Of a stretch of 64,000 bases of DNA, positions 1 through 64,000 are shown piece after piece. Below the pieces are notes generated by a model. The model was not told the origin of the DNA. It ran no database searches and saw only the letters and a program-made list of their open reading frames with translations. Location: assembly GCF_004368405.1 (NCBI RefSeq), contig NZ_SBJH01000004.1, positions 62,001 to 126,000 of the forward strand. Direction: 5' to 3'. The DNA is from Olivibacter sp. XZL3 (GTDB taxonomy: Bacteria > Bacteroidota > Bacteroidia > Sphingobacteriales > Sphingobacteriaceae). Positions within the stretch are counted from its first letter, which is position 1. Every line of letters starts with the position of its first letter. The position numbers and the translations under genes are program-made.

Positions 1-174
1 ACTGATAATTATTGAATGCCCTTACATTCCGCTGACAAGCGGTTGCAAAGGCGCTACCTCGCCCCTGCCAACAGTTATTTAAGTTACAAAAAGCAAGTCC
101 TGCCAACTTTAAACAGCGCGTAATGTATCCAAAACAAAGCATTTTAGGTAAATTTGCAAACAAAAAACTTTGAT

Positions 175-756
175 ATGCTTGGATTACGGCTACTGACAGA
201 TCCCCGTTGGGCAGATATCGCCCAGACCAACCTGGAAGAAATATTAACCGATCACGCTTGGTGTGAGCAAAAAGCAGCTTCTAATGCCATATCGTTGATT
301 ACTAACAACTCCGAACATGCCGACCTTGTACATGAATTAACGGCTATTGCGATTGAAGAAATGCAGCACTTTCAAATGGTGATTGACATCATCAAAAAAA
401 GAGGTTATACACTCGGTCGGGAACGGAAGGATGACTATGTGAATCAACTGATGAGGTTTTCGAAGAAAGACGGCAGTAGAAATACCGCTTTTATAGATCG
501 TTTGCTGTTTGCCGCGATGATTGAGGCCCGTAGTTGCGAGCGCTTCCGCATACTTTCGCAACGTATTGCCGATCGGGAGCTCGCTCAATTTTATCACGAT
601 TTAATGGTTTCAGAGGCTAGCCATTATACTACTTTTTTAAACTTCGCCCGCAAATATACATTAGATGTTGATGTCGACAAACGATGGAAAGAGTGGCTAG
701 ATTTTGAAGGTAAGCTCGTTCAGTCGTATGGAACAAGAGAACAGATACACGGATAA
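175..756 (+). CDS. miaE: tRNA-(ms2io6A)-hydroxylase MiaE
   Basis: Predicted non-haem di-iron monooxygenase that hydroxylates the 2-methylthio-isopentenyl group on A37 of tRNA. About 193 residues, the normal size for the family. Ferritin-like helices carry the expected iron ligands: the glutamates of ILTDHAWCEQKAASN, IEEMQHF, and the later MIEARSCERF and SEASHYTTF segments. ATG at 175 is preferred because the protein then begins MLGLRLLTDPRW as in relatives; an in-frame TTG at 154 would add 7 residues. It stands alone on the left chromosomal flank, outside the island. Confidence 0.9.
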   Translation: MLGLRLLTDPRWADIAQTNLEEILTDHAWCEQKAASNAISLITNNSEHADLVHELTAIAIEEMQHFQMVIDIIKKRGYTLGRERKDDYVNQLMRFSKKDGSRNTAFIDRLLFAAMIEARSCERFRILSQRIADRELAQFYHDLMVSEASHYTTFLNFARKYTLDVDVDKRWKEWLDFEGKLVQSYGTREQIHG

Positions 757-806
757 TCGGATCCGACTTTGGCATGGAGCTTGCCTTAATGTTCCTAAAA
801 ACGTCT

Positions 807-1184
807 ATGAAAAATAAAATGAAATTTTTAGGAACCCTAGTTATTAGCTTTTTAGTGCTTGCGGTTGGATGTAGTAAAGATGATGATCCAGCCGACAACG
901 ATTTTTTCGTAGGAACTTACAATGGAACGATCACCTACAGCAATGGAGGTGAAACGATCACCGACGATGACGGACGTGTAACAGTTGTGAAGGTAGACGA
1001 TTCCTATTCCTTTGATTTCGGAAGCAATATTCCGAATATTACAGGTGTAAGGTTTCAACAACAAGGCGACAATACCTACGTCAGTATAGGAGATGGCCTT
1101 ACAGGAATTACTGTTACAGAAAGCTCGCTCAACATGCTGGTATCAAACGATAATGGCACATGGACGGCCGATTGCAGCCGTTAG
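807..1184 (+). CDS. small lipoprotein, unknown function
   Basis: About 125 residues. The N-terminus is a type II signal peptide (MKNKMKFLG, then LVISFLVLAVGC), so the mature protein would start at that Cys and be lipid-anchored. An acidic SKDDDPADND linker follows, as is common in exported Bacteroidota lipoproteins. The rest looks beta-rich (VGTYNGTITYSNGG, YVSIGDGLTGITV). An earlier in-frame ATG at 774 exists, but ATG 807 gives a clean signal peptide. Function not recognised. Confidence 0.7.
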   Translation: MKNKMKFLGTLVISFLVLAVGCSKDDDPADNDFFVGTYNGTITYSNGGETITDDDGRVTVVKVDDSYSFDFGSNIPNITGVRFQQQGDNTYVSIGDGLTGITVTESSLNMLVSNDNGTWTADCSR

Positions 1185-1213
1185 CCACGGGGCGACTTTT
1201 AAAAACACAAGAT

Positions 1214-1234
1214 GAGCCGATCAAAATTCGGCTC
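1214..1234 (+). terminator. hairpin after the 807-1184 lipoprotein gene
   Basis: GAGCCGA (1214-1220) and TCGGCTC (1228-1234) form a perfect 7-bp stem with a 7-nt loop, 30 bp after the stop codon. There is no strong T run, so termination is only likely. Confidence 0.5.
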
Positions 1235-1463
1235 ACTCTTAACTCAACTCGTAAATCAGCATTCGGGATACGGGGCCAGCCACTCAGAAAGAAGACCTAA
1301 GCTGCCGATAACTTAAGCAACACATTTCTCGCAATGTACAAAGCCTGATAGCGATTGGTAAGATAGCACCTAAGAACACTGATCCCAGCAAAGGCAATTC
1401 CTGTGTTGTGTGCATATTGTAATTGGTAAAAAAAACATAAATTTACTTTAGCAAAATATCACT

Positions 1464-1943
1464 ATGAAAAAGTTTCTATTTGCTTCGCTATGCATTTGTT
1501 CGGTTATTATGGCTTGCAACAAGGACAATAGCAGTAATCCAGCCACGTCATTGAATACCCAGGTAACCCTCTCGTATGCAACAATGGACGGAAAAGACCT
1601 GCTTGACCCGGGCACACCGAACCATATCAATTATCAGAATACAGATCTTTACTACAAAAACGGAGATCGGGAAGTGAAACAATTTCACGGCAACCTCGAT
1701 CTTCCTAAGATGTTCAAGATAGCTGAAGATGAAGAAGGAAAATATCGGCTAACAGTATTTATGAACAGTGATGTACAAAACGGAGAGCTGTCTAGCAATA
1801 TCCTAAAGTACGAGCATTTCAAACCGGACACGATTGAGACAAGCATAGTAAGAAACGGGAATAATGTTTCTTACACAGACCTGGCTATAAATGGAAAACC
1901 CATTAGTTCTGAAGACCTAAAAGGCTTTGTGCTAATAAAATGA
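1464..1943 (+). CDS. lipoprotein, unknown function
   Basis: 159 residues with a type II signal peptide (MKKFLFASLCICSVIMAC) followed by NKDNSSNPA. The mature part has no recognised domain; it looks like a beta-rich surface or periplasmic lipoprotein. An AT-rich stretch of about 280 bp before it carries no gene. It is the last gene before the island's left repeat, so it is probably chromosomal, although an older element remnant cannot be excluded. Confidence 0.65.
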   Translation: MKKFLFASLCICSVIMACNKDNSSNPATSLNTQVTLSYATMDGKDLLDPGTPNHINYQNTDLYYKNGDREVKQFHGNLDLPKMFKIAEDEEGKYRLTVFMNSDVQNGELSSNILKYEHFKPDTIETSIVRNGNNVSYTDLAINGKPISSEDLKGFVLIK

Positions 1944-1992
1944 GGTAAAAGCATTCTATCGATGATAAATTTAGCATTAATGATCATCTATA

Positions 1993-2023
1993 AGACCGGA
2001 ACCAAATCCGATCTTTCTTTTTC
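1993..2023 (+). terminator. probable Rho-independent terminator
   Basis: AGACCGGA (1993-2000) and TCCGATCT (2007-2014) pair with one mismatch around a 6-nt loop and are followed by TTCTTTTTC. It lies 50 bp after the lipoprotein stop codon. Confidence 0.6.
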
Positions 2024-2051
2024 AAAATCAGTGCTATCAAACCGGGTTGAA

Positions 2052-2221
2052 GCCATTCAAAGTCCCTTTTGAGTAAATCTAACCAAAAACCCCGTCAACG
2101 GGCAAGAGGCCACCGTAAGCAGAAAAGCCCGTAAACACTCGTTTACAGGCTCTTATAAGACATTTTTATGCGAATATATAGGGTTGTTTTGGGGTTCTAT
2201 TTTCCGATACAGAACTTTGAA
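2052..2221. repeat. left attachment-site repeat with relic mnmE 3' end
   Basis: Imperfect direct repeat of 55731-55913. Shared blocks include GCCATT near 2052, TTTTGAGTA, ATCTAACC, CAAGAGGC, CACTCGTTTACAGGC, TTATAAGAC and the mnmE end. On the minus strand AAGTTCTGTATCGG then AAAATAG reads K-F-C-I-G-K-stop, against AAGTTCTGCATCGG then GAAATAA in the real gene (three differences in 21). Compared with the right copy, 14 bp are missing after GAGTAA. A short stem (GTAAAC-ACTC-GTTTAC) lies in the middle. Confidence 0.8.
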
Positions 2222-2273
2222 ACATTTCATAATTAACTAAAAACAAACAATTTAACACTACATAAATTTTACC

Positions 2274-2293
2274 GAGTAACAAATAAGCAACAA
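2274..2293. repeat. candidate integrase arm-type site, left end
   Basis: GAGTAACAAATAAGCAACAA matches GAGTAACAAATGAGCAACAA at 55751-55770 near the right end in 19 of 20 positions, in the same orientation. Its place just inside each end suggests an arm site for the tyrosine recombinase or excisionase (inference). From here to 2497 the DNA is AT-rich and holds no gene that I can see. Confidence 0.5.
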
Positions 2294-2497
2294 GGAATTT
2301 GTGATTATTCGTAAATAGTATGTATTTAATCGTGAACGAGATAAGTCGAAAAAAAAAAAACAATTAATGACAATATCATGACTGTCCATTGTAACGGCAA
2401 ATTAGCCTTTTGTTAAAACGATATGTCGTTTAAGTAGTGAGATATAGTACTTTCCAAAACAGGACAACTGCATAAATGTTTAAATTAGCAGTTGAAA

Positions 2498-2694
2498 ATG
2501 AAAAAGGAACGTGGGAAATTCAGCGCAGGCTTCAAGGCAAAGTAGCGATTGAAGCGATCAAGCAATAAACTATTCAGAAACTGGCAGCGAAATACGAGCT
2601 GCAACCCTCGCAGATCAACACCTGGAAACGGGAGTTTCTGGATAATGCCAAACAGGTATTTGCAGGATCAAAGAAAGAAGAGAAGGAGGATTAA
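2498..2694 (+). pseudogene. IS3-family transposase OrfA remnant
   Basis: Reading across frames gives MKKERGKFSAGFKA, then KVAIEAIKQ-stop-TIQKLAAKYELQPS, then QINTWKREFLDNAKQVF. This is the HTH of IS3/IS150-type OrfA. One base is missing in GCAAAGTAG (frameshift), there is an in-frame TAA, and no OrfB follows. Dead fragment. From 2695 to 3141 nothing was recognised. Confidence 0.75.
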
Positions 2695-3141
2695 GGAAAA
2701 AGAAGATTCGGTCTTCAAAAAAATGTAACAGAAGTAAAGCTTAAGATTCGCGAAAGGAGACTTTATTGAGTGCTTAAGATCTCTTCATTTACATTCTATT
2801 TTCAAGTATCTACTCACGAATAAAAGTCCGAATGTCATAATACGGAAACCTTTTCCCTCGTTTTTGAGAAATCAAATGACACTGACCTAAGAGTATGAAG
2901 TTTCGTGGTTATTGAAAGCAACGTATTGGTTTACCGTATCAAAATTATATTGCCCATTCCATCACCTTTCCATTTGGCTTGTACAAAGCCAAACTTAAAG
3001 GTATTACCGTAACAGCAAGAAAGTCCCGATCAGTAATAATGGTAGTAAAATCAGTAATCCGTATAACAATTCACTCGATATCAAATCGAAACTTTGTAAT
3101 ATCCGAAGTACCATATAGAGAACGGTAAAATAACCAAAGAG

Positions 3142-3195
3142 ATGAAAACGTAGAATTGAACAACGGATTAGAAATGTCGATTCTGGGATAGCTTT
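3142..3195 (+). pseudogene. aldo/keto reductase N-terminal fragment
   Basis: ATGAAAACG, a frameshift, then codons for ELNNGLEMSILG. This matches the N-terminus of the island's intact AKR at 21926-22777 ([18 protein letters not shown]). It is followed at once by cupin remnant sequence, so two decayed genes are fused. Confidence 0.55.
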
Positions 3196-3218
3196 TGGAG
3201 ATCATTGAAAATGCCGAA

Positions 3219-3386
3219 ATGATAAAATGTTCACCAAACATACGACATTGGCGCAGGGCTACACCTACAGATGTCATGTAGCATATTGCCACAGGTACAC
3301 ATACAAATATAGGAGGCGCAATATGGATGCAACCAGTAACGGATGAGGAATATCACAGAGAAAGCCAAAAGCCTTTTATTGTATGA
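3219..3386 (+). pseudogene. cupin C-terminal fragment
   Basis: Reads MIKCSPNIRHWRRATPTDVM, stop, HIATGTHTNIGGAIW, MQPVTDEEYHRES. It closely matches residues 105-155 of the intact cupin at 6052-6528 (IKCPPNVEHWHGATPTEAM, GGAVWLKPVSDEEY). One in-frame TAG and loss of the N-terminal half show it is dead. Confidence 0.75.
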
Positions 3387-3961
3387 ATAGAATTCTTCAG
3401 GCAGCGAATAAAACAAATTCAACAAACTTAGATCGGATGAACTTTTTATGGATTTCACTATCAACACTTGCCGTAATGATTTCCGGCACGTTGATTATGC
3501 TTTTAATAAGGCGCTCTGATAGACAGAAAAAGGTTGGACCAGTTCCATCATCCGGCACGTTGCAAGACGCTGCTAAAAATCTGGACCATCGTATAATGTT
3601 AAAGCTATCACATCATTTTGATTCAAACTTCATCAACATATATAGGCCGTTTTGGCAAATTGCAAACGAAGGAATCGCGGTCAAATTCACCATGCATAAT
3701 ACTCCTCATTTAGTTTATTATACACTGGACGGTGAATGGAAACATACATTAAGAAGCTATAATGGTGAAGTATTGCCCAATGCTATTTCTAAACTAGTGC
3801 GTAATAAATTTGAGCTCTATGCGATATCCTGCACGGAGGAAATTGTTTTTTCTGATAGTGAGGTTAAAACCTATATTTTACATATGCACAAAGGGAACAA
3901 ATACAAAGAGGTTTTCATAGAAAATAACGAAATGATCGTTATGAATGAAAAAGAGCTTTAA
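3383..3961 (+). CDS. membrane-anchored protein of unknown family
   Basis: 192 residues if ATG 3383 is used; ATG 3437 (MNFLWISLS) gives 174 and places one hydrophobic segment (FLWISLSTLAVMISGTLIMLL) at the very N-terminus. A basic segment follows (RRSDRQKK), then a soluble domain with NTPHLVYYTLDGEWKHTL and VKTYILHMHKGNKYKEVF. Family not recognised. A decayed paralogue lies at 30082-30600 (SIPHLVYYTPKGEV, KIYILHIQDKDLYKEVV), so the family belongs to this island. It is followed by a truncated GntR gene. Confidence 0.6.
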   Translation: MNRILQAANKTNSTNLDRMNFLWISLSTLAVMISGTLIMLLIRRSDRQKKVGPVPSSGTLQDAAKNLDHRIMLKLSHHFDSNFINIYRPFWQIANEGIAVKFTMHNTPHLVYYTLDGEWKHTLRSYNGEVLPNAISKLVRNKFELYAISCTEEIVFSDSEVKTYILHMHKGNKYKEVFIENNEMIVMNEKEL

Positions 3962-4063
3962 GGCAGTATAACGGTAAAGTAGTTTTCCCGAACATTACAA
4001 TCAGAAAATTGAGGATGTTTTTTTGACAAAATTTGTTTGGATTCAATATCACCACCATTTTAT

Positions 4064-4498
4064 ATGCAATTGAATTTTGAAAAGATTGTAGGAACAAAAG
4101 TGCTATATGTGTATGAAAGCTTCAGGGAGGCAATACTTACTGGGACCTTAAAACCGGGTCAGAAACTAATGTCGATAAAACAGCTTAGCACGATATATAA
4201 TGTTTCAAAGGATACTTTCGAAAAAGCATATAAGATGTTGAGAGAGGCAGGTTATATTATCTCGGTTCCGGGAAAAGGCAACTATGTAATCGAAAAGAAG
4301 AATAATAAATTATCTGTTCTCGTTTTGTGTGCAGACCAATCTGAGGTAGCAAAGTCGCCTTTGATCTCGGCAATCACTGGAATTGCAAGAATCACCGTAA
4401 AAAAAATTTCAGAAAAATCTAAAACCAATACATTCTCCGATGATGTAGTAAACTACGATAGTGTTATCATCTTACTGAAATTCAACAACAAACAATAA
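4064..4498 (+). CDS. GntR-family transcriptional regulator, shortened
   Basis: About 144 residues. Positions 10-75 form a GntR winged helix (FREAILTGTLKPGQKLMSIKQ, then VSKDTFEKAYKMLREAGYI, then SVPGKGNYV). Bacteroidota relatives carry a LacI-type ligand-binding domain of about 250 residues afterwards. Here the protein ends after about 65 more residues that do not resemble it, so the sensor appears lost. It may still bind DNA. ATG 4064 is preferred over TTG 4037. It lies 75 bp after the 3383-3961 gene, convergent with the FMN-binding lipoprotein gene. Confidence 0.7.
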   Translation: MQLNFEKIVGTKVLYVYESFREAILTGTLKPGQKLMSIKQLSTIYNVSKDTFEKAYKMLREAGYIISVPGKGNYVIEKKNNKLSVLVLCADQSEVAKSPLISAITGIARITVKKISEKSKTNTFSDDVVNYDSVIILLKFNNKQ

Positions 4499-4577
4499 AA
4501 ACTCCGTGATCCCTTGAAAGGTCAGAACCGCCATATATAAACCTCACATCCTATGATAAATTCCTCCTTGAGAAGAA

Positions 4578-5015
4578 TCAGTCTTCAGCGGCCTGTTCTT
4601 TAATCAGGTCAATCGCGTTATTAAATCCGACATTCGTTCCGCTTGATCCGGCTAACCTACCGACACGAACCTCGCTAATATGTTTTCCCTCCACAACCGC
4701 TGGAACAGCTGCTGCAAAACGCTCCTGATAATCTCTGGAAGTTGCGTTATTTTCAGGCATTGGTGTTACAAGTACGTTCGTAAGGATTCCGTTCTGTAGC
4801 TTTACATCCACTGTAATGTAGGATGGAGCCCCTCCATACACCCCTCTAGCAGTGTATTCACCATCTTTGTAGACTCTTGTTGTATCTGGATTTGGAACGG
4901 GAAGAAGCCCTTCATCAGGTGCCGTACCATCATCTTTCGAGCAGGACGACAACAATAACAATCCTGCCATCATTGGAACCAAAAGTTGCTTTCTACTGAA
5001 CATTTGTCTATTCAT
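4578..5015 (-). CDS. FMN-binding domain lipoprotein, flavinylation target
   Basis: 145 residues with a type II signal peptide (LLVPMMAGLLLLSSC). The mature part resembles the FMN-binding (PF04205-like) domain: YKDGEYTARGVYGGAPSYITV, then KHISEVRVGRLAGSSGTNVG. SSGT fits the S/T-G-A/x-S/T site to which ApbE joins FMN through a phosphoester bond (family knowledge). The apbE gene lies directly upstream on the same strand, 53 bp away, which supports an enzyme-substrate pair. Probably carries electrons outside the inner membrane; the electron donor is not evident here. Confidence 0.75.
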   Translation of the reverse strand: MNRQMFSRKQLLVPMMAGLLLLSSCSKDDGTAPDEGLLPVPNPDTTRVYKDGEYTARGVYGGAPSYITVDVKLQNGILTNVLVTPMPENNATSRDYQERFAAAVPAVVEGKHISEVRVGRLAGSSGTNVGFNNAIDLIKEQAAED

Positions 5016-5068
5016 ATCTTTTAGTTTTAAGTATTAATATCTTTTATAGCCGTTATTCAAAACGTTAT

Positions 5069-5971
5069 TTATTTTGTAAAAAGGGTTCCTTCAAAATCAT
5101 CAGAAACCTCTACGCGCATATCTGAAAATATCCGGACAGATGAAAAAAGAAATTGTTCTTTCAATTTTTCGGCGTTTACGAAGAAAAGAGCCGTTGCAAG
5201 ACCGTCAGCCAATAAAGCCGTTTCTGCAATTGCCCAGGTCGCAACAACGTCCTGTACCGGACGCCCGGTACGGCCATCGAGGACATGATGCAACCCGTTT
5301 CCCCATTTTCTTCTGTTTGTAGCCGATGCACATATTGCTTGGTTTTTCAGGGGAAGGGTGCCAATCACCATTTCTGCATTGGCCGGGTGTTCTAACCCAA
5401 CAATAACTTCAACATTACCCGCATGCCTAATATCGCCGCTTCCATCAATCAGGTACTCTGTGATACCTTCGTTAATCAATATTCCCGAAATTATATCTAC
5501 CAGGTACCCTTTGCCCGCCGCTCCTACATCTATGGTTAACGGCCTGTCGGTAGTAATGAGATTTCCTCTACGGCTAATGTCGCCCGTCCAATCGAGCACC
5601 TGTTTATCCGGATTAAAATAAGCTGCGCGAGGGTTAGTCTGTAATGAATATTGTGCGTCATAGCCCAGCAGTTTCAGTTCTGCCCCTATAAGCGGATCGA
5701 CTTTACCGCCAGTCAGCTTATGAAGCATATCATATAAATCAAACATAGGCAAAGAATCATTCGGAAACTTAAACAGCCCGCCATCGGTGGCGGAAGCTAT
5801 TGAAGCTACGAGTGAATCACTACGGAATCGGGAATATGTTTTATCAAACAGGTCAATCCTATTATGCAGGCGTGATTTAATGGAATCAGTAAGCGGTTCT
5901 TTCGTTTCGATAATCCATCCAGTACCAATGGATTCAAATTTATATTCGTTATCTAAGGTATTTTCCAGCAT
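5069..5971 (-). CDS. apbE: FAD:protein FMN transferase (ApbE family)
   Basis: 300 residues. Moves FMN from FAD onto Ser/Thr of target proteins. Recognisable motifs: TIDVGAAGKGYLVD (family DxGxxxKGxxxD), EYLIDGSGDIRHAGN (normally a GGN-type loop) and HHVLDGRTGRP (normally HHIxDPxTG). The N-terminus (MLENTLDNEYKFESIGTGW) shows no signal peptide or lipobox, whereas most ApbE proteins are exported; here the presumed target is an exported lipoprotein. An upstream start with a signal sequence was not found. Same strand as its target, with a palindromic promoter region 40 bp upstream. Confidence 0.8.
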   Translation of the reverse strand: MLENTLDNEYKFESIGTGWIIETKEPLTDSIKSRLHNRIDLFDKTYSRFRSDSLVASIASATDGGLFKFPNDSLPMFDLYDMLHKLTGGKVDPLIGAELKLLGYDAQYSLQTNPRAAYFNPDKQVLDWTGDISRRGNLITTDRPLTIDVGAAGKGYLVDIISGILINEGITEYLIDGSGDIRHAGNVEVIVGLEHPANAEMVIGTLPLKNQAICASATNRRKWGNGLHHVLDGRTGRPVQDVVATWAIAETALLADGLATALFFVNAEKLKEQFLFSSVRIFSDMRVEVSDDFEGTLFTK

Positions 5972-6010
5972 AACCTTCTATTTTGAGGAATAAGTTTCCT
6001 ACGAATAATC

Positions 6011-6028
6011 CTATACAAATTTGTATAG
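6011..6028. promoter_or_regulatory. 18-bp perfect palindrome upstream of apbE
   Basis: CTATACAAATTTGTATAG is a perfect palindrome 40 bp before the apbE start codon. It contains TTTGTA on the apbE strand, the -7 element found at the island's AraC-type promoters. It may be the core promoter, an operator, or both. Confidence 0.5.
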
Positions 6029-6051
6029 ACTAACTCAAAGTTTCCAGCCCA

Positions 6052-6528
6052 TCAATTTTGAGAAGCTTTATTGTATTCTTCATCGCTAACAGGTTTCAAC
6101 CATACTGCACCACCTACATTGGTGTTTGTACCTATTGCAATATGCGTCATTGCCTCAGTAGGTGTGGCACCGTGCCAATGTTCCACATTGGGTGGGCATT
6201 TTATTACACCACCTTTTTTAATGACTTCAACCGCTTTCCCTTTTTCCTGATATAATCCTTCACCCTCTGTCACCAAAAGTATCTGGCCACCTTTGTGAAA
6301 ATGCCAATTGGTCCTTGCTTTGGGTTCAAAGGTTACATTGCCTATACCTGTATTGAAAGTCGTATCGTTTTCTACCAACATAGTAAGCCAAACATTTCCT
6401 GTGAAATTGTTATTGGTCACTTTAGTGCCTTTTGGGAAAATTTCTGCTGTTTCCTTATCTGTTACTCCTTTAGTCTGACAACTTGTGGTAACTGCAATTC
6501 CTATCAATAGAGCTATTATTTTTCTCAT
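6052..6528 (-). CDS. cupin-domain lipoprotein
   Basis: 158 residues. The signal peptide ends with a lipobox (IGIAVTTSC). One cupin domain: motif 1 NWHFHKGGQILLVTEGEG and motif 2 CPPNVEHWHGATP supply the His/Gln/Glu metal ligands. Small single-domain cupins of this type often accompany CMD (AhpD-like) proteins in redox operons, and a CMD gene lies at 10369. It resembles the cytoplasmic-looking cupin at 16963 and the fragment at 3219. It is upstream of, and co-directional with, apbE. Substrate unknown. Confidence 0.75.
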   Translation of the reverse strand: MRKIIALLIGIAVTTSCQTKGVTDKETAEIFPKGTKVTNNNFTGNVWLTMLVENDTTFNTGIGNVTFEPKARTNWHFHKGGQILLVTEGEGLYQEKGKAVEVIKKGGVIKCPPNVEHWHGATPTEAMTHIAIGTNTNVGGAVWLKPVSDEEYNKASQN

Positions 6529-6701
6529 TTCTTATTTATTTAAATTCTATCACTTTTTCCTGTTCACTGCTTTGTTTTACTGTATCAATAATCTGTATTA
6601 CTTTTACACTGTCCTACGCCGAAACGCTTTAAGATTTAAGTGGTTCGTATCACTGTCCCTCAAGGATTATGAAAATCAATTTCAGTTTGTTCCAATATTT
6701 T

Positions 6702-7712
6702 TTAAAAGGTAATGATTACTTTCCCGAAATGTTTCCCATATTCCAAATGATCAAAGGCTTCTTTAAACTTGTCTAACGGAAAAATTTTACCTATAAAAGG
6801 TTTTATGTTATTTATTTCTATGGCTCTATTCATATCAATGAATGAAGCTTTAGAGCCGACTTTAGTACTGAAAATGGTCGCTTTCCGTTCCATAAATGTT
6901 AAAATATCCAGATTGGTTTTTGTGCCGCTCAAGAAACCGGACACGACAATTTTCCCATTAAGCGCCAAATAATCGAGCGATTCGTTGAGGTCCGCGCCTG
7001 TAACTTCCAAAACCAAATCCACACCTTGTCCTCCGGTTTCAGCTAAAACATCCTGCTTCCAATTGCTATTAGTTTTATAATTTAAAGTTACATTAGCTCC
7101 CAATGCATTGGCTTTTTCCAATTTCTCGTCAGCACTTGAAGTAACAATTGCTTTTGCTCCCAGCATCTTAGCAAACTGAAGTGCAAAAACAGAAACACCT
7201 CCTGTACCTTTAATAAGAATCGTTTGCCCTGCTATTAATTTTCCTTCTGTTACTAGCGCTTCCCAAGCCGTTAGACCTGCGATAGGTAATGCTGCCGCTT
7301 CCGTTGTTGATAAATTAGACGGAATGGGAACACACGCATAAGCAGGCAAGGCTGTATATTCCGAAAAAAGGCCTTTAAGATAGGTTCCGGGACGAGCGTC
7401 ATTATTTCCTTCTTTAAAGACGCCTGATTGCCAAGTTTGGTAATAATGGTTACATACCAAATCACCGACGTTGATATTTTCTGTGTGTGTACCGACTTCG
7501 ACTACTCTACCAGCGATATTGGTCCCTATTATATGAGGAAAATCAAAATTTTGCTTTCCGAATTTCCCTTTTACAACCAGCAAATCCAGATAATTTAAAG
7601 AACCTGCTTCGACTTTTATCAAAACTTCATTGTCCTTTATAGTCGGTTTAGACAGCTCTTGGATTTTTATATTCTCCAGCCCGAATGATTCTTCTACTAC
7701 AATTGCTTTCAT
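6702..7712 (-). CDS. zinc-independent NAD(P)H quinone oxidoreductase / MDR family
   Basis: 336 residues, a full MDR length. GroES-like fold at the N-terminus (EVLIKVEAGSLNYLDLLVVKG), then a Rossmann domain with IKGTGGVSVFALQFAKMLGAK and the NADPH-side VTSSADEKLEKANALGA. The four-Cys structural zinc lobe is absent, placing it with quinone reductase or enoyl-reductase type MDRs. Likely reduces quinones or unsaturated carbonyls. It lies 69 bp after an SDR gene on the same strand; no island operator precedes either. Confidence 0.75.
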   Translation of the reverse strand: MKAIVVEESFGLENIKIQELSKPTIKDNEVLIKVEAGSLNYLDLLVVKGKFGKQNFDFPHIIGTNIAGRVVEVGTHTENINVGDLVCNHYYQTWQSGVFKEGNNDARPGTYLKGLFSEYTALPAYACVPIPSNLSTTEAAALPIAGLTAWEALVTEGKLIAGQTILIKGTGGVSVFALQFAKMLGAKAIVTSSADEKLEKANALGANVTLNYKTNSNWKQDVLAETGGQGVDLVLEVTGADLNESLDYLALNGKIVVSGFLSGTKTNLDILTFMERKATIFSTKVGSKASFIDMNRAIEINNIKPFIGKIFPLDKFKEAFDHLEYGKHFGKVIITF

Positions 7713-7781
7713 AAAAATATTTACCTCTGCTTTATTATGGCTCTTCTTTTCATTTATACATTTTACCCATTTCCTATATGT

Positions 7782-8618
7782 CTAATAATCGGTGGTTAAG
7801 CTAATCTCTTTCCAATCTTCCAATTCTTTGCGTTGGGCTTCTAATTCTTCCCGAACGCTATTAATAGCGTCAGTACCTAACAATAAGCGGAATGGAACAT
7901 TTTTACTTTCAGCCAATTTGATTATTGCCTGTGCCGCTTTTTGCGGATTACCGGGTTGGGTGCCGTGTGTGTGGTCGTTCCCTTTTCTTCTTTTCCCTGC
8001 TGTTTCCCTGTAATCTGAAATTTCTTTTTGGGTGCCTGTCAGCGAACGGCCTGCAAAGTCTGTCCTGAAAGCGCCCGGCTCAATTACAATAATCCTTATG
8101 CCTAATGGAGCAACCTCTTTCCGAAGTGCATCGGACATACCTTCCACGGCAAACTTTGAAGCGGCATAATAAGCAGAGCCCGGCGCAGCAAAGCGCCCTG
8201 CTATGGAAGAGACGTTCATGATCGTACCTGATCTCTGTTTTCGCATTCCTGGCAGTACTGCCTTTATTGTATTTACCATGCCAAAAAAGTTTGTATCGAA
8301 CAATCGCTGCACTGCATCGTCCTCTGCTTCTTCCACCGCCGCGCGATAACCATAACCGGCATTGTTTACCAGTACATCTATGCTTCCAAATTTAGCTTTG
8401 GCCTGTTCAATGACCTTTGCCACCTGTTCTTTATCGGTTACATCCATTGCCAGACCCAGGGCGGTTTCGGGATAATTTTCCACTATGTCCAGAATATCCC
8501 TGGAAAAGCGGGAAGTCACCACAGCATTGTACCCGTGCTTTAAAATTTCGCTGGCAAAAGCCCGTCCAAGCCCTGTAGAGCAACCCGTTATCAACCATGT
8601 TTTATTCAGATTTTTCAT
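7782..8618 (-). CDS. short-chain dehydrogenase/reductase
   Basis: 278 residues of the classical SDR type. Cofactor motif TGCSTGLG near residue 12, NNAGYG near 87, and catalytic Ser and Tyr/Lys in NVSSIAGR and YYAASKFAVEG. The Rossmann start and the Arg at VVTSRFSRD suggest NADP(H). Followed by the MDR gene, so the two probably share a transcript. Substrate unknown. Confidence 0.8.
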   Translation of the reverse strand: MKNLNKTWLITGCSTGLGRAFASEILKHGYNAVVTSRFSRDILDIVENYPETALGLAMDVTDKEQVAKVIEQAKAKFGSIDVLVNNAGYGYRAAVEEAEDDAVQRLFDTNFFGMVNTIKAVLPGMRKQRSGTIMNVSSIAGRFAAPGSAYYAASKFAVEGMSDALRKEVAPLGIRIIVIEPGAFRTDFAGRSLTGTQKEISDYRETAGKRRKGNDHTHGTQPGNPQKAAQAIIKLAESKNVPFRLLLGTDAINSVREELEAQRKELEDWKEISLTTDY

Positions 8619-8701
8619 TTGCTAATTTTTTCAGTCCGTTACCTTAGTAAAAAGAAGGCCAGTCACAATTAGTATTTGGTTCACTTACCCAAGACTTGTT
8701 T

Positions 8702-9273
8702 TTAAAAAATTACCTTGCCTTTTAGAATATCTATAATTAACTGCAATACTACCTGCCGTGTTACCTGCGCTCCCTCAAAAGGCTGTCCCTTATAGGTAAG
8801 ATGATAGTTTCGGTTTCCTTCCTGATTCTAAAACCAGATGAGCCTTAAAATGGTATAGTCCAACTCCGAAATTTCAATCAATAAAGCGGTTTCTTTATTG
8901 TTTTGAACACCACGGGCTCCTACCATCCTGCGGTTTCAGTTTCCAAAAGCTCCGGGTACTTCATCATAAATACCTAATATAGATGCACGATGATCCTTTT
9001 GTTTCGGGCAGCTTTCATTGCCTTTACTATGGTTTGGACACTGCTTTACTGTTCATATTGTTGAGGTAATGGCATCGGCGTTTTTCGTTGCTCTGACCAG
9101 TATATCCTGGTCGGAAAAATCACCTTCCACCAAAGAGACTCTGTCAGACCTTATCTTTAATCTCTGTGAGCATTACGGGCATATAATAACAGATCAACAT
9201 CGGTTTGCTCCAATAAATCTTTAGTAAGCGTTTTGCTGATCTACCCTGCTGCCCCTGATATCAGAGTTTTCAT
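8702..9273 (-). pseudogene. decayed NAD(P)H-binding (NmrA-like) protein gene
   Basis: Read on the minus strand across frames: MKTLISGAAG, stop, ISKTLTKDLLEQTDVDLLLYARN, later RVSLVEGDFSDQDILVRATKNADAI, and near the end EGNRNYHLTYKGQPFEGAQV. This parallels the intact gene at 15516-16160 (RIGRLLTADLLAQTPYNLVLYAKN, EGNRDYVLTEKGDPFRSTQV). Several frameshifts and stops show it is dead. It accounts for the apparent gap between the SDR and the hydrolase at 9283. Confidence 0.8.
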
Positions 9274-9282
9274 TTTTATATT

Positions 9283-10347
9283 TTATAAGTTTTTCCCGAG
9301 AAATTCAGTCAGCTTTTTGACAGCCTGATTTACATACTCAGGTTTCCAGTAAGTCTGTATATGCGTACCACCCTCGATCAGGTACAATTCCTTGTTTTTT
9401 GCATTGATCGCTTTCGGGAAAGCCTCATCAGTCATGTATTTTGTATCGGCCTTGCTTCCTGCCATCATCAGCAAAGGTTGATCGATCAATTCAATCTCGT
9501 CGGTAGCATCCCAGGTCATCAACTCCATTAGGCTGCTTGTGATGTACAGAAAGGTGGAATTGGGATGCGCATGTGTCCTGTAATAGTACTCATATCCCTC
9601 ACGGTATAGATCGGTTGGGGTTTTGGCGATTTCTTCATCCGTTATGCTTGCCACGCCTGAAAAAAGGATTTCACCGCCTGCGGCTTCCTGTGCACGGGCA
9701 TCCGAAGCTTGTTTTATACGTTCCTGAATGGTATTTAACTGGGAATTTTGGAAGCCATTGCGCCTTACCTTACCGGAATTAAACATACTCAAAGTAGCTA
9801 CAGCTTTAAAGCGTTTGTCCGATTGGGCTGCTTTTAACGTATAGCCACCGCCACCACAGATACCTAAAACACCCAAACGGTTCGCATCAACACCAGGGTA
9901 CTGCGAAATATAGTCGGCCATACCATGGATATCTTCCACACGGAAGAAAGGCTTATCGGTATGACGGGGCTCTCCGCCGCTTGCTCCCTGATACGCTGCG
10001 TCCGCTGCAATGGTGATATAACCCGCTTCTGCTAAACGTTGTGCATATAGTCCTGCAGTTTGCTCTTTAATACCTCCGTTAGGATGTGCTACCGCTACCG
10101 CTGGATATTTCTTTGATGCATCATAGTCCGCCGGTGTGTACACATTGGCAGCAATCTCTATCCCGTTCAGGTTATATTTCACCGGATGGATGTTTACTTT
10201 CCCCTTTTCATTTTTGATAATGGCTCCGTCATATACCAGGGTAAAGGGATTTTGTTCTGCTTTTTTATGATACTGTGATTGTGCATTTGTCATATCTGTT
10301 GATATTATTAAAGTTACTAATGCAATTATTGACGATATCTTCTTCAT
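9283..10347 (-). CDS. secreted alpha/beta hydrolase, dienelactone-hydrolase-like
   Basis: 354 residues. Sec signal peptide MKKISSIIALVTLIISTDMT then NAQ. The hydrolase core shows VAHPNGGIKEQTAG (oxyanion region) and the nucleophile elbow LGVLGICGGGGYTL. Cys rather than Ser at the elbow centre is as in dienelactone hydrolases. Late Asp and His candidates lie in AGSKADTKYM and EGGTHIQTYW. It follows the CMD gene by 21 bp and is presumably the second gene of the operator-1 transcript. Substrate unknown; probably an ester or lactone. Confidence 0.75.
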   Translation of the reverse strand: MKKISSIIALVTLIISTDMTNAQSQYHKKAEQNPFTLVYDGAIIKNEKGKVNIHPVKYNLNGIEIAANVYTPADYDASKKYPAVAVAHPNGGIKEQTAGLYAQRLAEAGYITIAADAAYQGASGGEPRHTDKPFFRVEDIHGMADYISQYPGVDANRLGVLGICGGGGYTLKAAQSDKRFKAVATLSMFNSGKVRRNGFQNSQLNTIQERIKQASDARAQEAAGGEILFSGVASITDEEIAKTPTDLYREGYEYYYRTHAHPNSTFLYITSSLMELMTWDATDEIELIDQPLLMMAGSKADTKYMTDEAFPKAINAKNKELYLIEGGTHIQTYWKPEYVNQAVKKLTEFLGKNL

Positions 10348-10368
10348 GATCTTCCTATTTTTTGTTTA

Positions 10369-11103
10369 TTATTTCTTACTTCCCAACACTTCGTCCAGCA
10401 CTTTTTGTGCGTCCTTAGCCTCTTTTTTACCAACTGCCTGTTTGATAACATCTACAAACTGCAGTAATTGATTGGTTGTCAAACCAACATTCAGGGATAG
10501 ATTTAAATGGGAACGCAACATAGGCTCCACGCCGCCGATACCGCTGAGCACAGATATAGTTACCAATTCTCTTTCCTGATACGTTAGCACGTCCCTCTCG
10601 AAAATATCGGCAAAAAGATGCTCTTTCAGAAAGATCTCTATGGTAGGTGCAAATGCTGCGTATCCGGTTTTCGGCTCGGTTTCGGGAACACCACTTAATT
10701 CTTCCAAAATGGCCTTGCCACGTTCGTATTTACTGCGGTCACCCTTTATTGGTGATGCATCGGCTCCCATTTTATCTTCAATCCCTTTGGCTTTGCGTTC
10801 ATCCAATACAGCCATAAATGTTTGCAATCCTCTTAGGCTACGGGGAAATCCGGCATAGGCATAGACATGCATAAGGGTTTCCTTAATCTGGTTCACTGTA
10901 AGTCCCGCTTCAAGTCCTCCGTTCAGTTCTGTTTTCAGTTTCTCCAAATCGCCTTTTCCGGTGAGCGCCGCAATGCGGACAATCGCCTGCTGTTTGCTAT
11001 CTAAATTCTGGTCTGCATTTGGTTGGGCATTTATGCTTGTGGAAACAGTTACTGCCATTACAAATAATATTGATTTGAAAAGTTTTCTTATCATTATTTC
11101 CAT
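10369..11103 (-). CDS. exported carboxymuconolactone decarboxylase family protein
   Basis: 244 residues (or 241 from ATG 11094). N-terminal signal peptide (LFKSILFVMAVTVSTSINAQ). Two CMD repeats: first VNQIKETLMHVYAYAGFPRSL, second LVTISVLSGIGGVEPMLRSHLNLSLNVG. The CxxC of AhpD-type peroxidases is absent from both, so peroxidase activity is unlikely. The protein may be an isomerase or decarboxylase, or structural. First gene after operator copy 1. Confidence 0.8.
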   Translation of the reverse strand: MEIMIRKLFKSILFVMAVTVSTSINAQPNADQNLDSKQQAIVRIAALTGKGDLEKLKTELNGGLEAGLTVNQIKETLMHVYAYAGFPRSLRGLQTFMAVLDERKAKGIEDKMGADASPIKGDRSKYERGKAILEELSGVPETEPKTGYAAFAPTIEIFLKEHLFADIFERDVLTYQERELVTISVLSGIGGVEPMLRSHLNLSLNVGLTTNQLLQFVDVIKQAVGKKEAKDAQKVLDEVLGSKK

Positions 11104-11151
11104 TATTTAATATTTTAATTAAGCACCATATTTTCTGCCGCTAATTAATAG

Positions 11152-11220
11152 TACAAAGTTCGAGATTAAAATAGGAGGAAAGGTATACAGATTACGGTTT
11201 TGTCTACCAATATCACTTAT
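11152..11220 (-). promoter_or_regulatory. AraC-type operator copy 1 with -7 element (CMD operon)
   Basis: 38-bp operator at 11183-11220: GTATACAGATTACGG, 6 bp, CTACCAATATCACTTAT. The half-site core recurs 21 bp downstream within it. TTTGTA on the minus strand is at 11152-11157, 25 bp from the operator. It overlaps the last codons of the neighbouring hydrolase gene, so it drives 11103 leftwards. Confidence 0.75.
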
Positions 11221-12283
11221 CCAAGCCTTTTTCCTTTAACCATTTAGACATCAAATCTGCAACTGCCACATTGTTCAGATCTGAAAAGGGAAAGTGCGTA
11301 TTGCCTTTGAGACCAGCTTCGGGAAGATGAACAACGGTAACATCCCCACCATGTCTGTTTACCGCATCCCTCCACAATCTTGCCATTGCCAGCCGCGCCC
11401 GCCATCCATCTGCACCCGTGTTGGGAGATAGTTTTTCAGGAATAAAGTCTCCGTAGTAAATGATGATGGGGATTTTGGTAAGTTTCATAAAATCTGCCAT
11501 CGTAACAGCCGCCGCTTCGAGCGGACCTGCCGAACTTTCAATGGGAGCAGGCACCTCTCCTTCGGGGAATATAAACATGCTTCCCGGTTCATAAGATACG
11601 ATGGCTTTTACATTTTCGTTTTTTGTACGGGTGATCCAGCCCATTCCGCCACTATGAGAATGGGTAACAAGAATGGCGGGACCAATTTGATCGAAGATCG
11701 CTGAAGCCGCATTGGTTGTTACTGCGTAATCAATAGGTCCGATGCTTGGGGTCATGGAACGGAAATACTGGTTAAGCGTACTTGAATCCCGCACAAATTG
11801 CACCCCTTCATAATAGTCCGGCCAAACGCCTACGCGAAACGTGTTAAACCATTGCTGCTCGTCAGGTGTGGGGTTAATTGTAGCGGCCACCGTACTACGC
11901 CCTGCGTTTCCTCTTCTGGGCTGGTCGATTACATATACCCCAAAGCGCCTGCGAAGAAAAATATTCTGAAAACCTTCGCGCCCGTCGGGTGTTGTTTCCC
12001 ATGTTTTTGAAAACTGTCCGATACCATGCCACATCACTAGGGGTAGCTTTTTCGCGTTAGCAGGAACCTGATAAAAAACATAGGCATGGTCACCATGAAA
12101 GGTCTGACCCTGCTCTGTTGGTTGGGAAGGATCGTAGGTGCCGGTTGCGGTTATAACTGTTCCCCCGGCAGCAAAGCTGCCCTGTTCTTTAAGAACGATG
12201 TAGTTATTATCTTTTACACTCTGGGCTTTACAGCCAACAGTGATCATCAGAGCTGCTATAACTGTTATAAATTTTGGGGTCAT
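11213..12283 (-). CDS. secreted alpha/beta hydrolase (esterase-like)
   Basis: 356 residues with an N-terminal signal (FITVIAALMITVGCKAQ; the Cys may be a lipobox). Elements: LPLVMWHGIGQFSKTWETTPD (oxyanion region), VIDQPRRGNAGRS, nucleophile elbow LVTHSHSGGMGW, and a late His in GLKGNTHFPFSDLNN. Closely related along its whole length to the hydrolase at 18539-19654, including the C-terminal KWLKEKGLDK, so the pair arose by duplication. Last gene of the flavodoxin operon. Confidence 0.8.
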   Translation of the reverse strand: MTPKFITVIAALMITVGCKAQSVKDNNYIVLKEQGSFAAGGTVITATGTYDPSQPTEQGQTFHGDHAYVFYQVPANAKKLPLVMWHGIGQFSKTWETTPDGREGFQNIFLRRRFGVYVIDQPRRGNAGRSTVAATINPTPDEQQWFNTFRVGVWPDYYEGVQFVRDSSTLNQYFRSMTPSIGPIDYAVTTNAASAIFDQIGPAILVTHSHSGGMGWITRTKNENVKAIVSYEPGSMFIFPEGEVPAPIESSAGPLEAAAVTMADFMKLTKIPIIIYYGDFIPEKLSPNTGADGWRARLAMARLWRDAVNRHGGDVTVVHLPEAGLKGNTHFPFSDLNNVAVADLMSKWLKEKGLDK

Positions 12284-12315
12284 TATCGTTGTATTCTGAT
12301 TGTGTGCTTAATTTC

Positions 12316-13926
12316 TTATTTCTCTGCTATCTTCTCCATAACATCCAGCCGTGCTTTCTTGGGATCAGGAGTACCAACCGCAGTACCATCTGCACGAAAT
12401 TCAAGAATAGCCTCCGTTTGAGGTTGGTAAACAGGCCATGCCGGCAATCCTTCGCCATTAGGGTTTCCGGTTTTTGCAAAATTTGCCCAATAGGTATTCA
12501 TCATCCTGGCCACATCCTGATCTTTTTGCGAGACAGCTGTTCCACCGCGCACCCCAAGATTGTCGAATACGTACGGGATCTCAGATGCGTGAGCTGCACC
12601 ATAGCGCATACGGTTTTTCATGGAGTCAGCAACGTAGGAGAACAGGTAAATATAGGCAGGGCTACGCTTGGCAGTAAAGGTTCTCGCGGTGAACCGTGCC
12701 GGTTCTGCCCATACCTTATCCGTATTGACCATTGTCAGCATCTCGGCAAATTCCATCGTACCATCCGGATCATAGGCGGAAACAGCCTCCTCCTTATGGT
12801 CTCCAAAAATAGACAGCAATTCTTCCTTGGAACGGGCATTGACAAACCCTGCCGGTACCTCAGCACTGTTTGATCCAATAATGATGGGAACATTTGGCTG
12901 TCGGCCAGCTTCGTATGCGCTCTGGGCTGTCTCTACCACCAGTTTGCCATCGAGGATCGGCCCCGGATAAATAGGCAGCCCGCCTGGTCCGTCACTCTCC
13001 TGTCCGCCGTCCACAATATCTTCTACGCTTAACGAACGGAGCTTTGCCAGCGCCGCCGCATCCGTTTCCTCAATCCCGTGCTTGCGGGCAAAGTTTATTC
13101 CAATGGTTTCCGCCGAAACCTGGTAATAAGGGTCTGCATTCTCTTCGTTTATCGGTCTGCCGGTAAGAACGCCATCCCGGCCACCCCCCGATTCTATGAT
13201 CGCTTTTTGGAAAAGACCTTTAGCCGCTGGTATGGTCAGTAAGGAATGTACGGAAACCCCTCCGGCAGATTCTCCAAAAATGGTAACATTGCCAGGATCG
13301 CCTCCGAATGCTGCTATATTCTGCTGCACCCATTTGAGTGCTGCAATTTGGTCCATATAGGCATAGCTTCCCTTTGGTTCATCGGGATGCTCGGCGGAGA
13401 GGGCAGGAAAAGCAAAATGCCCCAGTCTTCCGAGGCGGTAATTGAAGTTTACTAAGATAACTCCCTGTTTAGCAAACTGCGTTCCCGAAGTTTCGGGATA
13501 GGAACTACCACCGCCTACAAATCCGCCACCATAGATCCAAACCATAACGGGCAGCTTTGCTTCCTGTTTAGCGGTGGAGGGGCGCCATAGATTTAGAAAC
13601 AGGCAATCTTCCGATGTGTTTTCCCGAATTGTGCCATCTGTCCGGGGCCAACCCGCCTGGGCACAGTCGGCACAGAACTTGCTTGCATCACGCACGCCTT
13701 CCCATGCCGAAACGGGTTGCGGCGGTCGCCAGCGATATTCACCTACTGGGGCAGCGGCATAGGGAATCCCCTTGAAGCTTTCGACTTCCCCTTCAGCTAC
13801 TCCCTGTACCATTCCGGAAGCGGTGCGGACCGTCGGTCCTCCGGATAGACCAGTATTCATCGCCTTTTGTTGCGCATGCAGACTCAAGCAGATGATGATG
13901 GCTAAACCTGTCAATATTTTTTTCAT
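12316..13926 (-). CDS. type B carboxylesterase (para-nitrobenzyl-esterase-like)
   Basis: 536 residues, standard for the family, with signal peptide ([16 protein letters not shown]). Motifs: [22 protein letters not shown] (oxyanion hole GGG), [11 protein letters not shown] (nucleophile Ser), a Glu/Asp in the SAEVPAGF region, and His in [12 protein letters not shown]. Hydrolyses carboxylic esters, presumably in the periplasm. Positioned 33 bp before the paralogous hydrolase gene and 12 bp after a DUF4440 gene in the same operon. Confidence 0.88.
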
Positions 13927-13937
13927 CTTAGTTTCGT

Positions 13938-14402
13938 TTAATGGTCGTTATCTCCGTTCATTTTAACCGGCCGCAGCAAACGCGAGAACGTAAGCGATCC
14001 CATCTTCCATTCACCGTCTTCTTTGATATATACTTCGGTTACCATAAAGGGATTGGTAACGGTATTGCCGCCAACTACCGCTTCCAGATCAATGTCATTT
14101 AAGAGTATGGCGGTGTTGCCAATGATGTTCACCGTCGCAGAATAGACTTCCGCTTTCTTGTACCAGATACCTCCGCTTTTAATGACATCGATTTCACGTT
14201 GCTTTCCCCATGATCCGCCCATGTGGACAAACATCGATTTTTCGTGAAAGAGATTATCCAGAACTTCTGTGTTCTTATCGGACATCCACTGCCACTTGTC
14301 TTTGGAGAGTTTGATAATTTCTTGATCTACAGCAGACTCTTGTGCAAGTGATGTTTGTTTACCAATAACGGTTATTAATAATGCAAAAATTAATGTTTTC
14401 AT
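13938..14402 (-). CDS. exported nuclear-transport-factor-2-like (DUF4440) protein
   Basis: 154 residues. Signal peptide [18 protein letters not shown], then an NTF2-like fold: [37 protein letters not shown], and [21 protein letters not shown]. Close to the protein at 30842 and the broken gene at 28228; three copies in one island. NTF2-like proteins bind small hydrophobic ligands or act as isomerases or dehydratases; the substrate here is unknown. Confidence 0.8.
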
Positions 14403-14484
14403 ACCTATGATTTTTTAGCGTTTATAATTTTTATAGTTCATAATAGACTGAATATCAACATAGAAATAAGGCCACACCTTATAG

Positions 14485-15498
14485 TTACTCCTTCATCTGG
14501 CTCCTCCAAAAATCCACAGCCTTATACAGCCAGTCTGCCGCATCGGTACCGGTTCCCAGGCCAAACCCGTGGCCCGCTTTTTCGTACCGTTCATACTGAA
14601 CTGTAACGCCTACGTTTTTTAGATTCTGTACACGCCTTTCCATAACCCGTATATTGGCTATCGGATCATTCGCGCTAACGGTTATAAATGTGGGTGGAAA
14701 ATTCTCACTGTATAAAGATTGACCGGTATAAGCGATAATGGCAGCAGCCGGATTGGGATAATTGCCCTGAACAAAGGCATTAACACCATAATAGGCAATA
14801 TTGCCCACCATTCTTGCCCCTGCGGAACCGCCCCACAATGAATAGTTTTTTGTATCCACTTTTAACGTAGAGGCATTTTCAAAAACGAAACGTATTGCCT
14901 CGGCAAGGTCTTCTGTGGCCCATTGCTCACTACCTATCCTATAACGGACAACGAATGCGTTCAATTTCTTTTTGCTGATTTCCGATGCAAGCGGAAGCCC
15001 TTCATGCAGTGAGCCGACATAGGAAAACCCACCTCCGGGACAAACAATGGCAAAAGGCGCATCAGGTTCCCCACGATAAAAGAACAACCCTGTATTGTTT
15101 TTGCGGGGATCCTGTTTTATCTGCTCATCACTGTAAAAGCTATAAAAGACAGTTTTGTTGCTGTTCACATCATCGATCAAACGGTTTAACGCCGCTACCT
15201 CTTCGTCCGGATGGACAGCATTGTGGTAGGGCATCAATGAGCCGATATTCCTGATCGGTGTATTGTAGTAGCGTGTATTATTATCGCTCGGCAATAATAG
15301 GTTGCCAAAGCCCTGAAACGCAGGATGCTTTGCAATATCCTCAACAAGATTATTTACGGTTAGATGCGTATCCATTGATATGTTGGCTTCTGTTTCAATT
15401 CCATTGCGCGGCTCATCATAAACTGATGCGTCGGGAGATGTGCAATTTGCAGTAAAAACGGAAAACAATAATATGGTGTTACGACCTATCATTTTCAT
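14485..15498 (-). CDS. alpha/beta hydrolase lipoprotein (esterase/lipase-like)
   Basis: About 337 residues from ATG 15498 (MKMIGRNTILLFSVFTANC, a lipobox). Fold elements: CPGGGFSYVGSLHEG (oxyanion), nucleophile motif SLWGGSAGARMVG (G-G-S-A-G), and Asp and His in SANDPIANIR and KAGHGFGLGTG. Resembles acetyl-esterase-type hydrolases. An 83-bp gap separates it from the DUF4440 gene downstream. An upstream ATG at 15519 overlaps the NmrA-like gene and removes the clean signal peptide. Confidence 0.8.
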   Translation of the reverse strand: MKMIGRNTILLFSVFTANCTSPDASVYDEPRNGIETEANISMDTHLTVNNLVEDIAKHPAFQGFGNLLLPSDNNTRYYNTPIRNIGSLMPYHNAVHPDEEVAALNRLIDDVNSNKTVFYSFYSDEQIKQDPRKNNTGLFFYRGEPDAPFAIVCPGGGFSYVGSLHEGLPLASEISKKKLNAFVVRYRIGSEQWATEDLAEAIRFVFENASTLKVDTKNYSLWGGSAGARMVGNIAYYGVNAFVQGNYPNPAAAIIAYTGQSLYSENFPPTFITVSANDPIANIRVMERRVQNLKNVGVTVQYERYEKAGHGFGLGTGTDAADWLYKAVDFWRSQMKE

Positions 15499-15515
15499 CC
15501 TATTTATGTTTCTTG

Positions 15516-16160
15516 TCAATAGAAGGACGGTTTATCCCATTCGGTATCGGGTTCACCTACACCCAAACTTTTACCTATAAAACGTTCGTCTTTGGCCATT
15601 ACGACGTCAACAATCAATTGGGCTACAGCTTCCCTGGTAACCTGTGTACTTCTGAAGGGATCTCCTTTTTCAGTAAGCACATAATCCCGGTTACCCTCCT
15701 GGTCATAAAGCCATGTTAACCTGAGCAGGGTATAATCAAGTCCCGAATCCTCTATGATACGGGCCGAGTTTATCTGGGTTTGCATCCGTGGCGAACTGCC
15801 GATCATTCTTTTGTTCCAACGGCCAAATTCTCCGGGCACCTCATCATATATGCCAAGGATGGAGGCTCCAATGACACGTTTCACGCCAGCTTTCTTCATG
15901 GCTTCTATAATAGTGCGGGTAGACTGATCATCGCCCAGATCGTTGATGTAAACGATGTCGACCTCATTCATTGCGTTAACCAGAGCATCCAGCTCCTTAA
16001 AGTCTCCATCTACTATTTTTACCCGTTCAGATTTTTCACCCTTTAAGCGTACATTTGCATTCTTTGCATACAGCACCAGATTATACGGGGTCTGTGCAAG
16101 AAGGTCGGCTGTAAGCAATCTTCCGATCCTTCCTGCCGCACCTAATATTAGTATGTTCAT
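15516..16160 (-). CDS. NAD(P)H-binding protein (NmrA-like / atypical SDR)
   Basis: 214 residues. N-terminal dinucleotide motif ILGAAGRIGRLL, VKIVDGDFKELDALVNAM, then IGASILGIYDEVPGEFGRW and LRLTWLYDQEGNRDYVLT. No classical SDR Tyr-x-x-x-Lys, so it may be a redox sensor or an atypical reductase. Same operon as the SDR at 16191 (31 bp gap). Decayed relatives at 8702-9273 and 30622-30840. Confidence 0.78.
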   Translation of the reverse strand: MNILILGAAGRIGRLLTADLLAQTPYNLVLYAKNANVRLKGEKSERVKIVDGDFKELDALVNAMNEVDIVYINDLGDDQSTRTIIEAMKKAGVKRVIGASILGIYDEVPGEFGRWNKRMIGSSPRMQTQINSARIIEDSGLDYTLLRLTWLYDQEGNRDYVLTEKGDPFRSTQVTREAVAQLIVDVVMAKDERFIGKSLGVGEPDTEWDKPSFY

Positions 16161-16190
16161 TTATCAATTTGCTAAACCTATTCTTTCAGA

Positions 16191-16943
16191 TTATAACTGC
16201 TGAATTGTCGGACGGAAAAGAATTTCGTTCACGTCCATATCTTCAGGTTGGTTGATGATAAATTCCAGAGATCTGGCGAACGAATCAGCCGAAATCGCAT
16301 TTTTTTCGTAATAGTCGTGGATGCCTTTCGATACGTCTTCAGCAGTGATGCTATTGGGCAGGTTGGTAGCTACTGCTCCCGGAGAAATTACCGACGTCCG
16401 GATATTGTATGGTTTTACTTCCTGCCTCAATGCTTCGGAAATTACCCTTACTGCATATTTGGAAGCAGAATATACTGCACCACCTGGACTGATCGTATGT
16501 CCTGCTACGGACGACACACTGATGATCTGACCCGATTTCTTTTCTTTCATATAGGGCAAAGCTGCCGCAACACCATAAAGTACACCTTTGATATTTACAT
16601 CGATACAACGATCCCAATCCTCAATTTTCAGGTATTCCAATGGAGAAAGCGGCATCAGACCTGCATTGTTTAACAGAACGTCTATTTCACCAAATTCCTT
16701 TACTGCACTGTCTACCAGATTTTTCACCTGATTAACATCCGTTACATCAGTGGTAACGGCCGATGCCTTTCCGCCTTTATTTTTGATTTCCTCCGCTAAT
16801 TTTTCAATTTTATCTGTACTGCGGGCTCCCAATACCACAGTTGCTCCCAAATCTGATAAGTGCCGGGCAGAAATTTCTCCAAAACCACTGCTTGCGCCGG
16901 TTATTACCACTACTTTTCCTTTTATATTATCTTGCATTTCCAA
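16191..16943 (-). CDS. short-chain dehydrogenase/reductase
   Basis: 250 residues, a classical [16 protein letters not shown] near residue 15, [46 protein letters not shown] (catalytic Ser, Tyr, Lys), and [10 protein letters not shown]. Arg after GA in GARS favours NADP(H). Third gene of the flavodoxin operon, 20 bp from the cupin gene. Reduces an unidentified carbonyl. Confidence 0.88.
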
Positions 16944-16962
16944 CCTGTTAAATGTTTGTTCC

Positions 16963-17388
16963 TTAATTATTTTTATTCACTTCTGCGTATTCTTCGTCAG
17001 TAACAGGGGTCATCCAGGTCACACTGCTACCGTCCGTGATATTGGATATGGCGATATGTACCATGTTGCTATCGGCAGACGCACCGTGCCAGTGTTCAAC
17101 ATCTTTGGGAATAGCAACTGTTGTTCCTTGTGTTAGTACCTGTGCAGGCTTGCCGCGTTCCTGATACCATCCCTTTCCTTCGGTTACCAGCAATACCTGG
17201 CCTATAGGGTGTGTATGCCAGTTTGTTCTTCCACAAGGGCTGAACGTTACCTGTCCCACAGTATATAAACCTTCCATTTGTTCAGGAGCTACCAACGTTT
17301 GAACGTGTACTTCACCGCTGAACCATTCAGTAGGTCCGGGATTTCCCAAAGGGAAGATTGACACGGTTTGGTTATTTGTTGCTTCCAT
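16963..17388 (-). CDS. cupin-domain protein
   Basis: 141 residues without a signal peptide. Cupin motifs [22 protein letters not shown] and [20 protein letters not shown] hold the usual metal-binding His/Gln set. Ends [15 protein letters not shown]. Such cupins often pair with CMD or flavodoxin proteins in stress-inducible operons. It lies 14 bp from the flavodoxin gene and is related to 6052-6528. Confidence 0.82.
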
Positions 17389-17401
17389 ATTTTTATCTTT
17401 T

Positions 17402-18052
17402 TCAATTAATCAAACCTATTTTCTTTAACCAGCTTTGTACTTCAAGCTGTACCTGTTTCTCTTTTTCACCTTCCATTACATATAAGATCCCATCCCGTTC
17501 CACACCGCCTTTGGTAGAAAATCCTTCCAGTACTTTACTGTTGGGACAAAGTTTCTTTACCGTTTCAAAGCTGCTACCGATTCCGTACCCCCCGTTGGTA
17601 TTAAATGGAACGACCGTTTTTCCACTCAGATCGTACTGGTTCAAAAAGCTTTTCATAGGCGGAGGTAGCTGCATGCCCCACGTTGGAAAACCAAGAAATA
17701 CCAGATCATATTGATTGATATCCTCGATCTGACTTTTTAACGGTGGCAGGTAACCTTCGTCATTTTCTTTAGACACCTGCGCTACTATTTGCTGGTAATT
17801 TTCCGGATAGGGCCTCACCAGTTCCAATGCAACCAGATCACCCCCTACTTCTTTGTGGATGATTTCTGCGACAGCTTTAGTGTTTTTCGTACGTGACAGA
17901 TAGACAATCAATATTTTCTTGTTTTGCAATGAATCATCTTTTTCCATTAATGGTTTGTCTTTTGCTATTTTTGGTTGTTGTGCCCCTGAGCAGGATGTCA
18001 TTGAAAACAGAAGGATACACAACATCAACCATTGTGTTGTTAACTTTATCAT
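17402..18052 (-). CDS. flavodoxin-fold lipoprotein
   Basis: 216 residues from ATG 18052 (MIKLTTQWLMLCILLFSMTSC, a clear lipobox), so membrane-anchored outside the cytoplasm. Flavodoxin elements: ILIVYLSRTKNTKAVAEII (FMN phosphate loop), DLVFLGFPTWGMQLPPPM (the conserved PxWG) and VPFNTNGGYGIGSSF. May serve as an electron carrier or NAD(P)H:quinone reductase. First gene of an eight-gene operon (flavodoxin, cupin, SDR, NmrA-like, esterase, DUF4440, carboxylesterase, hydrolase) behind operator copy 2. Confidence 0.82.
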   Translation of the reverse strand: MIKLTTQWLMLCILLFSMTSCSGAQQPKIAKDKPLMEKDDSLQNKKILIVYLSRTKNTKAVAEIIHKEVGGDLVALELVRPYPENYQQIVAQVSKENDEGYLPPLKSQIEDINQYDLVFLGFPTWGMQLPPPMKSFLNQYDLSGKTVVPFNTNGGYGIGSSFETVKKLCPNSKVLEGFSTKGGVERDGILYVMEGEKEKQVQLEVQSWLKKIGLIN

Positions 18053-18068
18053 CTCTAATACCTTTACA

Positions 18069-18138
18069 TACAAATTTCCTAATACAATCTCTTTTTTTTG
18101 GTATACAGATTACCGAAATTGCTACCAATATTACTGAT
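18069..18138 (-). promoter_or_regulatory. AraC-type operator copy 2 with -7 element (flavodoxin operon)
   Basis: Operator 18101-18138: GTATACAGATTACCG, 6 bp, CTACCAATATTACTGAT. TTTGTA (minus strand) is at 18069-18074, exactly 26 bp away. The flavodoxin ATG follows at 18052. Confidence 0.8.
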
Positions 18139-18165
18139 CGACCCTACATCACCTGACAGAACATA

Positions 18166-18195
18166 AAAAAAGCAGGAACGGTGTCCTGCTTTTTC
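18166..18195. terminator. bidirectional Rho-independent terminator
   Basis: AAAAAGCAGGA (18167-18177) and TCCTGCTTTTT (18184-18194) form a long stem with a 6-nt loop and A/T tails on both sides. It separates the AKR/hydrolase transcript from the flavodoxin promoter. Confidence 0.8.
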
Positions 18196-18237
18196 TTGTT
18201 TTTATTCTTTATGAAATCACCTAAGTTAATCTTGTCT

Positions 18238-18475
18238 ATTGCAGATTTTCCTTAAAAAACGTTTCTAACTTATCGAAAGGAATAACATCTACCTTATCGT
18301 ACAAATCTACGTGGAAAGCGTTAGGAATTATCATTAATTAGTTTGGCTCAGAAGCTGCTTTGTACGCATCTTCGCTGAAATAACGGAAGTATGCGCTCTC
18401 TCCGGCGATAAGCAACATCGGTCTAGGTGCAATCTTCTCGACATTTTACAAGTTAAGAAAATCAAATATACCCGA
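18238..18475 (-). pseudogene. alpha/beta hydrolase C-terminal remnant
   Basis: Minus-strand reading gives VEKIAPRPMLLIAGESAYFRYF, SEDAYKAASEPN-stop-LMIIPNAFHVD, LYDKVDVIPFDKLETFFKENLQ-stop. This is the last third of a hydrolase with the conserved Asp/His region (NAFHVD), an internal TAA, and the upstream part missing. Unrelated to the two paralogous hydrolases nearby. Confidence 0.75.
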
Positions 18476-18538
18476 GATACAACGTTGACAAATGGGTTAG
18501 CGTGTCCATTTAATAAAAATAGACACGCTTAAATTGAA

Positions 18539-19654
18539 TTACTTATCCAGTCCTTTTTCCTTCAGCCATTTCGACAATGCGTCCGCTACTTCGATATTGT
18601 TCAGGTCAGAGAAAGCAAAGTGCGTATTGCCTTTAATGCCGATCTCAGGCAGGTGTACCACCGTTGCATCTCCACCTTCTTTATTAATAGCCTCTGCCCA
18701 GAGCCTTGCCATTTCAAGACCGGAGCGCCAATGGTCTTCATTCCATATGTTGGTAGGTTCCTTTGCGATGTTATCGCCATAATAAACGACGATAGGTATC
18801 TGTGCCAATTTTTCAAAGTCCTCCAAAGGTATTTCCACGCCGCTTAATGCACCAAAAAGCCCAGTTGAATTTATAGGCTGCGGTAATTCACCCTCCGGAA
18901 ACATAAACCCGCTGTAAGGTTCATAAGCTACGATTGCCTTGACTTTGTCATTTTTAATGGCCGTCATCCAGCCCGGGCCGCCTCCTTGGGAATGCGTAAC
19001 CAGGACGCCTTCGCCTATTTTGTCGAATAATGCGGAAACTGCATCTGTTATAACATTGGCATCAAAATCTCCCGTGTTCGGGGTCATCTGTCTGTAGAAC
19101 TGTTCCAGCGATGCCGCATCTTTTGGAAACTGAACATTTGGGAAAAAGTCGGGATAATTTCCGAGCCTGAATTGGGTGAACCAGAACTGCTCGTCCGCGG
19201 TCGGCTTAATTGTAGCTTCAACGGTACTTCTGCCGGCATCGCCACGTCTGGGCTGGTCAAGCAGGTAAACCGGGAACTTTCTCCGTAGAAAAATATTCTG
19301 GAAGCCTTCCCGACCGTCAGGTGTGGTCTCCCATGTTTTCTTAGACTGTCCGGCTCCATGCAGGAAAACCAACGGAAGTTTATGCGCGTTTTCGGGAATC
19401 TGGTAGAAAGCATAGGCGTGGTCGCCATGAAAAGTTTGTCCCTGTGGATTTAAAGCGCTGTCCAGATTAAACGTACCAGGTTGGGTAGTCTTTGTACCGC
19501 CTACCATAAAACTACCTTGTTCTTTAATAATTATACTGTTACCGTTGTTTTCGTTTTTTGTATTGCATGATGAAAAGCACAAAGCGCTACTGAGCAATAG
19601 TGAAGGTATTGCAAAGGCCACCCAAGCTTTTCTGCGATTTTGTCTATTTTCCAT
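18539..19654 (-). CDS. alpha/beta hydrolase lipoprotein (esterase-like)
   Basis: 371 residues. Signal peptide and lipobox (IPSLLLSSALCFSSC). Core: LPLVFLHGAGQSKKTWETTPD, LLDQPRRGDAGRS, nucleophile elbow LVTHSQGGGPGW, late His in GIKGNTHFAFSDLNN. Paralogue of 11213-12283 with the same motifs, gaps and C-terminus. Last gene of the AKR operon behind operator copy 3, as its paralogue is last of the flavodoxin operon. Confidence 0.8.
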   Translation of the reverse strand: MENRQNRRKAWVAFAIPSLLLSSALCFSSCNTKNENNGNSIIIKEQGSFMVGGTKTTQPGTFNLDSALNPQGQTFHGDHAYAFYQIPENAHKLPLVFLHGAGQSKKTWETTPDGREGFQNIFLRRKFPVYLLDQPRRGDAGRSTVEATIKPTADEQFWFTQFRLGNYPDFFPNVQFPKDAASLEQFYRQMTPNTGDFDANVITDAVSALFDKIGEGVLVTHSQGGGPGWMTAIKNDKVKAIVAYEPYSGFMFPEGELPQPINSTGLFGALSGVEIPLEDFEKLAQIPIVVYYGDNIAKEPTNIWNEDHWRSGLEMARLWAEAINKEGGDATVVHLPEIGIKGNTHFAFSDLNNIEVADALSKWLKEKGLDK

Positions 19655-19706
19655 GAGTCTATATTTTCTTGGTAATCATTACTAATTAACATTTTCAGCC
19701 AGATGA

Positions 19707-20755
<1,049 letters not shown>

Positions 20756-20764
20756 TTATCCTTA

Positions 20765-21907
<1,143 letters not shown>

Positions 21908-21925
21908 TTCTATGTCATTTAAGGG

Positions 21926-24128
<2,203 letters not shown>

Positions 24129-24144
24129 TCTTATTTATTTATCC

Positions 24145-24214
24145 TACAAATTTCAGCACTGTAATTGGGTGTTATAGTATACCGATTACGGTTTTTGCTA
24201 CCAATATTACTGAT
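24145..24214 (-). promoter_or_regulatory. AraC-type operator copy 4 with -7 element (MFS gene)
   Basis: Operator 24177-24214: GTATACCGATTACGG, 6 bp, CTACCAATATTACTGAT, between the MFS gene and araC. TTTGTA (minus strand) is at 24145-24150, 26 bp away. Also close enough to affect araC itself. Confidence 0.8.
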
Positions 24215-24278
24215 TGCATCTTGGGTTTGGTTATTTGGTCTATTAGAATGTCTATTTTTGCATATAAATATAACAGCT

Positions 24279-25175
24279 ATGGAACGGGCATATAATTTTG
24301 ATACGGTGAGCCAGTACAATGCGTTCAATAACCACGAAACATTGCACCCGCTAGTCAGTATCATTGATTTCTCAAAAGCCAATAAGAGAACTGGTTCGAG
24401 AATGACTTTCGGGCTTTACTGTATTTTCCTTAAAGAGGTACACTGTGGCGATTTAAAATATGGATGCAACTATTACGACTACGAGGAAGGAACATTGGTC
24501 TTTATTTCTCCGGGACAGGTGCTGGATGTGGAGAACAAGGTAGATTTTTATCAGCCGATAGGACATGCTCTGGTATTCCATCCCGATCTGATCAAAGGCA
24601 CCGCTCTGGCCAAGACCTTGGATGAATACAGCTTTTTCAGTTATAATACCAATGAGGCGCTTCACCTATCCAAAAAGGAAAGAAAAATTGTGTTTGATTG
24701 TTTCTCCAAGATCGAAAATGAATTGAGCCACTCAGTCGACAAGCATAGTAAACGGCTGATCGCTTCCAATATTGAGCTGTTCCTGAATTATTGCGAACGA
24801 TTCTACGACCGGCAGTTTATTACCCGAGAACATATCAATAAGGGAATACTGGAAAGATTTGAAGAAGCGTTGAACAGCTATTTCGCTTCCGAAAAACCTT
24901 ATAGCATAGGATTGCCATCGGTCGCTTATTTTGCCGACGAACTCAACCTGTCGTCCAATTACTTTGGTGACCTGATCAAGAAGGAAACGGGAAAATCGGC
25001 ACAGGAATATATCCAGAACAAAATCATTGACATTGCAAAGAACAAGATTTTTGATGGCAGCAAAACGATCAATGAAATTGCATACGAACTAGGTTTTAGA
25101 TATCCGCAGCATTTCAGCAGGTTATTTAAGCAACGTGTCGGTTATACTCCGAATGAGTACAGGAATTTGAATTGA
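24279..25175 (+). CDS. AraC-family regulator, probable master of the island regulon
   Basis: 298 residues from ATG 24279 (MERAYNFDTVSQ). The N-terminal half is a cupin-like sensing domain; the last 100 residues hold two HTH motifs (GLPSVAYFADELNLSSNYFG and KTINEIAYELGFRYPQHFSR, then FKQRVGYTPNEYRN). AraC proteins bind two direct half-sites about 21 bp apart, as seen in the operators. Its gene diverges from the MFS gene across operator copy 4. Close relatives at 27327 and 50751. A start at 24165 would cover the operator and is rejected. Confidence 0.88.
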   Translation: MERAYNFDTVSQYNAFNNHETLHPLVSIIDFSKANKRTGSRMTFGLYCIFLKEVHCGDLKYGCNYYDYEEGTLVFISPGQVLDVENKVDFYQPIGHALVFHPDLIKGTALAKTLDEYSFFSYNTNEALHLSKKERKIVFDCFSKIENELSHSVDKHSKRLIASNIELFLNYCERFYDRQFITREHINKGILERFEEALNSYFASEKPYSIGLPSVAYFADELNLSSNYFGDLIKKETGKSAQEYIQNKIIDIAKNKIFDGSKTINEIAYELGFRYPQHFSRLFKQRVGYTPNEYRNLN

Positions 25176-25305
25176 CCGCTTGCTGGATTTTCGTGTTCAT
25201 CGTTCATTTTTCGCTTTCATCGGGATTGACGATTTTTGGCAATATTATGCTGTACTTTTGGAAGAGAATAATTTTTTTATTATCCATGAAAGATAAAGGA
25301 GTATT

Positions 25306-26310
25306 TTGCTAAAGAAATACAATTTGTGGCAGCTGCTGCTGATTAGCGCTCTATCTGCAATTTTTGTTATATACCCGGATATAACCTGGTTGCCCTTTGA
25401 ATTAAAATGGCTTGGTAAAGAAGATAAGACCGGTCATATTGCCTTTTTCTTATACCGGTACACCTTTTTTTTCGGACTGATTTTTATATTGATTAGGTAT
25501 AACCTTAATCATTTAAATACTGTCCTTTATAAAAAGAGATTGGGATACAGCATTCTGATATCGGTTGTTGCATATGCCCTTTACGGGGCCATTTCACTTT
25601 TGGTCTTTACCTGGGTCAGGCATTTTGGTAGCCTCGTACTTTTTCAGGTTCTTGTGGTTTCTGTCCTTAGTTCGCTTTTGGGACACATCGTTATGCTATA
25701 CACGGAGAAAAGAAAAAAGGAGAAACAGATTGAGGATCTGACCGTCAAAAATCTACAGAGCCGTTATGATGCTCTGACCAACCAGATCAATCCGCACTTC
25801 TTTTTTAATTCGCTCAATGGTCTGACATCCCTTATCAGGAAAAAGAATGATGAGGTAACGCTGGCCTACGTAGATAAGCTATCAGATGTTTTCAGGTACA
25901 TCCTGCAGAGCGATAAAAAAGGACTGGTAACCTTAGAGGAAGAGCTTGCTTTTGTGGATTCTTTCCGCTATATGATGGAAGTCCGTTTTGCAAATAAACT
26001 GGACTACAACGTTAATGTAGATACCGGCAAGCTAACATCCAGATTGCCTGTACTCTCTATCCTTCCACTTTTGGACAACGTGGTGGTGCATAACATAATT
26101 GATAGCGATCATAAGATGACCATCGATATATATACCAACGACAAAGATGAGTTGGTTATCTCCAGTCCCATCTATCCCAAATTAACTTCTCCGCTAACCA
26201 ATGGCTCAGGACTTAAAAATCTGGAAAGCCGCTTTCTGCTATTGATGGACGAACATATAAAAGTTGAGGATAACGGCAATACATTTACCGTTTATTTACC
26301 GTTAAAGTGA
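25306..26310 (+). CDS. LytS-type sensor histidine kinase
   Basis: 334 residues. Four N-terminal hydrophobic segments (up to about residue 130), then the His-kinase domain with the phospho-acceptor in NQINPHFFFNSLNGL and a degenerate ATPase domain (LPLLDNVVVHN, SGLKNLESR). Starts with TTG at 25306, backed by AAAGGAG 6 bp upstream. Eight bp from the LytTR regulator gene. It has no visible extracytoplasmic sensor domain, so it probably senses through its membrane part. Confidence 0.88.
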   Translation: MLKKYNLWQLLLISALSAIFVIYPDITWLPFELKWLGKEDKTGHIAFFLYRYTFFFGLIFILIRYNLNHLNTVLYKKRLGYSILISVVAYALYGAISLLVFTWVRHFGSLVLFQVLVVSVLSSLLGHIVMLYTEKRKKEKQIEDLTVKNLQSRYDALTNQINPHFFFNSLNGLTSLIRKKNDEVTLAYVDKLSDVFRYILQSDKKGLVTLEEELAFVDSFRYMMEVRFANKLDYNVNVDTGKLTSRLPVLSILPLLDNVVVHNIIDSDHKMTIDIYTNDKDELVISSPIYPKLTSPLTNGSGLKNLESRFLLLMDEHIKVEDNGNTFTVYLPLK

Positions 26311-26317
26311 TTGATTC

Positions 26318-27070
26318 ATGAAAGTGCTGATCGTAGAAGATGAAACGGCCGCTTACGAAAGCCTGGTGGAAATCCTGAAAGAGATTAATCCTACGATAGA
26401 GGTCTTACACAACACGGAGAGTGTCGGCCAGACCGTTAAATGGCTAAAGGGCAATCCTGCCCCCGACCTAATATTAATGGATATCCATCTTTCCGACGGT
26501 TCGGCATTTTTAATATTTGATCATATCGATGTCGAGGCACCTATCATTTTTACGACAGCTTACGATGAATATGCTATCGAAGCATTTAAAGTCAACAGCA
26601 TCGATTATCTGCTCAAACCAATAAAAAACAGCGATGTTGAGCGTGCACTACATAAATTCAGCAGATGGTCGCAGGCCGATATTACAACATACCTGTCGAA
26701 AGTTGCGAAACTAGCACCTACGACACGTTACAGGGACAAGATTCTGGTTCCGGTGAAGGATCAATTACTGCCCATCGATCTCAGGCAGGTCTCTTATTTC
26801 TATACAACCGATAAAAACACACATATCTATCTAAAGGATGGAAATAACCATCCCTATTCCAGAACATTGGATCAGATATTTTCCTCCCTGAACCCATCTG
26901 ATTTTTACCGTGCTAACAAACAATATATTATTGCCCGAAGTGCCGTTAAGAACATAACGATCTGGTTCGATAACCGCCTTTTCATTACATTGGACACCGA
27001 AGTGCCGGAACGGATCTACATTAGTAAAAACAGAGCTGCAGAATTTAAAGAATGGATCGTAAATGGCTAA
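26318..27070 (+). CDS. LytTR-type response regulator
   Basis: 250 residues. Receiver domain 1-120 with the acidic pocket VEDE, phospho-acceptor Asp in LILMDIHLSDG, Thr in FTTAYDE and Lys in YLLKPI. LytTR DNA-binding domain from about 145 (KILVPVKDQLLPIDLRQVSY, FYRANKQYIIARSAV). Partner of the kinase before it. No target site was identified. Confidence 0.92.
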   Translation: MKVLIVEDETAAYESLVEILKEINPTIEVLHNTESVGQTVKWLKGNPAPDLILMDIHLSDGSAFLIFDHIDVEAPIIFTTAYDEYAIEAFKVNSIDYLLKPIKNSDVERALHKFSRWSQADITTYLSKVAKLAPTTRYRDKILVPVKDQLLPIDLRQVSYFYTTDKNTHIYLKDGNNHPYSRTLDQIFSSLNPSDFYRANKQYIIARSAVKNITIWFDNRLFITLDTEVPERIYISKNRAAEFKEWIVNG

Positions 27071-27326
27071 ATCAAGCAACGGCAGCATTCGCTTTTCGTC
27101 TTTAGTCCTAAGTTTTTCGTTTTAGTCCGCCCCTATAAATAGGTATAGTTTAATTTTCAGAAGTTTGCTTCATAAGATATAAGGACATTTTATGAAAACA
27201 GCTAGCACACACAACACTGATAATAGAATAACTCTATCCTATGTCACGAGCGGCATTAAGCACGGGAATATATCCGATACGTTTTTTCATAACGGGTACT
27301 CTTTGGTCTGATAGCAACCTTGTACC

Positions 27327-28187
27327 ATGGAAAAGGCTATCAACGTAGGCACAATCCCTGCCTTCCATATTTTCAATAAAACTGAAACAAGGCATTCGCT
27401 GGTCAGCTTGGTGAAGCAATCTCAGCGAACCTTAGAGTCTGATCTCAAGCTGCATCCGGACCTATATTGCATAGCGCTGACCTACCATGAAAATCAACAG
27501 GGAAAACTATCAATTATTTTTCCCGGACACGGCGGGGAACAGAAGATAGAACCGGATAAGCAGAAGAAACATGCATTGGTCTTCCATCCCGATCTGATCC
27601 AGGGAACGCCATTGGCAAATAACATCAACGAATGGAAATTTTTGGGTTATTCTGCTGACACATACTTACACCTTTCCCCTCAAGAGTGCCAACTAATATC
27701 CGACTGCTTTGGCAGCATCGAAGTGGAACTGGAGTACGCAATGGATAAACACAGTAAAAAACTAATTATCTCCCATATAGAACGTCTCCTGAATTATTGC
27801 ATGCGATTTTATGATCGTCAGATCGTTTTCCATGAGGATAGCTCCAAAGGTATTTTAAAACGGTTCGATCTTTTGCTAAACGATTATCTTTCATCAGGGA
27901 ATATTTACGAAATCGGGATTCCTATGGTGGCTTATTTTGCCGATAAATTGCATCACTCGCCAAATTATTTTGGAGACCTGATAAAGAAGGAAACGGGAAT
28001 GTCTGCGCAGGAATATATTCGAAATAGGATAGCCCGGGAAGCAAAAAATAGAATCGGCGATAGGGACAAGTCAATTAATAAGATTGCTTTTGAGCTCGGA
28101 TTTAAATATCCACAACATTTTTCCAGGTTCTTTAAAAAAATGGTCGGACTGAGTCCTAACGAATTTAGGGCAACAATTGCCAAATAA
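27327..28187 (+). CDS. AraC-family regulator, second paralogue
   Basis: 286 residues, strongly similar to the regulator at 24279 (HALVFHPDLIQGTPLA, NYFGDLIKKETGMSAQEYI), but the N-terminal sensor is altered (LALTYHENQQGKLSIIFPGHG) and 12 residues shorter. Both HTH motifs are intact (KSINKIAFELGFKYPQHFS). It may bind related sites or compete with the first paralogue. A degenerate operator overlaps its stop codon. The 257 bp before it hold only a 39-codon frame (27192-27311) with no recognisable content. Confidence 0.85.
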   Translation: MEKAINVGTIPAFHIFNKTETRHSLVSLVKQSQRTLESDLKLHPDLYCIALTYHENQQGKLSIIFPGHGGEQKIEPDKQKKHALVFHPDLIQGTPLANNINEWKFLGYSADTYLHLSPQECQLISDCFGSIEVELEYAMDKHSKKLIISHIERLLNYCMRFYDRQIVFHEDSSKGILKRFDLLLNDYLSSGNIYEIGIPMVAYFADKLHHSPNYFGDLIKKETGMSAQEYIRNRIAREAKNRIGDRDKSINKIAFELGFKYPQHFSRFFKKMVGLSPNEFRATIAK

Positions 28188-28214
28188 TGGTAGCAAATTC
28201 CGTAAATACGCTTA
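28183..28214 (+). promoter_or_regulatory. degenerate operator copy 6, opposite orientation
   Basis: The minus strand reads TTACGGAATTTGCTACCATT, matching the centre of the operator consensus (TTACGG, TTTGCTACCA). The flanks are poor and no TTTGTA stands at 25-26 bp. It would face the broken DUF4440 gene at 28228. Probably a decayed site. Confidence 0.4.
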
Positions 28215-28227
28215 TATATGTAATGAA

Positions 28228-28649
28228 ATGAAAAAGTCAATTGATCTTTTTTGTACGCTGTGTATCCTTTTGCTGTCTTTTTGCTATGCACTGGGAAATA
28301 CTGAAATTGGACAAGAAACGGTGCCAGATCCAAAGGATAAAATCCTTGAATTGTCTCAAAAAAAATGGATGTGGATAATGGATCGTCAAACCGATTCACA
28401 CCAGATTCTATCTGATGAGAAGATTGTTTCCCGGCAACCGGAAATACGCGTGGATAAAGCGGGCCATATCGGCCTCATTAAAAATGGAAATATTCGATAC
28501 CAGAACATAGATATCCTCAAAACAGACATTCAAATCGTTGCTGATATATCAACTCTGCGAACGAAAGTTGAGTTTAATTTTCTAGATAGAACGGAGGAGA
28601 CGGAAATTAACATGTGACGGAGGTATACAAAAAACATAAAAACTATTAG
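28228..28649 (+). pseudogene. DUF4440/NTF2-like protein gene, frameshifted
   Basis: The intact frame runs to 28617 (MKKSIDLFCTLCILLLSFCYA signal peptide; ILELSQKKWMWIMDRQTD). The conserved C-terminus then appears in another frame as VTEVYKKHKNY-stop, where the paralogues have TEVYKKEADGWKLLVLTF. The central part is also shorter than in 13938 and 30842. Probably inactive. Confidence 0.7.
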
Positions 28650-28804
28650 AATCTCATCCTTTTCCAGGTAGATACGTTTAAATCCCCTCGCTTACATAAG
28701 CAATAGTGCCTAAACATCATACGGAATTGCTAAAATTAAAGTACAAACAGTACCCCACCAAAAAACAAAAATATAAATCAAGTATAACAAGTATAATATA
28801 TCAT

Positions 28805-30082
28805 ATGGAACAAAACCGAATATTGTCCACACCATTAAGCCGGGTTACATTATTGGATGCTTTAAGAGGGTTCTCTTTGTTGGGCGTGATACTGATGCAC
28901 ATGCTGCAGCAATTCAGTATTTTTTCATTCTCTCCAGATGCCCGTGAACCCCTATTCCCAGCAATGGATGAAACGGTACAGTGGATTGGACAAAATGTGA
29001 TCATGGGTAGGTTCATAAATATTTTTGCCTTTCTTTTCGGGTTGAGTTTTTTCATTCAGCTCAGTCGTGCAGCTAAAAAGGGAATTGATTTCAGGTGGCG
29101 TTTTATTTGGAGGATGGTAGTCATGTTGATCATAGGGTTAATCGGCAACTGTTTTTACGGCGGCGAGATCATCTCCCTTTACGCTGTTTTCGGGGCAATA
29201 TTGGTTTTGCTCTATCGGGTAAAATCGTGGATTTTGATCACGATTGCAGCTTTATTGCTTCTAGGGATGCCGCGGATTATGCAGGTCAGCTACAGTGCAT
29301 TTCAGAAAACGGAGCAAACAGAAAATTCACGGCAGGAAATTAGGCAACGCCAGGCGGCTCAGATCGGTGCCGAGGTCGATAAACCATCTTTCATCAATTC
29401 GGTAAAGCACAATTTTACCCGAGGATTGCAAGGAAAACTAAATTATCAATTTGGTTTGTTTGGACGAGGATATATTACATTGGCTTTGTTCATTCTCGGC
29501 TTGGTCGTCGGTCGTTTGGGCTTTTTTGAACGGGTGCAGCCCAAGAGAAAAGTTACTTTGCTTTTTTTAGCTTTTGTAATCATTGTCCTGCTGATAAGTT
29601 TTGCAGTTAGCCTTTTCCCCGACTTGGATTTCCGTTCGTTAATGAACGGCGAGGCAGAAGGCCTTTTTTCCGGACTAACCCTGATGACGTTGAATGATCT
29701 AAAAATAGTTGCCTTTTCAGGAGCTATAGTTACCGGATTCACGCTTTTATACCAGAACAGACTTTTCAGTAAATATCTGGACGTCTTTTCACCTTATGGC
29801 CGCATGGGGCTGACAAATTATGAAATGCAGAGCGTTCTCGGATGCCTAATATTTTCGATGTGGGCCTTCGGCCCTATTTTCCAAAGCTGGGGAACGACTG
29901 AACTATTTTTATTAGGCATAGGTATCTACTTTTTCCAGTTGATATTCAGCCCATATTGGCTTAAAAACTATTTGTACGGTCCGCTAGAATGGTTTTTGCG
30001 CACAGCAACTTATCTAAAGATGCAGCCATTGCGGAAGGAAAAATACGTAAAAAATAGGTTTAATGGATTAATTCAGCGATAA
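28805..30082 (+). CDS. DUF418-family membrane protein
   Basis: 425 residues from ATG 28805 (MEQNRILSTPLSRVTLLDALRGFSLLGV). About 10 hydrophobic segments; the opening LDALRGFSLLGVILMHM and the late YGRMGLTNYEMQS, with the SPYWLKNYLYGPLEW box, are typical of DUF418 (YeiB-like) proteins. Function unknown; relatives are loosely related to acyltransferase-3-like membrane proteins. The DNA before it (28650-28804) is AT-rich with no other gene. Confidence 0.85.
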   Translation: MEQNRILSTPLSRVTLLDALRGFSLLGVILMHMLQQFSIFSFSPDAREPLFPAMDETVQWIGQNVIMGRFINIFAFLFGLSFFIQLSRAAKKGIDFRWRFIWRMVVMLIIGLIGNCFYGGEIISLYAVFGAILVLLYRVKSWILITIAALLLLGMPRIMQVSYSAFQKTEQTENSRQEIRQRQAAQIGAEVDKPSFINSVKHNFTRGLQGKLNYQFGLFGRGYITLALFILGLVVGRLGFFERVQPKRKVTLLFLAFVIIVLLISFAVSLFPDLDFRSLMNGEAEGLFSGLTLMTLNDLKIVAFSGAIVTGFTLLYQNRLFSKYLDVFSPYGRMGLTNYEMQSVLGCLIFSMWAFGPIFQSWGTTELFLLGIGIYFFQLIFSPYWLKNYLYGPLEWFLRTATYLKMQPLRKEKYVKNRFNGLIQR

Positions 30083-30600
30083 TGATAGAAAGTCAGATTA
30101 TAATAGCCTCCATTCTACTTGTTTTTGGTATTCTTCTTTTGGGCTCCCGCATTCTCATGGCAACGAAAAAAGCATCATGGGGCCTTCAGAAACTGGTAAA
30201 CTGCACACCGCCAGAAGACAATTAGATGAGCATGTCAAACAAAAAGTGTTGAATCATTTCCATCTGCATTTCATAATTGCGGGATAAGCTCCTCTGGCTG
30301 GCCGAGGACCTGGGAATTATGGTCAAATCCTATAACGATAGCATCCCGCACCTCGTATATTATACACCAAAGGGTGAAGTGGCATTATACCTGCCCCATC
30401 ATGAGGGCAGGGTATTACCCGATCGTTTAGTATGCTTGGTAGACACGCTATTTAGCTGCACTTCTATCTTAAGACGGAGAAAATTATTACCTGCAATAGC
30501 ATGGATAAGATATATATTTTACATATACAGGACAAGGATCTATATAAAGAGGTCGTCATTGAAAATGATGAGATAATCATTATCACCAAAACAAAGTCAA
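30082..30600 (+). pseudogene. decayed paralogue of the 3383-3961 gene
   Basis: MIESQIIIASILLVFGILLLG (membrane anchor), then frame changes giving LDEHVKQKVLNHFHLHF, SIPHLVYYTPKGEVALYL, EGRVLPDRL, and in another frame KIYILHIQDKDLYKEVVIENDEI. These match in order the intact protein at 3383-3961 (NTPHLVYYTLDGEW, GEVLPNAISKL, KTYILHMHKGNKYKEVFIENNEM). At least three frameshifts. Confidence 0.75.
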
Positions 30601-30621
30601 GAAATTATTTTCATGGAAAGC

Positions 30622-30840
30622 CTACTCGTACCACTCTCCTATTTCACCGTTGCCCTTAGGTTTTACTGATTCCCAGATTTCGTTTTTAAACAGTTCTGGG
30701 TCTTCCACGATCTTTGCGATAAAAGCTGCAATGCTCTTTCTGGAAATGGCAGCACCTATTTCCGGTTTTCCTTTTTTGTCAAAGCATATCCCACTCCATT
30801 GGCATTGGTAACCGTGTTCCTTTATTCCGGATTTATTTCT
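30622..30840 (-). pseudogene. NAD(P)H-binding protein C-terminal fragment
   Basis: Minus-strand frames give VTNANGVGYALTKK then, after a shift in the A-run, GKPEIGAAISRKSIAAFIAKI-VEDPELFKNEIWESVKPKG. This is the end of an NmrA-like reductase (the ISRxDIAxF motif). The N-terminal two thirds are missing; the DUF4440 gene begins right upstream. Confidence 0.65.
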
Positions 30841-30841
30841 A

Positions 30842-31294
30842 TTAATGCTTAATCTTATGCGTGTCCCGCACACTGCTAAACGTCAAGACTAACAATTTCC
30901 AACCGTCGGCTTCTTTTTTATAGACCTCCGTAACCGTAAATTCAGTCACCGCGGTGTTTCCCCGAACCACGGCATCCAACGTAATGCGGTTCCAAAGGAC
31001 AGCCACATCGTCAACAATTTCAACGGCTACATCATGGACATCGGCATTTTTATACCAAATGCTTCCGGTTTTAATAATCTCCAACTCCTCATCCCTTTTC
31101 CAGGTTCCACTCATATGGACAAATTTTGACTTATCGTGAAAAAGTGAAGCCAGTTTGTCTACGTTTTTGTCAGCCATCCATTGCCATTTGGCTTTAGAAA
31201 GATCTTTAAGCTCTTGTTCGGTTGAAGAATTTTGGGCGAAAGACAGTTGTACTCCCAGAATGACTAATAATAACCCAATGATTGATTTTTTCAT
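30842..31294 (-). CDS. exported NTF2-like (DUF4440) protein
   Basis: 150 residues. Signal peptide (SIIGLLLVILGVQLSFAQ) and an NTF2-like fold: LSKAKWQWMADKNVDKLASLF, HDKSKFVHMSGTWKRDEEL, TEVYKKEADGWKLLVLTFSSV. Paralogue of 13938-14402. Co-directional with the molybdenum hydroxylase genes, 75 bp after the large subunit, so it may be the fourth gene of that operon. Confidence 0.8.
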   Translation of the reverse strand: MKKSIIGLLLVILGVQLSFAQNSSTEQELKDLSKAKWQWMADKNVDKLASLFHDKSKFVHMSGTWKRDEELEIIKTGSIWYKNADVHDVAVEIVDDVAVLWNRITLDAVVRGNTAVTEFTVTEVYKKEADGWKLLVLTFSSVRDTHKIKH

Positions 31295-31368
31295 GTTCTA
31301 TTTGTTTAATAGTTCTAAATTGAGATTTACTTTACTTGTTTATTGTTAAAATTATACCGTTCTGTCGA

Positions 31369-33603
31369 TTATGATGATTTCAGTTCATTGATGAACGGCT
31401 GGTTGTAAAAGCGTCTTCCGGTAGCTTTATAAAGTGCATTTGCCACAGCGGCAAAAGTTGGTGGAAACGGCGGCTCGCCCATGCCCGTAGGATCTTTTTC
31501 ATTTTTTACAAAATGAACATCGATCTCTTTTGGGGCTTCGTTCATTCGAATTAATTGGTAAGTCGTAAAATTGTTCTTTTGTGGCACTCCGTCCTTAAAC
31601 GGAAGTTCCCCGTATAGCGCATTACCGATACCGTCTACAATAGCACCTCCGGCCATATTAATGGCTGCATCTTTATTGATTACAATTCCGCAATCAATGG
31701 CTGCAACTATTTTTTCCACCTTGGGAATACCATTTTTCATCACCAGATCAACCACTTCCGCAACATAGGAATTGTGGCAAAAGTAGGCTGATACGCCACG
31801 GTGAACTCCCTCCGTTGTTTCCTTCCATTTAGATTTTTCACGTACCAATTCCAGTACCCCCGCGTAACGGGCGGCATCGTAATCATTTCTCTCACCTATC
31901 GGATTTGTCCTTGCCCGTTCCAGCAGTTCCAAACGAAAATCAATGGGATCTTTGCCCATCTCTGCCGCCAGTTCATCCAAAAAGGATTGTTCCGCCGCCG
32001 CCATAAAGTTGGACCGCGGCGCGCGAAAAGCGCCAACGGTGATATTGGAAGGAATCTGCCACCCTTCAGCAAGGTAGTTATCAATCGCGCCCGCCGGAAA
32101 ACGATTTGCATGCAAAGGTGATTCAGGGATTCCGCCTGCCTTGACATGGAAAGCCAATAACTGATTGTTTTCATCGAATGCTGCCCGATAAGTTGCACTG
32201 TACGTGGGCCTATAGATTCCGGCAGTCATTTCGTCCTCACGTGTATAGACAAGTTTAATCGGAGCCTGCGCATGTTTGGATATAACCGCTGCTTCGATCA
32301 AATGATGCCCGTATGCCCGACGACCAAATCCGCCTCCCATGCGCGCCAGCCGAATCAGTATTTTTTCCTTTGGCAACCCAAGCCTTTGCGAAAGTGTTCC
32401 CAAAATAAACTCGGGTGCCTGCGTTGGCCCATATAATTCGGCCCTATCAGCCGTGACATGTGCAAAGCAGTTCACGGGTTCCATGGCATTATGCGCCAGA
32501 AATGGTGCAGTATAGGTGCGTTCAAGAATTCTTGCGGCTGATTGGAAAGCCTTTTCCGGATCCCCATCTCGCCGGGAAACATTTCCCGGCATTTTGGTTA
32601 ATTCCTGCATTTTGGCCCGATGCACTTCCGTGCTTTCCAGTCCCGAAGGAAATGTCGCCTTTCTGCCACCCATTGTAAAGATGCGTTCGGGCTCCGCTTC
32701 CCACTCTACTTTTAATGCTTTTTTTGCCTGCAGTACCTCCCAAGTGGTATTGCCCACAACCACGGCAAATTTAGTGAAACTGGTTGCATCAAAGATGTTC
32801 TGGTCTATATCCTCCGTCAAGGAGTCTATCGTAAATATGGACTTAATGCCGGGCATAGTTTTAGCAACGCTGTCATCCATCGATCTAAAGCGTAGTCCGA
32901 ATGCTGGAGGGTGAACGACCATCGCAATAAGCATTCCGTCTGTCTTATAATCGAGTCCGAATAGAGGCTTTCCCATCAGTATATTCTTAACCTCTACGTT
33001 ACTCTTGGAAGAACCTACGATCCTGAAATCTGAAACATTTTTCAGCTTTACCGATTCCGGCACCGGTCTCATGGCAGCAGCGGACGCAAACTCACCATAA
33101 CCGGCTTGCTTTCCGGATACTGCATGTAATAAGGTGCCCTGCTGGGTGGTAATCTCCGAGGCGGGGACTTTCCATTCGGTTGCCGCAGCCAGTACCAGCA
33201 TCTGCCTTGCCGTAGCACCGGCGGTTCTTAAAGGCGACCAGGCCTCCATGACGGAACGGCTGCCCCCGGTGAATTGTCTCGCATAGCGCTCCGGATAGAA
33301 ATCCGCCTGTTCAACGATGACCTGCTCCCAATCGATGTCCAGCTCTTCGGCAAGGATCATGGGCAGCGAAGTCTTCACGTTCTGTCCAAATTCCGGATTC
33401 GGGTTGAACAGGGTAACCACACCGTTTTTGCCGATCTTGATGTAGCTGTTCATCTCGAACCACTCTTCCGGTATTTCAAGTGCATCCTTCCCGGCAGCTT
33501 TGCTGCCAACAGGCCAGCTGAAATGGACAATCATCCCACCTCCTGCAAGCAGGGCAGCTTTCAGGAAGGATCTTCTTCCCATATTATTTTTAACTTCAGT
33601 CAT
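31369..33603 (-). CDS. molybdenum hydroxylase large subunit (IorB-like, xanthine dehydrogenase family)
   Basis: 744 residues. Tat signal GRRSFLKAALLAGGGM, so exported folded to the periplasm. Molybdopterin-binding motifs include RMGGGFGRRAYGHH, TGGSRSVMEAWSPLR, GAFRAPRSNFMAAAEQSF and the active-site Glu in PTGMGEPPFPPTFAAVANAL. Relatives (isoquinoline 1-oxidoreductase and periplasmic aldehyde oxidoreductases) hydroxylate N-heterocycles or aldehydes with water. Forms a complex with the 2Fe-2S and cytochrome subunits encoded just upstream. Substrate not deducible. Confidence 0.9.
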   Translation of the reverse strand: MTEVKNNMGRRSFLKAALLAGGGMIVHFSWPVGSKAAGKDALEIPEEWFEMNSYIKIGKNGVVTLFNPNPEFGQNVKTSLPMILAEELDIDWEQVIVEQADFYPERYARQFTGGSRSVMEAWSPLRTAGATARQMLVLAAATEWKVPASEITTQQGTLLHAVSGKQAGYGEFASAAAMRPVPESVKLKNVSDFRIVGSSKSNVEVKNILMGKPLFGLDYKTDGMLIAMVVHPPAFGLRFRSMDDSVAKTMPGIKSIFTIDSLTEDIDQNIFDATSFTKFAVVVGNTTWEVLQAKKALKVEWEAEPERIFTMGGRKATFPSGLESTEVHRAKMQELTKMPGNVSRRDGDPEKAFQSAARILERTYTAPFLAHNAMEPVNCFAHVTADRAELYGPTQAPEFILGTLSQRLGLPKEKILIRLARMGGGFGRRAYGHHLIEAAVISKHAQAPIKLVYTREDEMTAGIYRPTYSATYRAAFDENNQLLAFHVKAGGIPESPLHANRFPAGAIDNYLAEGWQIPSNITVGAFRAPRSNFMAAAEQSFLDELAAEMGKDPIDFRLELLERARTNPIGERNDYDAARYAGVLELVREKSKWKETTEGVHRGVSAYFCHNSYVAEVVDLVMKNGIPKVEKIVAAIDCGIVINKDAAINMAGGAIVDGIGNALYGELPFKDGVPQKNNFTTYQLIRMNEAPKEIDVHFVKNEKDPTGMGEPPFPPTFAAVANALYKATGRRFYNQPFINELKSS

Positions 33604-33641
33604 ATCTTACCTTTTAAATTCAGTATTTTCAATGCTTGGTT

Positions 33642-34292
33642 TTATGGAGCATAAGCACCGTTTTTTAGCCAGGTAATCCAGGCTTCCTTAAACTCTTTAT
33701 GACTTAACGGAGGCAAGGTCCGTCCGTCACCTGGTTCCCATCCCCAAAGCACTAAGTCGTCATCTGCATGATCGATCAGCGCTTTCATATCTTTATGTCC
33801 GTTTTGAGCAGGATCAACGAGTTGTTTTGCCAATTCTCTAGCACTTTTTCCTTCAAAGACCATTTTCATATCAGCAGGTGGAAGATGCCAGTTTGGATTG
33901 CCGGGAGGAGTATGTGTTCCAAGAGTGTTTTCACTTTGGTGGCAATTGGTACATTTCATGGTCAAAATACCTTTTCCATCTTTGCCCCGTTGGGGCAACA
34001 TTGCATGCAAATGACTATCATCTCCCTGTAAAGGTACATCGCCGGCCGGATGACAGTTGACGCACCTGGGGCTCATCAATACGCTATACACTTTAGAAAA
34101 TGCCTCTACGGATTTAACGCTATCCTTCTTCGAATGAACTGTGGATACTTTCTTATCTTTTGGATCAAATGCTGCTGATCCGGAATGTGCAGATATCTTA
34201 ACCATTAAGGTCATCAGGATGGCTAAAACCGATAATGCTGTTACCAATCTATAGCTACGCATGTCTTTTTTTTGTCCAGTTTTACTTTCCAT
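33642..34292 (-). CDS. c-type cytochrome subunit of the molybdenum hydroxylase
   Basis: 216 residues, one N-terminal hydrophobic helix (LVTALSVLAILMTLMVKI) and two haem-binding motifs, CVNCH and CTNCH. C-terminal part (LPPLSHKEFKEAWITWLKNGAY) as in cytochrome-like partners of isoquinoline-1-oxidoreductase-type enzymes. Would accept electrons from the 2Fe-2S subunit and pass them to the respiratory chain. 38 bp from the large subunit and 27 bp from the small subunit gene. Confidence 0.85.
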   Translation of the reverse strand: MESKTGQKKDMRSYRLVTALSVLAILMTLMVKISAHSGSAAFDPKDKKVSTVHSKKDSVKSVEAFSKVYSVLMSPRCVNCHPAGDVPLQGDDSHLHAMLPQRGKDGKGILTMKCTNCHQSENTLGTHTPPGNPNWHLPPADMKMVFEGKSARELAKQLVDPAQNGHKDMKALIDHADDDLVLWGWEPGDGRTLPPLSHKEFKEAWITWLKNGAYAP

Positions 34293-34319
34293 CTCCTAAG
34301 TTGTTTATGTTTGAGCCGT

Positions 34320-34790
34320 TTACTTTAATTTAGTTTGGATTTCGGCAGCTAAATGAATCGCTTCCCTGATTCTCAGGTAGGTACCACATCTGCAAATATT
34401 GCCTGTCATGGCCAGATCAATGTCCTCATCGGTGGGATTTGGAATCTCCCGGAGCAGTACAGCCGCAGACATAATTTGTCCTGACTGGCAATATCCGCAT
34501 TGAGGCACATCTACCTGTTCCCATGCCTTTTGTAAAGGGTGGTCTCCATGCTCCGAAAGGCCTTCTATTGTAACGACTTCCTTTCCAGCGGCACGATTTA
34601 TTTTTGTCACACATGACCGTACAGCCTCTCCCTCTAAATGAACAACGCACGCACCGCAGGCAGCAACTCCACAACCGTATTTGGTGCCAACTAAGTTTAA
34701 ATGGTCACGTAAAACCCATAATAAAGGCGTAGATGGGTCAACATCTACTGAATATTCTTTGCCGTTGATTTTCAAATTTGTTGTTGCCAT
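34320..34790 (-). CDS. 2Fe-2S subunit of the molybdenum hydroxylase (IorA-like)
   Basis: 156 residues. N-terminal plant-type 2Fe-2S site [17 protein letters not shown] with a fourth Cys in VRSC; C-terminal helical 2Fe-2S site CGYCQSGQ and [12 protein letters not shown]. No signal peptide, so it probably crosses with the Tat-targeted large subunit. First gene of the operon behind operator copy 5. Confidence 0.93.
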
Positions 34791-34835
34791 GATAGTTGTT
34801 TAGAATATTTGATCATTATTATTTAATTAATACCG

Positions 34836-34916
34836 TTAAGACCTTGTAAGCCCATTGATAGAATGTGTACCTGTCGCCTTATAAAGGGGATTGGTAACCG
34901 CTGCTAATACAGGTTA
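34836..34916 (-). pseudogene. fragment of a second molybdenum hydroxylase large subunit
   Basis: Minus-strand reading PVLAAVTNPLYKATGTHSIN then GLTRS-stop matches the C-terminus of the intact subunit (TFAAVANALYKATGRRFYNQPF). Only this tail remains, 46 bp upstream of the 2Fe-2S gene, so a second copy or an older enzyme once stood here. Confidence 0.7.
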
Positions 34917-34952
34917 TATAACGGTATTACTCACTTCTCAAAATATGCGCTC

Positions 34953-35021
34953 TACAAAAATGCCGTAAAAAGAATAATATACTGTATACAAATTACTGAT
35001 TTAACTACCAATATTACTGAT
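34953..35021 (-). promoter_or_regulatory. AraC-type operator copy 5 with -7 element (molybdenum hydroxylase operon)
   Basis: Operator 34984-35021: GTATACAAATTACTG, 6 bp, CTACCAATATTACTGAT. TTTGTA (minus strand) is at 34953-34958, 25 bp away. It is 162 bp from the TTTGTA element to the 2Fe-2S start codon, longer than at other copies, because the large-subunit fragment intervenes. Confidence 0.75.
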
Positions 35022-35158
35022 GAAGTGATTAATAAGACCAGAATCTTTTAAATTTGGATTATAGGTTAAACAAAGTTATTAGCCACCATTTTTAAGGTAC
35101 CCTTGATAGTCTTTTACGTTTTAATAGATTTTGCTTATTGCTAAGCGGCATATTACCC

Positions 35159-35436
35159 ATGAAAGAAATAAACGACATCATCCGGGCTTACGAAACGACA
35201 TTGGGAAACAACCAATCTATGGCTCTTGCCACAGTTGTCAAGGTGGAAGGTTCTTCCTATAGACAGCCGGGAGCGCGCATGCTCGTCACATGGGATTGGA
35301 CATCGGGGCAGAAACTTCTGAAGAGATCGCCATCTCGGTTCTATCTGAAATCAAGGCCATTCTGAGTGGAAGAAAAGGAAGCTCACTGAAGCTTCTGACA
35401 ACAAAAATACATGATGATATTCGAACCATACGATGA
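35159..35436 (+). pseudogene. xdhC-like gene with large internal deletion
   Basis: Starts MKEINDIIRAYETTLGNNQS then MALATVVKVEGSSYRQPGARML (XdhC N-terminus). At about 35290 it jumps, in another frame, to GLDIGAETSEEIAISVLSEI then KAILSGRKGSS, the XdhC C-terminus. Roughly 300 residues are missing. XdhC proteins sulfurate and insert the Mo cofactor into hydroxylases, so the neighbouring enzyme has lost its dedicated factor here. The stop overlaps the moaA start (ATGA). Confidence 0.85.
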
Positions 35437-36422
35437 CAGAAAGGATCATAGATAACTTCGGACGAGTCCATAATTACCTACGGATATCCCTCACGGATAA
35501 CTGTAATCTGCGGTGCTTCTATTGCATGCCGGAGGAAGAATATGCCTTTACTCCGCATACCAAACTGATGCAGGCAGACGAAATCAGGCAATTGGCGAAA
35601 CTCTTTGTGAACAATGGTGTAACGAAGATCCGTTTGACAGGTGGTGAACCTCTCGTGCGAAAAGACGCACCAGAAATCATCCATGCCCTATCCGAACTAC
35701 CGGTCGAATTGACTATGACTACCAACGGCATACGGATTGATGACATGCTACCCCAGATCGTGGATGCAGGCTTTAGCAGTATCAACATCAGCCTTGATAC
35801 GTTACAAAAGGATAGGTTTGCTCAGATTACACGCAGAGATTACTTTGACCGCGTTTGGCGTAATATCGACCTGCTCCTTGACAGGCAAATACAGACCAAA
35901 CTCAATGTTGTATTAATGAAGGGGTTGAATGACGATGAAATACTGGACTTTGTAAAACTTACAAACCTTTATCCCCTGGAAGTACGTTTTATTGAATTCA
36001 TGCCCTTTGAGGGTAATCACTGGTCGAGCAACCAAGTGTTAACACTGAATGAAATCCTCGACAGAATAAGTGAGGTCTATACGATAGAGCCACTTGAACA
36101 GCGGCCCCACGACACGACCAAACCGTTTGCCATCCATGGACATATAGGAAAGATTGCAGTTATCAGCACCATGACTATGCCGTTCTGTGAAGATTGTAAC
36201 CGTATGCGACTGACTGCGGATGGAAAATTGAAGAACTGTCTTTTTTCAAAGGAAGAAACGGATCTGCTATCGGCATTGCGAAACGGTGAAGATGTCCTTC
36301 CATTGATACATCAGAGCATACGTTCCAAACCGAAATCCCTGGGCGGACAATTAACAGAAAATTTTAAGGATATAGAAGCCGATTCCCTAACGAACCGGAG
36401 CATGATAAGTATTGGCGGATGA
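35433..36422 (+). CDS. moaA: GTP 3',8-cyclase MoaA
   Basis: 329 residues. Radical-SAM enzyme that, with MoaC, makes cyclic pyranopterin monophosphate from GTP. Radical-SAM cluster motif DNCNLRCFYCMPEEE; SAM/GTP segments LTGGEPLVRKD and TTNGIR; C-terminal cluster CEDCNRMRLTADGKLKNC. The C-terminus ends SIGG, carrying the double glycine needed in MoaA. Translationally coupled to the xdhC remnant and the next fragment by ATGA overlaps. Confidence 0.95.
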   Translation: MTERIIDNFGRVHNYLRISLTDNCNLRCFYCMPEEEYAFTPHTKLMQADEIRQLAKLFVNNGVTKIRLTGGEPLVRKDAPEIIHALSELPVELTMTTNGIRIDDMLPQIVDAGFSSINISLDTLQKDRFAQITRRDYFDRVWRNIDLLLDRQIQTKLNVVLMKGLNDDEILDFVKLTNLYPLEVRFIEFMPFEGNHWSSNQVLTLNEILDRISEVYTIEPLEQRPHDTTKPFAIHGHIGKIAVISTMTMPFCEDCNRMRLTADGKLKNCLFSKEETDLLSALRNGEDVLPLIHQSIRSKPKSLGGQLTENFKDIEADSLTNRSMISIGG

Positions 36423-36595
36423 TAAAAAAGACAGCTATAATCGTATTGGCGGCAGGAAATTCTTCCCGGTTGGGAACACCTAAACAACTTCTCGGTTTTG
36501 AAGATAAGAGTTTACAGGCAAACTGTCCGATAGTTATTCCTGAAGATGATGAAGCGGTTTTATCAGGAGCAGATATTGAAGCTTATTTACTATAA
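36419..36595 (+). pseudogene. molybdenum-cofactor nucleotidyltransferase remnant (MobA/MocA-like)
   Basis: 58 codons: MIKKTAIIVLAAGNSSRLGT then PKQLLGFEDKSLQ is the nucleotide-binding start of MocA/MobA-type transferases (LAAGxSSRxGxPKQLL). It runs on as ANCPIVIPEDDEAVLSGADI, which I cannot place with certainty. About 130 residues of the core are missing, so it cannot be active. ATGA overlap with moaA. Confidence 0.7.
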
Positions 36596-36613
36596 AAATT
36601 CTATACCTTATAC

Positions 36614-38611
36614 ATGAATTTAAAATTTCTTTTACCCGCATTTTTATGTTTTTCGGTCCAGCAATCATGGGCGCAGTCTCCCGCTGAAACAGATAGTGTA
36701 AAGAATGTCTTTAAACTGGGAGAAGTTTCCGTGATTGGTCAAAGGAACGTGAATACCGTAAGCGCAGAGCAGATCCAAAAATATGGCAAAAACGATGTGG
36801 CCGCTGCGTTAAATCTGCTACCGGGCGTGACACTCACCTCTATTGGAGCAAGAAATGAAAGCGTGGTCAATGTTCGGGGTTTTGATCTTCGGCAGGTACC
36901 CTTATTTATCGACGGTATCCCGGTATATATTCCCTATGACGGCATGGTCGATCTGGGCAGGTTTACCTCGTTTGATGTCTCGGAAGTTCAGGTTTCTAAA
37001 GGAAATGCCTCAGTGTTATATGGTCCGAACGCGTTAGGGGGCGCTATAAATGTCATTACAAGAAGACCTGAAAAAGAATTGGAAATACAGGGTGCCACAG
37101 GCTACATATCAGGAGGCTACCGAACCAATTTCAATTTCGGGTCAAAATGGACCCGCTTTTACGTGCAGGCGTCTTTTTCCCAATTGAACCGTGATTTTTT
37201 CCCGATGTCAAAAAAATTCACTCCTACTGAATTTGAAGATGGTGGACAACGGGAAAATTCATACCAGAATGATCGGAAATACCATATCAAGGTTGCATTT
37301 ACTCCGAACGAAAATTCGGAATATGCCATTGCATACAGTTATCAGCAAGGCAGCAAAGGAAATCCCTTTTATGTAGGATCTGATCCCGAAAACAATCAGT
37401 TAAGCAGACCCAGATACTGGGAATGGCCAAAGTGGGATAAACAAAGCATATATTTCCTTTCCAATACAGCCATAAATCAGAACCAGTCCATCAAAACACG
37501 GATTTATTATGACGTATTCAAAAACGTCCTGAACTCCTGGGATGATGCAACTTTCACAACAATGGAGCGTGGCTATGCCTTTTCAAGCATCTACAATGAC
37601 TACACTATCGGCGGTATTGTGCAGCATGACTATCAAACAAGCAAACGCAACCTCCTTTCAACCTCCGTTCAATATAAGCAGGACGTTCACCGTGAATACG
37701 ATTTGGGAGAACCTGAACAAAATATGAACGATGGAAATTTTACCTTAGCTATAGAAGATCGCTTTAGGATAACAGAAACATTGGACTTAACAGCTGGCGT
37801 AAATTATAATAATAGAAAGAGTTTTAGAGCGGAAGATTATAATGCCGACACGGATAAGATCAGCAATTTTCCATCCAACTCCAATGATGCCTTTAATATA
37901 CAAGGCGCCTTACAGTATCGGTTAACACCTAATCAACAATTAAACCTTTCTGTTGGTAAAAAAACAAGGTTTGCTACGCCTAAGGACCGTTACTCCTATA
38001 GGATGGGTACGGCAATCCCCAATCCCGATCTTAAGGCAGAGCAGTCTGTCAACTATGATCTGACCTACAGCAACAGATTATCCAATCGCCTGTTTTTGGA
38101 TGGTTCTTTATTCTACAGTAAAATCAGTAGAACCATGCTCATGGTAAACAACGTACAGTACGATGATGATGCTGACATGTGGCTCAATCAATTGCAGAAC
38201 ACAGGTGATAGTGAGTACTTGGGTTTTGAAGTTGCTGCAAATTATCTCATCAGTCCGGCCTTTACTATCGGATCAAATTATACCTTCATTAAAAGGAACA
38301 ATATCAGCAATCCGGAAATCTACCTAATGGATGTGCCTCGTCATAAACTGATGCTCATGGCAGGTTACGATCTGAGCGATAGGTTTCGGGTACAGGCCAA
38401 TATGGAACATAACTCGAAACGTTACAGTACTTCTTACGGCACGGAATCGCCGGGTTTTACGCTTTATAACGCTAGCGCAAACCTTAAGGTCTGGAAGTGG
38501 TTCTCGGTGGAAGGAGGTGTAAATAATATCTTCGATAAGAACTATACGCTGACAGAAGGATTCTATGAATCGGGACGTGTATTTTACAGTAACCTTGTCT
38601 ACAAATTCTAA
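36614..38611 (+). CDS. TonB-dependent outer-membrane receptor
   Basis: 665 residues. Signal peptide MNLKFLLPAFLCFSVQQSWAQ; plug domain about 35-150 (NVRGFDLRQVPLFIDGIPVY, SVLYGPNALGGAINVITRRP); the rest is a 22-strand barrel ending in YSNLVYKF with terminal Phe. Shorter than SusC-type receptors and without their N-terminal extension, so nearer to siderophore or metal-chelate receptors. Sitting inside a molybdopterin operon, it may import molybdate, tungstate or the hydroxylase substrate (inference). Confidence 0.88.
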   Translation: MNLKFLLPAFLCFSVQQSWAQSPAETDSVKNVFKLGEVSVIGQRNVNTVSAEQIQKYGKNDVAAALNLLPGVTLTSIGARNESVVNVRGFDLRQVPLFIDGIPVYIPYDGMVDLGRFTSFDVSEVQVSKGNASVLYGPNALGGAINVITRRPEKELEIQGATGYISGGYRTNFNFGSKWTRFYVQASFSQLNRDFFPMSKKFTPTEFEDGGQRENSYQNDRKYHIKVAFTPNENSEYAIAYSYQQGSKGNPFYVGSDPENNQLSRPRYWEWPKWDKQSIYFLSNTAINQNQSIKTRIYYDVFKNVLNSWDDATFTTMERGYAFSSIYNDYTIGGIVQHDYQTSKRNLLSTSVQYKQDVHREYDLGEPEQNMNDGNFTLAIEDRFRITETLDLTAGVNYNNRKSFRAEDYNADTDKISNFPSNSNDAFNIQGALQYRLTPNQQLNLSVGKKTRFATPKDRYSYRMGTAIPNPDLKAEQSVNYDLTYSNRLSNRLFLDGSLFYSKISRTMLMVNNVQYDDDADMWLNQLQNTGDSEYLGFEVAANYLISPAFTIGSNYTFIKRNNISNPEIYLMDVPRHKLMLMAGYDLSDRFRVQANMEHNSKRYSTSYGTESPGFTLYNASANLKVWKWFSVEGGVNNIFDKNYTLTEGFYESGRVFYSNLVYKF

Positions 38612-38614
38612 GCT

Positions 38615-39343
38615 ATGGAATGGTTCTACATTATACTGTTTTTTGTCGCCTTCCTATACGCTTCTGTTGGACATGGCGGGGCAAGCGGGTACCTGGCATT
38701 GATGGTTCTGTACGGAATAGCGCCACAGGAAATGAAGTCAACGGCTCTGATATTGAACCTATTCGTTTCCCTGACTTCTTTTATCCAATATTATAGAGGG
38801 CATTTTTTCAAAAGAAACTTATTTTTGACGGTTGCCGCAGCGTCCATACCCTTTGCATTTATCGGAGGAGCGATTACACTGGACGACAACCTTTATAAAC
38901 GCGTGCTCGGCATGTTATTGCTCTTTCCCATTATCCGGTTTTTCTTCTTCAGAAGTCCGGGAGAGGACGAATTAAAGCCCTATAATATTTTTGGAGCTGT
39001 GGCTATCGGTGCCGTTGTCGGATTGCTGTCCGGCATGATCGGTATCGGTGGCGGTATCATCCTTTCTCCATTGTTGATCCTGTTGAAATGGACGGATCAG
39101 AAACAGACTGCTGCCATAAGCGCTGCCTTTATTTTTGTAAATTCACTTTCAGGTTTGGGCGGCATGCTCACGCGGGGGATCACCTTCAGTGCCGAAATGT
39201 GGCTCTACATTGTTGTGGCATTCGGAGGTGGTTTGCTCGGTGCTTATCTTGGCTCGAAAAAACTGAACCAGGAAGCCCTTAAACACGTTCTTGCGACAGT
39301 ACTCTTAGTGGCTGCCTATAAATTATTGTTTACAACTGCATAA
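38615..39343 (+). CDS. TauE/SafE-family (TSUP) membrane permease
   Basis: 242 residues with about 8 hydrophobic segments. Family motifs in both halves: VGHGGASGYLALM and GMIGIGGGIILSPLLILL. TSUP proteins move small sulfur-containing or organic anions such as sulfite. It starts 3 bp after the TonB receptor stop, so the two work together, perhaps for an oxyanion. Four bp from the next gene region. Confidence 0.88.
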   Translation: MEWFYIILFFVAFLYASVGHGGASGYLALMVLYGIAPQEMKSTALILNLFVSLTSFIQYYRGHFFKRNLFLTVAAASIPFAFIGGAITLDDNLYKRVLGMLLLFPIIRFFFFRSPGEDELKPYNIFGAVAIGAVVGLLSGMIGIGGGIILSPLLILLKWTDQKQTAAISAAFIFVNSLSGLGGMLTRGITFSAEMWLYIVVAFGGGLLGAYLGSKKLNQEALKHVLATVLLVAAYKLLFTTA

Positions 39344-39349
39344 AAAGAA

Positions 39350-39852
39350 ATGAAAACGATCATTACAACTCTTCTGATTTTGTCCTATATGTGGCTTCAT
39401 GCCCAGGATGCGAAAAATCTTGATATTATAACGCCTGACACCAAAAAAACAACACTTACCTTTGAAAAGATAGGCGCCTTTGGGGCTCATTCTCTGGACA
39501 GCTGCGCATATACAACCACGCGGGAAAGTACCGTTCAACCTTAAAAGGCGTTAAAGGGTCTCTATTAAAGGATGTTTTAAAGGACATTGCTTTGGGAGAG
39601 GAATCACCAAAGGTATTGAGCGAATATTACATCGTATGTATTGCGAAGGATGGGTATAAGGTAGTATTCTCATGGAATGAACTGTTCAACACGCCGATCG
39701 GAGACAGTGTTTTGGTCGTTACCAATATCAATGAGGCAACAAATGGAGAACAGGAAGATGACCTCGCATTGCTTTCACCAAAAGATATGGCCACCGGAAG
39801 GCGATACGTAAAACAGTTACAGACAATTCAATTTCTACGTGTAAGTTTATAA
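39350..39852 (+). pseudogene. exported small protein, frameshifted (sulfite-oxidase-like domain possible)
   Basis: Frame 1 gives MKTIITTLLILSYMWLHAQ (signal peptide) and LTFEKIGAFGAHS up to about 39490. Then a one-base change shifts to GQLRIYNHAGKYRSTLKGVK, LLKDVLKDIALGEESPKVLS, EYYIVCIAKDGYKVVFSWNE, VTGRRYVKQL-like end. KGVxxxxLL and DGYxxxFSxxEL resemble the oxidoreductase molybdopterin-binding domain, without its Cys. Either a recent pseudogene or a sequence error; downstream reading is otherwise clean. Confidence 0.6.
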
Positions 39853-39878
39853 ACCCGAAATGTTTAAAAATAAAGCAG

Positions 39879-40106
39879 ATGAAAGTAAAAGTTCTGACAT
39901 TTGGATCACTGACCGAAATCCTGGATAAAGAGTTTCCTGCTGAAGCATCGGATACAGATAGCTTGACGGCTTCACTTACTGCAAAATATGCCGGATTAAG
40001 AGGTCGTAAATTTTTGGTCGCGGTCAATAATATTATCGTTCAAGAAAACATGATTCTTAAAGAGCAGGATGTGGTGGCCCTTATGCCGCCCTATTCGGGA
40101 GGATAG
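39879..40106 (+). CDS. moaD: molybdopterin synthase sulfur carrier subunit MoaD
   Basis: 75 residues, ubiquitin fold, ending in the required GG (MPPYSGG). The C-terminal glycine is adenylated by MoeB and thiocarboxylated, then gives sulfur to the pterin with MoaE. KVLTFGSLTEIL and VAVNNIIVQEN are typical. Four-bp gap to moeB. Confidence 0.93.
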   Translation: MKVKVLTFGSLTEILDKEFPAEASDTDSLTASLTAKYAGLRGRKFLVAVNNIIVQENMILKEQDVVALMPPYSGG

Positions 40107-40109
40107 AAA

Positions 40110-41210
40110 ATGGATTGGAACGATCGTTATTCGAGACATTACAAATTGAGCGGATTTGGAGCAGCAGGACAAACTAAATTACAACAGTCCAGTGTACTGG
40201 TAGTAGGTGCGGGCGGCCTGGGTTGTCCAGCTCTGCAATATCTGGCCGCCGCTGGGGCGGGAAAGATAGGCATTATTGACGACGGTTGTATCGAACTGAG
40301 CAACCTGCAACGTCAGGTATTGTTCGGAACAGGCGAAATTGGCCTTTCCAAGGCGGAAGTCGCCGCTACAAAACTAAGATTGCTGAATCCGGAAATTGAA
40401 ATCCAGGAGTATGCAGTATACCTCTCCACCGAAAACGCCGTCGAACTTGTCGAGGGCTATGATGTGGTACTCGATTGTACGGATAACTTTAATACGAGAT
40501 ATCTTCTAAGCGATCTATGCATGCTCTTAGATAAACCATTGGTATTCGGTGCGATCTATCAGTATGAAGGGCAATTGGCTGTTTTCAATGTCGGAGGTGA
40601 AACAACGACATACAGGCATCTTTTCCCTTTACCACCCAGCCCCCTGGATGCCTTGAACTGCAATGAGGTAGGCGTCCTTGGCGTGCTGCCCGGCATTATT
40701 GGTGCCATGCAGGCTACCGAAGCCATCAAGCTCCTGACAGGTATCGGTCAGCCACTATCTAATAAATTAATGACTATCAATCTATTGGATAATCGTACCA
40801 TGCTATTGGACATTCCGAAAAACTTATTGGAAGAAATAAATTTTCCGACTTCCTTGCAAGCTTTTGAAGCTTTCGATTATGACTACCACTGCGGTATCAG
40901 GGAAACTTCGGTTCAAGGAATCAGTCCAGAGGAATTTATGGAGGTATGCCGGAAGGGCGATGTTTTGGTCGTTGATGTGCGCAATGCGGATGAACTGCCA
41001 AAACTTCCCTTTGAACATGTGCAGATACCGTTTCATGAATTGTCTGATAATTTGAGAAAAATAGACGGCAAGCACGTGATCGTGGTCTGCCAATCGGGAA
41101 AAAGAAGTCAAATTGCAGGACAATTTCTATTGGAAAAATTTGGGACGGATGCCTTTATCAGCCATTTAGAGGGTGGTGTTCTTAACCTGGAAAAATATAA
41201 TAATGGATAA
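40110..41210 (+). CDS. moeB: MoeB-type adenylyltransferase fused to a rhodanese domain
   Basis: 366 residues. E1-like domain 1-245: VLVVGAGGLGCPALQYLAAAG, DDGCIELSNLQRQ, the DCTDNFNTRYLL motif. C-terminal rhodanese domain from about 270 with VLVVDVRNADE and active-site loop VVCQSGKRS. Activates MoaD and may supply its sulfur through the rhodanese Cys. The zinc CxxC pairs of E. coli MoeB are not evident. Overlaps moaE by 8 bp. Confidence 0.92.
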   Translation: MDWNDRYSRHYKLSGFGAAGQTKLQQSSVLVVGAGGLGCPALQYLAAAGAGKIGIIDDGCIELSNLQRQVLFGTGEIGLSKAEVAATKLRLLNPEIEIQEYAVYLSTENAVELVEGYDVVLDCTDNFNTRYLLSDLCMLLDKPLVFGAIYQYEGQLAVFNVGGETTTYRHLFPLPPSPLDALNCNEVGVLGVLPGIIGAMQATEAIKLLTGIGQPLSNKLMTINLLDNRTMLLDIPKNLLEEINFPTSLQAFEAFDYDYHCGIRETSVQGISPEEFMEVCRKGDVLVVDVRNADELPKLPFEHVQIPFHELSDNLRKIDGKHVIVVCQSGKRSQIAGQFLLEKFGTDAFISHLEGGVLNLEKYNNG

Positions 41211-41643
41211 AAAGAAAAAGAACATATTTGTGGAGGGGGCCATTCCTCCGCTCTTGATTGCCGATAGTATAGCAAAACATTCCTCTAAGAAGGGGATCGG
41301 TGCGCATAGTATCTTCTTGGGACAGATCAGGGCAGACGAGATCGATGGCAAAACCGTCCATGAAATAGAATATACGACGTATGATGATTTCGCGCTTGTT
41401 AAAATGTCGGAAATCAGAGAAGCCATCTTTGAAAAATATTCCTTGACCTGCATGCATGTATACCATAGTATCGGAACGGTGAAGACCGGTGAAATATGCC
41501 TTTTCGTCTTCACGTCATCTGCTCACAGAAAGGCAGCCATAGCGGCGTGTGAAGAGCTCGTTGAGCGTATTAAAGAAGAACTACCGATATGGGGAAGAGA
41601 AATTTTTGAGGGCAACACCCATCAGTGGAAAGTAAATCGATAA
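41203..41643 (+). CDS. moaE: molybdopterin synthase catalytic subunit MoaE
   Basis: 146 residues from ATG 41203, overlapping the moeB stop. GAHSIFLGQIRADEIDGKTVHE, then EYTTYDDFALVKMSEI, SIGTVKTGE, and the end ELPIWGREIFEGNTHQWK containing the catalytic Lys region (the family KxxxPIWKxE is replaced by ELPIWGRE). Last intact gene of the operon. Confidence 0.93.
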   Translation: MDKKKKNIFVEGAIPPLLIADSIAKHSSKKGIGAHSIFLGQIRADEIDGKTVHEIEYTTYDDFALVKMSEIREAIFEKYSLTCMHVYHSIGTVKTGEICLFVFTSSAHRKAAIAACEELVERIKEELPIWGREIFEGNTHQWKVNR

Positions 41644-41739
41644 CATGGTTGACAACATTACATTCAAAAGCTACAAGTTGCACAAAGCTATTGCGACAGC
41701 TGTTATTCAGATTTCATATCCTAACACTATAGCTCTGAT

Positions 41740-42112
41740 AGAATAAAAGCCGCATGATTAATCGACTGTTTTTAGTCGATTTACGGCCTGTCTGAGGCCT
41801 CGATAGTGGTAGTGATTTCTTTCTCCGTGGTAATTTACCCGAACTGAATCGGATAGCTGTAAGGCCGTCGGTATCACTTAAACCCAAAGCCTTTAAGACA
41901 TGTAATGGCTTGGTGACCGTAGCCTAACCATTTGACACAGAAATGGCACTTAAATTGATTATTCCTGGTACATTTAGGGTTTCTCTCGGTAAGCCTTTTT
42001 GCTGTCTACCTTCTTGGATCTGAAGAGTCAGATACTTTTTCACTTCGCTCGATACCGCCAGATATTGTATTTTCTTTACCCATTTCAGTCCAATATTTTG
42101 CCAACTTATCAA
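41740..42112 (-). pseudogene. cysteine desulfurase (IscS/NifS-like) remnant
   Basis: On the minus strand, several frames give VKKYLTLQIQEGRQQKGLPRE then TLNVPGIINLS, next HVLKALGLSDTDGLTAIRFS, then ITTEKEITTTIEA. These are, in order, the C-terminal motifs of NifS-type enzymes (GGGQExGxRxGTxNVPGI, then HVLxAxGxS and SLGxxTTxEEID). Many stops. A desulfurase next to moeB and xdhC would have fed sulfur to MoaD or to the cofactor. A small hairpin (AATCGACT / AGTCGATT, 41760-41781) lies at its end. Confidence 0.65.
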
Positions 42113-42164
42113 TCCCTAAATCTTATACGGAACGATCATCTGTGATCCCATAAATGAAAAAGTT

Positions 42165-42551
42165 CTATACCATATAGACCGTACCCTTTTCGGGGACATA
42201 TGCTTCAATGGTTTTATGGCCAGCGGCAACCGCCATTGCGGTCCTATAAAAACCATCAATTACCAGACTCTCTGTGTAGAGCCCATTCGTCGATCGCCTT
42301 CCGATCAGTATAGGTGGCGCCTCGCCTTTCATGGGACCGATGTCATATCTATCCTCAATAAATGAATGAAGTTCAATATCCTGCCGCCTCAGTTCTTCAA
42401 TATCCACTTTCATTTTAACATAGCGTTTGTCTACCACTTCTGCGTAGATGAGGTCTTCCATTACGGCCTCTACATCCCACTGTTCTGCAGCCATGATCGC
42501 ACTAGCTATATCAGCTCCCGAAATCCCTTCCATCTCAATTTTCTTTTTCAT
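42165..42551 (-). CDS. ParB/sulfiredoxin-fold-like protein of unknown role
   Basis: 128 residues. Central part has GEAPPILIGRRS and SLVIDGFYRTAMAVAAGHKT then IEAYVPEKG, which resembles the ParB N-terminal fold (PPIxI, xVIDGxHRxxAA). The N-terminal 50 residues are helical and acidic. It lies after the coupling-protein gene in the mobilisation module, 18 bp apart. Its role, in partition, nicking or regulation, is not known. Confidence 0.55.
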   Translation of the reverse strand: MKKKIEMEGISGADIASAIMAAEQWDVEAVMEDLIYAEVVDKRYVKMKVDIEELRRQDIELHSFIEDRYDIGPMKGEAPPILIGRRSTNGLYTESLVIDGFYRTAMAVAAGHKTIEAYVPEKGTVYMV

Positions 42552-42569
42552 GCTTCAACTTCTATATTC

Positions 42570-44564
42570 TCAATTTTTCTTCACTACCAGGTGTCTTAAT
42601 GCGGGATCATTGATCATTCTCTCAATTTCCATGGAAACAATATCCTTTACATCCTGTCTGATCTGCTCATAATTCGCCTTTACCATTGGAGCATCCACCT
42701 GTCGAATTACCGGTATAGGAGCGTAAGCTTTTTCCTCCGCCTCTATGGCATCAAAGTCGTTTTGTATCTCACAGTGAAAGGCTTTTAAAGGTATTTTCTG
42801 TTGTGGCGTGTCGGCCACCATTCCCACAAATTCCCCTGAGGAAAGTGCTGCTATCTTAGAGGCAGGAACCGCATATTCAAGCTGCTTATTCTTGCTTACG
42901 GAAGTATCTCCGCTGTTGATCGAAAGACTCTCCCTGTCCTGCATGATCTTTCCAATCTGTTCGGATAACTGCTTGGCTGAATCTCCGGTTACCTGCCCTG
43001 AAATCACTTTACCTACAATGCTCATGATCACATCGGCCTGTTCCTTTCCATAGTCCTTGCGTAACTGACTGGCATCTTGAACCCCCAGAACACAGCTTAT
43101 CAGATTCGATCTCCCGGTACTGATCGTAGGTATTACGTCCGTTGTCAGGGTAGGAAATTCGTCGAAGATGAGCATGCATTTAAGCTTGTTTTTCTTATTG
43201 ATGATCTTCAGTAAGCGGTTCGTATAAAGGGAAAGAACCGCTCCATAGATCTGTATCTTCTGCGGGTTATTGCCCATGCATATCACCTTGGGATGTTCCG
43301 GATTATTAATATCCAATGAGAAATCATTACCGCTAAGAACGTAATATAGCTGTGGAGATGCCAGTCTCGCCATCGCGATTTTGGCAGATGCTATCTGCCC
43401 TTCGAGCTGCTCCATCACATCGTTCAGATAGGCATTAATGAAGGGATTTATCAGTACTTCTATTTCTTTTTCCAGTCTGAGTACAGTAAATAATTCATCG
43501 TATTCCAATTGCATAAGCTCGATCACATGGGGCAAGGTACAGTATACTCCCTCACGGTATTTACGGAGAAACCAGATAATGGCCGTGACGAAATTGATCG
43601 GTGATTCTACGAAGAAGTCCCCCTGTTTCTTCTTCCATTCGCTGTTCAGTCCAAGCAGGATCGTTCTGGCAGATTCGGAGGCATCGGTAATATCCTCCAT
43701 ACCCAAGGGATCCAACGGATTACCTCTGTGGGTACGGGTAAGGTCATCGAAATTGACAAAATAACAGTCCGATTTTGCCCCGTACCGGTGCCTGTTCTTC
43801 AGCCAGTGGTTATAGGCTATGATGGACAGATCGGGAAACTTGAAATCATATACAAAAAGCGTGTATGGCTTATATGAACCCGGCCGGTTCAGTACCTGAC
43901 TGATAAAATGACGGATCACAAATGCTGTTTTTCCAGCCCCGGGGCTGCCCAAAACGAGGCATGCGCGAAAAACGGCAATAAAATTCAGCCACGAGTCCCG
44001 GACCTTCCCTCTGAGCCGGTATTTTGCAGGAAGATTGATGGAAAATTCATTGGTCAAGAGCCTCTCTTCCTGTGGGAAGGTTTCGTTCAGCGAATTAAAA
44101 ATATCGTCCTTCAGCCTATCCTTAATGATCCTTGTAAGCAAGGTACCGTCCGTTAATATAAAAAGATATCCAACGGATGTGATGCCGATGTAAAGCAGCG
44201 TTAAGATGGTTATTTCAAGGTCTGCCAGCAGGGTCAGATAGCTGAGCAGATAGACAAGCAACCCAGAAAACAGATATGCAAATGCTGTACGATGGTCCAG
44301 CTTTTCATCTTTTCTTCCCTTCGTTCCCAGCAATGAAATAAAGAGAAAAGCTAAAGCAATAAGTTTGGATTTGTGGAAATAGCTAAAAAGTCCGGTATCC
44401 GCAACATTGCCCATTAGCCTATCGGTAAACTCCATGTGGAACCGCCATTGCACAAACCCAGCATAACAAAAATAATAAAAGTGCAATATCAATATGACCA
44501 CACTTATCAGCCGCGTCATATCCAGAATTTTCCTAAGCGCCTGATCGTTCTCTCCCGTCTGCAT
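42570..44564 (-). CDS. conjugation coupling protein (MobC / TraD-like ATPase)
   Basis: 664 residues from ATG 44564, which has AGGAGGGAA 6-7 bp upstream. Four N-terminal hydrophobic segments (to about residue 165), then a VirD4-type ATPase: Walker A VLGSPGAGKTAFVIR, Walker B LIFDEFPTL, and QDASQLRKDYGKEQAD. Brings the relaxase-DNA complex to a secretion channel. The element itself encodes no channel proteins that I can see, so a helper would be needed. Directly follows the relaxase gene. Confidence 0.85.
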   Translation of the reverse strand: MQTGENDQALRKILDMTRLISVVILILHFYYFCYAGFVQWRFHMEFTDRLMGNVADTGLFSYFHKSKLIALAFLFISLLGTKGRKDEKLDHRTAFAYLFSGLLVYLLSYLTLLADLEITILTLLYIGITSVGYLFILTDGTLLTRIIKDRLKDDIFNSLNETFPQEERLLTNEFSINLPAKYRLRGKVRDSWLNFIAVFRACLVLGSPGAGKTAFVIRHFISQVLNRPGSYKPYTLFVYDFKFPDLSIIAYNHWLKNRHRYGAKSDCYFVNFDDLTRTHRGNPLDPLGMEDITDASESARTILLGLNSEWKKKQGDFFVESPINFVTAIIWFLRKYREGVYCTLPHVIELMQLEYDELFTVLRLEKEIEVLINPFINAYLNDVMEQLEGQIASAKIAMARLASPQLYYVLSGNDFSLDINNPEHPKVICMGNNPQKIQIYGAVLSLYTNRLLKIINKKNKLKCMLIFDEFPTLTTDVIPTISTGRSNLISCVLGVQDASQLRKDYGKEQADVIMSIVGKVISGQVTGDSAKQLSEQIGKIMQDRESLSINSGDTSVSKNKQLEYAVPASKIAALSSGEFVGMVADTPQQKIPLKAFHCEIQNDFDAIEAEEKAYAPIPVIRQVDAPMVKANYEQIRQDVKDIVSMEIERMINDPALRHLVVKKN

Positions 44565-44581
44565 GTCCTTCCCTCCTCTTA

Positions 44582-45874
44582 TCAGCGGCCATCCGAAGAC
44601 CTTTTCCTTTTCTTTTTTCTCTTCAACCGGTTCCGCAATTCCCACGGCAGGTGATCAGCGATATATTCCGGACCGAGAAGTGTTTCCATAAAATTTTCGA
44701 TGTCCCTTCCAATGCTTCCTTCAAAGGATGGGGCGGCCGTTACCTGCTGATCGATATGAGGCAACTGCCTATCTTCGTGTTTTTCCGCAATTCCATTTTT
44801 GATTTGCAGGACGGTTTGATGGCTTTCGCCGCTCTTATTCCTGATGGCATTGGAACTGTAATTTTTACCGAGATCGCTTCCATTGAACACGCACTTACTG
44901 ACATGATCCACGTAGGTAACGCCATATAATTCTCCCAACTGATTTCTTCTAAGAACCATATCAATCCCCTGTCTACCAAGTTCCTTTACCAGATCTTCCA
45001 CACCGTTTTTCGGTGTTCTCAGGAGCGCCATATCCACTGCATTTCGAACCCTTGCCCGATGTTTCCGCCTAACAATTCTGTTCATCGTAAAACGCCCTTC
45101 CAAAAAAGCCAGTGTCGGTTTGTCAGGAAGCAGGCTCGCTTTGATCGGAACTCCTACAGGCTTTCCGGCGCTATCCAGAATACGGTATACGAGTCCGTTA
45201 TTTTTATATATCCTGGAGTCTACGTCGCCTCTAGAGGCCTCTACATTGTACAGTCCCAACAGAGCATTCAGCTCTGTAACCGAACCGTAGCAGTAGGTAT
45301 TTATTACGCCGGAAAGTACATTCGTTATGGATCTTTTTGTTTCCGATTTACCATATTCAATACAAGATGAATAGGCACTTTTCACTTTACCGGTTTCCTG
45401 TTCTTTTCCTTCTGCAGGTACGAGATTATATTTGTTCTCCAGTGTTCTTCTGGCTTGTTCAGATTTGGTTTTCCCTAGATTATGCAACTTGATCGCAGTG
45501 CCATCATTCTTTATATTGGTTGTCAAAATATGGACATGTGGATGTCCGGAATCGTAGTGCCTGTATATGAGAAACGGCTGTTCGGCGAAACCTAAATACT
45601 CCAAATAATCCACTGCAATTGCCTGTAGCTGACCGGTCGAAAGTTTCTCAGAAGGGTCAAAATTTAGGGAAATATGAATGCAGTTCCGCTTCACTGATGG
45701 ACGTAATGCAGCCTGATCCGCAAGCCGGTTCAGCTTTTGGTTAAAACTTAATTGGCAACTTTCTTTTGGATAATTACCTGCATAAATACATTCGGCAACA
45801 TCATCCTTGACCTTGTTTTCGTTATAGTTCAGGACAGTACGCAGGCTGCCACTGGTATGGATCACCGCAACCAT
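44582..45874 (-). CDS. relaxase / mobilisation nuclease (MobB-like)
   Basis: 430 residues. Relaxase domain (PF03432-like) in the first 250: HISLNFDPSEKLSTGQLQAI, and the metal-binding triad YRHYDSGHPHVHILTTNI. Likely catalytic Tyr early in the protein (LNYNENKV or CIYAGNYP). The C-terminus is basic (RNRLKRKKKRKRSSDG). Nicks the element at oriT. Overlaps the mobA gene by 13 bp. Confidence 0.88.
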   Translation of the reverse strand: MVAVIHTSGSLRTVLNYNENKVKDDVAECIYAGNYPKESCQLSFNQKLNRLADQAALRPSVKRNCIHISLNFDPSEKLSTGQLQAIAVDYLEYLGFAEQPFLIYRHYDSGHPHVHILTTNIKNDGTAIKLHNLGKTKSEQARRTLENKYNLVPAEGKEQETGKVKSAYSSCIEYGKSETKRSITNVLSGVINTYCYGSVTELNALLGLYNVEASRGDVDSRIYKNNGLVYRILDSAGKPVGVPIKASLLPDKPTLAFLEGRFTMNRIVRRKHRARVRNAVDMALLRTPKNGVEDLVKELGRQGIDMVLRRNQLGELYGVTYVDHVSKCVFNGSDLGKNYSSNAIRNKSGESHQTVLQIKNGIAEKHEDRQLPHIDQQVTAAPSFEGSIGRDIENFMETLLGPEYIADHLPWELRNRLKRKKKRKRSSDGR

Positions 45875-46254
45875 TTGTCTCCCATTTTATCTATCCATTC
45901 TCCGATGATTTGAACCTGTTTCAACACTGTCCTTCGATCTATTTCATGTACCGTTGCCCACGTTGTTATCTCGCTGCTCTTATCCATCGCGTTGAGTTTT
46001 TTCACCGCCTGATTGAAGTTAACACCGACGCTGTTCAGCTCTTTCCGCAGGCGCATTATCTCGATCATAAATTCATCCAACGATCGGTCACGGGTAAACA
46101 TGGTTACCGGTTTTCCGAGGATTATCCTGCGGATATATTCACTCAGTTGCGGAGTCGTACTCCGTGCACATTTGCTCTTGATCTTATCGTATTCCGTAGT
46201 TGTAAGTCGCAGACCGATAATCCTGCTCCGCTTGTCATTTTCTTTTTCCATCAC
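45862..46254 (-). CDS. relaxosome accessory protein (MobA / MobC-type ribbon-helix-helix)
   Basis: 130 residues. N-terminal ribbon-helix-helix (RIIGLRLTTTEYDKIKSKCA, SEYIRRIILGKP), then a helical part (LRKELNSVGVNFNQAVKKLN) as in bacterial mobilisation proteins. Binds oriT with the relaxase. First gene of the mob operon; the candidate oriT lies 77 bp upstream. Confidence 0.82.
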   Translation of the reverse strand: MMEKENDKRSRIIGLRLTTTEYDKIKSKCARSTTPQLSEYIRRIILGKPVTMFTRDRSLDEFMIEIMRLRKELNSVGVNFNQAVKKLNAMDKSSEITTWATVHEIDRRTVLKQVQIIGEWIDKMGDKWLR

Positions 46255-46330
46255 TATTTCTCCTCACTCCATATCTCTTAATTTCTTACTTAGAATACTA
46301 CCTTACCGACTTTGGAGGTAAAGGCAATTT

Positions 46331-46382
46331 CCGTTGTGTTTAACAACGGTACATCTTGCCAATTGCGGAGACCAGGCAATTG
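46331..46382. other. candidate origin of transfer (two inverted repeats)
   Basis: CCGTTGT-GTTTA-ACAACGG (46331-46349) is a perfect 7-bp inverted repeat; CAATTGC (46360-46366) and GCAATTG (46376-46382) form a second one. Both lie in the gap between mobA and the 46426 gene, the usual position of oriT. No nick consensus was recognised. Confidence 0.45.
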
Positions 46383-46425
46383 ACCCTATCCCTAAAGGAT
46401 TTCAGAACTCTTTTAGAAAAGTTGT

Positions 46426-47178
46426 TTATAATTTAGGTCCGGGCTTTTTTCCTTGCTCTTCTCTCTCCCGTTTAGAAAGCCGGTCAGGATTGAAAACCTT
46501 CAGTCTCTCCTCTTCATTAGTGATATCGCGGATAAGTAATTTGCGGTCTTTATCCCATAGTGAAAGGGAATTGATCTCCGGCTCGGCACTGATATGGAAT
46601 TTACCGTACCGGTTTTTAAAAAAGGGCATATCTCCATTGACCAGTTTCATCAACCATAATTCCTTTAAGAAAAAATTGGGTTTTGTTTCCAGTTCCAAAA
46701 GGGCGAAGAGATTTTTTATCTCTACTTTTCCACCAGACTGATAGGCTTTTATGTGGACGAGTTCACCCGTACCGCTTCTATCTGCATCGAACCTGGCACG
46801 CAGCCATAACGGATCAAACTCACCAATTTTATTGGAATTCAACTGTACCGCCTTTCCGCGCAATAGGTTCGCTGCTTTACTGAATGATATAGCAGAGTTG
46901 ACAAACAGCTCAGCTTTTTTCCCATTGGGCAGATTCCTTGAGACCAGAATAGCCGGTACCGGGTTCTTTGGATCAAAGGATCTTACCAGCATCGAAAAAT
47001 GCAACTTATCATCTTCTATCGATTTATCCAGTTCCAGCACCGTAGGCTTTTCCGGGCTGGCAAGAAATTTTGCTACTTGCTGCTTCAGCCCTTCACCAAA
47101 AAAGGCACTATACCCTCTTCTCTCGAATCCCTCTTCTACAATCCTTGCTTCATCTGAAGCACCCATTTTATTTTCCAT
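46426..47178 (-). CDS. conserved hypothetical protein of Bacteroidota mobile elements
   Basis: 250 residues from an ATG at 47178 (MENKMGASDEARIVEEGFERR). The body is soluble and beta-rich (VPAILVSRNLPNGKKAELFV, LLRGKAVQLNSNKIGE); the end is basic (NPDRLSKREREEQGKKPGP). Genes like this stand next to the primase in Bacteroidota plasmids and islands. Function not recognised. Its start overlaps the primase gene end. Confidence 0.65.
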   Translation of the reverse strand: MENKMGASDEARIVEEGFERRGYSAFFGEGLKQQVAKFLASPEKPTVLELDKSIEDDKLHFSMLVRSFDPKNPVPAILVSRNLPNGKKAELFVNSAISFSKAANLLRGKAVQLNSNKIGEFDPLWLRARFDADRSGTGELVHIKAYQSGGKVEIKNLFALLELETKPNFFLKELWLMKLVNGDMPFFKNRYGKFHISAEPEINSLSLWDKDRKLLIRDITNEEERLKVFNPDRLSKREREEQGKKPGPKL

Positions 47179-48072
47179 ATCTATTTTGTTTGATTTTTCC
47201 CTTGCTTGCCAGCCATTCATTCAGGTCTTTGAAACCTTCGTACAGCGCACTTCTGTCATAGTGACACGAGCTTAAGGAACAGGCATATCCAGTGAACCGC
47301 CGGCCTGTTTCATCCCGGTCGAGAAACAGGTTGACCAGCCGGTGCTTTTCCATATATTCCCAGGCCCCTTCAAAAAAAGACAGGGAATTAAGAATTAGAA
47401 AATCAGAAGAGCTTGTTTGATAATCTCCGGAGAAAGCTAAAAGCGAGAGGAAATCAAAAAATCCCTCAAACACGTAAAGCTCTTCGGCACCATTGTCTAA
47501 AGTCGTCACCGACTTCGGGCTGCTTGAATTTTTTAAGATATGGGTTACGGAGTTCGTAGCCGCCTTTATCATTTTTGAAACCTATGGCGTAATAGCTACG
47601 ACCGTACATATTGTAGTGCACCTCTTTGCAATAAGTGAAAGCGAGGTCTCTTGGGATTCCGCGAAGGTCAAGGTATTTCAGGAGAGAAACGGATTGGAAA
47701 TCATTTACACTGACCACCTCGATCGCTGGAACCACTTCCCTGCTGTCTGTTGCGGGAATTACTTGTTTTGGAACATCTAAGTGTCTATCTGGATCTGAAA
47801 AATATTGCAGAAATTCACGAAAAGTCCAACCATGGTATTTTATGGCGAAATCAATAAAATCGCCATAGCTACCATCTCCCCCAATCTTTCCACCTGTTAC
47901 GCGCATAGTCAACCTGGAATGAAGCGGTACGTTCCGATCTCAAAGGAGAGCGGTACCAATATGCATGCCCGCTTATCCTGACGGGCTTATGGCCCAGAGA
48001 GGAAAGATAGTTCACTAGGTCTATCCGTTTTAGATCACCAAGATCCGTTGTCGTTTTTCCGATACCCACCAT
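47168..48072 (-). pseudogene. CHC2/Toprim primase gene with two frameshifts
   Basis: Three frames join into one primase: zinc-finger part (LKRIDLVNYLSSLGHKPVRI, YWYRSPLRSERTASFQVD, NRWKDWG), middle (DGSYGDFIDFAIKYHGWTFR, YELRNPYLK) and Toprim part (NSSSPKSVTTLDNGAEELYV, FEGFFDFLSLLAF, NLFLDRDETG). The breaks fall in a C5 run at 47878-47882 and a T6 run at 47529-47534 (plus strand), each one base too long. Expected product about 300 residues. Would prime the transferred or replicating strand. Confidence 0.82.
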
Positions 48073-48236
48073 ACAAAACCCCCTGCACCTTTCGTTAAAC
48101 AGCAACAAAATTAGGGAGGTAGTTCCCGAAAAACGATCTTGGTTAAATTCTGATCAGGTCATCCATTGGATGCCCACAATTGATGTTCAGCGGCAAAAGG
48201 CTTAACTTTATAGTCAGATCAATAACCATTCAAATT

Positions 48237-48539
48237 ATGAAAGACATTATTTTGGCGGTGTTGCCGGTCTTCTTAACCTGGTATCTGGGCAATACCAGAC
48301 TCCGCAGGAAACATGGGCATAATCTCAGCGCTTTCCTGAATTCAAAAAAAGGAAAATACCATATCAGAAACCTTATGTTTTCCGTATATCTGTTATGCTG
48401 TGTCCTAGCTTTTTGCCTTTCATCCTTACTGAACATTCAAGGCGTCAATACTTATGTATCCTTTCTCCTAGGATTGGGGGTTATTATTGCAGGACATTTT
48501 CCTTACCGGTCTTGTCAGACTGATTACGAAAGGGCATAA
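48237..48539 (+). CDS. small membrane protein, unknown
   Basis: 100 residues from ATG 48237 (MKDIILAVLPVFLTWYLG). Three hydrophobic segments: the N-terminus, LMFSVYLLCCVLAFCLSSLL, and YVSFLLGLGVIIAGHF. Ends polar (YRSCQTDYERA). It reads against the flanking mobility genes. No family recognised. Confidence 0.55.
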   Translation: MKDIILAVLPVFLTWYLGNTRLRRKHGHNLSAFLNSKKGKYHIRNLMFSVYLLCCVLAFCLSSLLNIQGVNTYVSFLLGLGVIIAGHFPYRSCQTDYERA

Positions 48540-48629
48540 TATAAGGAAATCTGTAGCTTGATTAATTTTTGATTAAGATCAGGAACAATCGGCTGTTTAC
48601 TTTTGGAAATAAAACAAAAAAAGTAAAAC

Positions 48630-48917
48630 ATGCTTACAACAACAGAATTGGGACGTGTATATGATACGTTGTTATGCATTCCCGGAATGAACGAAACGGT
48701 AAAGATAGACCTGCGGATCAGCAGGACGATGGTACTACTGCTCACGCAGGTCATCCAAAGAGGCATTTCTTTCAAAGAAGGAGAACAGGTACAGGGATTA
48801 CTGGATACCGTAAACCCTGAAACGATCAGGGAGCTGGAAGAACTGTCGATAGATTGCCTCACAAAGGCCGGGCTAATGGAACTAAACGAAAAGCTCCAAA
48901 AATTACAGGTTAAATAG
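48630..48917 (+). CDS. small helical protein, unknown
   Basis: 95 residues (MLTTTELGRVYDTLLCIPGM then NETVKIDLRISRT). Mostly amphipathic helix with no signal peptide. Similar small proteins accompany PRTRC-type and mob modules in Bacteroidota elements, but I cannot assign a family. 90 bp after the small membrane-protein gene on the same strand. Confidence 0.55.
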   Translation: MLTTTELGRVYDTLLCIPGMNETVKIDLRISRTMVLLLTQVIQRGISFKEGEQVQGLLDTVNPETIRELEELSIDCLTKAGLMELNEKLQKLQVK

Positions 48918-48989
48918 AAAAATCCCCGGACCACTTAGCGATCAATAAAGCGCCACCAAGAATTTCGGAATTAAGAAAGGAAGGCTGTA

Positions 48990-49481
48990 TCATCCCGCCT
49001 TCCTTTTCCTGTAAGCGATACGGGCTTTGAGATCATCTGCTTGCTGCTGAAGCAGATCTCTCTGCTCTTTATAGCGTGCCAGTTTAGAAAGTCCCTTCTG
49101 ATAAAACGGATCATACTCCTTTTCCCAGATCAACTCCGCCTCCCGTTCGGCCTCATATTCTGCAATCGCATTCTGCAATTTGGTCACCATCCGTTTTGCC
49201 GAGACCAACCTGTTAAGAAGCGGTTCCAGTTCCAGATCATCCCCACTTTTATTATCATAAAAACTAAGGGACATAAAGACTTCATTTTTCGGGTAACGGC
49301 ACTGGAACCAGGCTGTCCTCCACCGCATCACCCATTTTTTTCGCTCATAGAGATCTCTCGGAAGATCGTATGTCTTCAGGTACTCTTTACCCTCATGGTA
49401 GTCGGTACTGCCATTTTCCCGCAGGGCATATTTAACAATACGTAATTTCACATACTTCTGAATCTTTATATCAAGTTTCAT
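48990..49481 (-). CDS. hypothetical protein with C-terminal coiled coil
   Basis: 163 residues from ATG 49481 (MKLDIKIQKYVKLRIVKYAL). N-terminal half beta/alpha (WFQCRYPKNEVFMSLSFYD), C-terminal half a charged coiled coil (LVSAKRMVTKLQNAIAEYEA, EQRDLLQQQADDLKARIA). Translation from an earlier ATG at 49592 gives a Cys-rich, unlikely N-terminus. Found in Bacteroidota mobile elements; role unknown. Confidence 0.55.
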   Translation of the reverse strand: MKLDIKIQKYVKLRIVKYALRENGSTDYHEGKEYLKTYDLPRDLYERKKWVMRWRTAWFQCRYPKNEVFMSLSFYDNKSGDDLELEPLLNRLVSAKRMVTKLQNAIAEYEAEREAELIWEKEYDPFYQKGLSKLARYKEQRDLLQQQADDLKARIAYRKRKAG

Positions 49482-49631
49482 TTTTAGGAATTTTAGGTAC
49501 AACATCATTTTAGGTTTCATCCGAACGGACAGACAACAGCGTGGGCAACATGCCCACACCGCTCTGGAACGGCTGGCATTTATCCATTGCATGGAAAAAA
49601 TGCCAGCCGCCGGAAAATTTCCAGCGGTTTA

Positions 49632-50454
49632 TCAGGCAGCCACTTTTAGCACATCCTTTGCCGTTACAGAACCGACCTTAATCGGCTGCATACGGAACGT
49701 CTCCAGGTTCATGAAGAATCCCCTGTTGGTCAGCATTCCCTTCCTGAACATCTGCCACAGAAGCGAAGCCCCGCCATCTGCCATTGCAGGATTAATAAAC
49801 AGTTCCTGTTTTTCAAGGGCTTCGGCCAAGCTACAGCTTGGCATGGTGCTGTGTTTTTCGGAATATCGGAGCAGTTCCCCATATTCCTTCGTCACAAACG
49901 GCAATTCAGCTACCGTCTGAAACTTCGTCGATTTTGGCTGCTGTATCCTGCCGACCGTGGCGAGTACCACCTGATCGCCATTCCTGTCGTTGCCTAGGTC
50001 GAGCCAATAAAGAGGGCTATCCCGATACAGGTGCCTGCTTTCCATCTTTCCCAAGAGGCTAGCTATCAAAAAGCGGGCATCCACGTTATCCACGCAGGAT
50101 ATATAGATATTGGCAAAGGGCATGTTTTCTCCAAAAGGCCGGACGATCGCTTTCCAGTCCGTGCCGAAAAACCGATTGATACGGTTTACAAAGGCTATCG
50201 CTTTTGGGAGGCCGATCTCCGCCTCTGTAAAAAGCAAGCGTCCGCCGTTTGCCCGATCTATATGATCAGGGTCGATCACCCGCACATGCAGCCCTGCATG
50301 TCCCAATGCGATCAGGGCATAATTCATTTTTGCCAATGCCGTTAACATACAGCTTTCCCGTACCTCCTGCCCCGATCAGGTTTACCGTCACGGGATTGGT
50401 CGGATTAAGCAGATAAGGCTGCACAATATGCACCTCTCTTTTCTTTGTCTTCAT
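49632..50454 (-). pseudogene. PRTRC-system ThiF-family gene, frameshifted
   Basis: Frame 1 from ATG 50454: MKTKKREVHIVQPYLLNPTN then PVTVNLIGAGGTG. It shifts to SCMLTALAKMNYALIALGHAG, DPDHIDRANGGRLLFTEAEI, FANIYISCVDNVDARFLIAS. Removing one T from the TTT at 50354-50356 (plus strand) restores a single frame of 273 codons, the usual PRTRC ThiF size. An E1-like fold without ubiquitin-like partner here. PRTRC genes are common on plasmids and islands and their function is unknown. Confidence 0.8.
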
Positions 50455-50585
50455 CTCAATAAATTTTTTAATACCGTTCCCATTTTCACCAACCTGTCCA
50501 AAGGAAATTTCTTTTCCGTTCCGATCAATTTCTGCCAAATAGCGACCAGTTCTCCCTTAACAGGTTCACTTCCGTAGGGGAAGAA
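50455..50585 (-). pseudogene. 3' end of a probable PRTRC protein B gene
   Basis: Reading in frame to the ThiF start: RFFPYGSEPVKGELVAIWQK then LIGTEKKFPLDRLVKMGTVL. The position just before ThiF and the W-x-x-L-I pattern fit PRTRC protein B, from memory of the family. Upstream the frame is closed by stops and the rest of the gene is missing; the AraC plus AKR cassette begins 165 bp away. A loose inverted repeat (TTTGGTGAGCGA / TCGCCTGACACCAAA, 50662-50702) fills part of the gap. Confidence 0.45.
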
Positions 50586-50750
50586 TCTCGAACCACCTTA
50601 TGGCTGATTTGAAGCCATTAGCGGGATAAAAGATTATTTAAACTAATTTGGGCGAATGCCATTTGGTGAGCGATTCGGTGAGTACACTCGCCTGACACCA
50701 AACCCTTGTTAGTTGCATTGGCTTTGAGTAAGTTGCTTTTCTGTCATCGT

Positions 50751-51665
50751 TTAATTAAACGACTGTCTGAACTCTAAAGGCGAAACATTTGTCTTTGTCT
50801 TGAAAAGTTTGCTGAACGATTGTGAATGTTCAAAGCCCAATTCATAAGCGATTTCCGAAACGGATAGATTTGTCGTTGATAATTTTTCTTTGGCTTTTTC
50901 TATTATTGCATTCTGGATGTACTGTTGTGTGTTTAGTCCTGTCAATGAACTCAACATATCACTCAAATAGCGTTGCGATAGCTTTAATTCTGTGCTGATA
51001 TATTTTACGGATGGCAAACCGTTTTTCAGACTGTTTTCTTCTTCAAAGTAGTTGTTTAAAAGTTTATCCAAAAAAGTTACGATATCGTGATTGATTGCTT
51101 TCCTCGTAATAAATTGCCTATTGTAAAAACGATTGCTGTAATTCAATAACAATTCTATTTGCGACACCAAAACATCCTGGCTGAAACTGTCAATATTGTT
51201 GTGTAATTCATTGGCTATTGAGGCAAATAAATTGGCTATAATTTCCTTTTCTTTTACCGATAAAAATAAGGCTTCTGAAACATCGTAGGAGAAAAAGCCG
51301 TATTGATGTATTGTGTTTCCTAATGGATAATTTCGTATAAAGTCCGGATGGAAATACAAAGCAATACCTTCATAGCTTTCTATTTCTTCTGGTGCATAAA
51401 CGATTTGTTTTGGCTTCAAAAATGCTAATCCGCCTTCCTCAAAATCGTAATATGCTTGCCCGTATTTTATTTGTCCTATGAATGTAGGCTTAAAGGAAAT
51501 TTTGTAAAAATCGAAACTTGTTTTCTGCCCTCTTGGAAACATTTCAATCGAAACATTATTGTAATCAACCAATGCAACCAAAGGGTGTAATGGCGCAGGA
51601 AGTCCCAATACCCGCACAAGTTCCGATATACTTTTAATATGATTTATGTTAGATTGTCGTTGCAT
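50751..51665 (-). CDS. AraC-family regulator, third paralogue
   Basis: 304 residues. Sensor half VALVDYNNVSIEMFPRGQKT, YYDFEEGGLAFLKPKQIV; DNA-binding half with HTH segments (LPSVKYISTELKLSQRYLSD, LSVSEIAYELGFEHSQSFSK) and KLFKTKTNVSPLEF. More distant from the two regulators at 24279 and 27327 than they are from each other. It follows the AKR gene at 106 bp on the same strand, with its own operator type upstream of that gene. Confidence 0.88.
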   Translation of the reverse strand: MQRQSNINHIKSISELVRVLGLPAPLHPLVALVDYNNVSIEMFPRGQKTSFDFYKISFKPTFIGQIKYGQAYYDFEEGGLAFLKPKQIVYAPEEIESYEGIALYFHPDFIRNYPLGNTIHQYGFFSYDVSEALFLSVKEKEIIANLFASIANELHNNIDSFSQDVLVSQIELLLNYSNRFYNRQFITRKAINHDIVTFLDKLLNNYFEEENSLKNGLPSVKYISTELKLSQRYLSDMLSSLTGLNTQQYIQNAIIEKAKEKLSTTNLSVSEIAYELGFEHSQSFSKLFKTKTNVSPLEFRQSFN

Positions 51666-51771
51666 TTCTTTGTTACAAATGTAATAACTTTATTTGACGG
51701 ACATATTCGGCTGCTATCTAAGGTTTGTGTGCAAGCTCATTATTTGTCTTGCACACAAACTTTTTATTGCT

Positions 51772-52788
<1,017 letters not shown>

Positions 52789-52793
52789 TCAAG

Positions 52794-52856
52794 TACAAAA
52801 TTCCTGATTGTCGTTCTCTAAAAAGTAGTTGAATTGGTAATTGTTGTAGTCGAATT
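52794..52856 (-). promoter_or_regulatory. AraC-type operator and -7 element of the 52-kb AKR cassette
   Basis: GTAGTTGAATT (52825-52835) recurs as GTAGTCGAATT (52846-52856), exactly 21 bp apart. TTTGTA on the minus strand is at 52794-52799, 25 bp from the first half-site. Same geometry as the five other promoters but different half-site sequence. Confidence 0.7.
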
Positions 52857-53001
52857 TTCAAAAACGATTTTTAAACATTATGAATTAGTCCGCTACCTTT
52901 ATCTAACGATAGTGTAATCAATAATTACTCTTTAACATGTAGTATATAGGTTACTGCATACTTCATTCCGGTATTCCCCCTCTAGAAACAGTTAAGATGA
53001 A

Positions 53002-53361
53002 TTAGGTTAGATTTAGTTTTTGAGTCTTTATATATGCTTCTGCTTCCCGCTTAATTTCTTCATGGGTTTTTAATTTCCCAGAGGCAATATAGCTATAAAG
53101 CTCTTCCTTGTAAAAATAAAGGTTTTTCCCTTTCTTATAAGCAGGTAGCTGCCGCTTATAAACTTTATCATAAACGGTCCGAACCGCAATGTTCAGAAAA
53201 TTTGCCGCCTGTTCCACATCCATAGATTCCGGAACATGGTCACTTTGATTCTGAATGGCTTTCACATGTTCAGAAAGACGGTCAATTTTTTTATGAAGCT
53301 CCTCTATAGCCTCTGGCAACTCCCTGAAAAAATATTCTACATCTATTTTATCCCTACTCAT
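53002..53361 (-). CDS. excisionase-like HTH protein
   Basis: 119 residues. Short coiled start (ELPEAIEELHKKIDRLSEHV), then a MerR/Xis-type HTH (MDVEQAANFLNIAVRTVYDK, RQLPAYKKGKNLYFYKEEL). Such proteins help tyrosine recombinases excise the element or control it. It follows the integrase gene at 30 bp on the same strand. Confidence 0.78.
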   Translation of the reverse strand: MSRDKIDVEYFFRELPEAIEELHKKIDRLSEHVKAIQNQSDHVPESMDVEQAANFLNIAVRTVYDKVYKRQLPAYKKGKNLYFYKEELYSYIASGKLKTHEEIKREAEAYIKTQKLNLT

Positions 53362-53391
53362 AACTATAACTAAATATATTTCCTGAAAGAC

Positions 53392-54524
53392 CTACGCCGC
53401 TTTTTTGATTTCTAGTTTAGTGATATCCAACCGTACCCTTAATGCAGCATCCCGTTTTAATTTATCCACAATCTTAACATAGATCAGTGTAGTTTCCAAT
53501 CGCCTATGTCCAAGCATTTTCGACACAACAAACACATCCGTTCCCGCTGCTAATTGAAGCGTGGCAAACGTGTGGCGGAAACAATGAAACGTAATATGCT
53601 TCTTAATACCAGCGGCCTTAACCCAGTTTCCAAGTGCATAATACACCCTACTATATGTTAAACTGGAAAACACCCGGGAATTCCAGTCTCCCGGATCTCC
53701 CAAAAGTGAAATAACCAGGTCAGAGACGGGCAGCATTTCGGCCGCTCTTGTCTTCTCCTGATGGAACTGGATATAATATTCCCCCTTCGAACCACGGATT
53801 TCGGACCACATCAGAGTTTCCACATCAGAATACCTTAATCCGGTAAGTGCCGATACCAAAGATGCTCTTCTGATATCATCTTCACAAGGCGTGTCCGCCA
53901 AAGCCTGTAATTCGTCCTGAAACAAAAACTCCCTATGGGTTTCCTGCGGGCTTATCGTCTCTATGAATTTGGCAATGTCCTCGTAGAGATATTTTTGCTT
54001 AAAAGCCTCTCCCAAAGTGAACTTAAATTTGATGAAGTAACTGACTGCAGTGTTTATCTTAATTGGTTTACCTTTTTTCCCCAATGCTGGCGCTGATCTG
54101 AGATAGTCTGCATATTCTTCACAGAACGTCTCATTTATCTGCCGGAACGAGATAAAGTCACCCGCGAATGCTTTGAAATACATAATCGCGCTCTCCCAGT
54201 TTACATAGGTAGACCCCTTTCTTTTGTTTTTGAGCTTTTCAAAGAAATCAATAAAATTATTGTCGAGTCTGGAATTAGGCACATAGGCATATCATTTGTT
54301 CTGCACGTTCAGCTGGGTATTGGCTGTGATATAGTTTGCCAGTTCCAACGTTTCCCTGTTATGGTTCCGTTCAAGATCTGACGATGGCCTTTTATATATA
54401 AAAAGTTCCAGAAACTGGTACCGGCTTACTTTACCGGAGACCGGATGTGTTACAGGGGGTATATGTCAAGGTATAGGGACATGCGTCCTTTACTGATCGG
54501 TTTCTTTCTTAAAGATACTTTCAT
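53392..54524 (-). pseudogene. tyrosine recombinase (integrase) gene with frameshift and nonsense codon
   Basis: The C-terminal 296 residues are open from 54282: SAM-like core and catalytic domain with SALTGLRYSDVETLMW (first Arg), HCFRHTFATLQLA (H-x-x-R), and GHRRLETTLIYVKI (His and the nucleophile Tyr). Upstream, the arm-binding domain is encoded from ATG 54524 (MKVSLRKKPISKGRMSLYLD then IYP) but a G run at 54455-54459 (plus strand) is one base short, and a TGA at 54292-54294 interrupts NVQNK-YAYVPNSRLDN. The product would lack the arm domain. Confidence 0.85.
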
Positions 54525-54648
54525 AACTGCCTTTTCTCCTTGCTCGCCCTACACAACACAATAATAGAAAAATTATTATCGTATAAGGACCTTGGTTAAT
54601 TTCTAATCTGCTTATGTTCTATTTCATTTCCTTTCCCGAGAAGTAATT

Positions 54649-55623
54649 TTAACACCGCTTATATAATGGTATTAAGGGATCGACCTCCCGTTTAAGTAAG
54701 AAGATATGCCCCTTTTTGCCCACTATCTTCTGAACTCCATGCCTGTCCAAAATCTGCCTGACATTACTTTGTGATCGACCTAATAATTTGGCCAGTGCTT
54801 CAACGGTATACTTTTTCTCTCTTTCATACTTCGGCAACTGTTCCAATGCCCATTGATCAATATCTCCTTTTGGGACGTAAACAAATCTTCCGATCCTTTC
54901 TTTACGTATGCCCCGGTTCAATATCCCATAATAGACGCCGCTTGATGCCATGTTCAGTATCTTCTCTGCCTCGGCAATCGTATAGCAATCCCCGGGATCA
55001 AGTGGCAGCAGATCCTCATTCTCTTTTTGCTCGGACTCTTTCGTTTGAAATCCGTCAAACAAACGGTCTATTTCGGCCTTCGGAACGATTATATTCTGTC
55101 CATCCTGCTCCTTCCGTATATTGTGTTCGCGAATCATCCTTGTCAGCACGGCCGGAGAAACGTTATATCTTAGCAAAACTTCCATAATGGTATAGCATTC
55201 GTTCCTTTTCAATGGCTTTGCAGCTTCCTTTTCCTGCTGAAGCTCCCAGGGTGAAATAATAACTTCAGGTTGGGAGAAAAGTGAATCGAGATCTTCCTTC
55301 CTGATCCTGGTAAGCCTTACTCCAAAATTCTCCGCATCAAGCCGTCCGCTACGGATCATTTTGTTGACCGTCTGCTTGGTAGTTCCCAAAAAAACGGCGA
55401 CCTCGTTAACATTCAGTACCGGTTTTACTGCTATATCATCATACGGCTTTTTTTTGACCGCTTCTACCTCCTTTTTTATAACCTGTACTTTCTCTCCCCT
55501 TTTTATGGCCTTATAAGCCCGCCGGTTGCAGGTATGGCTGCAGAACCTGGTGACGGTGGTTCTTGCATCGAACTCTTTTCCGCAGTATTCGCAGATCCTT
55601 TTTATTACAATATTGGACGACAT
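54649..55623 (-). CDS. multi-HTH regulatory protein with N-terminal zinc ribbon
   Basis: 324 residues. N-terminal zinc-binding part [20 protein letters not shown] then TCNRRAYK; at least three MerR/excisionase-type HTH units ([80 protein letters not shown]). A repeat of the HTH module in one chain is distinctive. Typical neighbour of the integrase in Bacteroidota elements; probably controls excision or integration. The 25 bp before it and 265 bp after contain the att region. Confidence 0.78.
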
Positions 55624-55730
55624 AACAACAGCTTTTGATCATCAATCACTTATACTCAATTAAGGGTGAATAAGATTTTATAAGGTTCATTTAGGTTATA
55701 TAAGACAACTAATTTCCCCTCTTTTAAAAT

Positions 55731-55913
55731 GCCATTGAACCTTCCGTTTTGAGTAACAAATGAGCAACAAATCTAACCGAAAAAGCTGCTAAAAAACAAG
55801 AGGCTGCCGTAAACAGAAAAACCCGTAACACTCGTTTACAGGCTTTTATAAGACTTTTTTTACGGATATTTAGGTTTGTTTTTGGATTTTATTTCCCGAT
55901 GCAGAACTTACTG
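55731..55913. repeat. right attachment-site repeat, overlapping the mnmE 3' end
   Basis: Pair of 2052-2221 (see there). It contains the arm-type site GAGTAACAAATGAGCAACAA at 55751-55770, an imperfect stem (GTAA-CACTC-GTTTAC) and the last codons of mnmE (KFCIGK-stop, about 55889-55910). 55624-55730 is AT-rich with no gene. Confidence 0.8.
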
Positions 55914-57259
55914 AATATATTATCTAACAGATCTTCAGTACTCACCTGTCCGGTAATTTCACCCAGATGATGTAAGGCTTGCCTGATGTCCATTGCGAGA
56001 AAGTCAGAAGTAACCGGATGATCAATTCCATATAGAACCTTTTCAAGTGATGTTTGCGTTTTAAGAAGCGCTTCAACGTGGCGAATGTTCGTCACCAATA
56101 CATCGTCTACATTGATATTACGTAGGCTCACTTGATTTAAGAGCTCCTCTTTTAATTCTTCTACCCCTTCCCCGGTTTTTGCCGATATAAACACAGGGTT
56201 TAGTGCCTCATATTCGGCTACTGTATCTTCAGACAACAGGTCCTTTTTATTAACAACCAATACATAGGGTGTTTTCAAGAGCATAAGGTCGGCCACCTGT
56301 ATAGAGACTTCTTCAAAAGAATCGCTTATCGGGTCTACCAAGTAGATTACAAGACGGGCCTTCTTCATCTTCTCACGGGTACGTTCTACTCCTTTTGCTT
56401 CAATAATATCTTCTGTATCCCGTATTCCGGCGGTATCGATAAAACGAAAACTGATTCCCTTAATGATCATTTCGTCCTCAATGGTATCGCGCGTCGTCCC
56501 GGCAATATCCGATACGATAGCGCGTTCTTCGTTTAGCAGCGCATTTAAGAGCGTTGATTTACCAACATTAGGCTTGCCCGCAATTACAACAGGCACGCCA
56601 TTCTTTAATACATTTCCTTGCTCAAAAGATAATATTAAACGATGTACCACCTGAATAATCTGAAGAATAAGATCTTTCAGCTGATCGCGATTGGCAAACT
56701 CTACATCCTCTTCAGAGAAATCGAGTTCCAACTCAATCATGGAAGCAAAATGGATAAGCTGTTCGCGCAATTGCTTCAATTCGTTGGAGAATCCACCCCG
56801 CATTTGTTGCATGGCGACCTGATGCGACGAAGCAGAGTTTGACGCAATCAAATCGGCCACTGCTTCTGCCTGCGATAAATCGAGTCCCCCATGTAAAAAA
56901 GCTCTAAGAGTAAATTCACCAGGTTTTGCGGCTCTGGCACCTTTTCTAATAAAAAGCTTAATAACACTTTCAATAATGTACTTTGACCCATGCGTAGAGA
57001 CCTCTACTACATTTTCTCTTGTATAAGAATGAGGGGCTATAAAAAGAGAAACCAAAACCTCATCTAAGATCTTGCCCTCTTCGTTCCGAATTGTTCCAAA
57101 ATGAATAGTATGACTGGCCTGTTTGGTCAGATCCTTCCCTTTAAACACTGAATTCACTATATCCAGTGCCTTCGGTCCGGACAACCGAATAACGGCAATT
57201 GCACCGCTTCCGGATGGTGTTGCCAGCGCAACAATCGTATCAGCATTTTCTGCTTCCAT
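55889..57259 (-). CDS. mnmE: tRNA modification GTPase MnmE
   Basis: 456 residues from ATG 57259 (MEAENADTIVALATPSGSGA); ATG 57280 is an alternative. N-terminal folate-binding domain, helical domain, inserted Ras-like GTPase (VVIAGKPNVGKSTLLNALL, DTAGIRDT, VVNKKDLL) and the conserved C-terminal FCIGK with catalytic Cys. With MnmG it makes cmnm5U34 in tRNA. The island was inserted at its last codons without disrupting the protein. Confidence 0.96.
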   Translation of the reverse strand: MEAENADTIVALATPSGSGAIAVIRLSGPKALDIVNSVFKGKDLTKQASHTIHFGTIRNEEGKILDEVLVSLFIAPHSYTRENVVEVSTHGSKYIIESVIKLFIRKGARAAKPGEFTLRAFLHGGLDLSQAEAVADLIASNSASSHQVAMQQMRGGFSNELKQLREQLIHFASMIELELDFSEEDVEFANRDQLKDLILQIIQVVHRLILSFEQGNVLKNGVPVVIAGKPNVGKSTLLNALLNEERAIVSDIAGTTRDTIEDEMIIKGISFRFIDTAGIRDTEDIIEAKGVERTREKMKKARLVIYLVDPISDSFEEVSIQVADLMLLKTPYVLVVNKKDLLSEDTVAEYEALNPVFISAKTGEGVEELKEELLNQVSLRNINVDDVLVTNIRHVEALLKTQTSLEKVLYGIDHPVTSDFLAMDIRQALHHLGEITGQVSTEDLLDNIFSKFCIGK

Positions 57260-57429
57260 GCTTATTATCGACATACGCAAAGATACTATTTGTCAGCAGA
57301 TAATTTTCGGATATAAGGGTATTTTATCGCTCGCCTTAATAGTCCTCAAAATATAGGCCATTATTTAACCGCACTATTGTTCAAACCGGCAGAGCTGGAG
57401 TAATGTTCAACTTGAGGTGTAAGACCACG

Positions 57430-57945
57430 CTAGCTATTCCGCCTTGCTCTATCCATACGAATCATGGCGCCGAAATCTAATTGCTTTTCCATGGCTTCTA
57501 CCGTTAAAGCGATTCTTTTAGTACGCGTTATCTCGGTCTTAGCTTCGTTGATCCACTTAATAAAATAATGTTGATGTGATTTAGCTAGCGACAAAAACTG
57601 GTTGATCCAAGTTTCGTCTTCGCAAAGACATGATTCCAGATCGGTGGGTATTTCGATTTTGAAGTCGATATCCTCTTCCAACTCCAATTGGACAACATCG
57701 CCTTCTTCTTTGCCGATTTTTTTTCGCAGTGAGGCCTTTAACGCTAAGATAAAATGCCCCTCACCCATTGGCGTAAGGGCTAGTCCTACCACGCTTTCCT
57801 GATCGATTTTACCTCGAACACGAAAGCTTCTCCGGTAACCGGCCTTCAGCTGTTGTGCAAGCTCTCGTGAAATCTCAATATAAGACCAGCCGCTTTTCTC
57901 GCCGTTGCTATCGAATTTTAATATCTGGGCCTGAAAGCTAAGCAT
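57430..57945 (-). CDS. YdeI/DUF1905-type protein
   Basis: 171 residues. N-terminal DUF1905-like beta barrel (FQAQILKFDSNGEKSGWSYI, GDVVQLELEEDIDF), C-terminal YdeI-type helices (SLAKSHQHYFIKWINEAKTE, RIALTVEAMEKQLDFGAMIR). Family members have been linked to bacteriocin or stress tolerance; the exact role is unknown. It lies 16 bp after the adaptor gene and might share its transcript. Confidence 0.8.
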   Translation of the reverse strand: MLSFQAQILKFDSNGEKSGWSYIEISRELAQQLKAGYRRSFRVRGKIDQESVVGLALTPMGEGHFILALKASLRKKIGKEEGDVVQLELEEDIDFKIEIPTDLESCLCEDETWINQFLSLAKSHQHYFIKWINEAKTEITRTKRIALTVEAMEKQLDFGAMIRMDRARRNS

Positions 57946-57961
57946 GGCCGATCAACAACAT

Positions 57962-59323
57962 TTAGTTTCCCGTATTTTTTGAACTCTTCTCCACCAGATC
58001 GCCATCTTTCAGCGTTTTGCTGATCGCGTTAAAAGGACGTACCACCACTTCCTGCCCTTCTTCCAGTCCTGTTAAAACACGGATGTATGCGTCATCCTGT
58101 ATACCCGTAGTTACTTCCACTTGTTTCACTTTGGTGGCGGCAGCGTCATAAACAAACACATACTCTTTTACGTTCGACTTAATGCCCTCTTCCTTTTTTA
58201 TGTCGTTGGCGGTACTATCTTTTTCGCCCGCCGCGTCTTCACGCGTTGTCACCGCTTGAATAGGCACAGCTAAGCCGGTCTCTTTTTCAGTAAGAATGTC
58301 GACCGTCGCAGACAAGCCTGGTCTAAAAGGAGAGGGATTGGGTCGATCCGGCTTTACAAGATCCGCATATGATTCTGGTAAAATCCGCACCTTCACTGTA
58401 AAATTTGTAACTTGATCGGTATTAGAAGAGCTCGTAGTGGCGGACGTTCCTGCAGCATTGGCAGAAGACGAGCTGGCAATTTCAGTAACAATGCCTTTAA
58501 ATTTTCTTCCTCTAAATGCGTCGATTTCAATCGATGCCCCATTGTTTAAGGAGACTCGGTTAATGTCGCTCTCATTGACATCTACGTTTACCTCCATGGA
58601 ACTCATATTAGCAATTCGCATGATCTCTGTACCGGCCATTTGCGCCGTTCCCACTACACGCTCGCCCTCTTCCGCTCCCAACCAAGAGATAACACCATCA
58701 ACAGGAGCATAAATCGTCGTTCTAGCTAAATTGTCGCCCGCTTCTTTTACCGCCGCTTGCGATTGATCAATTCCGTAACGGGAACCAATTACATTCTGCC
58801 GTTGTGCTTCCACACTAGCCAGGGCGCTTTCATAATCCGTACGCGCTTTATCAAATTCAGCAGCGGAGATTACTTTTCGTTCAAACAATTGTTGCGTACG
58901 TTTAAAGGTTGCTTCCATAATACTCAAAGAAGCTTCAGACTGCTTCAGTTGCTGTTCGGCCGATGCAAGTGCTGCACGTTGTGCGTTCAAAGATGCGACT
59001 GCTCTATCAAAGCCAGATTGTAAAATGTCCGGCTTGATACGGCAAAGCACCTGCCCTTTCTTCACCACATCGCCTTCTTTGATATTCAGTTCAACAATCT
59101 CGCCGGAAACTTCGGAACTTAATTTCACTTCCTTCTCGGGCTGTACCTTCCCGCTTGCCGACACTGTTTCTTGAACAGTGCGCTTTTCAACCTTTTCTGT
59201 CACAATTTGCTCCTTCTTTGGCCCACCGATCCAACCCATCTTACTCGCTATGATAACTAAGATAAGCAAAACAACGGCACCAATAACTATATATTTCAGT
59301 GTACCTTTTTTCTTCTTCGCCAT
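57962..59323 (-). CDS. efflux periplasmic adaptor (HlyD/MacA family)
   Basis: 453 residues. One N-terminal membrane helix (YIVIGAVVLLILVIIASKM), lipoyl half-motif (SGEIVELNIKEGDVVKKGQV), a long coiled hairpin (Ala/Gln-rich 105-200, with RTIYAPVDGVISWL lipoyl second half) and beta-barrel and membrane-proximal domains with a Ser/Ala-rich linker. Bridges an inner-membrane pump and TolC. No permease or ATPase is in the window; the genes downstream are ydeI-like and mnmE. Confidence 0.9.
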   Translation of the reverse strand: MAKKKKGTLKYIVIGAVVLLILVIIASKMGWIGGPKKEQIVTEKVEKRTVQETVSASGKVQPEKEVKLSSEVSGEIVELNIKEGDVVKKGQVLCRIKPDILQSGFDRAVASLNAQRAALASAEQQLKQSEASLSIMEATFKRTQQLFERKVISAAEFDKARTDYESALASVEAQRQNVIGSRYGIDQSQAAVKEAGDNLARTTIYAPVDGVISWLGAEEGERVVGTAQMAGTEIMRIANMSSMEVNVDVNESDINRVSLNNGASIEIDAFRGRKFKGIVTEIASSSSANAAGTSATTSSSNTDQVTNFTVKVRILPESYADLVKPDRPNPSPFRPGLSATVDILTEKETGLAVPIQAVTTREDAAGEKDSTANDIKKEEGIKSNVKEYVFVYDAAATKVKQVEVTTGIQDDAYIRVLTGLEEGQEVVVRPFNAISKTLKDGDLVEKSSKNTGN

Positions 59324-59363
59324 GGTTTATTTTGATGTAATGTTATGTAAATATGTTCGTCTA

Positions 59364-60713
59364 CTAATCGGTAAAAGTGATAGGCCTGCCTAAATAAAAG
59401 TCGATAACCTTGCTCCTGAAAATGAAATCATACTTAGCTTGAATGAAGTCAAACTCTGCTTTGTTTTTAGCAGTCTGTTGGGTTGATAATTCCACTGCGT
59501 TGGCCAAGCCTACATCATAGCGTTGCTGCAATACTTCAAAAGCGTCGGAAGCTGATTTGAAATTCTCTTGTGTAGAATAATACCTCTTCTCGGCTGTTCT
59601 TAAATCGAGTACCGCTTGATTCACCACCTTGTTCAGGTTATTCTTTGCCAAACGCTCATCATTTAAAGCGCTTTCATACGAAATCTTGGCTTTTTTGAAT
59701 GATATATTACGCTGGTAGTTATCAAAAATCGGAATACTCAACTGTGCGAATACATTGGTGTTTTTATTCTGATCAAGTTGCCTACCGAAACTTATCGGCA
59801 TTCTCGTCTGCAAATCAACAGCTTGAGAAGAATAGTTCGTCCCGTAACCAGCTCCAATAGATAACACCGGATAAAAACCACCTTTGGCAATATCAATATT
59901 TTTCTTCGCCACCAATGTATTGTATTCAGCTACTTTAATATCAGGATAACGCGCTACGGCCTCCTTATAAATATCCTGCGCGGCATAGCTTGAAACCAAT
60001 TTTGCTACGTCGGGTAAAGGGGGTTTTTCCAGCGTAATTTCATTGATGGGATCCATCTCCATCAACTGCTTTAAATCTAAAACAGATAAATCATAAGCAT
60101 TCTGTGCCGTGGTTAGATTTAATTCATCGGTTGCCAACTGACTCTTTGCTTGCGACAGATCGGCCAAGGTATTATTCCCTACTTCATAATTGTACTTTTG
60201 TGCTTCCAACTGTTCGGTTGAAAGTGCAACCTGCTGCTCAGCAGCAATAGCCATATCCTTATTACTCAAAGCTTCCAAATACTTGGTTACAACCGATAAC
60301 ACGAGATCGTTTTTTACCTTGTCAACGTTACTCTCATTGGAAAACAATTGTAACTTATTCGCTTTTATCTGATTGACCTTCTGGAAACCGCCGAAGAGAA
60401 CCAAACTACCCGTCAAACTAGCTCCGGCAGAAGTAATGGATGTATTAATCAGCTGTCCAGATGTTTGGTCGAACGTTAAGCCCCAGTTTTTTGCGCCTTG
60501 TATAGTGCTGCCCACAGAAGGAAACAGCGCCATCTTCGCCTGTAGAACATCCGCTTCACTTAAAGAGCTTTGAAAGTTAGCTTGTTTTACTTGTAAATTA
60601 TTGCGTAACGCCTGATCTAAAGCTTCTCGTATCGTGATGGTTTGCTGCGCGCTTGCGGCAAGGGAAATGGCACAGGCGAATAGCACTAAACTGCCATATT
60701 TAAAATATTTCAT
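59364..60713 (-). CDS. TolC-family outer-membrane efflux protein
   Basis: 449 residues from ATG 60713 (MKYFKYGSLVLFACAISLAA then SAQQTITIREAL). Two OEP repeats, with the coiled-coil helices around VALSTEQLEAQKYNYEVGNN and TAEKRYYSTQENFKSASDAF. Exit duct for the adaptor encoded 40 bp downstream. An upstream ATG at 60734 gives the less convincing start MIQRKPAM. Confidence 0.9.
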   Translation of the reverse strand: MKYFKYGSLVLFACAISLAASAQQTITIREALDQALRNNLQVKQANFQSSLSEADVLQAKMALFPSVGSTIQGAKNWGLTFDQTSGQLINTSITSAGASLTGSLVLFGGFQKVNQIKANKLQLFSNESNVDKVKNDLVLSVVTKYLEALSNKDMAIAAEQQVALSTEQLEAQKYNYEVGNNTLADLSQAKSQLATDELNLTTAQNAYDLSVLDLKQLMEMDPINEITLEKPPLPDVAKLVSSYAAQDIYKEAVARYPDIKVAEYNTLVAKKNIDIAKGGFYPVLSIGAGYGTNYSSQAVDLQTRMPISFGRQLDQNKNTNVFAQLSIPIFDNYQRNISFKKAKISYESALNDERLAKNNLNKVVNQAVLDLRTAEKRYYSTQENFKSASDAFEVLQQRYDVGLANAVELSTQQTAKNKAEFDFIQAKYDFIFRSKVIDFYLGRPITFTD

Positions 60714-60813
60714 CGCGGGTTTACGTTGTATCATCTAGTAAATTTTATCTCAATTGCTATTAATGTATTTAATTGTTTTACCTTCGTTCTTATAAATTAG
60801 TACGCCGTAAATA

Positions 60814-61422
60814 ATGAATATTGTTAAATCGCCTTTATGGTTACGCCTACTACTCCCTAAAGTCACTTGGAATCGGAGCCGAAAAGAAAAGCACATTTAT
60901 TTAACCTTTGACGACGGACCGGTACCTGATGTTACACCACAGGTCTTAAATATCTTAAAAAAGTACAAGGTCCAAGCAACCTTCTTTTGCGTCGGCGAAA
61001 ATATCGTAAAGCATCCGGAGATTTTTGAGCAAGTAAAACAATCGGGCCATCAAGTGGGCAACCACACCTTCAATCATATGAAGGGTTGGCAGACGCCGCT
61101 TAATCATTACCTCGAAAATGTAGAAAAATGCCAAAGACTCACGCAAACGGACCTTTTTAGACCCCCCTATGGCAAATGTACCTTATCACAATTCAAGCAG
61201 TTACGAAAAAAATATGAAATCATTATGTGGGACGTTATTACCTACGACTTCGACAACAAGCTTAGCCCTGAAGCTTGTTATCAAAATGCCGTCCGGCACG
61301 TCAGCAACGGCTCCATCGTTGTTTTTCATGACAACATAAAAGCTGTGCCGCGCTTAATGCATGCTCTCCCTAAAGCAATCGAGTATTGGCTTAACGAAGG
61401 TTATGAGTTTAAGCTCCTGTAA
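60814..61422 (+). CDS. polysaccharide deacetylase (NodB domain)
   Basis: 202 residues. NodB motifs: TFDDGPVPDVTP (catalytic base and metal Asp), GNHTFNHM (metal His), RPPYGK, WDVITYDFD, and IVVFHDN. Zinc-type N- or O-deacetylase acting on chitooligosaccharide, peptidoglycan or exopolysaccharide. No clear signal peptide (MNIVKSPLWLRLLLPKVTWN). Divergent from the TolC gene. Confidence 0.9.
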   Translation: MNIVKSPLWLRLLLPKVTWNRSRKEKHIYLTFDDGPVPDVTPQVLNILKKYKVQATFFCVGENIVKHPEIFEQVKQSGHQVGNHTFNHMKGWQTPLNHYLENVEKCQRLTQTDLFRPPYGKCTLSQFKQLRKKYEIIMWDVITYDFDNKLSPEACYQNAVRHVSNGSIVVFHDNIKAVPRLMHALPKAIEYWLNEGYEFKLL

Positions 61423-61458
61423 TCGCTAATCCGTTAAGCAGCTGATTAGTGCCCCCCT

Positions 61459-62271
61459 CTACTCGACGGTCGTTGATGCACGGGTTATGCTATGCGCACT
61501 GAAGTATCCCAACGCCCCATTGCTAAAGTTCGAAATCGGATTGGCAGGTGCCGCGGAACCGGGATTGTTCGACTGTATCCCATTAAAATAGGTATAGACC
61601 GCTTGATCAATGCAGTGTTGTTCAACCTCCACATAATCGCCCGTCGCTAAATCCAAATCCTCGTGATATAAATTCCTTTGTACCCTTCTTCCATCATTAA
61701 ATTTGTCGTTGTACGCAAAAACCAAATTAGACGGCTTTCCGTTTACCGTAATCAAGTACCTATAATAGTTCGGTTCCCCTGGAGGATCTTGATATACAAT
61801 GCCGACATTCTTTTCGTCTTCGTCAAAAAAGCTTTCAGTGACTGTACCGATCGAATCTATAGCTATCGGAGCAGGCATGGTAGAAGAAGCTTGATACTGT
61901 TCGTTTTCAAATTCGACGGTCAGCTTATAAGTCCGCCCGGGATATGCCTGGTAGTTGTTTATCCGATATTGACCGGGGCTCACCTCGGCGAACGTCCGCT
62001 CGGCGGCTTCCCCCTCTTCCTGGATGCTCACTCGAGCACCCGATTGGGGGTTGCTCGTGCTGCTAGACGAGAATGGAACAGTTTTAGAAATTAGCACGTA
62101 ATGGGTTGTTTCTGAATTGGAAACATTTGCTTCTATTACCAACATTTGATCGGCCTCTTTCAGTTCAATATCGATAACTTCTTCACATGCCACTAATCCA
62201 AGCAAAACACAGAAGATAAAGGCACTACACACATTAAATCTTTTCTTAAACATAGAGCTTTCGCGTTTCAT
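61459..62271 (-). CDS. DUF4249 lipoprotein
   Basis: 270 residues (264 from ATG 62253, MFKKRFNVCSAFIFCVLLGL then VAC, a lipobox). Beta-rich DUF4249 features: VIDIELKEADQMLVIEANVS, FSSSSTSNPQSGARVSIQEE, YPGRTYKLTVEFENEQYQAS, YYRYLITVNGK. DUF4249 lipoproteins are regularly encoded beside a TonB-dependent receptor, as here (10 bp downstream of one), and probably form its surface lid or accessory subunit. Confidence 0.85.
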   Translation of the reverse strand: MKRESSMFKKRFNVCSAFIFCVLLGLVACEEVIDIELKEADQMLVIEANVSNSETTHYVLISKTVPFSSSSTSNPQSGARVSIQEEGEAAERTFAEVSPGQYRINNYQAYPGRTYKLTVEFENEQYQASSTMPAPIAIDSIGTVTESFFDEDEKNVGIVYQDPPGEPNYYRYLITVNGKPSNLVFAYNDKFNDGRRVQRNLYHEDLDLATGDYVEVEQHCIDQAVYTYFNGIQSNNPGSAAPANPISNFSNGALGYFSAHSITRASTTVE

Positions 62272-62281
62272 TCGATTATGT

Positions 62282-64000
62282 TTAAAATTTAAAATTCCAG
62301 GTCACAGAAGGTATAATACCAAATAGGGCAACTTTATACGCCTCCGTAACATTAGGATCATTCTCATTTTCCCTAAAATCAATTATATAGGCATTTTTTC
62401 GATTATAGGCGTTATAAATGCCAAAAGTCCAGCTCGACTTAAGCCGCTTTCCAGGCTTCGATTCTAAGGTCGCTCCTAAATCCAATCGATGATAATCCGG
62501 CATGCGGTAGCCGTTCCGCTCGGTGTAATACCAGGTAGATTTACCGCCAATGCTGTACTTCCCGCTTGGAAAGGTAACTGCGTTACCGGTATAATACACA
62601 AAGGTACCCGAAAAGCTCCAGCGATCAGAAAACTTGTACATGCCCACGATTGCTACATTATGGATCCGGTCTTGTCTCGCGGCAAACCAATCGCCATCGT
62701 TGATTTCGTCAAACCTTCTTTTACTTCTGGACAACGTATAGCTGACCCAGCCATTCAGTCTTCCAGACCTTTTCTTCATCAAAAGCTCCAGTCCGTAAGA
62801 TTTTCCAACGCCATATACCAACTCTGCCTCCACATGTTCATTTGCTTGCAAGTCGGCAGCGTTTTTATAATCGATCTGATTTTGCATATCCTTATAATAA
62901 ACTTCGGCCGAAAATTCATATTGATCGTTGTCAAAATTCCTGTAATAACCCACCGCTCCTTGGTCGGCTATCTGCGGTTTTATATTGTTGCTACTCAACA
63001 CCCAGGCATCGGTCGGTAAGGAAGAGGTCGTATTGGTCAGTTGATGTAAGTTTTGGGTATTACGATTATATGAAGCCTTTAAACTACTGTTTTTATTTAA
63101 CATATAATTAGCAGAGAATCTTGGTTCAGGGTTTATATAACTCTTAACCAGTTTACCGCCCCCATAAATTTCGGTCTGTAAGATATCACCGTCGGCATCG
63201 TAGGTGTGAAATTCGCCCGGCCCTGTCAACAAAAAGGAATTCAGTCGCAAACCGTATATAAAACTAAGTCGATCTGTTGGTTTCCATTCGTGTGAAACGT
63301 AGGCCGCCAGCTCATACCCTTGTCTATTTTCTATTCTCAGCGAATTGATATCCGATTCTTCCGATGCATCAATACCTGCAGGCGAAATCTCTTGCCGCAT
63401 CAGGTTCAGTCCGAAACGTACATTACTCTTATTGCTTGAGAAATAGTGAAAATCCTGTTTCAAATTTAAATTTTGTATACGCGAATTGACCTGTAAATCG
63501 TTATTATCTGTATACACGCCTACATTATAAGTGAAATCGCTGTAAATTAAGGATGTGTTAGAAAAAAGCCTGCTACTAAAAACGTGATTCCACCGCAAGG
63601 TTCCGGTAGCATTCCCCCAATCAAAGTCGAAATCGTTCGCATAGCCCAATACGTCTTTTCCGAAATAGCCCGACAGGTAGAGCGTATTATTGTTATTTAG
63701 CTGATAATTAGCTTTCAAATTCAAGTCATAAAAGTAAAGGACACTGCTGTTGACCGAACTGTCGGAAGAAAGTTTCAAAAACAAGTCGGCATAGGTACGC
63801 CTACCACTTAACATAAAAGATCCCTTGTCCTTTTTGATTGGCCCCTCCACCTTCAGCCGAGAGGCAATGAGGCCAATGCCGCCGTCCATTCCGAAGTCCT
63901 GGTTATTGCCGTCCAACATGTTAACATCAAGCACTGAAGCCAAACGGCCGCCATACTGCGCCGGCATGCCTCCTTTATACAGATTGACATCCTTTATTGC
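62282..64000 (-). CDS. TonB-dependent receptor, 3' part (runs off the window)
   Basis: The open frame continues past the window edge (AIKDVNLYKGGMPAQYGGRL), so the signal peptide and most of the plug are outside. Visible: the end of the plug (MPAQYGGRLASVLDVNMLDG) and the whole barrel, ending in IPSVTWNFKF with terminal Phe. With the DUF4249 lipoprotein it forms a typical Bacteroidota receptor pair. Ligand not deducible. Confidence 0.88.
   Translation of the reverse strand, partial: AIKDVNLYKGGMPAQYGGRLASVLDVNMLDGNNQDFGMDGGIGLIASRLKVEGPIKKDKGSFMLSGRRTYADLFLKLSSDSSVNSSVLYFYDLNLKANYQLNNNNTLYLSGYFGKDVLGYANDFDFDWGNATGTLRWNHVFSSRLFSNTSLIYSDFTYNVGVYTDNNDLQVNSRIQNLNLKQDFHYFSSNKSNVRFGLNLMRQEISPAGIDASEESDINSLRIENRQGYELAAYVSHEWKPTDRLSFIYGLRLNSFLLTGPGEFHTYDADGDILQTEIYGGGKLVKSYINPEPRFSANYMLNKNSSLKASYNRNTQNLHQLTNTTSSLPTDAWVLSSNNIKPQIADQGAVGYYRNFDNDQYEFSAEVYYKDMQNQIDYKNAADLQANEHVEAELVYGVGKSYGLELLMKKRSGRLNGWVSYTLSRSKRRFDEINDGDWFAARQDRIHNVAIVGMYKFSDRWSFSGTFVYYTGNAVTFPSGKYSIGGKSTWYYTERNGYRMPDYHRLDLGATLESKPGKRLKSSWTFGIYNAYNRKNAYIIDFRENENDPNVTEAYKVALFGIIPSVTWNFKF

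Follow-up and report, generated by a model that had tools for sequence, protein, structure and literature searches.

A TSUP permease, a TonB-dependent receptor and a small exported protein inside a molybdenum-cofactor operon as a proposed molybdenum uptake route in place of ModABC

We examined a 64,000-nucleotide window (positions 62,001 to 126,000 of contig NZ_SBJH01000004.1, assembly GCF_004368405.1) from Olivibacter sp. XZL3, in which three plus-strand genes lie inside a molybdenum-cofactor (Moco) operon, between a mocA::moeA remnant and moaD. The first (36614-38611) encodes a 665-aa TonB-dependent outer-membrane receptor, assigned by its plug (PF07715, 80.6 bits) and beta-barrel (PF00593, 102.7 bits) domains. 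The second (38615-39343) encodes a 242-aa TSUP (TauE/SafE) permease, which matches PF01925 over residues 6-237 with 115.9 bits against a cut-off of 32.6. The third (39350-39852) encodes a small protein with a signal-like start. A tblastn search with the intact ortholog of Olivibacter sitiensis matched 39350-39562 in one frame and 39502-39846 in another, showing that the third gene is frameshifted here, while intact orthologs of 166 and 167 aa are present in two relatives, at loci L012 and L013. The preliminary description had reported these three genes, a frameshift near 39490, and gaps of 3-6 bp between a mocA remnant and moaD. This observation is confirmed, with two corrections. The gaps are 3 bp (receptor-TSUP) and 6 bp (TSUP-third gene), but 18 bp before the receptor and 26 bp before moaD. 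In addition, the mocA remnant (36419-36594, plus strand) is what is left, after an internal deletion, of a MocA-MoeA fusion gene (589 aa in L012), with MocA residues 1-32 joined in frame to the last 26 of MoeA.

The remaining plus-strand genes of the operon are an xdhC remnant (35159-35433), which has lost its middle and retains residues 1-46 and 330-377 of the L012 ortholog in different frames; a full-length moaA (35433-36422, 329 aa); moaD (39879-40106, 75 aa); moeB with a rhodanese domain (40110-41210, 366 aa); moaE (41203-41643, 146 aa); and a 5' fragment of moaC-moaB (41645-41794), which breaks off at about 41794. On the minus strand, 31369-34790 encodes a molybdenum hydroxylase, the presumed user of the cofactor, consisting of a large subunit (31369-33603), an exported protein without a Pfam match that appears cytochrome-like by eye (33642-34292), and a [2Fe-2S] small subunit (34320-34790). 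A second, intact Moco locus with its own TSUP (L014) is present on another contig of the same genome, C94. Comparison with L012 indicated strong constraint on the receptor (dN 0.042, dS 1.03) and on TSUP (dN 0.049, dS 0.87), with dN/dS of about 0.04 and 0.06, the lowest of the six genes compared, although dS is near saturation. An Rfam search of the window gave no match, and a plasmid search with the cluster returned 10 records with weak matches, the five listed covering 2% each.

To investigate whether the TSUP permease is generally associated with Moco genes, a profile of its subfamily was searched against 395 genomes of the class, together with MoeA. TSUP was found in 129 genomes, 125 of which also have MoeA; 4 have TSUP only, 58 MoeA only, and 208 neither. 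TSUP lies within 6 kb of moeA for 82 of 108 copies with a listed place, and within 1.5 kb of ModE in 15 of 30 ModE loci read, and chance linkage was rejected. MoeA places were not listed for 34 genomes, leaving 18 TSUP copies without a distance; 4 copies are in genomes without a MoeA hit, and the places were transcribed by hand. Since the profile was built from copies picked beside ModE or in Moco operons, its link to Moco genes is partly by construction; 14 of the 118 TSUP-positive genomes later tested for ModB gave rows. A GHGGAS stretch (residues 19-24 of the window protein) is invariant in 16 of 16 aligned sequences of the subfamily. A search of the PDB with the TSUP profile gave no match at E 1.

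We next searched for the permease ModB of the molybdate ABC transporter ModABC, a comparison whose result is not by construction. ModB was found in 0 of 118 tested genomes with both MoeA and TSUP, but in 32 of 40 tested genomes with MoeA and without TSUP (Fisher 2.6e-26, without correction for phylogeny, the genomes not being independent). The 118 were drawn from 125, 40 picked by hand across the list and 78 added subsequently, the seven lowest-scoring being left out; four are under 90% complete and one has 6% contamination. The 40 were taken in listing order from 58, leaving out those of low completeness and one further genome (G251). Both states occur inside six genera (g14, g36, g47, g58, g69 and g174); in g174, one genome (G523) has modABC between two flanking genes, while another (G431), with TSUP elsewhere, has the same flanks without it. 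Olivibacter sp. XZL3 has no ModB over the cut-off (best 61.4 against 182.6 bits), and none at 1e-25. The exclusion is not complete, as one hand-picked relative, O. sitiensis, has both TSUP and modABC, and eight of the 40 TSUP-negative genomes have neither, so a further route must exist.

The receptor family is rare, with 13 of 395 genomes at the strict threshold, so most TSUP genomes do without it; a scan of named genomes gave two loci, in O. sitiensis and Parapedobacter pyrenivorans. Among 13 loci outside the Olivibacter sp. XZL3 genome, a ModE match lies 92-2808 bp away in 11 and a third-gene homolog 12-211 bp away in 10, these gaps being measured between matches rather than gene ends. Of 12 other class genomes with a close receptor relative, ten, from eight families, have a ModE-type regulator and a third-gene homolog beside it, and all ten have MoeA and the TSUP. 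The two lower-scoring relatives (G222 and G497) lack an adjacent ModE, a third-gene homolog and MoeA. No ModE was found in the Olivibacter sp. XZL3 genome at 1e-8, and a search for exact 6-bp inverted repeats upstream of ModE and receptor genes in 15 loci revealed none shared by more than two. By sequence, the closest solved receptors are BtuB, whose chains score best, the colicin I receptor and siderophore receptors, but the best match reaches only 84 bits and covers profile positions 49-172 only.

The third gene appears to encode a distant relative of the sulfite-oxidase Moco domain (PF00174), comprising the core domain only, with an apparent export signal. The orthologs of the window protein do not match Pfam alone, but 11 of 13 aligned homologs match PF00174, and the profile weakly matches plant sulfite oxidase (1ogp, E 5e-4). 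By eye, eight homologs share a Cys where the Mo-ligating Cys is expected, which is absent from the window's group and from the homologs at loci L016, L017 and L019. The possibility that this is an unrelated protein was rejected, since it is homologous to the PF00174-like proteins next to the receptor elsewhere. Homologs also sit before modABC (loci L117 and L120), facing it (L111), or right after TSUP in a Moco operon (L110), although those in genomes G248 (two copies) and G522 and on contig C40 of Olivibacter sp. XZL3 have no Mo gene in the stretch read. A structure predicted from two sequences had a mean pLDDT of 39.6 and was not used for a fold search.

The preliminary description had proposed an uptake route for molybdate, tungstate, an oxyanion or the hydroxylase substrate, distinct from ModABC, to be refuted if the linkage did not recur in other genomes. 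The linkage does recur, for TSUP with Moco genes across the class and for the receptor and third gene with ModE-type regulators, and this interpretation is thus supported, with "distinct from ModABC" strengthened to "instead of ModABC". Among the listed substrates, the recurring partners (ModE, moa/moe genes and, for the third gene, modABC) point to molybdate, tungstate or a Mo complex. We consider it likely that the three genes form a molybdenum uptake module built into a Moco operon, the evidence being best for TSUP, weaker for the receptor and weakest for the third gene. In this model, TSUP would carry molybdate (possibly tungstate) across the inner membrane, standing in for ModABC; the receptor would bring scarce molybdate, or a chelate of it, across the outer membrane; and the small exported protein would work in the periplasm between them, for instance as a binding or hand-over protein. 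The genes, their conservation, the recurrent linkage and the near mutual exclusion of TSUP and ModB are established by the genome comparison, whereas the substrate, its binding, the transport and its direction, and the role of each protein are inferred from it.

The proposed job and the genomic company (ModE, moa/moe genes) are those of ModABC, but the module has no ABC proteins, consisting instead of one TSUP permease and a TonB receptor for the outer membrane. Within the TSUP family, a TauE homolog restores growth of E. coli ΔcysA, which its authors read as uptake of sulfate, an analogue of molybdate (PMC11535334), while no molybdate-transporting member was seen in the papers searched, nor was such a job reported there for the other protein families. 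A 2018 survey counts 278 of 3683 Mo-using bacteria with no known Mo transporter (PMC6147048, section 6). If the TSUP subfamily imports molybdate, this would explain how many of the Mo-using genomes of this class obtain the metal (125 of the 183 MoeA genomes here carry it), re-label proteins of the "sulfite exporter TauE/SafE" family, and make a missing transporter directly testable, while a molybdenum-linked receptor would add a metal oxyanion to the TonB substrates. A bolder reading, possible but held only tentatively, is a complete envelope-spanning molybdenum uptake system without any ABC pump. It would comprise the first TonB-dependent receptor for molybdenum, a periplasmic carrier recruited from a molybdoenzyme's own cofactor domain, and a TSUP permease that has displaced ModABC several times within the class, in many relatives next to ModE-type regulators little longer than a DNA-binding domain.

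Among alternative explanations, all of which appear unlikely, the one that survives best is that the locus is a decaying, non-functional copy in this strain. Damage to xdhC, mocA, moeA, moaCB and the third gene, for none of which a draft-assembly error is excluded, and the intact second Moco locus are consistent with this, but the receptor and TSUP are full length and under constraint. Alternatively, the receptor could import the hydroxylase substrate, or an iron/cobalamin ligand, its position reflecting only co-regulation. Its closest solved relatives, the adjacent hydroxylase, and the location of the G222 relative among what look by eye like ABC-transporter genes favor this view. However, in the ten class genomes where the receptor sits with ModE and the third-gene homolog, no match to this hydroxylase was seen in the stretches read, and the hydroxylase substrate is disfavored as cargo because the recurring partners are ModE, moa/moe genes and modABC. 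A further possibility is that TSUP is a housekeeping exporter of sulfite or another sulfur species released during Moco sulfuration, and that only the receptor concerns metal uptake. Characterized TSUP members include sulfite and sulfoacetate exporters (PMC11535334), and the operons contain the rhodanese-domain MoeB and, in relatives and the second locus, a cysteine desulfurase, but this proposal is doubtful because it explains neither the ModB distribution nor the TSUP-ModE adjacency. Finally, a module for tungstate rather than molybdate is improbable, since, although the two oxyanions are chemically alike and Mo/W proteins often bind both, the operons hold ordinary Moco genes and the neighboring enzyme is of a molybdenum hydroxylase family.

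The window lies on contig C97 of the 5.36-Mb genome of Olivibacter sp. XZL3. In what follows, genomes are labelled G, contigs C, the stretches read around a locus L, genera g and families f. The operon on the + strand reads xdhC remnant, moaA, mocA::moeA remnant, TonB receptor, TSUP permease, third gene, moaD, moeB (with rhodanese domain), moaE and a moaC-moaB fragment, while a Mo hydroxylase with its [2Fe-2S] subunit lies on the - strand. The nearest named relative found is Olivibacter sitiensis DSM 17696 (G015; locus L012), with a receptor 91% identical. Its operon has whole genes: xdhC (377 aa), moaA, a MocA-MoeA fusion in a single ORF of 589 aa (L012:8212-9981), of which the window holds only the two ends, followed by receptor, TSUP, third gene (166 aa), moeB and moaC-moaB. 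Parapedobacter pyrenivorans (L013) has moaA, a broken receptor gene, TSUP, third gene, moaD and moeB in the same order.

Compared with L012, the middle of xdhC and of mocA-moeA is missing from the window, moaC-moaB stops at about 41794, pieces of a cysteine desulfurase gene follow, and the third gene is frameshifted. Right beyond the broken moaC-moaB, at 42165-46254 (and to about 50400), lie a ThiF-like protein and the genes of a mobilisation module (type IV coupling protein with YWFCY domain, relaxase and MobC/NikA-like), so a mobile element may have cut the operon. Receptor and TSUP are whole and are the most constrained of the six genes compared, with dN/dS of about 0.04 and 0.06, against 0.07 for the two hydroxylase subunits, 0.08 for moaA and 0.13 for moeB, although dS is near saturation. 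A second Moco locus on contig C94 (L014), with full-length genes, reads cysteine desulfurase, xdhC, mocA, moaA, moeA, TSUP (58-59% identical to that of the window), moaD, moeB and moaC-moaB, so TSUP in a Moco operon occurs twice in this genome.

To investigate the distribution of the TSUP permease, a profile of 16 such proteins (A5) was searched against 395 genomes drawn from the class, giving a match at E 1e-40 in 129, while MoeA was found in 183. Both were present in 125 genomes, TSUP only in 4, MoeA only in 58, and neither in 208. Of the four TSUP-only genomes, G237 has a moeA fragment at a contig edge beside its TSUP (L075), and G482 and G307 are 62% and 82% complete. For the 108 TSUP copies whose genome had a listed moeA place, 82 lie within 6 kb of it, 8 lie on the same contig further off (one at 6.2 kb), and 18 lie on another contig. 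In 30 ModE loci that were read, the TSUP lies within 1.5 kb of ModE in 15, the TSUP or a Moco gene in 24, the receptor or the third gene in 2, and none of these in 4. Two loci (L055 and L070, in two genomes) have a ModE-type gene beside an unidentified conserved protein of about 175 aa, with no Moco gene within 1.5 kb.

We next compared the TSUP with ModABC. ModB (TIGR02141, E 1e-25) was found in 32 of 40 MoeA+TSUP- genomes and in 0 of 40 MoeA+TSUP+ genomes, then in 0 of 78 further MoeA+TSUP+ genomes. Of the 32, 25 are over the family's cut-off, and the other seven (132-164 bits) may be other ABC permeases of the kind. Of two relatives added by hand, G077 has no ModB and G015 has one, showing that TSUP and ModABC can coexist. 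Both states occur within the same genus in g14 (G035 with ModB; G013, G050 and G061 with TSUP), g36 (G241 and G303; G161 and G332), g47 (G172, below the cut-off; G250), g58 (G183; G418), g69 (G264; G323, 84% complete) and g174. In g174 the exchange can be seen at one locus shared by two species: G523 (MoeA, no TSUP match) has third gene-modA-modB-modC between two flanking genes (L120:6257-11616), and G431 (TSUP of 311 bits elsewhere, no ModB) has the same flanks and the third gene but no modA or modB there (L119:7931-11226). Displacement of one by the other is the simplest reading. Eight of the 40 TSUP- genomes (G207, G278, G279, G288, G333, G342, G361 and G454) have neither at the thresholds used, and a third route may exist.

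The receptor profile A1 matches 13 of the 395 class genomes at E 1e-130, including that of the window. In the 12 others, 13 loci were compared with the places of ModE, which occurs in 62 of the 395 genomes. ModE lies 92-168 bp away in nine loci, 802 bp away in one (G250) and 2.8 kb away in one (G214), with none in G222 and G497. The ten genomes with ModE there belong to eight families (f3, f9, f23, f28, f53, f54, f60 and f76), and all have MoeA and TSUP. A third-gene homolog lies 12-211 bp away in ten loci, one in each of these ten genomes; the second G485 locus ends with its contig. In G250 and G177 the receptor locus lies beside a Moco operon that holds TSUP (L043, L047). Three genomes outside the class draw (G037, G063 and G058; receptors 49-54% identical) have ModE, receptor, a di-haem cytochrome c peroxidase and a PF00174 protein together, and all three have MoeA. 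The peroxidase, of MauG type, lies inside the ModE-receptor-PF00174 cluster at L016:8858-9964, L017:8525-9664 and L019:7884-9083. In G497, which gave no MoeA hit, the receptor relative follows genes that look by eye like nitrate reductase subunits (L051:2609-11042), and a MobA-like gene lies further up.

The intact orthologs of the third gene start with a signal-like stretch and have no Pfam match of their own, but align with PF00174 proteins, 11 of the 13 aligned rows matching PF00174. A search of 80 chosen genomes (ModE, receptor or TSUP bearers) with the third-gene profile A4 gave matches in 24 at E 1e-15. Homologs were found with receptor plus ModE (the ten class genomes, also G037, G058 and G063, and G183 with a divergent receptor) and in the window-type operon (the window's own genome, G015 and G077). 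In G435 (L110) the homolog lies beside TSUP inside a Moco operon without a receptor, reading xdhC-moaA-mocA-moeA-TSUP-third gene-moaD-moeB-moaE-moaCB. Homologs also lie directly before modABC (G015, L117; G523, L120), facing modCBA (G014, L111), near ModE and a divergent receptor (G489, L116), and at the former modABC place in G431 (L119). The O. sitiensis case is a second Moco locus, in which the homolog sits between moaA and modABC (L117:6823-10425). In G248 (two copies), in G522 and for the copy on contig C40 of the window's own genome, no Mo gene was present in the stretch read. A protein that travels with each of these candidate Mo transporters is best explained as a periplasmic part of Mo uptake, although its fold could not be modelled.

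Searches of open PMC papers, judged by title and abstract start, listed none reporting a molybdate-transporting TSUP protein or a TonB receptor for molybdate. For prokaryotes, PMC6147048 names only ModABC (with a ModABC-like group in some archaea), WtpABC and TupABC, and counts 278 Mo-using bacteria with none. TSUP proteins are treated as poorly characterised carriers of sulfur compounds (PMC5840216). A Flavobacterium Moco operon has been listed with no transporter named in it (PMC12758843), and a Geobacter ModE regulon has been reported in a text in which the word TonB does not occur (PMC2700814).

Taken together, the genes and their genomic company are what the analysis observed, and we propose from them the following probable mechanism, in which each transport step is inferred. 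At the outer membrane, the receptor would take up molybdate or a Mo complex with TonB energy. In the periplasm, the small PF00174-like protein would bind or hand over Mo, which is the weakest of these inferences. At the inner membrane, the TSUP would import the oxyanion, which is the best supported. In the cytoplasm, MoaA to MoeA/MocA would build the cofactor for the hydroxylase, by analogy with their families. A TauE-family protein that restores growth of an E. coli cysA deletion, read by its authors as sulfate uptake, suggests that the family can import such an oxyanion (PMC11535334).

The ModE-type genes beside the receptor in the class genomes have open frames of 112-254 codons, and those read from a start codon in L016, L017, L019, L040-L044, L047, L048 and L052 have 110-150 aa. 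Most therefore lack room for the molybdate-binding domains of E. coli ModE, for which the full-length NCBIfam model has 263 positions. In the window's own genome, no such gene was found at E 1e-8.
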